From assembly GCA_021804655.1 (NCBI GenBank), contig JAJZHE010000006.1:1-46428 (forward strand): a DNA stretch of 46,428 nt, read 5' to 3'. The stretch is from Acidobacteriota bacterium (GTDB lineage: Bacteria; Acidobacteriota; Terriglobia; Terriglobales; Acidobacteriaceae). Position numbers and translations under genes: made by a program. Each line of letters opens with the position of its first letter. Within the stretch, counting starts at the first letter, position 1. Under the pieces are notes generated by a model. That model saw only the letters and a list, made by a program, of their open reading frames with translations. It was not told where the DNA came from and did not search any database. Shown here piece after piece: positions 1-46,428 of this stretch.

Positions 1-622
1 CGTCAGGCTTCGCAGTTCCGGAGTCCTTCGCGCCCGCCGCAGCTTCCGCGGCAGCTTTGGCCGCAGCGGCCTCCGCGGCAGCCTTCGCCCTAGCTTCGAC
101 CTTCGCTTTTTCCTCGGCCAGACGCGCATCCACTTCCGCAGCTTCCGTGGGATGAATCTGCTGAAAGTGTTCGTTCGGCTTGGCGAGTTTGTGCTTGTCC
201 AGAATCAGACCGCCAAAACGATCATCTGTGCTCAGCTCAAATTCGGTATCCATCTTGATCGCTTCAAAGGGACAGACTTCGACGCAGATCTGGCAGCTCA
301 TGCAGACGGAGATATCAATGTCGAAGCGCGCTGGATAAAACTGAGGCTTACCCACGTAATCCGGCTTCTTGTCCGCGCTCTTGACGATGTAAATGCACTT
401 CGGCGGGCATTCCTTTTCGCAAATCTGGCACGAGACACAGCGCAGACCCGCTTCAGGATCCGTGCCGTCATAGACAAGAAACGGAAAGTCCCGCGTATTC
501 TCAATCTGTGGCAGACGCACCTCGGGATATTCGACGGTCGTCAGCCGTTCCGCAGAGACAAAGCTACCGGCAAAATTCTTCGCCGTCTCCGCCAGCCCTT
601 TCAGAATGCCTTCGCCTAACAT
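1..622 (-). CDS. nuoI: NADH-quinone oxidoreductase subunit I (3' end beyond window)
   Basis: Peripheral-arm subunit of respiratory complex I carrying two 4Fe-4S clusters (N6a, N6b) that pass electrons towards NuoB. The reverse-strand reading starts at the ATG at 622 and stays open to base 1, so the C-terminus is missing. Two CxxCxxCxxxCP motifs are visible at residues 62-73 and 107-118, the family hallmark. After about residue 165 the protein continues into an Ala/Lys/Glu-rich tail (many AAAEA-type repeats) that the usual NuoI of about 160-180 residues lacks; it looks like a charged helix. The gene follows nuoD by 25 bases with no nuoE, F, G or H in between. Family assignment is firm; the meaning of the tail is unknown. 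Confidence 0.93.
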   Translation of the reverse strand, partial: MLGEGILKGLAETAKNFAGSFVSAERLTTVEYPEVRLPQIENTRDFPFLVYDGTDPEAGLRCVSCQICEKECPPKCIYIVKSADKKPDYVGKPQFYPARFDIDISVCMSCQICVEVCPFEAIKMDTEFELSTDDRFGGLILDKHKLAKPNEHFQQIHPTEAAEVDARLAEEKAKVEARAKAAAEAAAAKAAAEAAAGAKDSGTAKPD

Positions 623-647
623 TGCGCCTCCCGATGCGAATGTTTCT

Positions 648-1798
<1,151 letters not shown>

Positions 1799-1802
<4 letters not shown>

Positions 1803-2473
1803 CGCGCGGCCTCCTGGGGTGCCTGCGCGCTGTGCAGTTCCGCTCGCTTGAGCACCTCATCGTGCGGCGTTGGCTCGTATTCGTAGTCATCCGGATCGAC
1901 GTAATCGCGACGCATTGGATGATCCTCGAACTCATCCCACATCAGCAGTCGGCGCAGATCGCGGTGACCCTTGAAGACGATCCCGTAGAGATCGAAAATC
2001 TCCCGCTCCTGAAACTCCGCCGAGCGCCAGACGGGCGTCAACGATGGCAGTTCTACAGAGTCCGTGCGATTGGCCGTGCGCATGCGCAGCACCAGCGGAG
2101 GATGCGGATCCGAGGGTCCGTGCTTCATCGAATACAGGTGATAGACCGCTTCCAGATAGCCCGGCTCCACGCGCTTGACGGTCTCTTCGACTGTTTCTTC
2201 CACGCTCAGCTCGACGCCATCGACCTGTTTCGCCACGGTGCGCGTCGTCTTCACTTTTTCGATCGTCTCTTTGTCCAGCCAGTCCACACCGGTCACATTG
2301 GAGCAGTAATCGTAGCCAAGCTGATCACGCAGATAGGCCGCCACCGGAAGCGCATCCGCAGCGGCCAACAGCAGTGAATGCTGCGCCGACGGGGACGGAT
2401 TGACGAGCAGAGTCACGCCTGCTCCCGGAAACGCGGACTGCAACTCCGCCAGAACCTGCTCCGTGCTTTTCAT
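1799..2473 (-). CDS. nuoC: NADH-quinone oxidoreductase subunit C
   Basis: The 30-kDa subunit of complex I, a structural partner of NuoD and NuoB in the membrane-proximal peripheral arm. It has 224 residues. The C-terminal signature region is plain: [19 protein letters not shown] followed by [18 protein letters not shown]. Between the N-terminal GVDWLD and the EAVYHLYS strand there is an extra charged stretch of roughly 35 residues (rich in Glu, Lys, Val, Thr) that many NuoC proteins lack. The start overlaps the end of nuoB by four bases, and the end overlaps nuoD by four bases, so B-C-D are translated as a unit. Confidence 0.95.
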
Positions 2474-3102
2474 GCGGATTCTCCGGTGTTTGCGGCAGTC
2501 GCGGGCAGTGGCCAGACGAGCCGGTTCACGGGAGGTTCCAGATCATGAGCCGCCGGCACCGGGACAGGAAACTCGCCTTGCGCGTTTGCATCCAGATGGC
2601 GCGGGCGAGCGTCCCCGGTCAGCGGCTGGGCTTCAATCTTTTTCTGGAGCGTCATAAAGGCATGAATCAATGCCTCCGGACGCGGCGGGCAACCGGGAAT
2701 ATGCACATCCACGGGGATATAGCGATCGATGCCCTTCAACACGTTGTAGCCCTGCTTGAACGGTCCGCCGGAGATTGCGCACGCGCCCATTGCAATGACG
2801 TAACGAGGCTCTGCCATCTGGTTATAAAGCCGCACCACCTGCGGAGCCATTTTTTTAGTCACGGTCCCGGAGATAATCATCAGGTCGGCCTGGCGCGGCG
2901 AAGGCCGAAAGACCTCGGCGCCAAAGCGGGCCAGGTCATAGCGCGCCATCGTCGTGGCAATCATCTCAATCGCGCAGCAGGCAAGGCCAAACTGCATGGG
3001 CCAGACCGAGTTGCGACGACCCCAGTTGTACAACTCATTGAGAGTTGTGACGAAGACACCCTGCTTGCCCAGCTCAATTTTCAGATCTGGCTCAACAGCC
3101 AT
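2470..3102 (-). CDS. nuoB: NADH-quinone oxidoreductase subunit B
   Basis: Carries cluster N2, the last Fe-S cluster before quinone in complex I. The 210-residue protein shows the four N2 ligands: adjacent Cys42-Cys43 (in GLACCAIEM), Cys108 (GACAISGG) and Cys138 (IPGCPPRPE). The conserved [23 protein letters not shown] region is intact. The last 45 residues or so are a Pro/Ala-rich extension beyond the typical core of about 160-180 residues. It lies 75 bases downstream of nuoA, the largest gap in this nuo run, and overlaps nuoC. Confidence 0.97.
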
Positions 3103-3177
3103 GGATCACTCCTCTGCACAGTCCTGCCAATCCGTTTCTGGGGCCATGAAGCCTGCGCGGAATTTGCTTTCGCATGC

Positions 3178-3546
3178 TCATGCCCAGTTCAGCACTCCCT
3201 TGGCCCAGGCCCAGGCAAGCCCCTCTGCCAGCAATAAAACAAAGACCAACATGGCCAGACATGCTCCCGCGCCCAGTCCCGTGAAGGCGACGGCGAAAGG
3301 AAGCAGAAAAACGGCTTCCACATCAAAAATGAGAAAAATGATCGCGTAAAGGTAGTAGCCAGAGCGAAATTGCACCCAGGCATCGCCTCTGGAGACCAGA
3401 CCGCACTCGTAAATTGCGTTCTTCGTTGGATTTGGCTTAGCGGGTGAAATCCAGACCGCCCACAAGCGCGCCAGCATCAGCGGCGCAAGCGCAAAACCAA
3501 GCGCGGCAACGAACAAAATCAGGATTGGAAAATAGATGGCCATCAT
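3178..3546 (-). CDS. nuoA: NADH-quinone oxidoreductase subunit A
   Basis: Small membrane subunit of complex I (122 residues) with three predicted transmembrane helices at about residues 4-30, 60-82 and 88-112. The conserved loop KNAIYECGLVSRGDAWVQFRSGYYLYAIIFLIFDVEAVFLLPF is clear, with its Cys and the acidic residues next to helix 2. Two ATG codons in tandem begin the frame (3546 and 3543) and either could be used; no strong ribosome site is visible. It is the first gene of the nuoA-B-C-D-I run and is divergent from the cytochrome gene at 3882. Confidence 0.95.
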   Translation of the reverse strand: MMAIYFPILILFVAALGFALAPLMLARLWAVWISPAKPNPTKNAIYECGLVSRGDAWVQFRSGYYLYAIIFLIFDVEAVFLLPFAVAFTGLGAGACLAMLVFVLLLAEGLAWAWAKGVLNWA

Positions 3547-3881
3547 AGATTCAATCGCAACCAGCGCTCTCTTCGACCGCCTCGTTTACCCTATCAGTTC
3601 GAGTTCCCCGGTGACGGCAGGACTTTGGCGGAATCCCATTTCAGCCGCACCTTTTCGCATCTCATCGTAAAAGGTTCCCCGTTTGATGCGCTACCCTCCG
3701 GTAAAACCCTCGCTCCAAACATCCCACATCCCGAAAAATGGACATCTTGCGGGAACAGGTGCAAAGTACGTTGGAGCTACAACCTTCGGTGGAAGACAAG
3801 GGTAGGAGCGCTCCTGCTACTCTTCGCTGGTAATCGACCACAAGTCGTCTGTTTGTGTGGTTTCTTCCCCGGAGGTCGGCC
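3547..3881. promoter_or_regulatory. Divergent intergenic region between nuoA and the cytochrome gene
   Basis: A 335-base stretch without a convincing gene. It must hold the promoters for the leftward nuo genes and the rightward cytochrome gene, but no sigma-70 pair with good spacing could be picked by eye. The one clear structure is a perfect 12-base palindrome, AGGAGCGCTCCT at 3806-3817, about 65 bases upstream of the cytochrome start; it could be an operator or part of a leader hairpin. A GGAGG ribosome site at 3871-3875 lies six bases before the ATG at 3882. Confidence 0.5.
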
Positions 3882-6335
3882 ATGTTTTCATTTCAGGTGC
3901 AACGGACCTGCGCCTTGCAACGCACCGATCGCCAGCATCGGTGGATGCGCAGATTCAGCGCGTTCCTGCTGGCCAGCCTCGTCGCGGCAGGAGTCATTGC
4001 GGCAGCGGGATCGAAGACGGTTCGCGCGGCCTCAAAACCGAAGAACAAGGCGCAAAATACCTCCAGCACTACGCAGACGCAACAACCAGCGCCCGATCCA
4101 AACGCGCCCGATACCGAAGAGCAGGGTGTCTTCGGCAGTGCTCCGTACGCTCCGGGCCAGCCTGCGGTTGCGCCATGGGCGGTCGTCCCGCCCACCGAGT
4201 ATGACCAGCACGTCGCAGGGCGCTATAACTACGCATTCGGCAAAGACCATCCGTTTCTGCCCTCGAATGCGACCAGCATCAACGGGCAGTTTTACAGCCC
4301 AAAAAGCTTCCTGACAGCCGAATACTGCGGCCATTGCCACAAGGAAAGCTATCACCAGTGGCGACAGTCGGCGCACGGCAACAGCTTCCGCGCGCCGTGG
4401 TATCTGCGCAACGTGAATATGCTGATCGATGAAAAAGGCGTGCAGTATTCACGGCACTGCGAGGGCTGTCACAACCCCATTGCACTGCTCTCCGGCGATC
4501 TCTCCCAAGGCATGCCGCGCAAGCGCCCGTTTGCTAACGAGGGCGTTACCTGCATGACCTGCCACGCGATCACATCCACGACGACGATGGGCACAGGTAG
4601 CTGGGTCATGGGCATTCCGGCCGTGATGGTGGATGCGGACGGAAAACCCATCACAACTCCTGTGCCGGACAGTGAAATCCTGGCGCATCTGGACCGGCAC
4701 AGCAAGGCCGTGATGCGGCCCCTGCTGCACACCTCGGAGTTCTGCGCAGCGTGCCACAAAGCGGCGATCCCCAAGGCGCTGGACGACTACAAATGGCTGC
4801 GTGCGTTCACTGTTTACGACGAGTGGCAGAACACCAGCTTCGCAAAAGAATCGCCGCTGCCCTTCTATCGCAAAGATACGGTCTCCACCTGCCAGACCTG
4901 CCACATGAAGAGCGAGCCGCTGCCTGCCGGAGCCTCCGACTACGGCGGCACCCAGGGCATGCTGGCCAGCCATCGCTGGCTCGGTGGCAACACCCTCATT
5001 CCGCAGTACTACAAATTCTCCGAGCAGGCCGAAAAGACCGCGGCATTTCTCCGCGCAGGTGTCTTCAATGTGGACCTGTTCGCGCTGGAGATTGAAAACG
5101 CCGGAGCAACCAAAAACGACTCCGTACTGGTGGCACCGCTTGGATTGACCAGTTTTTCGATCGCTGGCGGTGAGTCGCTGGTGGCCGACGTCGTCATTCA
5201 GAACAAAGGGACAGGCCACTCCTTTGTTCCCGAGCAGAGAGATTTCTACGAAGCCTGGGTGGACTTCGTGGTCAAGGATGGCGCAGGAAAGACGCTGGTC
5301 GAAAGCGGATATCTGCAACCGGATGGCAACCTGGACATCACCGCCCACTCCTTCACCAATCGCATCATCAACAAGCAGGGCCAGTTCAACGACCTGCATC
5401 AGATATGGCACAATCGCGTGCTGGCCTACAACAACACCATTCAGTCCGGCCGCAGCCAGCTTGTGCGCTATCGTTTCCGGCTGCCCGCGGATGTCAAAGG
5501 CCCGGTCCAGATCACCGCATCTGTCCGCTATCGCCGCTTTAACCAGCACTTCATCGACTTCGCAATGAACAAGCAGCATTATCCCGAGCCGGTGATCGAG
5601 ATGGCTTCGCAGACACGCAGCTTCGTCGTCGGGAAGAACAATCCCGTCGCACCGCAGGCGGATGAAAATCCGGAGTGGATGCGCTGGAACAACTACGGCA
5701 TCGCGCTGCTCGACGCTCAGCAATATGCCGCATCCGTTCATGCGTTTGAACGCGTCGCCGCTCTGCGTCCAAACTATGGCGATGCCTACACGAATATGGC
5801 TGTCGTCGAGATTCTGTGGGAAAAATATGACGACGCGCGTCCCAACCTGGCCAAGGCGCTGGCGCTGATGCCGGGCGACGCGCGCGCGCTGTACTATCGC
5901 GCATCGGTGGAGAGAAACGCGGGCCAGGTGAATCAGGCCATTGTCGATCTCAACGCGGTGCTTGCAAAGTACCCGCGCTCCCGCAACGCTTTGCGCGACC
6001 TGGGATTCAGCTACTACCAGAAACACGAGTATGTGAAAGCGGAGGATGTCTATCAGAAGCTGCAAACCGTCGATCCGGACGATCTGGCGGCGCACTACAA
6101 CCTGGCGATTCTCTATCGTCGTCTGGGCCAGCGCAGCAAGGCCAGTTATGAGGCATCGCGCTTTGCCGCGGAAAAAACCGATCCAGCCGCATCTGTATAT
6201 GCCCTGGAGTTCCTGCGGAAACATCCTGAGGTCGCCAGCGAAAGCGTGGCGTGGCATGTCCATGATCTGACGGGAGACCCTCCGCAGAAAGCCTCCAAAG
6301 TACAGTACACCTACATCTCCGGCGGAGGATTGTAG
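3882..6335 (+). CDS. Pentahaem c-type cytochrome with C-terminal TPR domain
   Basis: Exported multihaem cytochrome of 817 residues. The start at 3882 has GGAGG six bases upstream; an upstream in-frame extension to 3855 lacks one. Residues 23-50 form a basic/hydrophobic export signal, followed by a Pro/Thr/Gln-rich linker. Five CxxCH haem motifs begin at Cys149, 193, 224, 288 and 337, in a pattern like the cytochrome c554 family, ending with CHMKSE and a His-containing ASHRW segment. A beta-rich middle part follows (about 400-590), then four or more tetratricopeptide repeats (about 600-780). Partner and substrate are unknown. A monohaem cytochrome c gene begins 24 bases downstream, so the two probably act together in periplasmic electron transfer. 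Confidence 0.85.
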   Translation: MFSFQVQRTCALQRTDRQHRWMRRFSAFLLASLVAAGVIAAAGSKTVRAASKPKNKAQNTSSTTQTQQPAPDPNAPDTEEQGVFGSAPYAPGQPAVAPWAVVPPTEYDQHVAGRYNYAFGKDHPFLPSNATSINGQFYSPKSFLTAEYCGHCHKESYHQWRQSAHGNSFRAPWYLRNVNMLIDEKGVQYSRHCEGCHNPIALLSGDLSQGMPRKRPFANEGVTCMTCHAITSTTTMGTGSWVMGIPAVMVDADGKPITTPVPDSEILAHLDRHSKAVMRPLLHTSEFCAACHKAAIPKALDDYKWLRAFTVYDEWQNTSFAKESPLPFYRKDTVSTCQTCHMKSEPLPAGASDYGGTQGMLASHRWLGGNTLIPQYYKFSEQAEKTAAFLRAGVFNVDLFALEIENAGATKNDSVLVAPLGLTSFSIAGGESLVADVVIQNKGTGHSFVPEQRDFYEAWVDFVVKDGAGKTLVESGYLQPDGNLDITAHSFTNRIINKQGQFNDLHQIWHNRVLAYNNTIQSGRSQLVRYRFRLPADVKGPVQITASVRYRRFNQHFIDFAMNKQHYPEPVIEMASQTRSFVVGKNNPVAPQADENPEWMRWNNYGIALLDAQQYAASVHAFERVAALRPNYGDAYTNMAVVEILWEKYDDARPNLAKALALMPGDARALYYRASVERNAGQVNQAIVDLNAVLAKYPRSRNALRDLGFSYYQKHEYVKAEDVYQKLQTVDPDDLAAHYNLAILYRRLGQRSKASYEASRFAAEKTDPAASVYALEFLRKHPEVASESVAWHVHDLTGDPPQKASKVQYTYISGGGL

Positions 6336-6359
6336 GCCGACTCCGCTACACTGAAACGG

Positions 6360-6725
6360 ATGATGAACTCAAGGTATTCTGTCGTTCAAATGGCACTCGT
6401 CTGCGGACTTTGCGCGGCTTTTTTTGCCTTGCCCGCTTCCGCATTGACCAAGGCGCAAAAAGTCCAGGCCGGAGCGGTTCTGTTTCGCTCCAAGGGATGC
6501 GACTACTGCCATGGAAAGACCGCGACCGGAACAGCCAAAGGACCATCCCTGACACATCTGGGCTGGTGGCGATGGCGTGGCTCCCGCCTGGCACAGCAAA
6601 TCGAAAACGGCGGACGGAAGATGCCTGCCTTTGGCGATTCCCTCTCACGCGATGAGGTCAACGAACTCGTGATATGGATGCGCAGCCATCCGCACCCACA
6701 GGCGCAGGCTCAATCCGGTCAGTAG
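6360..6725 (+). CDS. Small monohaem cytochrome c
   Basis: A periplasmic class I cytochrome c of 121 residues. An N-terminal signal peptide ends near ALPASA (about residue 28). One haem-binding CDYCH motif lies near residue 48, and the distal methionine is probably the one in GRKMPAFGDSLS, followed by the usual C-terminal helix DEVNELVIWMRS. Two tandem ATG codons start the frame. It lies 24 bases after the pentahaem cytochrome gene, very likely in the same transcript, and could shuttle electrons to or from it. Convergent with the regulator gene ending at 6744. Confidence 0.88.
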   Translation: MMNSRYSVVQMALVCGLCAAFFALPASALTKAQKVQAGAVLFRSKGCDYCHGKTATGTAKGPSLTHLGWWRWRGSRLAQQIENGGRKMPAFGDSLSRDEVNELVIWMRSHPHPQAQAQSGQ

Positions 6726-6743
6726 TGTTCGCATTCTCTTGTC

Positions 6744-7961
6744 TTACTTCACGACTTCAGCAAATGCGTCTGTCTTCTCACGCGCAGCAGAGTGGATCGG
6801 CAGACAGGAACTGCGTTCCACCAGTCGCGTGGGCAACAGAATCTCGCGCGTCGGCAGATCCGGATGCTCCAGCCGCTGCAGCATGGTGGCCATGGCAATC
6901 ACGCCGATGGCATTGCAGTCCTGGTGCATTGTCGTCAGCGGCACCGGCAGCAGACTGGCATAGCGCACGTCGTCGATGCCCACAATCTGAATCTCATCCG
7001 GAATCCGCCGCCCCAGCGCAAGCACAGTCTGCATCAGCCGAGCAGCCGTCACATCGTTGGCGCAGACGATGCCGTCCGGATCGGCCTGCAGAAGAACTTT
7101 CCGGACAGCCTCCTGATCGAGGGCATGCACGGTGCGGACCTCCGCGGCGGTCAGCATATTCGAGGCATTCCGACACGCTTCCAAAAAGCCAGAGATGCGC
7201 GCATCCACCGTCGGCGCCGAGTGCGGTTCCGCAAAAAAGAGCAGCCGCTTCGCGCCGCTGCTAATCAGGCGCTGCGTAATTTGAAATCCGGTGCGTCGAT
7301 TGTCGATACCAACCAGATCGTTTTCCGAGCGCTCCGGATACGGCAGATAACAACGATCCAGAAGCACCACAGGCATGCGCGAGCGCTCCAGCATTCGCAT
7401 GATCCGTCGGTTGGCCACATCCATGCCCGCCACCAGTTCCAGCGGTGCAAAGAAGACACCGGCCACCTGCTGCGCAATGAAGTACTGCGCCATGTGCTCG
7501 GCCTGCTCAATCGCTTCCTTATCCGTGGGTGCGACAGTGCTGGAGATTCCGCCTCCGCGCGAGACGCTGGGCCACAGCAGAGAATCCGGACGCGCAAAAG
7601 GGGATCGCATCATGCCATGGCAGATCGGCTCGAAGATCTCCGTCCTGCCCAGCTCTGGAATCAGCAGTCCCAGCGTATAACCGACAGCCTGCGGCTTGCG
7701 CGCGACGTGCGTTCCAGCTCCTGGACGACGCGTGACCAGATTCATCCGCTGAAGTTCAAGCACTGCCTTGGCGACGGTGATGCGCGATGCCTCAAATGTT
7801 TTGCCAAGCTCGGCTTCACTCGGCAACCGATCTCCGGGTTTAAATCCTCCGTTCAGGATGCGATTATGCAGATATTCAAAGATCAACTGATGTTTCGGCA
7901 GCGACTTTCCTGCGGATTGCTGTGCATTTTCACCCGCTTCACCATCATTGCGACTACCCAT
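6744..7961 (-). CDS. GntR-type transcriptional regulator with LacI-like sugar-binding domain
   Basis: Transcription factor of 405 residues with the two-part AraR-like design: an N-terminal GntR winged helix (about residues 20-90, with GDRLPSEAELGKTFEASRITVAKAVLELQ and GAGTHVA) joined to a LacI/periplasmic-binding-protein effector domain (about 95-395, with DGIVCANDVTAARLMQTVLALGRRIPDEIQIVGIDD). In this family a sugar or sugar phosphate bound to the C-terminal domain releases DNA. A GGAG sits about 10 bases before the ATG at 7961. It is divergent from an aldo/keto reductase gene, and the shared intergenic region contains a perfect palindrome at 8030-8052, so autoregulation and control of the neighbour are likely. 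The actual effector cannot be told from sequence. Confidence 0.88.
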   Translation of the reverse strand: MGSRNDGEAGENAQQSAGKSLPKHQLIFEYLHNRILNGGFKPGDRLPSEAELGKTFEASRITVAKAVLELQRMNLVTRRPGAGTHVARKPQAVGYTLGLLIPELGRTEIFEPICHGMMRSPFARPDSLLWPSVSRGGGISSTVAPTDKEAIEQAEHMAQYFIAQQVAGVFFAPLELVAGMDVANRRIMRMLERSRMPVVLLDRCYLPYPERSENDLVGIDNRRTGFQITQRLISSGAKRLLFFAEPHSAPTVDARISGFLEACRNASNMLTAAEVRTVHALDQEAVRKVLLQADPDGIVCANDVTAARLMQTVLALGRRIPDEIQIVGIDDVRYASLLPVPLTTMHQDCNAIGVIAMATMLQRLEHPDLPTREILLPTRLVERSSCLPIHSAAREKTDAFAEVVK

Positions 7962-8029
7962 GCCAATGTTTCTCCAGTGTTCTCTTTCTCAAAATCAATC
8001 GCTTCATTCAACCCTTAAATGTTCTGTCA

Positions 8030-8052
8030 ATGTATTGTTTTTGTCAATACAT
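8030..8052. promoter_or_regulatory. Candidate operator of the GntR/LacI-type regulator
   Basis: A perfect inverted repeat, ATGTATTG-7 bases-CAATACAT, midway between the divergent regulator (start 7961) and aldo/keto reductase (start 8134). On the minus strand it overlaps two copies of TTGACA (a consensus -35 hexamer), so a bound repressor would block the regulator's own promoter. The size and symmetry fit a winged-helix dimer. Binding itself is inferred. Confidence 0.6.
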
Positions 8053-8133
8053 AAATCCTCGTCTTTTGTAAAAATGCTGTACCGCGCATCGCTTGTCGGT
8101 GCCATGTAGACTGGTCGTTAAGGAGCGCTTCCG

Positions 8134-9120
8134 GTGAAATTCAGTGATTTTGCGGGTACAGGAGAAAAAGTCGTCCGGATGGGTCTGGGCTGCATGGGCA
8201 TGTCGGATTTTTACGTGCCCGGAGACGAAGCGGAAGCGATCCGCGTCATTCACCGCTCGCTGGAGTTGAGTGGAAATTTTCTGGACACGGCCGACATGTA
8301 TGGCCTGGGACGCAATGAAGAGTTGATTGGCAAAGCCATTCGAGGCCGCCGCGGACAGGTTTTTCTGGCAACGAAGTTCGGAATTCGCCGCTCGGAGACC
8401 GGTGCGCCGCTGGGGGTGAGCGGAAAGCCGGAATATGTGCGGCAGGCATGCGAAGCCAGCCTGAAGCGTCTGGGCGTGGAGACGATCGATCTCTATTACC
8501 AGCATCGGGTTGATCCGGAGACTCCTATCGAGGAGACCGTAGGCGCGATGGCGCAACTCGTGCGCGAAGGAAAAGTGCGCTTCCTGGGACTCTCCGAAGC
8601 CGCGCCGCAAACCATTCGGCGCGCCCACGCCACGCATCCAATTGCCGCGCTCCAGACCGAGTACTCGTTGTGGACGCGCGACCCGGAGCCGGAGATTCTG
8701 CCGCTGGTGCGTGAGTTGGGCATTGCCTTTGTCGCATACAGCCCGCTGGGACGCGGCTTCCTGACGGGACGCTTCCGCAAGCCGGAGGATCTGGACGCGA
8801 GCGATACGCGACGCAATCATCCTCGCTTTCAGGGCGCGAACTTTGCTGCCAATCTCAAGCTCGTCGCCTTTCTTGAAGCGCTCGCAGCGAAGAAAGGCTG
8901 CACTGCTTCGCAGATTGCCCTGGCCTGGCTGTTGGCTCAGGGAGAAGATATTTTTCCGATTCCCGGCACCAAGCGCATTCCCTACCTGGAGCAGAACCTC
9001 GGTGCCTTTGAGATCGCACTCGAAGCAGGCGAAATCACGGAGATTGACCGCGTGTTGCCTCCCGCGGCAGCGCAAGGAATGCGCTATCCAGAGGCCACCA
9101 TGCGCATGGTCAACCGGTAA
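8134..9120 (+). CDS. Aldo/keto reductase
   Basis: NAD(P)H-dependent oxidoreductase of the aldo/keto reductase superfamily, 328 residues, single TIM barrel. The catalytic tetrad is visible: Asp51 and Tyr56 (LDTADMYG), Lys81 (ATKFG) and His124 (YYQHRVD). The C-terminal [15 protein letters not shown] is the usual cofactor-binding segment. The start is GTG at 8134 with AGGAG eight bases upstream. It resembles the general-stress/IolS-like branch acting on small aldehydes or sugars; the real substrate is not predictable. Divergent from the sugar-type regulator, which makes regulation by it likely. Confidence 0.9.
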
Positions 9121-9150
9121 AGTTCAGCGGCGCTTTGCGATGCAGGCGCT

Positions 9151-10062
9151 TCAGCCTTCGATCTCTGCGCGAAGTCGCGTGATCGTTTCCTGTGGGATGG
9201 CTGGCATCGCGCCGGCCTGCGAAGCGATGTAGCTGCCCCAGCGATTGCCGGCCTCGTTGAGCGTCTCCAGCGGAGCGCTGCGCAGCAGGTAATGCGTCAT
9301 GGCGGCGGTGAAAGCGTCGCCGGCTCCAATCGTGTCCGCCACCTGAGCTGGAATTCCGGGGTGACGATGCCAGCCGTCGCGGCTGACCAGCAGGCTGCCC
9401 TCGCCGCCGCAGGTGACGGCCACCAGACGCAGTCCAGCAAAATTCTCCAGCAAAGCCTCAGCACCCGCACGCAGCGCATCCGCAGAGTCGATGCGCCCCA
9501 CGCCAACCTGACTGAGAACACGTGGAACTTCCAGATCGTTCATCTTGACGACGCTGGCCAGTGCGATGGAGGAGCGCAAAATCTCCTGCGAAAAATAAGG
9601 GTCGCGCAGATTCACATCGAAGATGCGCTCGCAGTGATCCGGTGCCGACTGCACCAGCGCATGAATCGTCTGGCGCGAGACAGGATGGCGTTGCGCCAGG
9701 CTGCCAAAGCAGAGAGCGTCCGCATGACGCACAGCGTCGATCCACGGCTCCGTGGCCTCCATGAAATCCCACGCCGCTGGCTCGTGAATGACATAGCTGG
9801 GTTGCCCTTCGGCCAGCTCCACGGTGACGCGCCCGGTTTCATGCTGCACATCGCGTTGCAAAAGCGTCGCATCCACAGGGTAGCGGCTCAGCAGATCGCG
9901 CGTTAGCTGCGCCAGAGGGTCGTCTCCGATGCGGCTGAGGATGGTGGCATGGTTGCCCAGCCGTGCGGCCATCACGCTGTAATTGGCAGGCGCGCCGCCC
10001 AGTTGTGGTCCAGAGGGAAGCATGTCCCACAGCAATTCGCCGATGCCGAAAATACGATGCAA
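9151..10062 (-). CDS. PfkB-family sugar kinase (fructokinase-like)
   Basis: Ribokinase-fold carbohydrate kinase of about 303 residues, phosphorylating a sugar with ATP. Seen: N-terminal GIGELLWDMLP and GGAPANYSVMAARLG (sugar-binding motif 1), the DVNLRDPYF and KMNDLEVPRVL segments, and the PfkB signature 2 ADTIGAGDAFTAA with the catalytic Asp. Overall it looks closest to bacterial fructokinases. The start is uncertain: a TTG at 10062 (giving MHRIFGIGE) has AAGGAG six bases upstream and is preferred over the in-frame TTG at 10077, which lies before that ribosome site. Convergent with the aldo/keto reductase, 30 bases away. Confidence 0.85.
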   Translation of the reverse strand: MHRIFGIGELLWDMLPSGPQLGGAPANYSVMAARLGNHATILSRIGDDPLAQLTRDLLSRYPVDATLLQRDVQHETGRVTVELAEGQPSYVIHEPAAWDFMEATEPWIDAVRHADALCFGSLAQRHPVSRQTIHALVQSAPDHCERIFDVNLRDPYFSQEILRSSIALASVVKMNDLEVPRVLSQVGVGRIDSADALRAGAEALLENFAGLRLVAVTCGGEGSLLVSRDGWHRHPGIPAQVADTIGAGDAFTAAMTHYLLRSAPLETLNEAGNRWGSYIASQAGAMPAIPQETITRLRAEIEG

Positions 10063-10130
10063 TGCCAACTCCTTCAAGAAAACAATTCCTGACCAGCGCT
10101 GAAACGCGATGCCCAGGCCAATCCATTCGC

Positions 10131-10165
10131 GATTGTCCAGTCCTGATTGTCCAGTCCTGATTGTA
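10131..10165. repeat. 14-base tandem duplication
   Basis: GATTGTCCAGTCCT occurs twice head to tail (10131-10144 and 10145-10158), followed by a partial third copy GATTGTA. It lies in the 250-base divergent region between the sugar kinase and ilvE. It could be a recent slippage event or paired protein-binding sites; nothing more can be said. Confidence 0.7.
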
Positions 10166-10313
10166 TGGTGCCGAAAGGATTTCCAGCATCGACAAAGCAG
10201 AGAACGAAGTCTAAATTCTCACAGCTCGCAGCCGTGACAATCGTTCCCTGATCGCGATACCCTAAGCCGTACCGATTCGGAAAACGAGGACGTACAGGGA
10301 GTACACACAGAAT

Positions 10314-11258
10314 ATGCCCATTCAGCCAACTGAGAACATCTGGCGCAACGGCAGCCTGATCCCCTGGGAACAGGCAAATATCCACGTGATGAGTCACGTG
10401 GTTCACTACGGGTCCAGCGTTTTTGAGGGAATTCGCTGCTACGGACAACCGTCCGGAGCCGCCATCTTCCGCCTGCCCGAACACATGCAGCGACTGATCG
10501 ATTCCGCAAAGATTTATCGCATGACGCTGCCCTACAATCTGGACGAGCTATGCGCGGCGGTTGTTGAAACGGTGGAGACAAACAAAGTCGCGCCGTGCTA
10601 CATCCGTCCCGTTGCCATGCGCGGCTATGGCGAGATCGGCATCAACCCGTTGAAGTGCCCGGTCGATGTCTTCATTGCAAACTTCCCCTGGGGGAAATAT
10701 GTTGCAGGGGGTCACGGCGGCGCGGATGTCTGCATCAGCAGTTGGAATCGGCTGGCTCCGAACACCATGCCGGCGCTGGCCAAGGCAGGCGCAAACTACA
10801 TGAACTCGCAGTTGATTCGCATGGAAGCCGATGCCAACGGTTATGACGAAGGCATCGCGCTGGACGTGAATGGACTCGTCTCGGAAGGTTCGGGCGAAAA
10901 CATTTTTGTGGTGCGCAGTGGCGTGCTGTACACGCCGCCGCTCGCCAACTCCGCGCTCTCCGGCATCACCCGCGATTCCGTGCTGACCATTGCTCGTTAT
11001 CTGGGCCTGCCCGTGGTGGAGCAGTCGATTCCGCGCGAGATGCTGTATATCGCCGATGAAGTCTTCTTCACTGGCACCGCGGCGGAGGTTTCGCCGATTC
11101 GCTCAATTGACCGCATCGTGATTGGCGATGGAACGACGGGGCCGGTGAGCGTGCAGATTGCCGATGAGTTCTTCGGCATTGCCAACGGCCTGAAGCCGGA
11201 TCGCTTTGGCTGGCTGACGCCGGTCAATGTCGCGGCATCCGAAGCTGTGACCGCCTGA
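10314..11258 (+). CDS. ilvE: Branched-chain amino acid aminotransferase
   Basis: PLP enzyme (fold type IV) that interconverts Leu, Ile or Val with their 2-oxo acids using 2-oxoglutarate, the last step of branched-chain amino acid synthesis. 314 residues. Seen: HYGSSVFEGIRCY near the start, the PLP lysine Lys157 (ALAKAGANYMNSQL), the EGSGENIFVV cofactor loop, and FFTGTAAEVSPI near the C-terminus. It stands alone, divergent from the kinase gene and followed by a strong bidirectional terminator at 11284-11323. No leader peptide or attenuator was recognised upstream. Confidence 0.95.
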   Translation: MPIQPTENIWRNGSLIPWEQANIHVMSHVVHYGSSVFEGIRCYGQPSGAAIFRLPEHMQRLIDSAKIYRMTLPYNLDELCAAVVETVETNKVAPCYIRPVAMRGYGEIGINPLKCPVDVFIANFPWGKYVAGGHGGADVCISSWNRLAPNTMPALAKAGANYMNSQLIRMEADANGYDEGIALDVNGLVSEGSGENIFVVRSGVLYTPPLANSALSGITRDSVLTIARYLGLPVVEQSIPREMLYIADEVFFTGTAAEVSPIRSIDRIVIGDGTTGPVSVQIADEFFGIANGLKPDRFGWLTPVNVAASEAVTA

Positions 11259-11283
11259 TCGGATGTCCTCGCCACAAGGCACA

Positions 11284-11323
11284 AAAAAACAAGGGCTGCC
11301 GACTTCAGGCAGCCCTTGTTTTT
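11284..11323. terminator. Bidirectional Rho-independent terminator
   Basis: A perfect stem, ACAAGGGCTGCC (11289-11300) pairing with GGCAGCCCTTGT (11308-11319) around a seven-base loop. It is flanked by an A-run on the left and a T-run on the right, so it can stop both the rightward ilvE and the leftward GH27 transcript. Confidence 0.93.
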
Positions 11324-11345
11324 CTGCACATTTGCAAACCTCATC

Positions 11346-12773
11346 TCACTTCGGATCGCCCGTTTTTGCGACAATGCGTAACACCGCGCTTCCATGCGCC
11401 GCCAGCGGCACAACCACAGCCTGCGGCGACTTCCAGCTTCGGTTGTGCGTCAGATCGCGAACCACGGTTGCGCCACCGCGTGCACCGCCATCCTGCATCT
11501 TCCCGTTCAGCATCTTCCAGTCGAGCGGAGCCTGAACCGCCTGATCGCCAAGATTGAAGACAGCCAGATAATGTCCAGCAAACGGACCACGCGCGATCGT
11601 CGATTCCCATACGCGCAACTGCTCATTCCCACCTTGCAGATCGGCGCGCGGATGGCCGTTGCCCTGCTGATTCAAGGCAATCAGCAGCTTGTCCTGGATC
11701 AGCAAACGTGTATCGGCATCGAGACGCGTCATATTCGCGCCCAGGATCAACGGCGAGCGGGCTACCGACCAGAGCGTGAACTCCGTCTGTTCTTCGGTTG
11801 GGGTCAGCCGGGAAACGCGCGGCGCGCCCCAGCCCGGATGCGGCTCCAGCACACCAAACGGCAACATATCTTCGTCCGGCCAGTGGCCGGGCGCGGCCCA
11901 CCGATTCCACTCCGCCAGCCGATCAAAGGCCTGGCGCGTGCCCAGTGGAAACTCGGATTTTCCCGGCTCCGGCTGGTGTGACCACACATCCCAGTGATCG
12001 TCCGAGATGCGCCACATCTGCGCATATTGTGCGACTTCGGAAGCATGTGCCAGCGCGGTCGGTCCGGGTGACAGGCTCAGCGCGATGGGACGCCCGGTCT
12101 TGCGGATGGCTGCGGCAATCTGGCGAATCTCCGTCAATTTGTATGGATGGTCCGAGATGCAGTCCACTTTGAGAAAATCCACGCCCCAGGAGGCGTACAG
12201 GCCGATCATCGAGTCGTACCAGGCCTGGCCGGCGGCATTGTCCCGCACGCCATAGTTGCCGTCATCCCACGGGCAGACATCGCCAGGATCACCCGCGTCG
12301 GCTGTGGTGAAATGCGACCCCGCGATGGGCAGATTGCGTTGCACGCTTTCTCGTGGAATTCCCCGGATCAGGTGGATGCCGAAGAGCAGCCCCTGCGCAT
12401 GCACCCAGTCGGCGATCGGCTTCAGACCGGCGCCATTGGCCGCCGAAGGAAAACGCTGTGGAGCCGGAACCAGCCGACCGTGCCCGTCCAGGAAAAAATG
12501 CTGTTCCGCGGCTTTCGAGGCAAGGGGGTTCTGCATATACCAGCCCTCGTCAATCACCGCGTACCGCCATCCCAGCGGGCGCATGGGCGACAGCACCGCG
12601 ACGTTAGCTCGAAATTGAGCCTCGGTAATGGTGAGACCATATGCGTCCCAACTATTCCAGCCCATCGGCGGCGTGGCCGCAAGATCTGCTTGCGGCTGCT
12701 GTGCCCATCCAGCATGAAGAAAGAGCGCAGACAGAACCAAAAGAAGCGCGATGCGAAGCCGGTGCATAAGCAT
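11346..12773 (-). CDS. Secreted alpha-galactosidase-like glycoside hydrolase, family GH27
   Basis: A 475-residue exported enzyme that should remove terminal alpha-galactose (or alpha-N-acetylgalactosamine) from glycans. The signal peptide covers residues 1-24 (cut near GWAQ). Family hallmarks: TPPMGWNSWDAYG near residue 35, RYAVIDEGWY, the nucleophile Asp204 in FLKVDCISD, and the acid/base Asp within R255-ISDD. The C-terminal 90 residues form the beta-sandwich domain usual for GH27. A second ATG two codons later (12767) is an alternative start. The start codon lies inside a palindrome shared in part with nagA. Divergent from the NPP-type phosphodiesterase by 98 bases. Confidence 0.9.
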   Translation of the reverse strand: MLMHRLRIALLLVLSALFLHAGWAQQPQADLAATPPMGWNSWDAYGLTITEAQFRANVAVLSPMRPLGWRYAVIDEGWYMQNPLASKAAEQHFFLDGHGRLVPAPQRFPSAANGAGLKPIADWVHAQGLLFGIHLIRGIPRESVQRNLPIAGSHFTTADAGDPGDVCPWDDGNYGVRDNAAGQAWYDSMIGLYASWGVDFLKVDCISDHPYKLTEIRQIAAAIRKTGRPIALSLSPGPTALAHASEVAQYAQMWRISDDHWDVWSHQPEPGKSEFPLGTRQAFDRLAEWNRWAAPGHWPDEDMLPFGVLEPHPGWGAPRVSRLTPTEEQTEFTLWSVARSPLILGANMTRLDADTRLLIQDKLLIALNQQGNGHPRADLQGGNEQLRVWESTIARGPFAGHYLAVFNLGDQAVQAPLDWKMLNGKMQDGGARGGATVVRDLTHNRSWKSPQAVVVPLAAHGSAVLRIVAKTGDPK

Positions 12774-12784
12774 GCAGGCATGCT
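12769..12784. promoter_or_regulatory. Palindrome over the GH27 start, shared 12-mer with nagA
   Basis: AGCATGC-AG-GCATGCT is a perfect inverted repeat covering the GH27 start codon. Twelve of its bases (GCATGCAGGCAT, 12770-12781) recur at exactly the same offset over the nagA start at 16315-16326. It may be a common operator or translational control site, or coincidence. Confidence 0.35.
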
Positions 12785-12871
12785 ACACCAAATCGCTTTT
12801 GCGTGGCTTCTCTGTTCATCCAATCGGAGGCAATCATCGTCTGCTAATCTTCTGCATGAGGCCCTGAAAGC

Positions 12872-14257
12872 ATGAAGAAGCGCTCACGCATGAGATATCC
12901 CTACGCCTTTGCGCTGCGCTGCTTCTTTCTTTCAGCCTTTTCTGTTTGCCTGCTGACTGCGCCGTTCTGCTTTGCCCAGGCCCATTCGCCAACTGTACTT
13001 CCCGTCATCCGCGTCAACCACGGACCGAATGCAGCCGCAGCGCAACGCGCGCACTACGTCGTACTGGTTTCTCTCGATGGATTCCGCTGGGACTATGCCA
13101 CGCGCGATCATGCGCAGAATCTGTTGCAGCTCGGTCACGACGGAGTCTGGGCGCCGAACGGCATGTTGCCCAGCTTTCCTTCGCTCACTTTTCCCAATCA
13201 TCTTTCGATCGTTACCGGTTTATATCCGGAGCATCACGGCATCGTGGCCAACAGCTTTCGCGACGAATCGCGGCAGGCGGCGGGAAAATCGTCGACGTAC
13301 GCGATTCGCGACGCAAGCGCTGTCGGCGATGGAAGCTGGTACAGCGGTGTCCCGCTGTGGTCGTTGGCAGAGGCGCAGGGCATGCGCACTGCCTGCCTCT
13401 TCTGGCCTGGATCAGAGGCGGAGATTGCTGGCCAGCGGCCTTCGGAGTATCTGCGTTTCGACGACCACATCGAGGAGCCGCGGCGCATTGCGCAGGTGGC
13501 CGAATGGCTGCATGAACCAGCCGCAATACGCCCTCACTTCATCACCATTTATTTTTCCGACGTCGATCATGCCGGGCACGCATTTGGCCCGGATGCTCCG
13601 CAGACACACGCTGCGATTCATCATCTGGACGAAATGGTTGGACTGCTGCGCGCCGCCGTGACTGCGACAGGACTGCCAGTCGATCTGATCGTCGTCAGCG
13701 ATCACGGCATGGTGAAGACCGAAGGCCCGTGGATTACGCTGAGCGACTTCGCTGACCTGAGTGGATTTGAGACGGATGGACCGCTGCTCTACGCGAAGAA
13801 TGAAGCGGACCGGAAGCGCGTCTATGACCAGCTCAAGCATGCCTCGTATCAATTTCAGGTCTATCGGCTGCGCGACGTTCCCGCCGCTCTGCACTACAAC
13901 GGCAATGCCCGCGCGGGCGATCCGGTCATCCTTCCAACCGGCCCGTTTGCGATTCGCGCTCGACGCCCGGCGAACGGCAAACCTGATCTTCCGCCAACTC
14001 CTGGGGCGCATGGCTACGATCCACACCGCATGCCAGAGATGAGGGCGAGCTTCTTTGCCGCCGGTCCAGACATCGTCGCGGGAAAAACAGTAGCGACTTT
14101 TGAGAACGTCAATCTTTATCCCTGGATTGCCCATATACTTGGTCTTCAAATGCCGAACAAATCGCCACTCCCCGATGGCAAACTCAATATACTTTCCGGG
14201 ACGCTGCGGGACGATGGCGACGCAGGCGGCTCGACGATCATGGAGCATCAACATTGA
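12872..14257 (+). CDS. Secreted nucleotide pyrophosphatase/phosphodiesterase (alkaline phosphatase superfamily)
   Basis: A 461-residue exported phosphodiesterase of the ectonucleotide pyrophosphatase (NPP) family, which cleaves nucleotide, nucleotide-sugar or lipid phosphodiesters using two zinc ions. The signal peptide ends near FCFAQA (residue 36). Metal and catalytic residues seen: Asp in SLDGFRWD, nucleophile Thr106 in SLTFPNH, the FSDVDHAGHAFGP and VSDHGM metal motifs, and the late GAHGYDP histidine. A GAGG lies 10 bases before the ATG. Its stop overlaps the TTG start of an N-acetylglucosamine kinase, which hints at a sugar-phosphodiester substrate, though this is only context. Confidence 0.88.
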   Translation: MKKRSRMRYPYAFALRCFFLSAFSVCLLTAPFCFAQAHSPTVLPVIRVNHGPNAAAAQRAHYVVLVSLDGFRWDYATRDHAQNLLQLGHDGVWAPNGMLPSFPSLTFPNHLSIVTGLYPEHHGIVANSFRDESRQAAGKSSTYAIRDASAVGDGSWYSGVPLWSLAEAQGMRTACLFWPGSEAEIAGQRPSEYLRFDDHIEEPRRIAQVAEWLHEPAAIRPHFITIYFSDVDHAGHAFGPDAPQTHAAIHHLDEMVGLLRAAVTATGLPVDLIVVSDHGMVKTEGPWITLSDFADLSGFETDGPLLYAKNEADRKRVYDQLKHASYQFQVYRLRDVPAALHYNGNARAGDPVILPTGPFAIRARRPANGKPDLPPTPGAHGYDPHRMPEMRASFFAAGPDIVAGKTVATFENVNLYPWIAHILGLQMPNKSPLPDGKLNILSGTLRDDGDAGGSTIMEHQH

Positions 14258-15198
14258 AGACGATTCTTGGCATCGACGGCGGCGGCACCAACACACGTGG
14301 CATCCTCCAACGCGGGACCGAAACGCTGGCGCATGCGCGGGGTGGCTCCATCAAGCGCTTGCGCGTGGGCGCCGAGCAAGCCACGGCAAACCTGCAATCG
14401 CTGATGAAGGAGCTGTATCGGCAGGCCGGCGTGGCCAGCGTGGATGCAGCCTCGGCGGGAATCGCAAGCGCTTCCCTGCCCGGCGTCGCGGAGTGGATTA
14501 CCGACGTCTTTCGCGACTTCGATGTGGCGCGCTCGGAGGTTGTCGGCGATGAGGTCATCGCCCTGGATGCTGCGTTTCATGGCGGCGCGGGAATTCTGCA
14601 AATTGCCGGGACCGGATCGAACTGCATCGGTCGCTCGGCCAACGGCACGCTTGCATCCGCCGGCGGATACAGCTCCACGCTGGGGGATGAAGGATCAGGC
14701 TACTGGATTGGCCTGCACGCTGTTCGTCGCGGACTGCGCGCCTATGATCGCGGAGAACCAACGCAGATTCTGGACGAAGTGCGTTCCCTGTGGCAGACGC
14801 CCACGCTCACCGATCTCGTGCTCTTTGGCAATGCGACTCCGGGGCCTGATTTTGCCGCGCTCGCGCCTGTGGTCGCGCAGCTTGCCGCGCAGGGTGACTC
14901 TGTCGCTGTTGCCGTGCTGGAGCAGGCCGCAACGGACCTGGCCGATTTCGTCCTGACGGTCCATGCCAAGCTTCTGCGACTCGATCCAACGGCATCGCAG
15001 ATTCCCGTTGCCTGGACCGGAAGCGTGCTGGAAAAAAATGACCAGGTGCGCGAAAAATTCACTTCGATTCTGCAAGCCGCAGTACCCGGAATCGAGATCG
15101 CCACCACCGCTACTGTCGCCATCAACGGCGCGCTGTGGCGTGCCCAGCAGCTTGCTCACCGCGAAGCACCGGAACTCCCGCAGCCAGCGACGCGATAA
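14254..15198 (+). CDS. N-acetylglucosamine kinase (BadF/BcrA-type ATPase family)
   Basis: ASKHA-fold sugar kinase of 314 residues, likely turning GlcNAc into GlcNAc-6-phosphate. Seen: phosphate-1 motif GIDGGGTNTRG at residue 6, VVGDEVIALDAAFHGGAGILQIAGTGSNCIGR (central region), GDEGSGYWIGLHAVRRGLRAYD, and a C-terminal TGSVLEKND motif. The start is a TTG that overlaps the preceding stop (TTGA), with GGAG eight bases upstream, so it is translationally coupled to the phosphodiesterase gene. Its last 77 bases overlap the 3' end of nagA on the other strand, and NagA acts on its expected product. GlcNAc is the best guess; other amino sugars are possible. Confidence 0.82.
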   Translation: MKTILGIDGGGTNTRGILQRGTETLAHARGGSIKRLRVGAEQATANLQSLMKELYRQAGVASVDAASAGIASASLPGVAEWITDVFRDFDVARSEVVGDEVIALDAAFHGGAGILQIAGTGSNCIGRSANGTLASAGGYSSTLGDEGSGYWIGLHAVRRGLRAYDRGEPTQILDEVRSLWQTPTLTDLVLFGNATPGPDFAALAPVVAQLAAQGDSVAVAVLEQAATDLADFVLTVHAKLLRLDPTASQIPVAWTGSVLEKNDQVREKFTSILQAAVPGIEIATTATVAINGALWRAQQLAHREAPELPQPATR

Positions 15199-16318
15199 GT
15201 CTGCCATCCACGTCAAGCACCACCATATCCGCCCTTTGCCCTGCGCACACGTTGCCGCAATGGCTTTCGATCCCGATCATTGTGGCTGGATTTCGTGTCA
15301 GCAGCGGCAGCAGTTCCTCAACGCTTGCGCCTGTGAAGGCGATCATGTTCTTGAGCGCCCGATCCAGCGTGAGCACGCTTCCAGCCAAAACACCCTGCGC
15401 CGTCGCTCGCCCATTCGCAAGCTGCACTCGCATCCCGCCCAGCAGATACTCGCCATCCGGCATCCCCGTCGCAGCCATCGCATCCGTCACCAGGATGCCG
15501 CGCTCTGCGCCTTTGAGCCGCCACCACAGGCGAACCATCCGCGGGTCCACGTGAATGCCATCGCAGATCAGTTCAGCAAAGAGAGAAGTCTCGCCGAGCA
15601 CAACACCCGCAATGCCCGGTTCACGATGGTCCAGCGCACGCATCGCGTTGAAGGTGTGCGTGGCGGAGGCTGCGCCAGCGCTCAACAGGCGTTCCGTTTC
15701 CTGCGCCGTCGCATTCGAGTGCCCGATTGAAATGCGTACGCCGCGCTGTGTGGCATGCCGCGCTAAATCCTCGGCTCCAGGCAGCTCTGGCGCCAGGGTC
15801 ATCAGCCGAACCAATCCCTCCGCTGCATCAAACAGCCGATCGAAGGTTTCAATCGAAGGCTCCAGCAGATTTTCCGGTGGATGGACGCCGCGTTTTGCAT
15901 GCGATAAAAACGGGCCTTCCAGATGAATTCCGCAGGGACGCGCACCCGGCCATTCGCCTGTGCTGCGCAAGAGCGCCGCCATCGCAGCAAGCGACTTGAG
16001 CGTTGCGTCCAGCGGCGCGGTCACCGTTGTCGCAAGAAAACTCCCAGTACCTTTTTGAGCAAGAAAGCGACTGATCGAATGAAACGCAGTTGCACTGCCT
16101 TCCATCACATCGTGGCCGGCACAGCCATGCAGATGCACATCCACAAATGCGGGCGCAAGCAGGTGCCCGGAATAGTCCAGAACCTGTGCAGGCTTCGGCG
16201 TCTCACGAAGCGCGCGGCTGCCAATCTCCACAACCCGGCCGTCTTCCACCAGAATCAGCGGCTCCGGCACAACGCCGGAAGACGCCCATAGCCACGATGC
16301 AAGGATAACGCTTTGCAT
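15122..16318 (-). CDS. nagA: N-acetylglucosamine-6-phosphate deacetylase
   Basis: Amidohydrolase-superfamily enzyme removing acetate from GlcNAc-6-phosphate to give glucosamine-6-phosphate, in amino-sugar catabolism or cell-wall recycling. About 398 residues from the ATG at 16318; a TTG 12 codons upstream (16354) is a less likely start. Metal and active-site motifs: DVHLHGCAG, GIHLEGPFL, RISIGHSNA, SATHTFNAM, and the catalytic Asp in VTDAMAATGMPDGEYLLGG. It converges on the GlcNAc kinase gene with 77 bases of coding overlap, so the two transcripts can pair. Its start region shares a 12-mer with the GH27 gene. Confidence 0.93.
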   Translation of the reverse strand: MQSVILASWLWASSGVVPEPLILVEDGRVVEIGSRALRETPKPAQVLDYSGHLLAPAFVDVHLHGCAGHDVMEGSATAFHSISRFLAQKGTGSFLATTVTAPLDATLKSLAAMAALLRSTGEWPGARPCGIHLEGPFLSHAKRGVHPPENLLEPSIETFDRLFDAAEGLVRLMTLAPELPGAEDLARHATQRGVRISIGHSNATAQETERLLSAGAASATHTFNAMRALDHREPGIAGVVLGETSLFAELICDGIHVDPRMVRLWWRLKGAERGILVTDAMAATGMPDGEYLLGGMRVQLANGRATAQGVLAGSVLTLDRALKNMIAFTGASVEELLPLLTRNPATMIGIESHCGNVCAGQRADMVVLDVDGRLIASLAAGVPVLRGEQAAGHATARR

Positions 16319-16326
16319 GCAGGCAT
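16315..16326. promoter_or_regulatory. Second copy of the 12-mer GCATGCAGGCAT over the nagA start
   Basis: Identical to 12770-12781 and in the same register: read on the minus strand it is ATGCCTGC followed by the ATG start codon and one C. No strong Shine-Dalgarno sequence stands before either start. Confidence 0.3.
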
Positions 16327-16442
16327 CATCGCAGGAGCGCGCCCACGTCAGCAAGATGGAAATTCAGCCATCCCCATCGGCCATGAAAGCGCAGGCAATT
16401 TTCAAACATCCAGGAGCCTGCTCACGGTTGTAGACTCATGGC

Positions 16443-17303
16443 ATGCAACAACGAATCGGAATCCATCTTGGCACCGCCGGCGGAGCGTGGAAAGCTGTTG
16501 AACGAGCCGCGGAAATTGGCGCAAATACCTTCCAGATATTCTCCTCCAGCCCGCGCATGTGGCATGCGCCGCGCGTCGCTCCTGAGCAGGCCGAGAAGAT
16601 GCGTTCCTGGCGCAGCAAATTCGACGTCGGGCCACTGGTCATCCACGCCAGCTACCTGGTGAATGTGTGCAGCCAGAACGAAGAAGTGCGGCAGAAAAGT
16701 ACGTCCGCGTTCCGCGGCGAAGTGGAGCGCGCACTGGCGCTGGGCGCCGAATATCTGGTGCTTCACCCCGGCTCGTGGAAGGGCCTGACGCGCGAAGAGG
16801 GATTGCGCCTGGCGGCTGAGACAATTGCAACCGCAGTGGACGGATTGCCCTGGCAGGATGCGCCGTTTCGGATTCTCATCGAGAACACGGCAGGAGCGGA
16901 GTTTTCTCTGGGCGGAACCTTGGAACAGGTGGCCGAACTGGTCGAGCGATTGCGCGCCAAGGCTCCGGTCGCCGTCTGCCTGGACACCTGTCACACGCAT
17001 GTCGCCGGCTACGATCTGGTCAGTGAAGCGGGCTATGAGGAAACCATTCGCCTGGTGGAATCGACCATCGGATGCCAGGCGGTGAAGGTGTGGCATTGCA
17101 ACGACGCCAAGGCCGCGCGCGGATCGAAGCTGGATCGCCATGAACACATCGGCGCTGGCACCATCGGCAGCGAAACCTTCCGCCGCCTGCTGCACGATGC
17201 GCGGTTTGCGCATTCCGCCTTCATTGCCGAGACGCCGATGGATGAAACCGAGGATGACCTGCGCAATGTGCGCATGCTGCGCAGTCTTGCTTCGGAGGCG
17301 TGA
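16443..17303 (+). CDS. nfo: Deoxyribonuclease IV (AP endonuclease)
   Basis: Zinc-dependent apurinic/apyrimidinic endonuclease of base-excision repair, a TIM barrel of 286 residues. The full set of metal ligands is visible: VIHASYL, VLHPGSW, IENTAGAE, CLDTCHTHVAGYD, VWHCNDAK, LDRHEHIGAG and IAETP. The start at 16443 has no clear ribosome site close by. Followed three bases later by the large FAD/Fe-S dehydrogenase, whose ribosome site (GGAGG, 17294-17298) lies within the end of nfo, so the pair is probably co-transcribed. Unrelated to the sugar genes on its left, from which it is divergent. Confidence 0.95.
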   Translation: MQQRIGIHLGTAGGAWKAVERAAEIGANTFQIFSSSPRMWHAPRVAPEQAEKMRSWRSKFDVGPLVIHASYLVNVCSQNEEVRQKSTSAFRGEVERALALGAEYLVLHPGSWKGLTREEGLRLAAETIATAVDGLPWQDAPFRILIENTAGAEFSLGGTLEQVAELVERLRAKAPVAVCLDTCHTHVAGYDLVSEAGYEETIRLVESTIGCQAVKVWHCNDAKAARGSKLDRHEHIGAGTIGSETFRRLLHDARFAHSAFIAETPMDETEDDLRNVRMLRSLASEA

Positions 17304-17306
17304 GCC

Positions 17307-20204
17307 ATGATGGCACCCGACACGCATCCTTCTTCGCCGCGCATCACGCCGGAGCAGATTCGCGCTGGATTGCAGCAAAGCATCGATCCATCCCGCATCC
17401 TGATTCGTGAGATCGAGCGCGTTGCCTTTGCCTCCGACGCCAGCTTCTATCGGCTGATTCCACGTGCCGTTGTGCAACCGCAAAGCCGCGAGGAAGTGGC
17501 AGCGCTCTTCCAATTCAGTCGCCAACATGCAGTTCCTCTGGTTTTCCGCGCGGGTGGAACCAGCCTCTCCGGTCAAAGTATCACCGACGGCATCCTGGTC
17601 GATGTGGGGCGCTACCTGCGCTCGCTGCGCGTGGAGGACAACGGCAAAGCCATCCGTGTGCAGCCAGGCGTCATCGGCAAGCATGCCAACGATGCACTCC
17701 AACTGTATCGCGCCCGGATAGGCCCGGATCCAGCGTCGATCAACAGTTGTCGCATCGGCGGCATCCTCTCCAACAACGCCAGCGGCATGTGCTGTGGCGT
17801 TTTGCAGAATGCGTATCACACACTTCGCTCCATCACCTTCATGCTGCCCACCGGAACCGTGATCGACAGCGCATCTCCCGATGCGGATCGCGAGTTGGCA
17901 GCGCAGGAACCGGCGCTTGTTCGTGGACTCATGGAATTGCGCGCAGGCATTCTGAAGCAGGATGTTCTGGTCGCGAAGATTCGCCGCAAATACGGAACGA
18001 AAAACACCACCGGATACAGCCTGAATGCCTTCCTCGACTTTGAGCGCCCGATCGATCTCTTCAGCCATTTGCTCATCGGCGCGGAAGGCACGCTTGCCTG
18101 GATCGCAGAAGCCGTTTTGAACACTGTTCCAGACAAGCCGGTCAAGTACACCGGCCTGCTTCTATTCGATTCGCTGCATGCAGCCTGCGCGGCGATTCAT
18201 CCGCTGCGCGCAGCCGGTGCTGCGGCTCTGGAACTGATGGATCGCGCGGCCATGCGTTCCGTCGAGAATCAAGCGGGAATGCCAGCGGAGTTGAAGCAAC
18301 TTCCAGTCGGTGCAGCAGGGTTGCTGGTTGAGTTTCAATACGCGCACGAAGACGAGTTTGCCGCGCACGCACAAAGCGCAGCCGCCAGTATCGCAAGCCT
18401 GCAACTTTGGATGTCCACGACACTCACCCGCGACCCCGTCACACAGGCGCAGCTTTGGAAGATGCGCAAAGGCATGTTCCCGTCCGTCGGTGCTGTGCGC
18501 GCCAGCGGCACCACGGCCATCATCGAAGACGTGGCTTTTCCCGTCGAACGGCTGGCCGAGGCAGCGCTTGATCTTCGCCAGACTCTGGATCGGCACGGCT
18601 ATCACGACGCAATTCTCTTTGGCCATGCGAAGGACGGCAATCTTCACTTTGTGCTGACGCAGGGATTCCGCCATGCGGATGAGATTGATCGCTACCGTCG
18701 ATTCATCGATGATCTGGTCGCGCTGGTCGTCTCACGCTATGACGGTGCGTTGAAGGCGGAGCACGGAACAGGCCGGAATATGGCGCCGTTTGTGGAAGCA
18801 GAATGGGGTCAGGAGGCGCTGGAGATCATGCGCCAGTTGAAGTCGCTGGTGGATCCCGATCATCTTCTGAATCCTGGAGTGATCCTGAACTCCGATCCAC
18901 AGGCTCACCTGAAAAACCTGAAGGAATTTCCTCAGGTGGAGGCCGAGGTCGACAAGTGCATCGAATGTGGATACTGCGAGCCATCTTGCCCCAGTCGCGA
19001 TTTGACGCTGACGCCGCGTCAGCGCATTGTCGTTCGACGCGAGATGCAGCGGTTGCGTGAGGAAAGCGGCAATCGAGCGACTCTGGCTGCGCTCGAAGCC
19101 GATTTCCCTTACATGGCGCTGGATACATGCGCTGCGGATGGTCTCTGCGCATCGGAATGCCCGGTCCATATCGACACTGGACAACTGACCAAACGCTTCC
19201 GCGAGATGCGTCACTCCCGCCTGAGCCAGAAGCTCGCGCAACACATTGCGCGCAACATGAGCGCTGCGGAGTTTGCCACACGCGGCGCCTTGCGCGCCGG
19301 TCACATACTGCAACGGCTCATCGGCTGGAAGCGCATGGCGCGTCTGACGCAGATGTTGGACCGTGCAAGCCGACGCTGGCTCAATGAGCCATTCTGGCAG
19401 TGGTCGCCCCAGATGCCTTTCGCTGCCAGTGTCGATTTTCCTGCGCAGCAAACAGGCCCTTACGATGCGGTGTGGTTTCCAGCCTGCATCACGCGCATGA
19501 TGGGAAAACTGCCCGACGAACCCGTGGCCGATGATCCGACTCAAGTGATGCTCCGGCTTGCGCAGCGAGCAGGAATGCGCCTGTACGTGCCGCCCGACTG
19601 CGTCGGCAAATGCTGCGGTGTGCCATTCTCTTCCAAAGGCTTTTCAGCCGCGCATGCAGATGCACTCAACCTGATCGTGGAAAGCTTTGATCGCTGGTCC
19701 CATCAAGGCCAGATTCCGATTGTGGTCGATACAACTCCCTGCACCTTTGGTCTGCGAACCGCTCGTCCCTGGCTGTCACTGGAAAACCAAAGTCGCTGGG
19801 ACAATCTGACCATTCTTGACAGCATTGAATTCGTTCACGACTCCCTGCTTCCGCGGCTTTCCCTTCGTCCAGCAAAGACCTCCGTTGCACTGCACACCGT
19901 ATGCTCTGCGATCAAGATGCAAACCGAACCCAAACTCGTTGCCATCGCAAACGCTTGCAGCCAGCATGTCGTCCTCCCGGAGCATGGCGGTTGTTGTGCC
20001 TTCGCCGGCGATCGCGGATTTCTGTTGCCGGAACTGACCGCATCCGCAACGTCAGAGATGGCCGCCTCGATTCGGCTGCAAAATCCGGATGCCTGCTACT
20101 CCAGCAGTCGCACCTGTGAAATCGCCATGACACAAGCCACTGGTTTTCCTTACCGCTCCTATCTGCATCTGCTGGACGAAGCGTCAGGAGATGAGAGGCA
20201 GTGA
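17307..20204 (+). CDS. FAD-linked 2-hydroxyacid dehydrogenase fused to an Fe-S/CCG domain
   Basis: A 965-residue respiratory-type dehydrogenase related to D-lactate dehydrogenase/YdiJ and to glycolate oxidase GlcD plus GlcF joined in one chain. Domain order: FAD-binding PCMH domain (about 50-230; PLVFRAGGTSLSGQS, IGGILSNNASGMCCG), FAD-oxidase C-terminal domain (about 260-535; FGHAKDGNLHF, EHGTGRN, DPDHLLNPGVI), Fe-S domain with Cys551, 554, 557 and 561 and a second cysteine set at 608, 614 and 618, then two cysteine-rich CCG-type modules (KCCGVPF and GGCCAF). It should pass electrons from a D-2-hydroxyacid to the quinone pool at the inner membrane face. The exact substrate (D-lactate, glycolate or 2-hydroxyglutarate) is not decidable here. 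GGAGG lies eight bases before the ATG. Confidence 0.9.
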   Translation: MMAPDTHPSSPRITPEQIRAGLQQSIDPSRILIREIERVAFASDASFYRLIPRAVVQPQSREEVAALFQFSRQHAVPLVFRAGGTSLSGQSITDGILVDVGRYLRSLRVEDNGKAIRVQPGVIGKHANDALQLYRARIGPDPASINSCRIGGILSNNASGMCCGVLQNAYHTLRSITFMLPTGTVIDSASPDADRELAAQEPALVRGLMELRAGILKQDVLVAKIRRKYGTKNTTGYSLNAFLDFERPIDLFSHLLIGAEGTLAWIAEAVLNTVPDKPVKYTGLLLFDSLHAACAAIHPLRAAGAAALELMDRAAMRSVENQAGMPAELKQLPVGAAGLLVEFQYAHEDEFAAHAQSAAASIASLQLWMSTTLTRDPVTQAQLWKMRKGMFPSVGAVRASGTTAIIEDVAFPVERLAEAALDLRQTLDRHGYHDAILFGHAKDGNLHFVLTQGFRHADEIDRYRRFIDDLVALVVSRYDGALKAEHGTGRNMAPFVEAEWGQEALEIMRQLKSLVDPDHLLNPGVILNSDPQAHLKNLKEFPQVEAEVDKCIECGYCEPSCPSRDLTLTPRQRIVVRREMQRLREESGNRATLAALEADFPYMALDTCAADGLCASECPVHIDTGQLTKRFREMRHSRLSQKLAQHIARNMSAAEFATRGALRAGHILQRLIGWKRMARLTQMLDRASRRWLNEPFWQWSPQMPFAASVDFPAQQTGPYDAVWFPACITRMMGKLPDEPVADDPTQVMLRLAQRAGMRLYVPPDCVGKCCGVPFSSKGFSAAHADALNLIVESFDRWSHQGQIPIVVDTTPCTFGLRTARPWLSLENQSRWDNLTILDSIEFVHDSLLPRLSLRPAKTSVALHTVCSAIKMQTEPKLVAIANACSQHVVLPEHGGCCAFAGDRGFLLPELTASATSEMAASIRLQNPDACYSSSRTCEIAMTQATGFPYRSYLHLLDEASGDERQ

Positions 20205-20277
20205 AGCGCGCAGCATATCCGTCCAGGCAAACGATGCTGCGCTCCGCTACAATCGGGATTGGAGGAGTACGCATACA

Positions 20278-21030
20278 ATGGCACGGAAAGCCCTGATTGC
20301 AGCCAACTGGAAGATGTACAAGACACCGGACGAGGCACGCGCTTTCGTCGAAACATTTTTGCCGCTGGTCGTCAGCCACTCGCGCGATGAGATCGCTCTG
20401 TTCCCATCGGTCACTTCGCTGGCCACTGTGGTCAAGGCTGCCGCCGGTTCCAACGTTCACGTTGGCCTGCAAAACATGCACTTTGAAAACGAAGGCGCAT
20501 ACACCGGAGAGACTTCGCCCATCATGTTGAAGGCCGTGGGAGCGACGCACACGCTGATCGGCCACTCTGAACGACGTCAGTACTTTGCCGAGACCGATGC
20601 CATCGTCAACAAGAAGCTGCACGCCGCGCTCAAGCATGGAATCATTCCCGTTGTCTGCATCGGAGAGCTGCTGGCCGAACGCGAAGCCGGAGACACAGCC
20701 GCCGTATTGAAGACTCAATTGACGGGCGGACTGGATGGCATTACAGCCGAGATGGCCGCCTCCATTGTGATTGCCTATGAGCCGGTGTGGGCAATTGGCA
20801 CGGGAAAAACCGCCACGCCAGAGATGGCCGTTGAAGCACACAGCATCGTTCGTGCAGAAGTTGCGCGGCTGCTGGGCAGTGACATCGCCGCCGCCATGCG
20901 CATCCTCTACGGCGGTTCCGTCAAGCCCGAGAACGCATCTTCTCTGCTGAATGAAGAGGAGATTGATGGCGCGCTGGTGGGCGGCGCAAGTTTGAAGTCG
21001 GATTCCTTCTCCGCCATCGTTCACTACTAA
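20278..21030 (+). CDS. tpiA: Triosephosphate isomerase
   Basis: Glycolytic enzyme interconverting dihydroxyacetone phosphate and glyceraldehyde-3-phosphate. 250 residues, the normal length. Active-site residues seen: Lys12 (NWKMYK), His96 (LIGHSERRQYF), Glu168 (AYEPVWAIGTG), and the phosphate loop YGGSVKPENA and GGASL. The start at 20278 is set by homology (MARKALIAANWK) and a GGAGGAG about ten bases upstream; an in-frame start at 20191 would add 29 unrelated residues. A 13-base-pair hairpin follows the stop at 21039-21081. Confidence 0.97.
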   Translation: MARKALIAANWKMYKTPDEARAFVETFLPLVVSHSRDEIALFPSVTSLATVVKAAAGSNVHVGLQNMHFENEGAYTGETSPIMLKAVGATHTLIGHSERRQYFAETDAIVNKKLHAALKHGIIPVVCIGELLAEREAGDTAAVLKTQLTGGLDGITAEMAASIVIAYEPVWAIGTGKTATPEMAVEAHSIVRAEVARLLGSDIAAAMRILYGGSVKPENASSLLNEEEIDGALVGGASLKSDSFSAIVHY

Positions 21031-21038
21031 GATCGACC

Positions 21039-21081
21039 CTGCGGAAGCATCCCAGCCCATGCTTCGCCGATGCTTCCGCAG
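21039..21081 (+). terminator. Strong hairpin downstream of tpiA
   Basis: CTGCGGAAGCATC (21039-21051) pairs perfectly with GATGCTTCCGCAG (21069-21081) around a 17-base loop. There is no T-run after it, so it is not a classical Rho-independent terminator; it may act as a transcript-end stabiliser, a weak terminator or a leader element of the hydrolase gene that starts at 21111. Confidence 0.5.
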
Positions 21082-21110
21082 TCACATCCTGAAATCATCC
21101 TTGTCGTCCC

Positions 21111-22151
21111 ATGAAGAAAAATCCAAACGAGCGCGCTTCCGCGCAACAGCAAAAGGCAAAGGCGCACAGAATATCGAAGCCGGAAGCGCCCGCTCCGCGC
21201 CCATGGGAACATCTCTCCGTCGATCTCCGCAAACCCGATCCACAGTTTCCCAACGTCTCCGTCCGATGGCTGCTTCAGGCTATCTTGATCGCGTTCCTGG
21301 GAGCAGCATTCTGCGCCTGGATTCTGGTTTGTTTTCTCTTCTGGCAAGGAAGCTGGCAACTGCTCTTCCATCCCTCCCACGTGCTGCGTGCAACGCCGCA
21401 AAGTCTTTCGATCGCCTTTCAGCCTGTCCGTTTCGATGCCTCCGAGACAGGCGTCACGCAGCTCGACGGATGGTGGATTCCCACAGACGCATCGCTTCCT
21501 CACAAGACAATTCTGGTGCTGCACGGCGCCAATGGCAACATCGGCGATACGCTGCCGCTCGACGCATTTCTGCACCAACAACATCTGAACGTCCTGGCCT
21601 TCGATTATCGCGGCTACGGTGAGAGCGCTGGCAGAAAACCGTCAGAAAAGCAGATGCTGCAGGACGCAGATTACGCATTGTCCTGGATCGCAGAAACAAA
21701 ATTTATTGCGGCTCGAAACATTGTGGTTTGGGGAACAAATCTTGGCGCGAACCTTGCCGTGGAACTCGCAGTCAAGCATCCTGAAATCGGCGGCGTCGTA
21801 CTCGATCAGCCCTTGCAGCATCCACTCGATGCCATCCTGCGCGATCCCAGAAGTCGCCTCGTGCCCGCACGCTGGCTGCTGAGCGATCGCTTCGATCTTT
21901 CCGGTTCAGTGCGCGCAATGAGGACTCCTTCGCTTTGGCTGGTTTCCACCAATGCCGCAGCACCACTGGCTTATCAGGAAGATTCAGCGAGTAAAATGGC
22001 GGTTTGGCTGAAGCCTCCCTACGAGACTGACCCGCAAGCAGCACCTGCATTGAAGCGCTGGCTGGACGGCTTGGCTCCATCTTCCGCGTCGCAGGAACTG
22101 CCCGCTTATGCGCCGAAGCGCTCCAGCGTGATCGTGCCGTCCGCTCGATAG
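21111..22151 (+). CDS. Membrane-anchored alpha/beta-hydrolase-fold protein lacking the nucleophile serine
   Basis: A 346-residue protein with a basic N-terminus, one transmembrane helix (about residues 52-78) and an alpha/beta-hydrolase domain resembling the BEM46/ABHD13 type. The oxyanion-region motif VLHGANGN and DYRGYGES are preserved. The nucleophile elbow, normally GxSxG, reads G-T-N-L-G with Asn210 in the serine position, and the later Asp and His of the triad are not evident (LWLVSTNAAAPLAYQED where HGxxD is usual). It is therefore probably not a conventional serine hydrolase. The 3' end overlaps nadB on the opposite strand by 46 bases. Function unknown. Confidence 0.75.
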   Translation: MKKNPNERASAQQQKAKAHRISKPEAPAPRPWEHLSVDLRKPDPQFPNVSVRWLLQAILIAFLGAAFCAWILVCFLFWQGSWQLLFHPSHVLRATPQSLSIAFQPVRFDASETGVTQLDGWWIPTDASLPHKTILVLHGANGNIGDTLPLDAFLHQQHLNVLAFDYRGYGESAGRKPSEKQMLQDADYALSWIAETKFIAARNIVVWGTNLGANLAVELAVKHPEIGGVVLDQPLQHPLDAILRDPRSRLVPARWLLSDRFDLSGSVRAMRTPSLWLVSTNAAAPLAYQEDSASKMAVWLKPPYETDPQAAPALKRWLDGLAPSSASQELPAYAPKRSSVIVPSAR

Positions 22152-23773
22152 TGCGTATGCAGTTGTTGCCAGGAATCCTCTTTGTGCGGAAAATCTTTTC
22201 TGAAATGCCCACCTCGGCTCTCGCAGCGCGCGCGTGCGCTTTTCAGCACAGCTCGCGAAACTCCCACCAGCGACTTCGCCTCCGCCGTGCGGCGTGAGCC
22301 TGATCCTGCAATCGAGAAATCGGTAATCTGCTCGTTCATTTTCTCCAGTTCCCTGCTGCCGTCCAGCAGCAACTCGGCATCGCGCAGCAGACCCGCACAT
22401 CGCCACATCATCGAGCGCAGCGCAGTGATGGAGGCTTCGATTCGCTGTCCCGCTGCAGCATCCACCTCTTCCCGCGAAGATCCGGATGGAACGAAATCTC
22501 CTGACGCAGAAGGCATTGCAAGAAACGCACAGTCTGCCGCCATTGCTGACGCCGATCGAGCGCCAAAGACCAACCCCTCCAGCAGCGAGTTGGACGCCAG
22601 GCGGTTGGCGCCATGCACACCCGTGCACGCAACCTCACCGGCCGCATACAGGCCGGCAACGGTGGTTCTGCCATGCAGGTCTGTCTTCACGCCGCCCATC
22701 ATGTAATGCGCTGCGGGACTCACCGGGATTCTGTCGCGGTCAAGGCGCAGCCCCTGCTCGGCCAGAAAGCGACTGATGCCAGGAAACCGCTCTGCCAGAT
22801 TGACGCCTCGTACCGCGCGCATATCCAGAAAAATGGGCGCTGGAAAAATATGTGCGGACTGCGCCGCGCCTTCTGCAAAACTCTCGTTCACAATCGCGCG
22901 GGCAACCACATCTCGCGGGGCCAGCTCCAGCAACGGGTGATAACGCTCCATAAAACGCTCTCCGCGCGCATTCACAAGCAGCGCGCCTTCGCCCCGCAAC
23001 GCCTCAGACAACAGAAATCGCGGAACACCGGGAAGGCTGAGCGCCGTTGGATGGAACTGGTACATCTCCATATCCGCCAGCACGGCTCCGGCTTCCAATG
23101 CCAACACCAGGCCATCGCCCGTCGCAACCAAGGGATTCGTCGTCTCGCTGTAGACTTGCCCCGCTCCGCCGGTGGCCAGCAGCGTCGCCCGCGCAAATAC
23201 ACGATAGCGTTTGTTTGCCGCATCCAGCAGCTCCGCACCCACCACGCGCTCTTCGTCCATCAACAGCGCACTTGCGGTCATCCACTCTGCAAATTGAATC
23301 GTTTCGCTCTCCTGCGCTGCCACCGCTAAAGCTCGCCCAATCTCCGCTCCGGTAGCGTCTCCGTTGGCGTGCAGAATCCTGGGCAGACTGTGCGCGCCTT
23401 CCCGTGTAAGCAACAGTTTTCCTTCGTGTCGATCGAAGCGCGTTCCCCACTCCATCAACTCTTCCACGCGTTTCGGGCCTTCGCTCACCAGAATCTCAGC
23501 CGCCGGACCGTACACCAGCCCATCGCCCGCGGACAACGTATCCTGCACATGCAATGCCACGTCGGCCTCGCCGCCCATCGCCACCGCAATGCCGCCCTGC
23601 GCGTAATGCGTGTTCGATTCCCATCTGGCCTCTTTGGTCACCACCAGAACCGTTCCGTGCCGCGCCAGCGACAGTGCAGCCCGCAACCCGGCAATCCCCG
23701 CGCCGAGAACAAGAAAATCAACCGTGATTGCAGCCTCTTTTTCCTCTGTTGCCATAACTTTTGAGGCTATCAT
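22106..23773 (-). CDS. nadB: L-aspartate oxidase
   Basis: FAD enzyme oxidising L-aspartate to iminoaspartate, the first step of de novo NAD synthesis. 555 residues. Seen: FAD-binding [16 protein letters not shown], the family motif [39 protein letters not shown], the [10 protein letters not shown] active-site segment, and [20 protein letters not shown]. The ATG at 23773 is preceded by GGAAAGAGG at five bases; the ATG at 23755 is an alternative. The expected partner genes nadA and nadC are not in the window. Divergent from aroB, convergent with the hydrolase-fold gene. Confidence 0.95.
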
Positions 23774-23838
23774 CGCGGCCTCTTTCCAAGGAGCATTCTC
23801 GGCGTCGCGGGTTCACATCATGCGATACGATGAAATGT

Positions 23839-24984
23839 ATGCAGACGATCCAAGTGCGCACAGCGACAGCGGCCTATCCTGTGCATGTCGGTGCCGGTTT
23901 GCTCGCCAACCTGCTCCCGCTCATCCGCAAAACGATGCCAGCGAAGGTCGGCGACACGGCCAGCAAAACAACGGCACTGCCGCGCCGCATTTTCGTCCTC
24001 ACTTCGCCGGAGATCTGGGCGCTTTGGTCCACGCGCTTCCTGCAAAGCTTCCAGGACTCGCCCATCGTGCTCTTTCTTCCGCCGGGCGAGCGCAATAAAA
24101 CACTGGCCAATGTGGAAAAACTCAGCCGCCAGATGGTCGCTTCCGGTGGAGACCGCAGTTCCCTGCTGATCGCTTTTGGCGGCGGAATCGTGGGCGATGT
24201 CGGTGGATTTCTGGCTGCAATCTTCATGCGCGGCATTCCTTATATTCAGGTTCCAACCACGTTTCTGGCGCAGGTCGATTCCTCCGTCGGCGGCAAGACC
24301 GGAGTCAATCTTGCGGAAGGGAAAAATCTCGTCGGCGCTTTTCATCATCCGCTTGCCGTGGTCGCCGATATCGAAGTTTTATCCACGCTTCAGGAACGCG
24401 AACTTCGTGCCGGACTGATCGAAAGCCTGAAGGCGGGAATCATTCGCGACCGCGCGCTGTTTCGATACATGGCGTCGAACGCAGAGCCGCTGCTGCAGCG
24501 CGATCCAGCCGCACTGCAAAAGGTCATCGCCGCTTCAGTCCGCATGAAAGCCGAAGTGGTCAGCGCCGATGAGCATGAGGGCGGCCTGCGCATGATTTTG
24601 AATCTCGGACACACGCTCGGCCACGCCATCGAAGCGGCAACGCGGTATCGCCAGTTGCTGCACGGTGAAGCTGTCGCCTGGGGCATGATCGCCGCTTTTC
24701 ATGTGGCGCTCCAGCGCAAAACCATCACAGCCGCGCAGTTCCACTCCCTCATTGCCTCCGTCATGCTCTACGGCCCGCTCCCGCGTCTGAATCTGCGCGC
24801 AGAACGTCTCGTCGCACTCACTGCGCGGGACAAAAAACATCTAGGTGATCTTCGACGCTATATTCTTCCTGTCGGCATCGGCGATGCCACCGTCGCTGAA
24901 GATGTCACTCACGACGAACTGCTCCACGCTGCGCACGCAATGCTTGCCATGGCAGCCGCTGAAAGCTCGGAGATGCCGCTATGA
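23839..24984 (+). CDS. aroB: 3-dehydroquinate synthase
   Basis: Second enzyme of the shikimate pathway, converting DAHP to 3-dehydroquinate with NAD and a divalent metal. About 381 residues from the ATG at 23839 (MQTIQVRT); the ATG three codons upstream (23830) is equally possible. Seen: [10 protein letters not shown], the NAD-binding [34 protein letters not shown], and metal ligands in [20 protein letters not shown] and [10 protein letters not shown]. It heads a compact operon: the next gene overlaps by four bases. aroC of the same pathway lies about 7 kb away on the other strand. Confidence 0.95.
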
Positions 24985-25799
24985 CTGCGCAGCAACCCGC
25001 TGCGGGCGCCCAACCCGACGGTGCCATGGACGAACAAAGCGCAGCGCGCAACGTGCGACAGATGTTCAACTCCATCGCGCCGCGCTACGATCTGCTGAAC
25101 CACCTGCTTTCAGCAAATATCGATCGACTGTGGTGGTGGCGTGCAGCGCGCACCTTCCGCACGGTTCTTGTGCAGCCCAATGCGATTGTTCTCGATCTTT
25201 GCTGCGGAACAGGTGATATGACGATGGCTCTGCTTCGGCGTCGTCCGCTGCAGGCGCAGCCCATTCTTGCCGCTGATTTTGCCCATGAAATGCTGCGGCG
25301 CGGCGCCGCAAAATTCTCCGGACGTGGCGCAATCGCCATCGAAGCGGATGCACTGCGCCTTCCTTTGCGCGACGCCTCGGTGGACCTCATCACGACCGCC
25401 TTTGGCTTCCGAAACCTGGCGAATTATTCGCAGGGACTGCAAGAATTCGCGCGTGTCCTGCGCCCCGGCGGTCAACTCGGCATCCTCGATTTCAGCGAAC
25501 CTAACGGTGCGCTCGGCAAAGCATACCAGTGGTATTTTCGATGCGCGGTTCCAGCCATTGGCAAAGCTGTCTATGGTCAATCCGGTCCGTATGAATATCT
25601 GCCTGAATCCGTGCGCCGTTTTCCAGCACCGCAGCAGTTCGTCGCGCAGATTGAATCCGCAGGTTTTGAAGACGCACGCTGGACGCCCTACACGCTGGGA
25701 ATCGCAGGGCTTTACTCGGCGAAGCGCCGCGGTACAACGCCTGCGGATTGCGCCCAGATAAACGCCGCTGGCAAATTTGAGCCTGGCAGTTTAGCCTGA
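24981..25799 (+). CDS. ubiE: Demethylmenaquinone (or ubiquinone precursor) C-methyltransferase
   Basis: SAM-dependent C-methyltransferase of the UbiE/MenG family, 272 residues, which methylates demethylmenaquinone in the last step of menaquinone synthesis. Seen: [17 protein letters not shown] at about residue 28, the SAM-binding [46 protein letters not shown], and [16 protein letters not shown]. Menaquinone rather than ubiquinone is inferred from the likely acidobacterial host. The start overlaps the aroB stop (ATGA), linking chorismate supply and quinone synthesis in one transcript. Confidence 0.93.
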
Positions 25800-25805
25800 A
25801 CCTCC

Positions 25806-27266
25806 ATGACGATCCCATTGCAGCACGTTGCAGTCTCATCGGAAGCCTCCGACGCCAAGCGTCAGGTTGCGTTCCGATCTCTGCTTGCCGCGGCTGTGAT
25901 GACGGCGCTGAAACTCGCCGCAGGACTGCTCAGCGGCTCGCTCGGCGTCTTGTCGGATGCAGCGCATTCCGCCCTGGACCTGGCAGGATCCACCATCACA
26001 TTTTTCTCCGTACGCGTTTCCGACAAACCCGCTGACGACGACCATCCCTATGGACACGCCAAGTTTGAAAATCTGTCCGCCTTTGTCGAAGCCGGGCTGA
26101 TGGCCATCTCCTGCGTGTGGATTCTCTCGGAAGCGATCCGCAGAATCTGGTCCGGTCAGACTCATGTACAGCATTCCATCTGGCCGGTGGCGGTGCTGCT
26201 CACATCCATCGCTGTGGACGGGTGGCGCTCGCGGGCGTTGCACCGGGCTGCAACTCAATTTCAAAGCACGGCGCTTGCAACCGACGCTTTTCACTTCGCC
26301 TCGGACATCTGGTCCACTCTCGCTGTCCTCTGCGGCCTGTGCCTCAGTTGGTTCGGTGCGCAATTTCACATCCGGCTGCTGCATCTTGCTGACCCGCTGG
26401 CAGCCATCTGCGTCTCGCTCATGATTCTGCACCTCACCTGGAAGCTGACCAGAGAGACCGTGGGAGCGCTGCTCGACGCAGCACCTGTCGAGACGCGCAC
26501 GCGTGTCCAGCATGCAGTTGAATCGGTGCCCGGCGTGCTTGCCGTCGAGCAGGCGCGCATCCGCACCGCAGGATCGGCAACCTTTGCCGATCTGACTCTT
26601 GCTCTGCCGCGCTCCTATACCTTTGAACACACCGGCGAGTTGGTGCGTGCTGCGACACAGGCTGTCCACAGCGTTGTCCCCGACGCCGATGTCGTGATTC
26701 ATGCCATTCCCCGCGAGTCCGCCACAGAAAGCATCTTCGATCGCGTGCGAGCCGTTGCCGCTCGCAACAACGTCGGCGTGCACGAAGTCAGCGTCCAATC
26801 GGTTGCGAAGAAATTGCGCGTCGAGCTTCACGTCGAGTTGAATGAGACGCTCTCGCTGGCGGAGGCGCACAGCTTTGTAACTGGCATGGAAGCCGAAATC
26901 TTGAGCGAGATTCCAGAACTGGCCGAGGTGCTCACACACATCGAAAGTGAGCCGGCAACCATTGAACAACCCGTCGTCCTGGACATTGCGCTGGAAGAGC
27001 AGGAATATCGTGAGGCTCAACGACTGGAGATTCTGTTGCGCCAGACCGCTGCACGTTTCAGCGAAGTGATCGATGTTCACGCCATTCTGATCGGTCGCAC
27101 TGGAGATCACCTGCAGGTGAGCTTCCATTGCACCATGCCGGATGCGCTGCCCATGGCGCGCGTCCACCAGGTCATCACCGATCTTGAAGATCGCTTCAAG
27201 ATCGCCTGCCCTGAAGTCTACAAGGTACTCATCCATCCCGAGCCGCAGACGGATAACCTGCGCTGA
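25806..27266 (+). CDS. Cation diffusion facilitator with three C-terminal cytoplasmic modules
   Basis: Proton-coupled divalent metal exporter of the CDF family, probably for zinc or a similar ion. The membrane part (residues 20-215, six predicted helices) has the binding-site pairs His54-Asp58 (SDAAHSALD) and His163-Asp167 (TDAFHFASD) and the signature DDDHPYGHAKFE. HxxxD in both helices fits zinc-type CDFs more than manganese-type. At 486 residues it is far longer than the usual 300: after the normal dimerisation domain (about 220-303) two further stretches of the same alpha/beta pattern follow (about 308-385 and 400-482). Six bases after ubiE and 14 before the OsmC gene, so in the aroB operon. 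Confidence 0.9.
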   Translation: MTIPLQHVAVSSEASDAKRQVAFRSLLAAAVMTALKLAAGLLSGSLGVLSDAAHSALDLAGSTITFFSVRVSDKPADDDHPYGHAKFENLSAFVEAGLMAISCVWILSEAIRRIWSGQTHVQHSIWPVAVLLTSIAVDGWRSRALHRAATQFQSTALATDAFHFASDIWSTLAVLCGLCLSWFGAQFHIRLLHLADPLAAICVSLMILHLTWKLTRETVGALLDAAPVETRTRVQHAVESVPGVLAVEQARIRTAGSATFADLTLALPRSYTFEHTGELVRAATQAVHSVVPDADVVIHAIPRESATESIFDRVRAVAARNNVGVHEVSVQSVAKKLRVELHVELNETLSLAEAHSFVTGMEAEILSEIPELAEVLTHIESEPATIEQPVVLDIALEEQEYREAQRLEILLRQTAARFSEVIDVHAILIGRTGDHLQVSFHCTMPDALPMARVHQVITDLEDRFKIACPEVYKVLIHPEPQTDNLR

Positions 27267-27280
27267 ACGGAGCCAGCAAG

Positions 27281-27709
27281 ATGATTGCATCCAGCGAATG
27301 GAAACCAAATCAACCCAATCCGGAATCCTTTCTCGCTCGATCGGAATCCGGCCACACTTTCACGCTCGACACAAGCGACGAACACGCCGACGGACCCAGC
27401 CCGGTAGAGGCTGTGCTGATGGCCCTCTGCAGTTGCACTTCCGTCGATGTCATCAGCATCCTGCAAAAAAAGCGCGAGCCTTTGCAGGGATTAACCGTCA
27501 CCGCGCACGCCGAGCGTCGCCAGGAGCATCCGCGTTCCTTTCAAACCATCCGTCTGGTCTACCGCGCCTATGGCAAGCTCAGCCGCAAAGCGGTGGAAGA
27601 CGCCGTGGCACTGTCGAAAAACAAATACTGCTCCGTCTCCGCAATGTTGTCAGGGACTGCATCGATCCATGCAGAAATTGAATTGGACGAAAGTCAACCG
27701 CTCCCCTGA
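27281..27709 (+). CDS. OsmC-family peroxiredoxin-like protein
   Basis: A 142-residue OsmC/Ohr-fold protein. Members reduce organic hydroperoxides through two conserved cysteines, seen here in ALCSCTSVDVISIL (about residue 50) and KNKYCSVSAML (about residue 117). The family substrate varies, and this one looks more like the YhfA/OsmC general branch than the organic-hydroperoxide-resistance protein Ohr. GGAG lies about nine bases before the ATG. Part of the aroB-ubiE-CDF-osmC-PASTA run; the link to the metal exporter could be a shared stress role, but this is only inferred. Confidence 0.87.
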   Translation: MIASSEWKPNQPNPESFLARSESGHTFTLDTSDEHADGPSPVEAVLMALCSCTSVDVISILQKKREPLQGLTVTAHAERRQEHPRSFQTIRLVYRAYGKLSRKAVEDAVALSKNKYCSVSAMLSGTASIHAEIELDESQPLP

Positions 27710-27727
27710 AGCGACAAAGAGTCCACC

Positions 27728-28516
27728 ATGTCGATCCGCGCATTTCGCAATGTATTTCAGGCTGTATTGCTAATGGCCGCACTGGTGGCCACCAGCCTGC
27801 TGTTTGCCGTACTCACCATGCACTTTGCCATTCACGGAGCTGAGGTTCGTGTCCCTTCGCTGCGTGGCATGACGCTGGAAGAAGCACGCAGCGAGACTGC
27901 AGGACTGGACCTGAATCTGGCAGTCGATCACAGCTACTACTCCACCGACGTCGCCTCCGGACACATCGTCAGTCAGTCTCCCGCGCCCGGAACCGTAGTG
28001 CGTCGTGAGTGGCAGGTCCGAGTTTCCCAAAGTCTAGGCCCGCAGCGCGTGGAAGTTCCCGCGGTTGTCGGAGAGCAGGAGCGGACTGCGATGATGGCTT
28101 TGCGCAGCAACGGTCTTCAATCCAGCGCCACCGCGCATCTTCCGAATGATACCGACCAGGCGGGCACCGTTCTGGCTCAGGATCCGCCCGCAAAAGCGCT
28201 CGGCATCGAACAGCCCTCCGTACAACTGCTGGTTGCTGTGGCCGATCCAGGCGAAGCGAATGGCTTCGTCATGCCTGATTTCACAGGCATGGCATTCAAC
28301 AACGTCCGTTCAACACTGGCAAAGGTCGGCATCCAGATTGCGCCGCTTCGATGGCTCGATACTCCCGTGCAGAGTGTCCCCGCGGTCCAGATGCAGGCCG
28401 ATATACCTGCGCCGGTTCATCCTCTCGTGCTGCCTGGCTCCATCGTCCATCAGGAGCCACCGGCCGGCTCCCGCGTTGCTGTCGGGGATACTATTTCTCT
28501 CACCGTTGCGCATTAA
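27728..28516 (+). CDS. Membrane-anchored protein with three PASTA domains
   Basis: A 262-residue protein with one N-terminal transmembrane helix (about residues 10-35) and three PASTA repeats outside the membrane (about 40-105, 106-175 and 178-262), each with the VPxxxGxxxxxA opening and a final QxPxxGxxV segment (QSPAPGTVV, QDPPAKALG, QEPPAGSRV). PASTA domains bind peptidoglycan fragments and usually sit on Ser/Thr kinases or penicillin-binding proteins; here no kinase or transpeptidase domain is attached. It is the last gene of the aroB operon. Its TAA stop is the first triplet of the palindromic element at 28514-28629. Role probably cell-wall sensing or binding. Confidence 0.87.
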   Translation: MSIRAFRNVFQAVLLMAALVATSLLFAVLTMHFAIHGAEVRVPSLRGMTLEEARSETAGLDLNLAVDHSYYSTDVASGHIVSQSPAPGTVVRREWQVRVSQSLGPQRVEVPAVVGEQERTAMMALRSNGLQSSATAHLPNDTDQAGTVLAQDPPAKALGIEQPSVQLLVAVADPGEANGFVMPDFTGMAFNNVRSTLAKVGIQIAPLRWLDTPVQSVPAVQMQADIPAPVHPLVLPGSIVHQEPPAGSRVAVGDTISLTVAH

Positions 28517-28629
28517 GGCACTTTCCGGAATACTGCGAACTTTCCGAAGTTCATGAGGGTGGATTTTTCTTGAGGAAAAATCCAATCCGCAGAATGGTCT
28601 TGGTCTACACCTTTCCGGAAAATGCTCTA
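28514..28629. repeat. Palindromic MITE/REP-like element
   Basis: About 116 bases with matching inverted ends: GCACTTTCCGGAA (28518-28530) and the reverse complement GCATTTTCCGGAA (28613-28625), 12 of 13 identical, weakly extending to 17. In the centre, GGATTTTTC (28561-28569) pairs with GAAAAATCC (28575-28583), and GAACTT-TCCG-AAGTTC (28537-28552) is another small hairpin. It fills the gap between two convergent genes and carries the stop codons of both, plus the last residues of RsmB. No flanking target duplication was found. A transcription end structure is the alternative reading. Confidence 0.5.
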
Positions 28630-30095
28630 GCATGCGGCGCAACAGACGCGTCCAACTCCAGCAGCGCCACATAGAATCCATCCACGCGCACCAGGCAATC
28701 CGCATCCAGACGCTTCGGCATCATGACAAGTGTGCCGTCGGCCTGCAACCCGCTCCGCAGCCACTCCACACCGGTCTCCGTCAACAGGCCCGTACGTTGC
28801 AATCGCGCCACTTCGTCCGCCAGTGAACGCAGCCGCCATTCCGGATGCGCAGCCATCGCCGTTGCCACCACCTGCGCGTTTTCTTCCGGCTCCAGCGAGC
28901 ATGTCGAATAGACAATGCGCCGACTGGACGCACACATCGCCGCCGCCAGCAACGCACTCTGGCGCTCCGCGTACGGCAACAAATCTTTCTCCGACAACCG
29001 ATGACGAATCTCTGGATTGCGTCCCAGCGTCCCGGTTCCACTGCACGGAGCATCCACCAGAACCATATCCCAATGGCACGCCCGCTGCTGCGCAATCCAC
29101 TCCACGGCATCGGCGTGATGCGCAGCAATGCGCCGTGTCCATGGCAAGGCAGAGATCGCGGCAAGCCTCTGCCGCATCGCCTCCAGACGCGGCAGGCTTG
29201 CATCGCACGCATCGATCTCCGCCTCCGGATTCCGTTCCGCCAGGATCATCGTCTTGCCACCCGGCGCCGCGCAGCAATCGAGAATCCGCTTGCCGTGCCC
29301 CGCCAGTTCCGCAACCAATTGCGACCCCTCGTCCTGAACGCGCGCTCGCCCGCTGCGCAACAGCTCCGCAACCCTGGAATCACCGGCGCTCAGTCGCACG
29401 GCGCAGCGCAGCAGTTGCCCATCGACCTTCACAGCGGCATCGGCTTGCAGTTCGACTCCTGCATTCGCATCCACCAACCGCAAGTGCGTCTCCGGCTGCT
29501 GCTGGCCATGCGCACACAGCAGCTTTGCCTGCTCCAGTCCATAATGCTTCACCCATCGCGCAACCATCCACTCCGGATGTGCCGCCGCCAGTTCTGCCTC
29601 ATCCCTCGCAGAGTCCGCATCGGGAAGCCCGCGCGCGCCTGCCGCAATCCTGCGCAGCACCGCATTCACCATCCTCGACGCATGCGCATGGCCTGCCGAA
29701 CGGCACAAGGCCACGCTTTCTCCAATCGCAGCATGATCCGGAATCCTGTCCATTCCAAGCAACTGAAATGCGCCCAAACGAAGCGCAATCCGAACCGCCG
29801 GATCGAGCTTTGCCGCAGGTCGCGACAGATATGCGCGAATGCGCCGATCCAACAGAATCTGCCAGCGCAACACGCCCATCACCAGCGCAGTGGCCAGATC
29901 GCGATCCTGCGCGCTCAAGCGCTCCACGCGCGCCCCGCGCAGCAGATCGTCCGCGTGATCCCGGGAACTCTCCAGCCTCAGCAGGAGGTGAAAAGCGGCT
30001 GTGCGCGCAGGCGCGCTCTTCATCGATCCTGTTCCATGATTCAGGCTGGCTTCGAGAATCAAATCACCCCTGGCGCCGCCGCGTGACTTCGCCAT
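28605..30095 (-). CDS. rsmB: 16S rRNA (cytosine-5) methyltransferase, RsmB/Sun family
   Basis: Methylates C967 of 16S rRNA using SAM. Of 496 residues, the N-terminal part (about 25-160) is a NusB-like RNA-binding domain, and the C-terminal part (about 220-485) is the methyltransferase. Seen: the SAM site LDCCAAPGGKTMILAE, then the two catalytic cysteines in VDAPCSGTGTLGRNPEIRHR and YSTCSLEPEEN. The ATG at 30095 abuts the fmt stop; an ATG 24 codons later (30023, MKSAPARTAAF) matches the usual family N-terminus better and may be the true start. The very end (about five residues and the stop) lies within the palindromic element. Confidence 0.93.
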   Translation of the reverse strand: MAKSRGGARGDLILEASLNHGTGSMKSAPARTAAFHLLLRLESSRDHADDLLRGARVERLSAQDRDLATALVMGVLRWQILLDRRIRAYLSRPAAKLDPAVRIALRLGAFQLLGMDRIPDHAAIGESVALCRSAGHAHASRMVNAVLRRIAAGARGLPDADSARDEAELAAAHPEWMVARWVKHYGLEQAKLLCAHGQQQPETHLRLVDANAGVELQADAAVKVDGQLLRCAVRLSAGDSRVAELLRSGRARVQDEGSQLVAELAGHGKRILDCCAAPGGKTMILAERNPEAEIDACDASLPRLEAMRQRLAAISALPWTRRIAAHHADAVEWIAQQRACHWDMVLVDAPCSGTGTLGRNPEIRHRLSEKDLLPYAERQSALLAAAMCASSRRIVYSTCSLEPEENAQVVATAMAAHPEWRLRSLADEVARLQRTGLLTETGVEWLRSGLQADGTLVMMPKRLDADCLVRVDGFYVALLELDASVAPHARAFSGKV

Positions 30096-31067
30096 CTACA
30101 CCTCCGAAAACGAAGCAGCATCGCCAAAGCGCGTCTCTGCGGACACTGTGGTTCCACGCAGAAATTCCTTTGCCGGAACCCGATTCCGCCCTTCCATCTG
30201 AAGCTCTTCCATCTCCAGCCACGTTCCCGCAGCGCAGGCAACCAGCAACCGCTGATCCACTGCCATCACGCGCCCTGCAACCGCCGCTCCCGCCTGCTCC
30301 GCGGGTCTCACTCGGTGCGCAATCAGCTTTTTCCCCTGCCACGTCGTAAACGCTCCCGGCCATGGCTGAAATCCTCGCCAGCGATTCCACAGTTGCGTCG
30401 CTGTATACGCGGCAAAATCCATCCGTCCGTCTTCGCGCTCCAACAGCCGCGCCACCGTTGCCTTGCTCTCATCCTGCCGCTGCGGCGCAATCGTGCCATT
30501 CGCCAACCCGGCCAGCGTCTCCACCATCAACGGCGCACCCGCCTCGGCCAACAGCGAAAAAAGCTCGACCGCCGTATGCTCCGGCGCAATCGGCATCATC
30601 TGTTGCAGCAGAATCGGCCCTGTATCCAGACCTTCGTCCAGCAGCATCGTCGTATTCCCCGTCACCGCGTCGCCCATCGCCAGCGCCCACTGAATCGGCG
30701 CCGCACCACGATGCCGCGGCAGCAGCGATCCATGCAGATTGATGCAGCCCAACCGTGGCAACCGCAACATCCATTCCGGAAGGATTCGCCCATAGGCAAC
30801 CACGACCATCGCATCCGGAGCCAACTGCTCCAGCCGCTGCTGCAAGGCTTCATTCCGGCGAATCTTTTCCGGCTGCTCCACGCTCAGCCCAAGCTGCTGT
30901 GCGTGCATCTTCACCGCCGGCGCGGTCATCGTCTGCTTGCGTCCCACCGGGCGATCCGGCTGCGTAATGACCAGCGCAATCTCATGCCCTGCGGCAAGCA
31001 GCGCATGCAGCGTGGGCACGGCAAAATCCGGTGTTCCGCAGTAGACCAGCCGCAGCGGCCTCACCAC
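30096..31067 (-). CDS. fmt: Methionyl-tRNA formyltransferase
   Basis: Adds a formyl group from 10-formyl-tetrahydrofolate to initiator Met-tRNA. 323 residues. Seen: N-terminal RLVYCGTPDFAVPTLHALL, the folate/catalytic region INLHGSLLPRHRGAAPIQWALAMGD with its His, the LDEGLDTGPILLQ motif, and a C-terminal RNA-binding domain with FQPWPGAFTTWQGKKL. It overlaps def upstream by seven bases and abuts rsmB downstream, the classical def-fmt-rsmB order for start-of-protein processing. Confidence 0.96.
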   Translation of the reverse strand: MVRPLRLVYCGTPDFAVPTLHALLAAGHEIALVITQPDRPVGRKQTMTAPAVKMHAQQLGLSVEQPEKIRRNEALQQRLEQLAPDAMVVVAYGRILPEWMLRLPRLGCINLHGSLLPRHRGAAPIQWALAMGDAVTGNTTMLLDEGLDTGPILLQQMMPIAPEHTAVELFSLLAEAGAPLMVETLAGLANGTIAPQRQDESKATVARLLEREDGRMDFAAYTATQLWNRWRGFQPWPGAFTTWQGKKLIAHRVRPAEQAGAAVAGRVMAVDQRLLVACAAGTWLEMEELQMEGRNRVPAKEFLRGTTVSAETRFGDAASFSEV

Positions 31068-31582
31068 TCGCCAGCTCGCTGCATCTTGCGGATTTTACGC
31101 AGCGCCAGATCCCGCTTCAACCCGCTGATGCGAAAGATAAACAGGACTCCATCCAGGTGATCGATCTCGTGCTGCATGCACCGCGCCAGCAGCTCTTCGC
31201 CATCCACTTCAAACCACGTCCCGTGCTCATCCTGCGCCCGCACCGTCACCGTTGCCGCACGCACCACTTTTTCGCGAATCTCGGGAAAACTCAGGCAGCC
31301 TTCTTCTTCATACAACTTGCCCGCGCGCTCGATAATCTCCGGGTTCACCAGCACCATCTTCTGCTCCGGGTCTTTGCCGCCGCTCAGGTCAATCACCGTC
31401 ACGCGCTTTGAGACGCCCACCTGCGGCGCAGCCAGCCCAATCCCCTGCGCTGCATACATCGTCTCAAACATGTCACGCACAAAACCGCGCAGCGCATCGT
31501 CAAACTCAGTCACCGGTTCACCGGGCTGTTGCAGCACCGGGTCCGGATATTTTCTGATCGTCAGGATCATCGTGCTGTCCAT
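31061..31582 (-). CDS. def: Peptide deformylase
   Basis: Iron/zinc peptidase that removes the formyl group from new polypeptides. The three family motifs are seen: GIGLAAPQVG, EEGCLSFP (metal Cys) and QHEIDHLDG (metal His residues and catalytic Glu). About 173 residues from the ATG at 31582, which has GAGG five bases upstream; the ATG four codons later (31570, MILTIRKYPDPVL) gives the usual family N-terminus and is also possible. A reading from 31672 would add unrelated residues inside aroC. The C-terminal extension after the last motif is basic. Confidence 0.95.
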   Translation of the reverse strand: MDSTMILTIRKYPDPVLQQPGEPVTEFDDALRGFVRDMFETMYAAQGIGLAAPQVGVSKRVTVIDLSGGKDPEQKMVLVNPEIIERAGKLYEEEGCLSFPEIREKVVRAATVTVRAQDEHGTWFEVDGEELLARCMQHEIDHLDGVLFIFRISGLKRDLALRKIRKMQRAGEW

Positions 31583-31601
31583 TCCTGCCTCGGCGCTCCC
31601 G

Positions 31602-32780
31602 TCAGAATCTGCGAATCTGATCGAGATAGCCTTCGTAATTGCGCTGCAACTCCAGCGCAGAATCTCCGCCAAATTTTGCCAGCACCTGCTGCGCGATCAC
31701 AAATGCGACCATCGCCTCCGCTGCCACCCCGGCCGCCGGCACCACACAGATATCCGAGCGTTCATAGCTGGCCGCCGTCGCCTCGCGCGTATCAAAACGC
31801 ACCGATGCAAGCGGCTTGCGCAACGTCGAGATCGGCTTCAGATATCCGCGCACAATCACGTCTTCGCCATTGCTGATGCCGCCTTCGATTCCGCCCGCGT
31901 TGTTCTGGTGGCGAACGAAGCGCGTAGGGCGATCGCCCGCATCCTCCGCATAGTGAATGGCATCATGAACCGCCGAGCCAAAGCTCTCCGCCGCCGTCAC
32001 GCCGCGGCCAATCTCCACCGCCTTCACCGCCTGCAAGCTCATCACCGCCCACGCAAGCAGTCCATCCAGACGCTCATCCCAGTTGGCAAACGTGCCCACA
32101 CCTGCGGGCAAACCATGCACCACCACTTCAAAGACGCCGCCAACCGTGTCGCCCGTGCGCGCGCATTCAGCCACTTCCTCGCGCATCCTTGCTTCCGTCT
32201 CCGCATCCACGCAGCTCAACAGCACTTCGTCCTTGCGCGAGACCGCGACAATCTCTTCCCACGCTGCGGCGCGGCTCAGCTCCACGCGACCCACGCGGAT
32301 CACATGACTGGCAACTTCAATCCCCAGATGCCGCAGCAGCAGCTTGGCAAACGCGCCCGCGGCCACGCGCGACGTGGACTCCCGCGCTGAAGCTCGCTCC
32401 AGCACATAGCGCGCATCGGCAAAGTTATATTTCAGCGCCCCCGGCAGGTCCGCATGGCCTGGCCGAGGCGACTCCACAGCCTGATGCTTCTCCGCATCCC
32501 CCGCATCAACTGGAAGTTTTTCCTCCCAGTTTTTCCAGTCGCGATTCGCAATCTCGATCGCAATGGGAGCGCCAATCGTCTTGCCATGCCGCACGCCAGA
32601 GAGCACATGCGCCTTGTCCGTCTCGATCTTCATGCGACCGCCCCGCCCAAAACCCTGCTGGCGGCGCCAAAGCTCACGGTTCACAAACTCAAGATCAACC
32701 GGAATTCCCGCAGGGACTCCCGAAAGAAGCGCAATCAGTGCCTCGCCGTGCGATTCGCCGGCTGTTTCCATTCGCAGCAT
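31602..32780 (-). CDS. aroC: Chorismate synthase
   Basis: FMN-dependent lyase turning EPSP into chorismate, the end of the shikimate pathway. 392 residues from the ATG at 32780 (MLRMETAGESHG), the conserved family start; an extension to 32840 is not supported. Seen: RRQQGFGRGGRMKIE, SGVRHGKTIGAPIA, RPGHADLPGALKY, RASARESTSRVAAGA, and QNNAGGIEGGISNGEDV. It lies 19 bases before def and 38 after the EVE-domain gene, probably in the same transcript. With aroB near by it suggests loose clustering of shikimate genes. Confidence 0.96.
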   Translation of the reverse strand: MLRMETAGESHGEALIALLSGVPAGIPVDLEFVNRELWRRQQGFGRGGRMKIETDKAHVLSGVRHGKTIGAPIAIEIANRDWKNWEEKLPVDAGDAEKHQAVESPRPGHADLPGALKYNFADARYVLERASARESTSRVAAGAFAKLLLRHLGIEVASHVIRVGRVELSRAAAWEEIVAVSRKDEVLLSCVDAETEARMREEVAECARTGDTVGGVFEVVVHGLPAGVGTFANWDERLDGLLAWAVMSLQAVKAVEIGRGVTAAESFGSAVHDAIHYAEDAGDRPTRFVRHQNNAGGIEGGISNGEDVIVRGYLKPISTLRKPLASVRFDTREATAASYERSDICVVPAAGVAAEAMVAFVIAQQVLAKFGGDSALELQRNYEGYLDQIRRF

Positions 32781-32818
32781 ATCTTTCGATTGTAACGAAA
32801 CACCGTCCCGCTGTGCGC

Positions 32819-33199
32819 TCAGTCCAGGAACCACGCCCACTGCTCAGCCGTCAGCGGAACCACCGACAATCGCCCAATGATGACCAGCGGCGACTGCGCA
32901 AACAGCGGATTCGCCTTGATGGCCGCCAGATTTTTGGGCTGCCGCAGTTTTTTCCCCACCTTCACGCGCACCACCGGCACCTTCGGGTCTTTCGGATCGA
33001 CGCTCAGCACCGTGCCGGTTCCCACCGCGCATCGCTCATCGCCCGTATGATAGAAAATCCACCGCGCCCCGGCCTTCATCTCGCGCAGATATTTCACCGC
33101 CTGGGGATTCGTCACACCGTCCCAGATTGTCTCCCCATCGCGTTCAAAATCCGCAAAGGAATACACGCCCGGTTCCGTCTTGAAGAGAAAATATGTCAT
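32819..33199 (-). CDS. EVE-domain protein
   Basis: A 126-residue single-domain protein of the PUA-like EVE family (thymocyte nuclear protein 1 type). Seen: N-terminal YFLFKTEPGVYSFADFERDGETIWDGVTNPQA, the ARWIFYHTGDERCAVGTGTV core, and the C-terminal PLTAEQWAWFLD. EVE domains bind modified bases in DNA or RNA; its job here is unknown. The start is set at the ATG 33199 by family N-terminus; an in-frame extension to 33271 would overlap the GH18 gene. It sits 19 bases after the GH18 gene and 38 before aroC. Confidence 0.88.
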   Translation of the reverse strand: MTYFLFKTEPGVYSFADFERDGETIWDGVTNPQAVKYLREMKAGARWIFYHTGDERCAVGTGTVLSVDPKDPKVPVVRVKVGKKLRQPKNLAAIKANPLFAQSPLVIIGRLSVVPLTAEQWAWFLD

Positions 33200-33218
33200 G
33201 CCCGCTTCGTCTCCTGCT

Positions 33219-34280
33219 TCATTGTGCACGATCCGGCAGCGTTTGCCATATCTTTGGATCCTCTGATCCAAGAACCCAGGCGCAAAAGCCCTTCAAACCA
33301 TACTGATTCACCAGTCCGGCACGCTCCTGGAACGCCTTCGCATCGGTGAAGTAGACCCACTCCCGCATCTGCTGCCGATAAAAATAAAAATACGGCGTAT
33401 GATCTTCCGCATCCCACTCCACCTTGCCCGCGCGATAGCTCGCCGCCAGTTGCAGCGCATGCGGAGCGCTGATCTCGTCCGCCGTCAACTGCGGAGACTC
33501 GCCATCCTGGCTTTGCTCCGGACTGTCCGCATACCAGCGATAGCCATACAGCGGAATCCCCAGCAGCAGCTTATCCTTCGGAACCACTTTCAGCGCATAC
33601 TTCACATTTTCATTCGTCCACTGCCATCCAGCAACCGGCCCCGGCATCGTCCAGCGCGTGTGCTGGTCATAGGTCATCAGGCAGATCATATCCGCCGATT
33701 TCCCCAACGCGGCCAGGTCATAGGCCCCGCGCCATTCACGAAAGATCCACGCTTCAAAGCCATCCTTCGCCGTCACGTATCCGGGAGCATTCGGAACCAC
33801 CGCAACGCTGAGCTGAAATCCCGCCGAATGCAGCGCCGCCGCGGATCGCGCCACCAGATCGGTCAGCAGGTCGCGATCGGTCCAGTAGATATGCTCGAAG
33901 TCGATCTGAAAACCCGTGTAGCCATGCGCTTTGCACTCGCGAATCATCGCATCGTTCATGCGCGTCTGGGCGATGGGACTGCTTGCCAGGTCGCGAAAGA
34001 CATCGGTGTCGAAGAGCGACACAATCGGCATCACGCCAACCTTTCGTTGCTGCGCCAGGCGCATCACCTCCGGCTTCGCTCCGCCGGAAAGCAGACCATC
34101 CCCATCCACCTGATACCAGGTCGGCACCAGCAGATCGATCTTCGCCGCATGCGCTTCAAACGACTGCGACGCTGCCTCGCTGTCGTCCATATAAAACAGT
34201 CGCAGCGGCTGGGCTGAAACCACAAAACCGGAGAAGACAACTGCCCATGCGACAAGAAAACATCGGACGATATTCTTCAA
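33219..34280 (-). CDS. Secreted GH18-family glycoside hydrolase (chitinase/YaaH-like)
   Basis: A 353-residue exported protein with a family 18 TIM barrel. It starts with TTG at 34280, with GGAGG six bases upstream, and has a signal peptide cut near VVSAQP (residue 24). The catalytic motif reads GFQIDFEH: the catalytic Glu and the Asp two before it are kept, while the first two Asp of the chitinase DxxDxDxE pattern are not, as in the spore-cortex-lytic YaaH/SleL subgroup. MTYDQH and GIPLYGYRW are the other GH18 marks. Substrate may be chitin oligomers, peptidoglycan or related GlcNAc polymers. Divergent (107 bases) from the amino-sugar SIS gene, supporting an amino-sugar role. Confidence 0.87.
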   Translation of the reverse strand: MKNIVRCFLVAWAVVFSGFVVSAQPLRLFYMDDSEAASQSFEAHAAKIDLLVPTWYQVDGDGLLSGGAKPEVMRLAQQRKVGVMPIVSLFDTDVFRDLASSPIAQTRMNDAMIRECKAHGYTGFQIDFEHIYWTDRDLLTDLVARSAAALHSAGFQLSVAVVPNAPGYVTAKDGFEAWIFREWRGAYDLAALGKSADMICLMTYDQHTRWTMPGPVAGWQWTNENVKYALKVVPKDKLLLGIPLYGYRWYADSPEQSQDGESPQLTADEISAPHALQLAASYRAGKVEWDAEDHTPYFYFYRQQMREWVYFTDAKAFQERAGLVNQYGLKGFCAWVLGSEDPKIWQTLPDRAQ

Positions 34281-34387
34281 CTCAATCCTCCACGCGCCAT
34301 CGTTTGTACAGAATTTTTATCCCTGTCGTTCGATTTAGATGCGAAGATTCCTTTGACAGTACCGCCGCTGCGAACAAAAATGGATGG

Positions 34388-35515
34388 ATGCCCACCTACG
34401 CGCACGCCATGTTGCGGGAAATCCATGAGCAACCCGATGCCGCGCGCCGCACTCTTGCGCTTTATTGCGACGCAGAAAGTCTGCGCCGCGATGCCTGGCA
34501 GCCTGTTCGCGACAGCTTCAGCGCCTCGGTTCCTGTCGTCATCGCGGCCAGCGGATCCAGCCGTCACAGCGGGCTCGCAGCGGAGATCATGCTGGAAGAT
34601 CTCGCCGCGGCCACCGTCGATGTCGAATACGCCAGCGAGTATGCAACGCGACCGCTCAGTGCGTCCGTCGGCGGCTCGCTCATCACCCTCTCTCAATCCG
34701 GAGAAACCTCGGACACTCTGGCAGCCTTGCGCCTCGCGCGTTCCCGCGGACTGCGCACCCTTGCCATCACCAACCATGCGGCTTCCACGCTCGCCACGGA
34801 GGCTTCCGTTTCGCTTCCGCTGGCTGCCGGGCCGGAACTCGCCATCCCGGCCACCAAAAGTTTTCTTTGTCAGTTGATCGTGCTCTCGCTGCTCACGCTC
34901 CATGAAGCGCAGCAGCGGCAGACGCTCACGCCCGCGCAGATTGCCGCGCGTCTTGCCGAGCTTCACGCGCTGCCCGACCTTCTGGCCGCGCAACTGGACC
35001 CCTGGCAGGCCAGTGTCACCGCCATCGCGGGCAGATATCAGGACGCTCAAACCTTCCTCTATCTCGGACGCGGAATCCATTACGCCATCGCGCGCGAAGG
35101 CGCTTTGAAGCTGAAGGAGTCCGCCTACGTCCACGCCGAGGCGTATCCCTCCGGCGAACTCCGCCACGGCCCCAATGCGCTCGTCAGCGATACGGTTCCT
35201 CTGGTCGTCCTGGCCACCGTCGATCCTGACCTGGAAGACTCCGTGCTCCGCTATCGGAAGACGCTCCAGACGCTCACGGAGCTTCGTACGCAGCAGGCGC
35301 GCGTTATCGCCATCGCCAACCGCGACGATGACGCCGTACGCTCACGAGCCACCGATTGCATCTTCGTTGAGCCGCTCAGCGAATATCTCCTGCCTGCCGC
35401 CGAGGTCGTTCCCCTGCAAATCTTCGCCTATCAGATGGCCCTTGCGCGCGGCATCGACATGGATCATCCACGCCACCTGCAGAAAGCCGTCATTGAACAG
35501 GGAGAATCCAGGTGA
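34388..35515 (+). CDS. SIS-domain glucosamine-6-phosphate deaminase/isomerase (GlmS isomerase-like, NagB-II type)
   Basis: A 375-residue protein equal to the isomerase half of GlmS, with two SIS domains (about 30-180 and 205-350) and no glutaminase domain. Seen: MLREIHEQPDAARRTL, SGSSRHSGLAAEIMLEDL, SQSGETSDTLAALRLAR, ATKSFLCQLI, then the active-site Glu and His in LKLKESAYVHAEAYPSGELRHGP, and the final DMDHPRHLQKAV with the ring-opening Lys. Without the glutaminase domain such proteins usually deaminate glucosamine-6-P to fructose-6-P (NagB-II). The start was chosen at 34388; no good ribosome site is seen. Its stop overlaps the start of a sugar porter gene (GTGA), so uptake and catabolism are coupled. 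Confidence 0.87.
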   Translation: MPTYAHAMLREIHEQPDAARRTLALYCDAESLRRDAWQPVRDSFSASVPVVIAASGSSRHSGLAAEIMLEDLAAATVDVEYASEYATRPLSASVGGSLITLSQSGETSDTLAALRLARSRGLRTLAITNHAASTLATEASVSLPLAAGPELAIPATKSFLCQLIVLSLLTLHEAQQRQTLTPAQIAARLAELHALPDLLAAQLDPWQASVTAIAGRYQDAQTFLYLGRGIHYAIAREGALKLKESAYVHAEAYPSGELRHGPNALVSDTVPLVVLATVDPDLEDSVLRYRKTLQTLTELRTQQARVIAIANRDDDAVRSRATDCIFVEPLSEYLLPAAEVVPLQIFAYQMALARGIDMDHPRHLQKAVIEQGESR

Positions 35516-37203
35516 GCGTCTCCGGCCTCGGCAACCGCATCCACTACGGCAGATTTCTCCTGCTCATCTCCGGCCTCGGCGGTTTGCTTTACGGCATCGA
35601 CGTCGGCATCATCGCCGCGGCACTGCTCTATCTCGGCAAGACCATCGACCTCACCGTCGCGCAGACCTCCGCCATCGTCGCCGCGGTCCTCGGCGGAGGC
35701 ATTTTTTCTTCCCTCGCAGGCGGGCTGCTCGCCGATCTCTACGGGCGCAGGCGCATGATGATCTTCGGCGGACTCACCTTTCTGGGCAGCGTCGGCATCA
35801 TCGTCCTCTCGCAGAGCTTCCTACCGCTTCTGCTTGGCCGCCTTTTGCAGGGCATGAGCGGCGGCATCATGGGCGTCGTCATTCCGCTTTACCTCGCTGA
35901 ATGCCTCAGCGCAGCCAACCGCGGGCGCGGCACCGCCATCTTTCAGTTCATGCTCACGCTGGGCATCGTCGTCGCCGCATTCACCGGGCTTTTTTACACT
36001 CATCGCGCCGAGTCCGCCATCGCCGCCGCGCACGGCAGCGCCGCGCTCATCCGCGCCGCGCAGAATCACGCCTGGCGCGGCATGTTCTTTTCCATCCTTT
36101 ATCCCGGCATCCTCTTCACCGTCGGCTCATTTTTTCTCAGCGAGTCGCCGCGCTGGCTGGCCCGGCAGGGGCAAACCGACGCTGCCCGCGCAGCGTTGCT
36201 TCGCATCGCAACTCCGGAAGAAACAGAGCGCGAGATGCAGGAGATGCTCGCCGTCCGCTCCACCACAGAAAGCGCGGCGCGCACCGAGTCCCTCCTGCAA
36301 CGCAAATATCTGGTGCCGTTTTTCCTGGCCTGCGCCGTCCTCTCGCTCAACCAGGCCACCGGCATCAACTCGATCCTCGCCTACCTCGTCGTCATTCTGC
36401 GCCAGGCAGGATTATCCGCCGACCACGCCGTCCAGGGCGATGTCGCCGTCAAGATTCTCAACTGCCTGATGACCCTGGTCGCCGTCTCGCTTGTGGACCG
36501 CAAGGGACGGCGTTTTCTGCTGATCCTCGGCACCACCGGCGTCACGCTGGCTCTGGCTCTCGGCGGCCTCGTCTTTCTCCACTCCGAATCAAGCCTTCGC
36601 GACGTGACGCCGATCGTCCAGAGCTTCGTCCGCCAGAACTCGCTCCGCATCTCCCCTCAACAAATCGACAATCGATTGCAAACCAGCACTCCATCCAGCG
36701 TTCTCACCGTTCTTTACTCTGCCTCCGGCGGCGAACACATCGCCGCCGTCCGCAGCCGCGACCCGGAACCGAACCTGACCATCTTGCCGGACAGCGCGCA
36801 GAATGGCCCGCTCCTCATTCGCCGCGCTCTCTTCGGCGCAACGCCGTCTGCCCTCACCGGATGGCTCATCACCGGCATGCTCGGTCTGTTTATCACATCC
36901 TTCGCCATCGGTCCCGGCGTCGTCGTCTGGCTCATGCTTTCCGAACTGATGCCCACGCGCATTCGCGCCGTCGGCATGGGCATCGCTCTGTTGCTCAACC
37001 TTGGCATCTCCACGCTGATCGCCGATCTTTTTCTGCCCGTCGTCGGCCACTTCGGCTACTCCACCATCTTCTTTTTCTGGGCCGCCTGCACTCTCGCTTA
37101 CCTCGCCACAGCCCTCTTTCTGCTCCCGGAGACACGCGGGCGAACGCTCGAAGAAATCGAGCTTCACTTCGCGGGTTCTGCCGAGCCGCCGTCCACTTCC
37201 TGA
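35512..37203 (+). CDS. MFS sugar porter with an unusual large loop
   Basis: A 563-residue major facilitator transporter of the sugar porter family, probably proton-coupled. It starts with GTG overlapping the preceding stop. Twelve helices can be drawn. Sugar porter marks: GGLLYGIDVGIIAAAL in helix 1, GGLLADLYGRRRMM after helix 2, SESPRWLARQG after helix 6, NQATGINSILAYL in helix 7, VDRKGRR after helix 8, and PETRGRTLEEIE at the end. An extra segment of about 90 residues (355-445), hydrophilic and without helices, separates helices 9 and 10, where other members have a short loop. Coupled to the SIS enzyme, so an amino sugar such as GlcNAc or glucosamine is the likely cargo. Confidence 0.87.
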   Translation: MSVSGLGNRIHYGRFLLLISGLGGLLYGIDVGIIAAALLYLGKTIDLTVAQTSAIVAAVLGGGIFSSLAGGLLADLYGRRRMMIFGGLTFLGSVGIIVLSQSFLPLLLGRLLQGMSGGIMGVVIPLYLAECLSAANRGRGTAIFQFMLTLGIVVAAFTGLFYTHRAESAIAAAHGSAALIRAAQNHAWRGMFFSILYPGILFTVGSFFLSESPRWLARQGQTDAARAALLRIATPEETEREMQEMLAVRSTTESAARTESLLQRKYLVPFFLACAVLSLNQATGINSILAYLVVILRQAGLSADHAVQGDVAVKILNCLMTLVAVSLVDRKGRRFLLILGTTGVTLALALGGLVFLHSESSLRDVTPIVQSFVRQNSLRISPQQIDNRLQTSTPSSVLTVLYSASGGEHIAAVRSRDPEPNLTILPDSAQNGPLLIRRALFGATPSALTGWLITGMLGLFITSFAIGPGVVVWLMLSELMPTRIRAVGMGIALLLNLGISTLIADLFLPVVGHFGYSTIFFFWAACTLAYLATALFLLPETRGRTLEEIELHFAGSAEPPSTS

Positions 37204-37250
37204 CGCCTGCTCCTCCATCGCACACCCTGCCACCAAGTACACTGATAAGC

Positions 37251-38618
37251 GTGAAGACTTTGGATTCCATGCGTGCCCTGGCGCTTGTCCTGCTCTGCCC
37301 AGGCTGCGCCATTTCTCTTGCTGCTCAATCCGCTCCCGCCGACCAAACTCCCGCCAGCCACTCGCCCGTCAACGTGCCACCCGCGCAAGCTGCGCCCGAT
37401 GCGCGTTCCGCCGAGTTTGACCGCGCCGAAGCCGCGCTCGCCAAACAGGACTGGAAGACCGCTGCGCCCTTGCTCGACGCCTGGCTGGCCGGTCATCCCA
37501 CCGATGCGCGCGCTCTTTTCGATGCCGCCTACGTCGCCGACGAACAGAATCGCGACGCCGACGCCATCGCGCTTTATCGCCGCTGTGTCGCCCTGCAGCC
37601 AAAGAATTTTCCCGCGCAGGTTTCGCTTGGGCTGCTGCTGGCTCGCTCCGGCAAGCTCGCCGAGGCGCGCCCGGCTCTCGTCGCCGCCACGCAGCTTGAT
37701 CCTGGCCTCGAAGGCAAAGCCGCACTGGCCCAGGCCTGGCGCGCGCTGGCAGAGATTGATCGCGTCGGCGTCGATGGCAAACCCAATTACGTCCAGGCTT
37801 CCGACGATCTGATTCAAGCCCTCAAAATCTCGCCCGAGACAGGCCAGGACACGCTCCTTGCCGCCAGCCTTGCCGAGGCCAGCGGAAACACCGCAGACGC
37901 GGAGGCCGCCTATCATCGCCTGCTTGCCAGCGACCCCAACTCCACTCCAGCCATCAGCGGACTGGCCCACCTGCTCATCACAGAAAAAAAATATCCAGAA
38001 GCCGAGACGCTTCTGCGTCCTGCTGTCCAGAAAAATCCCGGCAACGTTCCCCTCACCGCGCAACTGGCTGCCGTCCTTGTCGCCGAAGACAAAAGCGAAG
38101 CTATTCCCCTGCTCCAGCAGCTTCACACTCTGAAGCCCGATAACGAAGAGATCACTCGCATGCTGGCGCGCGTCCAGGCCGATGCCGGCGACTTCGCCGA
38201 TGCCGACGCGCTCGATCTCACGCTGCTGCGCACGCACCCTAAAGACGCCGATCTGCTCACCAGTCACGGCCAGAACCTCATGCGTCTCGGGCATTTTGCT
38301 GAAGCGTTGGACGCCTTTCAACAAGCCGCCACCATCGATGCCAACAACGCCGACGCCTGGACCGGAGTCGCCTTTGCCGCATCGGAACTTCACCAGCCGC
38401 AGCTCACCATTCAGGCGCTGGGGCAGCGTGCAAAACTCATGCCCGACACCGCGCCCGTCGATTTTCTGCTCGCCACGTCCTATGACCGTCTGCGCGACAA
38501 AAAATCCGCCATCCTGTTTTATCAGCGCTTTCTCGATCTCGACGCAGGCAAGCTGAAAGATCAGGAGTGGCAGGCAAAGCAGCGCATCTCACTGCTCCAG
38601 AAAGAAAACAAGCGGTAG
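37251..38618 (+). CDS. Exported TPR protein
   Basis: A 455-residue protein with a signal peptide (cut near SLAAQS, about residue 26) followed almost wholly by tetratricopeptide repeats, about ten of them, with typical A-x-x-x-G/Y-x-x-A spacing (for example KYPEAETLLRPAVQKNPGN and GHFAEALDAFQQAATIDANNADAW). There is no enzymatic domain. The start may be the GTG at 37251 or the in-frame ATG at 37269; neither has a clear ribosome site. It follows the sugar porter gene by 47 bases. Likely a scaffold or assembly factor in the cell envelope; partner unknown. Confidence 0.82.
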   Translation: MKTLDSMRALALVLLCPGCAISLAAQSAPADQTPASHSPVNVPPAQAAPDARSAEFDRAEAALAKQDWKTAAPLLDAWLAGHPTDARALFDAAYVADEQNRDADAIALYRRCVALQPKNFPAQVSLGLLLARSGKLAEARPALVAATQLDPGLEGKAALAQAWRALAEIDRVGVDGKPNYVQASDDLIQALKISPETGQDTLLAASLAEASGNTADAEAAYHRLLASDPNSTPAISGLAHLLITEKKYPEAETLLRPAVQKNPGNVPLTAQLAAVLVAEDKSEAIPLLQQLHTLKPDNEEITRMLARVQADAGDFADADALDLTLLRTHPKDADLLTSHGQNLMRLGHFAEALDAFQQAATIDANNADAWTGVAFAASELHQPQLTIQALGQRAKLMPDTAPVDFLLATSYDRLRDKKSAILFYQRFLDLDAGKLKDQEWQAKQRISLLQKENKR

Positions 38619-38620
38619 GC

Positions 38621-40066
38621 TCAGCCAAACATCCGCATCCATCCCGTCGCAGCCAGCTCCGCGGCCAGGATACTGCGCGGATCGCCCACGCTTCGGCACA
38701 GCGCTTCCGCCGCCAGATAGCCGCTGCGCACCGCACCCTCCATCGTCGCCGGCCATCCCGTCTGCACCCAGTCTCCCGCCAGAAAACACTGCGGCCACGG
38801 CGAGATCGCGCCGGGGCGAATCGCGTCAATGCCCGGAGGCACGCCAAACGTCGCACGCACTTCCTTCACCAGCGCGCTTTTGACCACGCGCGCCGACTTC
38901 GCCGCTGGAAAATACTCGCCCAGTTGCTTCGTCGCGCGCCGGATCGCCTCTTCGCGCGGCAGTGCGGCAAACTTGTGCGAAGCGCTGATCACCAGCTCCA
39001 CATAACTGCCCTCGCCCGTGCGCACTGGCTGCCAACGCGACTTGTGATACATCCAGTGAATCTCTCCATCCAGCAGCAGCGCATGATCCAGTTCCGTAAT
39101 CTCGCGATCAAACCACAGATGCACGCTGCAGATCGGCTGGTGCGTCAGCTTGCTCAGCCGCTCCTGCAACCCACCTGCATCCGCAGACTCCGGCATCGTC
39201 GGCAACAGCTTCGCCATCGCCTCAAAGGAAAGCGCAAGCACCAGATGCTCGGCTTCCAGCCGCTCCTCGCCGCACTGCACCGTCCACCGGCGCGCGGATT
39301 CATCCCACTCCGCTCCCGTCACGCTGCGCCCATGCAACAGCCGTCCGCGCCGCGCTTCCAGATACTCCGCCGTTCCCGCATATAAATCGCTCAGCGGCAC
39401 GCGGCTCATCCCCATCGCTCCCGCTTCCGGCGAATTCAGCAGCAGCTCGCGAATCACCTTCTGCGCATACGCCAGGTCAATCTGATCCAGGCTCGCATTC
39501 AGCGCGCTGGCAATCACCAGCTCCCAGAATCGGCTTTGCGCGCCCGCCGTCTGCCCATGAGCCTTCAGCCATTGCAGCAGCGAGCGGCCACTCGTCGGCC
39601 TGTGATGCAGCAGCATGCTGCCCATCGCAACCATCAGCGCAACCTTGTCCGCAACGGAAAAGCAGTGCGCGCGCAGAATCGCAGGCAACCCGTGCATCGG
39701 CGCCGGCAGCTTCGACGGCTCCAGCACAGAGCGCCGTCCACCCGGCTCAATCAGCGTCATCCGCCGATCCCAGAAAATACGATCCTCCACGCCAAGCCGC
39801 TTGTAAAAATCGATCAGGTTCGTGCAGCAGCCAAAGAGCACATGCTGGCAGTTGTCGATCACCTCGCCCGTGCCGGGATGAAAATACGAAGCCGCGCGCC
39901 CGCCCAGATATCCGCGCCGCTCCAGCAGCGTCACGCGAAATCCCGCATCCGCCAGCGCACACGCCGCGCTCATGCCGGCCACGCCGCCGCCCACCACCAT
40001 CACGGAGTTGGCTGCGGCATCTTCCGACCCGGCCGGGTTCATCGCGGTGCGCGTCTCGCTTTCCAT
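38621..40066 (-). CDS. hpnE: Hydroxysqualene dehydroxylase
   Basis: FAD-dependent enzyme that removes the hydroxyl of hydroxysqualene to give squalene, the last step of the HpnCDE route. About 481 residues from the ATG at 40066, which has AAGGG close upstream; a longer frame to 40180 would run deep into hpnD. Seen: FAD-binding VMVVGGGVAGMSAACALADAGF, ERRGYLGGRAASY, DNCQHVLFGCCTNLIDFY, and the C-terminal FLAGDWVQTGWPATMEGAVRSGYLAAE. It lies eight bases after hpnD at the end of the operon. Convergent with the TPR gene, only two bases apart. Confidence 0.93.
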   Translation of the reverse strand: MESETRTAMNPAGSEDAAANSVMVVGGGVAGMSAACALADAGFRVTLLERRGYLGGRAASYFHPGTGEVIDNCQHVLFGCCTNLIDFYKRLGVEDRIFWDRRMTLIEPGGRRSVLEPSKLPAPMHGLPAILRAHCFSVADKVALMVAMGSMLLHHRPTSGRSLLQWLKAHGQTAGAQSRFWELVIASALNASLDQIDLAYAQKVIRELLLNSPEAGAMGMSRVPLSDLYAGTAEYLEARRGRLLHGRSVTGAEWDESARRWTVQCGEERLEAEHLVLALSFEAMAKLLPTMPESADAGGLQERLSKLTHQPICSVHLWFDREITELDHALLLDGEIHWMYHKSRWQPVRTGEGSYVELVISASHKFAALPREEAIRRATKQLGEYFPAAKSARVVKSALVKEVRATFGVPPGIDAIRPGAISPWPQCFLAGDWVQTGWPATMEGAVRSGYLAAEALCRSVGDPRSILAAELAATGWMRMFG

Positions 40067-40074
40067 CAATGCCC

Positions 40075-41073
40075 TTATCCTCTGCTCCCGGTCGCGCTCT
40101 GGTGCGTCCTGCGCTGCGGAAAGACGCGCATCCAGCCCATCCACGCAAGCCCCGCCAACAGAATCGCCAGCTTCTGCCATGTCGGCACAGAGACGCGCCG
40201 CGCCAGCACTTCAAACCGTTCCCGCTCCATGCGCCGCAGCAACCGATGATAGATCGTCACCAGCACCCACAGCGCCGGTCGGCTCACGGGATCGATCAGC
40301 GGCAGCAGCTCCTGCGCCGCTACATACATCCGCTCCGCTCGCGTACCCACAGCGCTCAACAGCGCGCGTTCGCTCTCGTTCACTGCCATCGAGTCGCGAT
40401 GCAGCAACTGCTCCACCGTCACCCCACAGCGGCTCATTTCGCTCAGCGGCAGATACACCCGATTGCGCTCCGCATCTTCTCGCACATCGCGCAAAATATT
40501 CGTCAACTGAAACGCGATGCCCGTCTGTTCCGCCAGAGATTCCGCGCGTTCCTCCGCATAGCCAAAGATGCGAATGCACACCAGTCCAACGACCGAAGCC
40601 ACCAGATAGCAGTAGCGATCCAGTTCCTCATAGCTGGCATAGGTATCCGGTTTGCCCGCCCGGCTGGCTGCGCTTTCCTCCAGGTCCATCGTCGTTCCCG
40701 CCACCAGTTCATCCAGCAGCGCATAGGGAATCGCAAAGCGCTGCGCCGCATCGCGCACCGCCAGAAAAACCGCATCTCCGCTCGCCGCGCCCTCGCGCAC
40801 GCGATGCCACTCCGCCAGCCACGCAGTCAGATGTGCACGTCGATCGGCGCGGCTCAGCGACTCATCGTCCGACAGATCGTCCGCGCGCCGCATGAACGCA
40901 TAGATCGCACACATCGCGTCTCTGCGCTCCGACGGCAGCGCCACAAAGGAATAGTAAAAATTCTTCGCTTCGCGCCGGGCAATCGCGCGGCACTGCTCGT
41001 ATGCGCTGCGCAGCACCAGTGGATCCACGCGCACCGCTCCATTCCGCTCTGCCGTCTCGTTGGCTGCGATCAT
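40075..41073 (-). CDS. hpnD: Presqualene diphosphate synthase
   Basis: Joins two farnesyl diphosphates into presqualene diphosphate, the first step of squalene synthesis by HpnCDE. 332 residues from the ATG at 41073, which overlaps the hpnC stop (ATGA). The squalene/phytoene synthase fold is shown by NFYYSFVALPSERRDAMCAIYAFMRRADDLSDDE (first Asp-rich motif) and QLTNILRDVREDAERNRVYLP (second). A hydrophobic helix near the C-terminus (LAILLAGLAWMGWM) may tether it to the membrane. The longer in-frame reading to 41193 lies within hpnC and is not used. Confidence 0.93.
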   Translation of the reverse strand: MIAANETAERNGAVRVDPLVLRSAYEQCRAIARREAKNFYYSFVALPSERRDAMCAIYAFMRRADDLSDDESLSRADRRAHLTAWLAEWHRVREGAASGDAVFLAVRDAAQRFAIPYALLDELVAGTTMDLEESAASRAGKPDTYASYEELDRYCYLVASVVGLVCIRIFGYAEERAESLAEQTGIAFQLTNILRDVREDAERNRVYLPLSEMSRCGVTVEQLLHRDSMAVNESERALLSAVGTRAERMYVAAQELLPLIDPVSRPALWVLVTIYHRLLRRMERERFEVLARRVSVPTWQKLAILLAGLAWMGWMRVFPQRRTHQSATGSRG

Positions 41074-42053
41074 GCCGCTCGGCCTCGCAGTCGCAGCGCG
41101 GGCAAAAACTTTCCCGTCACCGCGCGCATCGCCAGCGCCAGTTTCGTTCGCCTGGAGATCGCAGGCCGCGCACGCAGCACGTCGTACTCGCACCGCTCAA
41201 TCGCCCGCAGAATCTCCAGCCCGCCGCGGCTGAACAGGTCCAGGTCCACCGCCAGTTCGCGATCCACCTGTTCGATCAGCGGCAATCCCTGCTCGAACAT
41301 CGTCCGCGCATACGCCGTCATCTCCCGCAGCAGTGCGCGAAACTCATCCGTCGCCACTCCGTCAGCAATCGTCTGCTCCGTCACGCCAAACCGCTCCATC
41401 GCATCCAGCGGCAAATAGATGCGTCCTCGCTGCACATAATCCGACCGCACATCCTGCCAGAAGTTGGCAAGCTGCAACGCCGAGCAGGTGAAATCCGAAA
41501 GCCGGAAGCGCTCCGCATCGCGATAGCCGCACACATACAACACCAGATGTCCCACCGGATTCGCAGAATTGCGGCAATATCCCAGCACATCCTCCATCGT
41601 CCTGTAGCGCGTCACCGTCTGGTCCTGCCGAAAGGCCGTCAGCAAATCCGCAAACGGCGTCATCGGAATCTCGCAGGCGCGAATCGTCTCCTTCAACGCC
41701 ACAAAAACCGGATGCCGCGCTTCGCCGCGATAACATGCCTCCAACTCCAGCCGCCAGAAATCCAGCAACGCCAGCGCCTGCCCCGTTCCACTCACCTCAT
41801 CGCCCAGGTCGTCCGAGACGCGACAGTAAGCATAGATCGCATGAAAATGCGGCCTCATCTTCTCAGGAAGAAACCATGACGCCACGTGAAAATTTTCGTA
41901 ATGCGTCTCCGCCAGTCGGCGACACCATGCACGCGCTTGCTCCAGCGTCGGCGTCGTCTCCGGCATGCGATAGCTCTCCGGCAGCGCCGCCCATCCGGCT
42001 CGCAGCAGTTCCTCGCGCTCGGCCGATTCCAGCATCTTGTACCCCGCGCTCAT
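41070..42053 (-). CDS. hpnC: Hydroxysqualene synthase
   Basis: Converts presqualene diphosphate to hydroxysqualene in the HpnCDE pathway. 327 residues with the same fold as HpnD: ETHYENFHVASWFLPEKMRPHFHAIYAYCRVSDDLGDE contains the first Asp-rich motif, and QLANFWQDVRSDYVQRGRIYLP the second. Distinguished from HpnD by its overall sequence and gene order C-D-E. It overlaps the upstream dehydrogenase gene by four bases and hpnD by four bases, so the operon is translated as a coupled chain. Confidence 0.93.
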   Translation of the reverse strand: MSAGYKMLESAEREELLRAGWAALPESYRMPETTPTLEQARAWCRRLAETHYENFHVASWFLPEKMRPHFHAIYAYCRVSDDLGDEVSGTGQALALLDFWRLELEACYRGEARHPVFVALKETIRACEIPMTPFADLLTAFRQDQTVTRYRTMEDVLGYCRNSANPVGHLVLYVCGYRDAERFRLSDFTCSALQLANFWQDVRSDYVQRGRIYLPLDAMERFGVTEQTIADGVATDEFRALLREMTAYARTMFEQGLPLIEQVDRELAVDLDLFSRGGLEILRAIERCEYDVLRARPAISRRTKLALAMRAVTGKFLPALRLRGRAA

Positions 42054-43141
42054 GCCTTTATCCTACCCTCCGCCGCGCCCGACACAATCACCGTCTTGAT
42101 CTCGCCCGCCTGCGCGCCCCACGACTGAAAAACCTTCGGCAAATCCTCCAGCGCAGCCTGCCCCGTCAACAGCATCTCCGCATCAAATCGCCCGCTTGCC
42201 AGCAGTTCAAATGCGCGTCGGCAAATCGCCGGCGTATGGTGAAACGTCGCCTTCAGCGTGATGTCGCCATAGTGCACCCGATTCGTATCCAGACACACCG
42301 TCGTTCCCGCCGCCGGCCCGCCAAAAAAATTCACCACCCCGCCATTGCGCACCATCCCCACCGCCTGTTGCCAGGTCTCCGGCAGCGCCACCGCTTCAAT
42401 CGCCACATCCACACCACGGCCATCCGGAGTCCGCTCGCGCACAGCCTCCACCACATTGCGGTCAGCGGCCAACTCAATCACTTCCTGCGCGCCCAGCGCC
42501 CGCGCCATCCGCGCCTGCTCCGCATGCTTCACCACGGCAATCAGTCGGCAATCCGCCAACACCGCCAGGCGCATCATCATCAGCCCCAGCGGTCCAGCGC
42601 CAATCACCGCAACCGTATCGCCTGTGCGCGCACCGCTGTCTTCCCATCCATGCAGCGCACACGCCAGCGGCTCGGTCATCGCCGCATGCGAGGCCGCCAT
42701 CCCTTCAGGAATCCGAAGCATGTTCTTCGCCACAATCCGCTCCGGAATGCGCATGTACTCGGCATACGCGCCGTTGTTGAAGAGCAGGTCGTCGCACAGA
42801 TTCTCCTGATCGCGCTGGCAGAGGTAGCACACGCCGCACGGCGCCGAATTCAACGCCACCACGCGCTCGCCCAGCGCAAACTCCGTCACGCTCGCGCCGC
42901 GCTCCACAATCGTCCCCGCCACCTCATGCCCAAACAGCATCGGCGGGCGAAGCATCTTCGCGTGATACCCGCGTCGATAGACCTTGCGATCCGTCCCACA
43001 GGTCAGCGCCGCATCCACGCGCAGAATCACTTCACCGTCAAGCGCACGCGGCGGCTCCACCTGCTCCACGCGGAGATCCTCTTTGCCATACAACACCGCC
43101 GCCTTCATGCGCTCCGGAATCGCCATCTGCTCTGCACTCAT
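42050..43141 (-). CDS. Zinc-dependent medium-chain dehydrogenase in the hopanoid operon (second of two)
   Basis: A 363-residue MDR-superfamily alcohol/polyol dehydrogenase. Catalytic zinc ligands: Cys in ALTCGTDRK, His-Glu in LFGHEVAGT and Glu in MTEPLACALHG. Structural zinc: PCGVCYLCQRDQENLC with four cysteines. Nucleotide-binding motif VIGAGPLGLMMM. It resembles threonine/sorbitol dehydrogenase-type enzymes. It overlaps the next dehydrogenase gene upstream and hpnC downstream by four bases each, so it is firmly part of the hopanoid operon. A role in reducing or oxidising the sugar-derived side chain of hopanoids is plausible but unproven. Confidence 0.9.
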   Translation of the reverse strand: MSAEQMAIPERMKAAVLYGKEDLRVEQVEPPRALDGEVILRVDAALTCGTDRKVYRRGYHAKMLRPPMLFGHEVAGTIVERGASVTEFALGERVVALNSAPCGVCYLCQRDQENLCDDLLFNNGAYAEYMRIPERIVAKNMLRIPEGMAASHAAMTEPLACALHGWEDSGARTGDTVAVIGAGPLGLMMMRLAVLADCRLIAVVKHAEQARMARALGAQEVIELAADRNVVEAVRERTPDGRGVDVAIEAVALPETWQQAVGMVRNGGVVNFFGGPAAGTTVCLDTNRVHYGDITLKATFHHTPAICRRAFELLASGRFDAEMLLTGQAALEDLPKVFQSWGAQAGEIKTVIVSGAAEGRIKA

Positions 43142-44256
43142 CGCGCCTCCGGCTCAATCATGATCTTCATCGACTGCGCGCTTGGCTGCGACGCCACGCC
43201 GATCGCCTCCACCGCCTGCTCCAGAGGAAACCGGTGCGAGACCAGCTTCGTCAGATCGAATCCATTGCGATACCCATCGAAGACCAGCGCCGATCCTTCG
43301 TCCTGAATATCCACCGCAGCCGAATACGATCCGATCATCGCTTTCTCATCCATGCACACCGCTCCCGGATCGAAGCTCGCTTCCCCATGCTGCGTCTGCG
43401 CAAACAGCAGCACCTTGCCGCCGGGCCGCACCGCCGCCATCGCCGTGGCAATCAACGCATTCCCGCCCACCGCCAGCAACACCGCGTCCGCGCCACGGCC
43501 TTCGGTCGCCGCCTTCACGCGCTCCGCCACATCCTCCTTACCCGCATGGATCGCATGATGCAAGCCAAACTCAGCGGCAATCGCATGACGCTCCGGATAA
43601 AGGTCCGAAGTGAAAACCGTCGCTCCCGTGCGCCGCGCCAACGAGGCCAGCAGGATGCCAATCGGTCCCTGGCCAATCACCAGAGCCGTATCGTCGGCTT
43701 CCAACCCCAGCATCTTCACGCCCTTCAGGCACGTATTCACCGGCTCCACAAACGCCGCCTGCTCCAGCGGCACATCATCCGGAACGCGCACCACGCCGCC
43801 ATCGCGCACAATCCAGTCCATCACGCGCACAAACTCGGCAAATCCGCCGCCCGCCGGTTCAAATCCCGCCGTCACGCCCACGCGCTTATACGTCGCGCAC
43901 TGCGCAAAGGTCTTCTTCCGGCAATAAAAACACGCGCGGCACGGAATATGATGAAAAACCATCACGCGCTCGCCCACGCGAAACTTCGTCACGCCTTCGC
44001 CCACCGCTGCAATCGTTCCCGCCGTCTCATGACCAAAGATGCGTGGCGCCGAGTGCGACCCGGTGTGAATCTTCTTGAGGTCCGTGCCGCAGATGCCGCA
44101 CGACGCCACGCGAATCAGCAGTTCGCCCGCGCCAATCCGTGGCACCGGCACCGTCTCCACGCGCACATCGTTCACCCCGCGATAGACCGCCGCGCGCATC
44201 GTCGCCGACAGGCTCTTCGTTGCATTCCTTTGCTCTTCTGCCATCTCAGCCTTCAT
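43138..44256 (-). CDS. Zinc-dependent medium-chain dehydrogenase in the hopanoid operon (first of two)
   Basis: A 372-residue MDR-superfamily dehydrogenase, related to but clearly different from the gene after it. Catalytic zinc: Cys56 (CGICGTDLKK), His-Glu in IFGHETAGT and Glu in FVEPVNTCLKG. Structural zinc: PCRACFYCRKKTFAQC. NAD(P) motif VIGQGPIGILLA. The first 20 residues are polar and variable; an internal ATG at Met20 (MRAAVYRG) would give the usual family N-terminus. Its start overlaps hpnG by 11 bases. Sitting directly after hpnG, which releases the ribose end of the hopanoid side chain, it is the best candidate for acting on that product. Confidence 0.9.
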   Translation of the reverse strand: MKAEMAEEQRNATKSLSATMRAAVYRGVNDVRVETVPVPRIGAGELLIRVASCGICGTDLKKIHTGSHSAPRIFGHETAGTIAAVGEGVTKFRVGERVMVFHHIPCRACFYCRKKTFAQCATYKRVGVTAGFEPAGGGFAEFVRVMDWIVRDGGVVRVPDDVPLEQAAFVEPVNTCLKGVKMLGLEADDTALVIGQGPIGILLASLARRTGATVFTSDLYPERHAIAAEFGLHHAIHAGKEDVAERVKAATEGRGADAVLLAVGGNALIATAMAAVRPGGKVLLFAQTQHGEASFDPGAVCMDEKAMIGSYSAAVDIQDEGSALVFDGYRNGFDLTKLVSHRFPLEQAVEAIGVASQPSAQSMKIMIEPEAR

Positions 44257-44944
44257 ACTCGTCCAGCCATTGCATCAGTGCAGCGCGCAGGTTCTCCGCA
44301 GCCAGTTTACTGCCGCGAGCCATCTCCATCACAGGTCGCCACAACGCAGGCCGCAGCGCCACATGCAGGCCAAACGCAGCCTCACGCATCCGCCCATCCT
44401 GCGTCACAAAACCGCTCATCTCCGGCATCTCGAAATCCGCCCCATCTGAGATCGCCTTGATCGCCGCAAACGGAATTTCACGCGCCCGCGCCACCCGCGC
44501 CACCGCGGCAGCCTCCATCTCCACCGCCGCAGCTCCATAGCTCGCGCGCAGACGCTGTTTTTCCTGAATATCGGCCGGAACAGCCACCGTCACCACCGCT
44601 CCTGAAGAGCCGACACGCGGCCCGACGTCCGGGAAAAATCGCTCGCCCGTGCGCGCATCGATCACTACCTCGGCCTGCACCGTCGTGCCCACGCCGCGCG
44701 CGCGATCACACGCTCCCGCCCATCCTGCCGACACCAGCACCCGCGGCGCAGGACCAAGCTGCAATGCGGCTTCCACGGCGCGCACCGCGCGTCCAGCTCC
44801 CATCCCTCCATACGCCACCACGGCGCGTTCGCTCACGAAGCATTCCACGCCCGGAACATCCGTCGCGCCGCGTGTCCATCCATGCACCAGCCCCGCAACT
44901 TCGCGTCGCAAGGCGGCGATCACGACGATTCGTCCCTGGCTCAT
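44246..44944 (-). CDS. hpnG: Hopanoid-associated nucleoside phosphorylase
   Basis: A 232-residue protein of the purine nucleoside phosphorylase/MTA-SAH nucleosidase fold, matching HpnG, which removes adenine from adenosylhopane. Seen: VVIAALRREVAGL, AYGGMGAGRAVRAVEAAL, VSAGWAGAC, and the active-site region AAAVEMEAAAVARVAR followed by AIKAISDGADFEMP. The start at 44944 fits the family; a frame to 44986 would overlap hpnA. It follows hpnA by five bases. The partner radical SAM enzyme HpnH is not in the window. Confidence 0.9.
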   Translation of the reverse strand: MSQGRIVVIAALRREVAGLVHGWTRGATDVPGVECFVSERAVVAYGGMGAGRAVRAVEAALQLGPAPRVLVSAGWAGACDRARGVGTTVQAEVVIDARTGERFFPDVGPRVGSSGAVVTVAVPADIQEKQRLRASYGAAAVEMEAAAVARVARAREIPFAAIKAISDGADFEMPEMSGFVTQDGRMREAAFGLHVALRPALWRPVMEMARGSKLAAENLRAALMQWLDEYEG

Positions 44945-44949
44945 CGGTC

Positions 44950-45951
44950 TCACCCAGCCGGCGCGTAGCCATGCGCGCGGAACCACTCCACCGCAGCACG
45001 CATCGCCGGATACACCGGCGCCACGCGAAATCCAAGCTCCTGCTGCGCCCGCGCCGAGGAGGCAAACATCTTCTTGCGTCCCATGCGCACTTCTTCCACC
45101 GTCGCGCGCGGCTCCCTGCCCAGGATGCGCCCGGTCAGCGTCTCCTCAAAAAACGCATACATCGCCGCCACCCAATACGGAATCTCCACCGTCGGTGACG
45201 GAATCCCCGTCATCGCCGCCAGCTTGTCCAGAATCTGTTTCAGCGTCAGGTTTTCTCCGCCCAGAATATAGCGCCGTCCCGGCTCGCCGCGTTCCAGAGC
45301 CGCGGCATGCGCCCGCGCCACTTCGCTCACGTCCACCAGATTCAGCCCCGTGTCCATATACGCCGGAAAACGCCGATGCAGAAAGTCCACCGTAATCCGT
45401 CCCGTCGGCGTCGGCTTGCTGTCGTGCGTGCCAATCGGCGTCGTCGGGTTCAGGATCATCACCTGCTGTCCGGCTTCGGCTGCGCGCAGCGCCTCCTGCT
45501 CCGCCAGATACTTCGATCGCTTGTAGTGGCCCACCATATCCGCCAGCGAAACCGGCGTCTCTTCATTCACGATCAGCCCGTCGCGCCGAAAGCCCATCGT
45601 CGCCACGCTCGACGTGTAGACCACCCGCCGCACGCCCTGCTCTCGCGCCATCTCCAGCAGTCGGCGCGTTCCCTCCACGTTGGCGCGATACATCGCCTGC
45701 GGATCCCGCACCCACAGCCGATAATCCGCCGCCACATGCACCACGGCTTCGCAGTCCGCCACTGCGCTGCGCAGCGACTCCGGCTCGGCCAGGTCACCCA
45801 CACACACCTCGGCATCCCCGCCAATCAGTTCCAGATTGCCTGTCCTGCTTGTGCTGCGCGTCAACAGACGCAGCTTCGCGCCCTGCGAAGCCAGTTCGCG
45901 CGCCACATGGAAGCCGACAAAACCCGTCGCTCCCGTCACAAAAATCTTCAT
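44950..45951 (-). CDS. hpnA: Hopanoid-associated sugar epimerase
   Basis: A 333-residue extended short-chain dehydrogenase (NAD-dependent epimerase/dehydratase fold) of the HpnA type. Seen: GATGFVGFHVARELASQG nucleotide-binding motif, VVHVAADYRLWV, the catalytic YxxxK as YKRSKYLAE, NPTTPIGTHDSKPTPTG, and LNLVDVSEVARAHAAALERG. HpnA is found beside hopanoid genes but its reaction is not firmly known. It has GGAAAG about nine bases before the ATG, 21 bases after the small uncharacterised gene, and is followed closely by hpnG. Confidence 0.92.
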   Translation of the reverse strand: MKIFVTGATGFVGFHVARELASQGAKLRLLTRSTSRTGNLELIGGDAEVCVGDLAEPESLRSAVADCEAVVHVAADYRLWVRDPQAMYRANVEGTRRLLEMAREQGVRRVVYTSSVATMGFRRDGLIVNEETPVSLADMVGHYKRSKYLAEQEALRAAEAGQQVMILNPTTPIGTHDSKPTPTGRITVDFLHRRFPAYMDTGLNLVDVSEVARAHAAALERGEPGRRYILGGENLTLKQILDKLAAMTGIPSPTVEIPYWVAAMYAFFEETLTGRILGREPRATVEEVRMGRKKMFASSARAQQELGFRVAPVYPAMRAAVEWFRAHGYAPAG

Positions 45952-45972
45952 GGGTGCGTTCTTTCCGGCAGT

Positions 45973-46404
45973 CTAGTCGAGCGCCTCTGGATGCAAGCCG
46001 ATATTCTTCTCGCCGGCAGCCTTCTTTTCGGCATACTTCTTCACCCAGGACTCCCAGTGCTTGCCTGCTGCGCGGTCCTTGCCCGTAAACTCGATCCGCG
46101 CAATCTCGGCATAACTCACGCGGCGTTTTTCCAGCGCGTTGGCCGGGAAAAACTGCACCCAGGAGTGCGCCAGCGTTGCGCCCGTCTCGCGGTTGAACAG
46201 ATACGCATCAACGCGCTCGCCCGACTTCAGCGTCAGCGTCACGTCGCCGCGATAATCAAACGCCTTTTCCAGCGCCGCTTTCAGATCGTCCTCAGTTGCC
46301 AGCTCCGGAATCCAGCCCTCAAGATTTTCGTGGGCAAATCCTGCCACAACCTCCAGCTCATCCGGATTCTGCACCGTCTTCGCCTCGCTCACAGCCTCGC
46401 TCAT
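45973..46404 (-). CDS. Uncharacterised small protein at the head of the hopanoid operon
   Basis: A 143-residue soluble protein not assigned to a family by eye. It has an acidic N-terminus, a central stretch that looks like a small beta barrel (about 50-110: DVTLTLKSGERVDAYLFNRE, then VSYAEIARIEFTG), and a basic C-terminal helix (KHWESWVKKYAEKKAAGE). The pattern recalls Sm-like or other small RNA/lipid-binding barrels, without proof. No signal peptide or membrane helix. GGAGAC precedes the ATG by about six to ten bases. Twenty-one bases before hpnA, so it is probably co-transcribed with the hopanoid genes. Confidence 0.8.
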   Translation of the reverse strand: MSEAVSEAKTVQNPDELEVVAGFAHENLEGWIPELATEDDLKAALEKAFDYRGDVTLTLKSGERVDAYLFNRETGATLAHSWVQFFPANALEKRRVSYAEIARIEFTGKDRAAGKHWESWVKKYAEKKAAGEKNIGLHPEALD

Positions 46405-46428
46405 GCGCGTGTCTCCTCAAGCTGCGAT

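Follow-up and report, generated by a model that had tools for sequence, protein, structure and literature searches.

Hopanoids are bacterial sterol-like membrane lipids. Many C35 hopanoids, a class used as molecular fossils, derive from bacteriohopanetetrol (BHT). The zinc MDR dehydrogenases studied here, MDR1 and MDR2, share a common fold, Cys-His-Glu ligands and cofactor-site logic with the zinc MDR polyol dehydrogenase branch (sorbitol, threonine 3- and butanediol dehydrogenases and the whitefly NADP(H) ketose reductase). They differ from it in that their identity to solved structures of that branch is 21-32%, MDR1 carries a six-residue insert and MDR2 an FHHTP motif. Paired dehydrogenases with different cofactors are known to invert a hydroxyl, as in the case of the 7-alpha and 7-beta hydroxysteroid dehydrogenases, which are SDR enzymes acting on a steroid ring. 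Like those NAD-linked and NADPH-linked partners, MDR1 and MDR2 could oxidise and re-reduce one carbon, but both are zinc MDRs and this reaction is a putative one. The closest genomic description dates from 2017, when two genes of unknown function, 'ug1' and 'ug2', were printed in acidobacterial hopanoid clusters (PMC5462960). According to the excerpts of that paper, ug1 comes after hpnA-hpnG, as MDR1 does, and ug2 comes before hpnC, as MDR2 does; ug2 (about 350 aa) is often annotated as a Zn-binding alcohol dehydrogenase and is tied to hpnC, D and E, whereas ug1 bears no dehydrogenase label there. We equate ug1 and ug2 with MDR1 and MDR2 by position alone, not by sequence. The same excerpts place ug2 in all SD1 and SD3 species, yet elsewhere describe a cluster A without ug2 in SD3. 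The linkage of both genes to the hopanoid cluster was already known from this source, whose excerpts neither note an NAD/NADP split nor treat ug1 and ug2 as a pair. What is new here is the split between an NAD-type MDR1 and an NADP-type MDR2, together with their being an old tandem pair found also outside hopanoid loci; no report of MDR1 or MDR2 function was found in the open-licence PMC literature. The initial annotation of the locus knew of no firmly assigned enzyme for the reduction of ribosylhopane, and this still held in November 2025, when excerpts of PMC12583986 describe the enzyme leading from ribosylhopane to BHT as not established. These excerpts name no obvious candidate alongside alphaproteobacterial clusters except HpnA, B, L and M, and clade-specific solutions are therefore possible.

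The window analysed is a 46,428-nucleotide stretch of an Acidobacteriota genome, in which HpnA, HpnG, MDR1, MDR2, HpnC, HpnD and HpnE follow each other in this order, on the minus strand throughout. HpnA (44950..45951), an extended SDR ('hopanoid-associated sugar epimerase'), scored 472.8 bits against a TIGR03466 cut-off of 367.65. Behind it lie an HpnG-like nucleosidase/phosphorylase (44246..44986; PNP_UDP_1), the 372 aa MDR1 (43138..44256) and the 363 aa MDR2 (42050..43141). The squalene synthase HpnC (41070..42053; TIGR03464, 348.2 bits against 250.45) and the hydroxysqualene dehydroxylase HpnE (38621..40180; TIGR03467, 456.2 against 283.05) flank an HpnD-like presqualene diphosphate synthase (40075..41193). 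HpnG and HpnD were named by best family and place, as both score under the curated cut-offs (TIGR03468, 76.4 bits against 187.1; TIGR03465, 240.4 against 278.6), and their start codons are uncertain. The HpnG cut-off was passed by none of the 57 acidobacterial genomes searched. Calculated from the coordinates, the overlaps are 11 bases for HpnG/MDR1 and 4 bases each for MDR1/MDR2 and MDR2/HpnC. Coordinates, domain matches and alignment together confirmed the initial annotation, which had described two distinct zinc MDRs with full zinc sites between hpnG and hpnC, joined by 4- to 11-base overlaps.

Both proteins scored above the gathering thresholds of the Pfam models ADH_N and ADH_zinc_N, which correspond to GroES-like and Rossmann domains, and their predicted structures (mean pLDDT 92.5 and 91.7) matched MDR structures. 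The aligned zinc-site residues are C53, H76, E77 and E171 with C106/C109/C112/C120 in MDR1, and C48, H72, E73 and E157 with C102/C105/C108/C116 in MDR2, with ligand roles as in the MDR family. Across 138 MDR1 rows the catalytic zinc ligands and the four structural Cys were invariant; among the 128 MDR2 rows, 13 have Asp for the first Cys and one has Asp for the Glu, and the other ligands are invariant. An acidic, NAD-type cofactor-site residue (D218 in the window) was present in 120 out of 120 hopanoid-linked MDR1 rows, whereas a basic, NADP-type site without the acid (V-K-H in the window) was present in 105 out of 106 hopanoid-linked MDR2 rows; row counts for alignment, cofactor site and motifs may include duplicates, and the alignment kept only MDR rows of at least 320 aa and 140 bits. 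On the basis of these residues, MDR1 is predicted to be NAD-linked and MDR2 NADPH-linked, that is, to use opposite cofactors. Ketose reductase and butanediol, threonine and sorbitol dehydrogenases are among the neighbours of both in sequence and in fold, and the substrates of most solved relatives are secondary alcohols or ketones. MDR1 was also barely over the Pfam model for the glucose dehydrogenase C-terminus (35.1 versus 34.9 bits), and D-arabinose 1-dehydrogenase (2h6e) was among the weaker solved relatives of MDR2; both families are sugar-C1 enzymes. For two specific identities both proteins scored under the curated cut-offs: L-threonine 3-dehydrogenase (TIGR00692; 143.8 and 157.5 bits against a cut-off of 458.35) and scyllo-inosose 3-dehydrogenase (NF041097; 150.6 and 162.2 against 450).

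The linkage to hopanoid genes is real and goes beyond chance. A set of 297 genomes, many of them drafts, was searched at E 1e-60 with up to six MDR candidates scored per genome. MDR1 was found in 47 of these genomes, adjoining hpnG or hpnA in 44 of them and accompanied by HpnH in 42, while MDR2 was found in 66, 58 of which also had HpnH. The co-occurrence with hpnG/hpnH that the initial annotation had proposed to look for was thus recovered, within one large Acidobacteriota group. MDR1 was neither confined to HpnH genomes (5 out of 47 lacked HpnH, three of these with hopanoid genes beside the pair) nor found in all of them, since 34 out of 76 HpnH genomes had no MDR1 at E 1e-60. In three of the latter (G007, G273 and G250) the absence may reflect gaps or losses; the other 31 were spread over 14 other families of the phylum. 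SHC and IspH of G000, named from reading frames, served as queries, and in G007 the SHC query matched where the TIGR01507 model did.

Gene order was examined in 80 named loci, the best 80 of 582 relatives and nearest to one MDR1, a selection biased towards the hopanoid clade, and some share their contig with a locus of the genome set (e.g. L087 = L136 and L060 = L200). Hopanoid genes were present at 78 of these best 80. Within the same selection, 69 loci extended for more than 1.5 kb upstream, with HpnG ahead of MDR1 in 50 of them and HpnA in 8. Downstream sequence exceeded 1.3 kb in 74, and MDR2 followed MDR1 in 71 of these; HpnC (59) or HpnD (4) stood behind MDR2 among 67 loci with room. In family f28 the pair is located between HpnA and HpnD, without a preceding HpnG. 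Among 29 family f1 genomes with both genes, 19 have the operon interrupted at the MDR1/MDR2 junction, and in all 19 MDR1 remained behind hpnG and MDR2 directly upstream of hpnC. Because this split was probably one ancestral event, the 19 genomes are not independent.

The MDR1 and MDR2 trees showed matching clades. Hopanoid-linked MDR2 rows formed one clade with support 95/92 and hopanoid-linked MDR1 rows one clade with support of just 32/38; the oldest partner of MDR2 appears to be MDR1. The two are an old tandem pair that is found also without hopanoid genes. Sister pairs lacking them in the locus occur in G066, where the pair lies behind a proline dehydrogenase, in G221, where a search for HpnH, HpnG and SHC found none, and in L203 and L211, and tandem pairs outside hopanoid loci exist in families f32, f47, f60 and f77 as well. 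The six-residue insert of MDR1 and the MDR2 motifs GYHARM/GYHAKM and FHHTP are common to the sister pair and are therefore not hopanoid-specific. The insert is absent from more distant pairs, among whose neighbours (prephenate dehydratase, DAO, hydrolase, transport and others) no common function was found.

Our favoured reading, which we hold tentatively and at somewhat less than an even chance, is that MDR1 and MDR2 are a clade-specific NAD/NADPH redox pair of the polyol-dehydrogenase type that tailors the C35 side chain in the BHP branch. More broadly, the two very probably work on the sugar-derived tail of the hopanoids. The gene order and conservation that were observed, the intact zinc sites, the two opposite types of cofactor site and the old tandem partnership are consistent with the redox-pair reading; that the hopanoid side chain is the substrate is what we infer, as we do the carbon attacked and the reaction directions. 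HpnH and then HpnG would make the ribose-derived C35 side chain, NAD-linked MDR1 would oxidise one of its hydroxyls and NADPH-linked MDR2 would reduce the resulting carbonyl. The differing cofactors would pull both half-reactions one way, so that the net outcome would be an altered side chain, in which a hydroxyl is inverted or a keto/alcohol variant arises. Ribosylhopane itself may also be a substrate for reduction by MDR2. Counting against this reading are the sister pairs in loci lacking hopanoid genes, the low support of the hopanoid-linked MDR1 clade and the 31 HpnH genomes without a close MDR1, and we know of no published hopanoid side chain whose synthesis would call for two such enzymes. 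A broader version, in which the pair was recruited from an older polyol-redox module and both reduces ribosylhopane and inverts or oxidises a side-chain hydroxyl, giving a BHP stereoisomer or keto form of the group's own, seems improbable.

The initial annotation had put these enzymes forward as candidates for the missing side-chain reductase, an idea that the analysis partly supports. A universal reductase role was rejected on the HpnH genomes without a close MDR1. The doubtful proposal for this clade is that one MDR, most likely MDR2 with its NADPH-type site, opens the ribose of ribosylhopane by reduction to give BHT, the other acting on a further hydroxyl. Linkage and co-occurrence, the position of MDR1 directly after HpnG, the NADP-type site of MDR2, the sugar-C1-type matches of MDR1 (glucose dehydrogenase model) and MDR2 (2h6e) and the vacancy of the enzymatic step all point this way. 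However, the top solved relatives are secondary-alcohol enzymes, the 31 HpnH genomes without a close MDR1 (14 families) belong to the same phylum, the gene that no longer stands with HpnG in the 19 genomes with a split operon is MDR2, and the pair occurs without a preceding HpnG in f28 and, as a sister pair, in G221. Furthermore, the excerpts of PMC5462960 record a BHT maker, Chloracidobacterium thermophilum, without ug2. Hand-picked neighbours behind hpnG in MDR-free genomes (L104, L106, L109, L111, L112, L115 and L116) included no obvious aldose reductase as a replacement; they were luciferase-like monooxygenase, FMN dehydrogenase, HMG-CoA reductase, GHMP kinases, decarboxylases, and squalene synthase-like, TonB-type, glycosyltransferase and permease proteins. 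HpnA could instead be the reductase while the MDRs do something else, which is compatible with the redox-pair reading and which the excerpts of PMC5462960 propose. It has a strong family match in the window and is present both in the MDR clusters and in 12 out of 13 MDR-free SHC-HpnH-HpnG loci (L104-L114, L116 and L117), but it is absent from the thirteenth (L109, genome G059; locus only), and the same excerpts cite some evidence that Burkholderia cenocepacia does not need hpnA to make BHT, as well as BHT producers such as Rhodopseudomonas without hpnA. We consider this role for HpnA unlikely.

In every split operon MDR2 stands directly ahead of hpnC, as would be expected if it worked in squalene synthesis alongside HpnC, HpnD and HpnE, but 11 out of 12 f28 genomes still carry MDR1-MDR2 although no HpnE was found in them and none of their HpnC matches was over the cut-off, and we rejected this role. 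It is also very unlikely in view of MDR1 appearing to be the oldest partner of MDR2 and of the statement in the excerpts of PMC5462960 that expression of HpnC, D and E in E. coli suffices for squalene. Equally remote is a role in building or altering a cyclitol or amino-sugar head group. The top NCBIfam match of MDR2 is scyllo-inosose 3-dehydrogenase IolM, far under its cut-off, and f1, f2 and f50 genomes have HpnJ over the cut-off in 33 out of 34 and HpnK in 0 out of 34. However, nine pair-carrying f28 genomes have HpnK and no HpnJ over the cut-off, and f32, f10, f25, f77 and f78 have both over the cut-off without a hopanoid-linked pair; the cyclitol role was rejected because HpnJ/HpnK distributions do not track the pair. 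Finally, the MDR genes might be mere passengers of the operon, with some other polyol as their substrate. The tandem pairs outside hopanoid loci argue for this, but the pair is kept with hopanoid genes in at least three orders (locus titles, best 80 of 582) and stays with them after two kinds of rearrangement, making it highly improbable.

Which enzyme makes BHT from ribosylhopane is a directly testable question here, since both enzymes are well conserved, have predicted opposite cofactors and come from a group with cultured members. If the MDRs alter stereochemistry instead, this would explain an acidobacterial hopanoid side-chain variant, and a BHP stereoisomer or keto form made by this group would be usable as a lipid biomarker.

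In the source genome, hpnH over the cut-off was found by the genome search only on another contig (C62). Upstream of hpnA, the window encodes a 143 aa protein (45973..46404, minus strand) that matches no family and corresponds by position to 'ug3' of PMC5462960, behind hpnH. In most f1 loci this protein comes after HpnH.

Read along its minus strand, the window encoded, in order, a 143-aa protein, HpnA, HpnG, MDR1 (43138-44256), MDR2 (42050-43141), HpnC, HpnD and HpnE. The overlaps described in the initial annotation, of 11 bases for HpnG/MDR1 and 4 bases each for MDR1/MDR2 and MDR2/HpnC, were seen in the coordinates. HpnA, HpnC and HpnE passed their NCBIfam cut-offs, while HpnD (240 versus 279 bits) and HpnG (44246-44986; 76 versus 187 bits) scored below them, each model still being the top family for its protein. 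None of the HpnG-like proteins in the 57 acidobacterial genomes searched passed the TIGR03468 cut-off; this model may not cover the acidobacterial proteins, or some of them may be other nucleosidases. The window is the entire contig C164 of a draft genome (2.86 Mb, 86.9% complete), in which hpnH lay on contig C62, behind frames that we named IspH and SHC from reading frames, and C62 ended 99 bases past hpnH. Because the acidobacterial genome G171 (locus L044) holds the series ispH-SHC-hpnH-143aa-hpnA-hpnG-MDR1-MDR2-hpnC-hpnD-hpnE uninterrupted, we infer that C62 and C164 are probably neighbours. The 143-aa protein (45973-46404) had no Pfam or NCBIfam match; its gene was kept behind HpnH in most loci of family f1 and also adjoined HpnH in G203 (L100).

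The linkage was quantified in 297 genomes of the phylum. MDR1 was detected in 47 and MDR2 in 66 (both at E 1e-60), and HpnH, over its cut-off, in 76; HpnH accompanied MDR1 in 42 of the 47 genomes and MDR2 in 58 of the 66. Five MDR1 genomes were without HpnH (G078, G113, G211, G221 and G282). In G113, G211 and G282, HpnA and HpnD-like genes adjoined the pair; SHC was present in G113, and G211 and G282 were 84% and 88% complete, respectively. MDR1 was located beside HpnG or HpnA in 44 of its 47 genomes, the exceptions being G066, G221 and G078. Specifically, HpnG adjoined MDR1 in 29/29 f1 genomes (the window and 28 loci), in both f2 genomes and in the f50 genome, and HpnA did so in all 12 f28 genomes. 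No HpnG was found between HpnA and MDR1 in the f28 loci; weak HpnG-like matches lay elsewhere: 8 of the 12 genomes had theirs on other contigs, G203 about 5 kb past HpnD and G282 directly after HpnD, and no such match was found in G211 and G258.

A scan of named genomes with the MDR1 alignment returned at least 582 relatives, and the best 80 of these 582 were analysed. All 80 carried acidobacterial titles, including Acidiferrales, Bryobacterales, Acidobacteriales, Sulfotelmatobacter and two Vicinamibacteria, and hopanoid genes were present at the locus in 78, the two loci without them being L203 and L211 from Vicinamibacteria. Within these best 80, MDR1 was preceded by HpnG in 50, HpnA in 8 and neither in 11 of the 69 loci with more than 1.5 kb upstream, and MDR2 followed it in 71 of the 74 whose downstream sequence exceeded 1.3 kb. 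Behind MDR2, the 67 loci with room showed HpnC (59), HpnD (4) or neither (4). The 4-base MDR1/MDR2 overlap was found in 49 of the 72 named loci from the best 80 that had both genes and in 12/12 f28 loci.

Rearranged operons retained these neighbours. Of the 29 f1 genomes holding both genes, 19 had MDR1 and MDR2 separated, by at least 11 kb or on different contigs, probably through a single ancestral break. In all 19, MDR1 was still behind HpnG and HpnC directly followed MDR2 (8 loci inspected, 11 from coordinates); the HpnC of G195 (L095) matched as two pieces. Both dehydrogenases have kept hopanoid neighbours since the split. A second layout, in which HpnA-HpnG lay on the strand opposite to MDR1-MDR2-HpnC-HpnD, was found in L168, L171, L172 and L184. 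The association of MDR1 and MDR2 with hopanoid genes is real, conserved and already known: by position, it rediscovers, with a fuller census, the genes ug1 (behind hpnA-hpnG) and ug2 (a Zn-binding alcohol dehydrogenase before hpnC), whose function is given as unknown in the available text of PMC5462960.

Both proteins contained ADH_N and ADH_zinc_N domains. MDR1 barely exceeded the cut-off of the glucose dehydrogenase C-terminus model (35.1 versus 34.9 bits) and MDR2 did not. The threonine 3-dehydrogenase and scyllo-inosose dehydrogenase models scored 144-162 bits against cut-offs of 380-458, so both enzymes fall outside these families. The nearest solved sequences were 2dq4 for MDR1 and 4ej6 for MDR2, profile searches ranked 4ej6 and 1e3j (an NADP(H) ketose reductase) at the top for both, and 2h6e, a D-arabinose 1-dehydrogenase, was a weaker relative of MDR2. 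The predicted structures (mean pLDDT 92.5 and 91.7) matched the same group at 21-32% identity. All zinc ligands were invariant in 138 MDR1 rows; those of MDR2 (128 rows) varied only in that Asp replaced the first catalytic Cys in 13 rows and the Glu in one. Among hopanoid-linked named rows of MDR2, 12 of 72 read LTDGTD for LTCGTD, Asp replacing the catalytic zinc Cys. The combination of Cys, His and Glu is that of polyol dehydrogenases, enzymes whose substrates are mainly secondary alcohols and ketones. Cofactor type was read from the end of the second Rossmann-fold strand, where we take an acid to indicate NAD and a basic site NADP, as is the rule in the family. MDR1 presented Asp or Glu in 120/120 hopanoid-linked rows (NAD type) and MDR2 a Lys, Arg or His site without acid in 105/106 (NADP type). 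Opposite predicted cofactors within one transcription unit suggest that the enzymes act successively on a shared substrate, one oxidising and the other reducing it.

MDR1 and MDR2 likely belong to the BHP pathway, where a putative redox pair acting on the side chain would be their single most likely role, although we propose it tentatively. The initial annotation had put them forward as candidates for the reductase that converts ribosylhopane into BHT, a step with no firmly assigned enzyme according to that annotation. The latter point was right, because PMC12583986 (November 2025), in the part available, describes this enzyme as still not established, and names no obvious candidate beside alphaproteobacterial clusters except HpnA, B, L and M. 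PMC5462960 proposes HpnA for the step, cautioning in the accessible text that some BHT makers lack it or can do without it. The same text reports ug2 as absent from C. thermophilum, a BHT maker. Since HpnH genomes without a close MDR1 also exist, the pair is unlikely to be the general reductase. A specific role as ribosylhopane reductase is possible, with less probability than the redox pair. A role in squalene synthesis was weakened in turn, because 11 of the 12 f28 genomes (L072-L075, L077-L082 and L085) kept the pair although searches detected no HpnE in them and no HpnC over its cut-off. These 11 genomes had a single squalene-synthase-like gene at the locus, and SHC was present in 9. Across the 76 HpnH genomes, the distributions of HpnJ and HpnK did not track the pair. 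HpnJ was over its cut-off in 33 of the 34 f1, f2 and f50 genomes, with HpnK only below its cut-off; the 10 f28 genomes searched had HpnK over the cut-off and HpnJ never.

MDR1 at E 1e-60 was missing from 34 of the 76 HpnH genomes, three of which may represent gaps or gene loss: the contig of G273 ended directly behind HpnA (L093), G250 was 81% complete, and in G007 searches did not find MDR1, MDR2, HpnG, HpnC or HpnE, through loss or an assembly gap. This f1 genome, in which SHC, HpnH and HpnJ were present, carried frames that we read as transposase-like between the 143-aa gene and the end of the contig (L091 8945-10676). The remaining 31 spanned 14 families, and in every one SHC was matched at E 1e-30 and HpnG at 1e-6; the latter family also matched 10 of 14 control genomes. 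An MDR2-like match at 1e-60 occurred in 15 of the 31, and those inspected belonged to far clades, away from hopanoid genes. HpnA was present in 12 of the 13 MDR1-less loci read with SHC, HpnH and HpnG, with none in L109; hopanoid genes were spread out in L105 and scattered in f32, f70 and f77. Behind SHC-HpnH-HpnG, L109 (4195-8586) and L116 (2465-8374), from an f26 and an f47 genome, carried a squalene synthase-like gene together with genes of the mevalonate pathway, namely FMN dehydrogenase-like, HMG-CoA reductase, GHMP kinases and diphosphomevalonate decarboxylase-like.

Tandem or nearby MDR1-like and MDR2-like genes, in either order, were also found in f25, f32, f45, f47, f60, f66 and f77, and none of the pair loci read in these families had hopanoid neighbours. 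A quick tree of 78 rows placed MDR1 on one side and MDR2 on the other, with matching sub-clades. In more careful trees, hopanoid-linked MDR2 rows formed one clade (95/92) and MDR1 rows did so weakly (32/38), the nearest outsiders being G066, G221, L203 and L211. Like the hopanoid clade, these outsiders had six extra residues in MDR1, an insert missing from the far pairs, and the GYHARM/GYHAKM and FHHTP motifs in MDR2. In G221, listed as 100% complete, HpnH, HpnG and SHC were unmatched at the thresholds used and HpnC and HpnE were present. As these outsider pairs share the insert and motifs and lie outside hopanoid loci, the pair either existed before it entered the operon or was reused, and its chemistry need not be specific to hopanoids. 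Among far-pair MDR2 rows, 9 of 18 were of NADP type and 9 had the acid. The sister pair of G066 lay behind a proline dehydrogenase gene (L086 8581-11617), and that of G221 had a WYL regulator gene upstream (L088 7003-7986).
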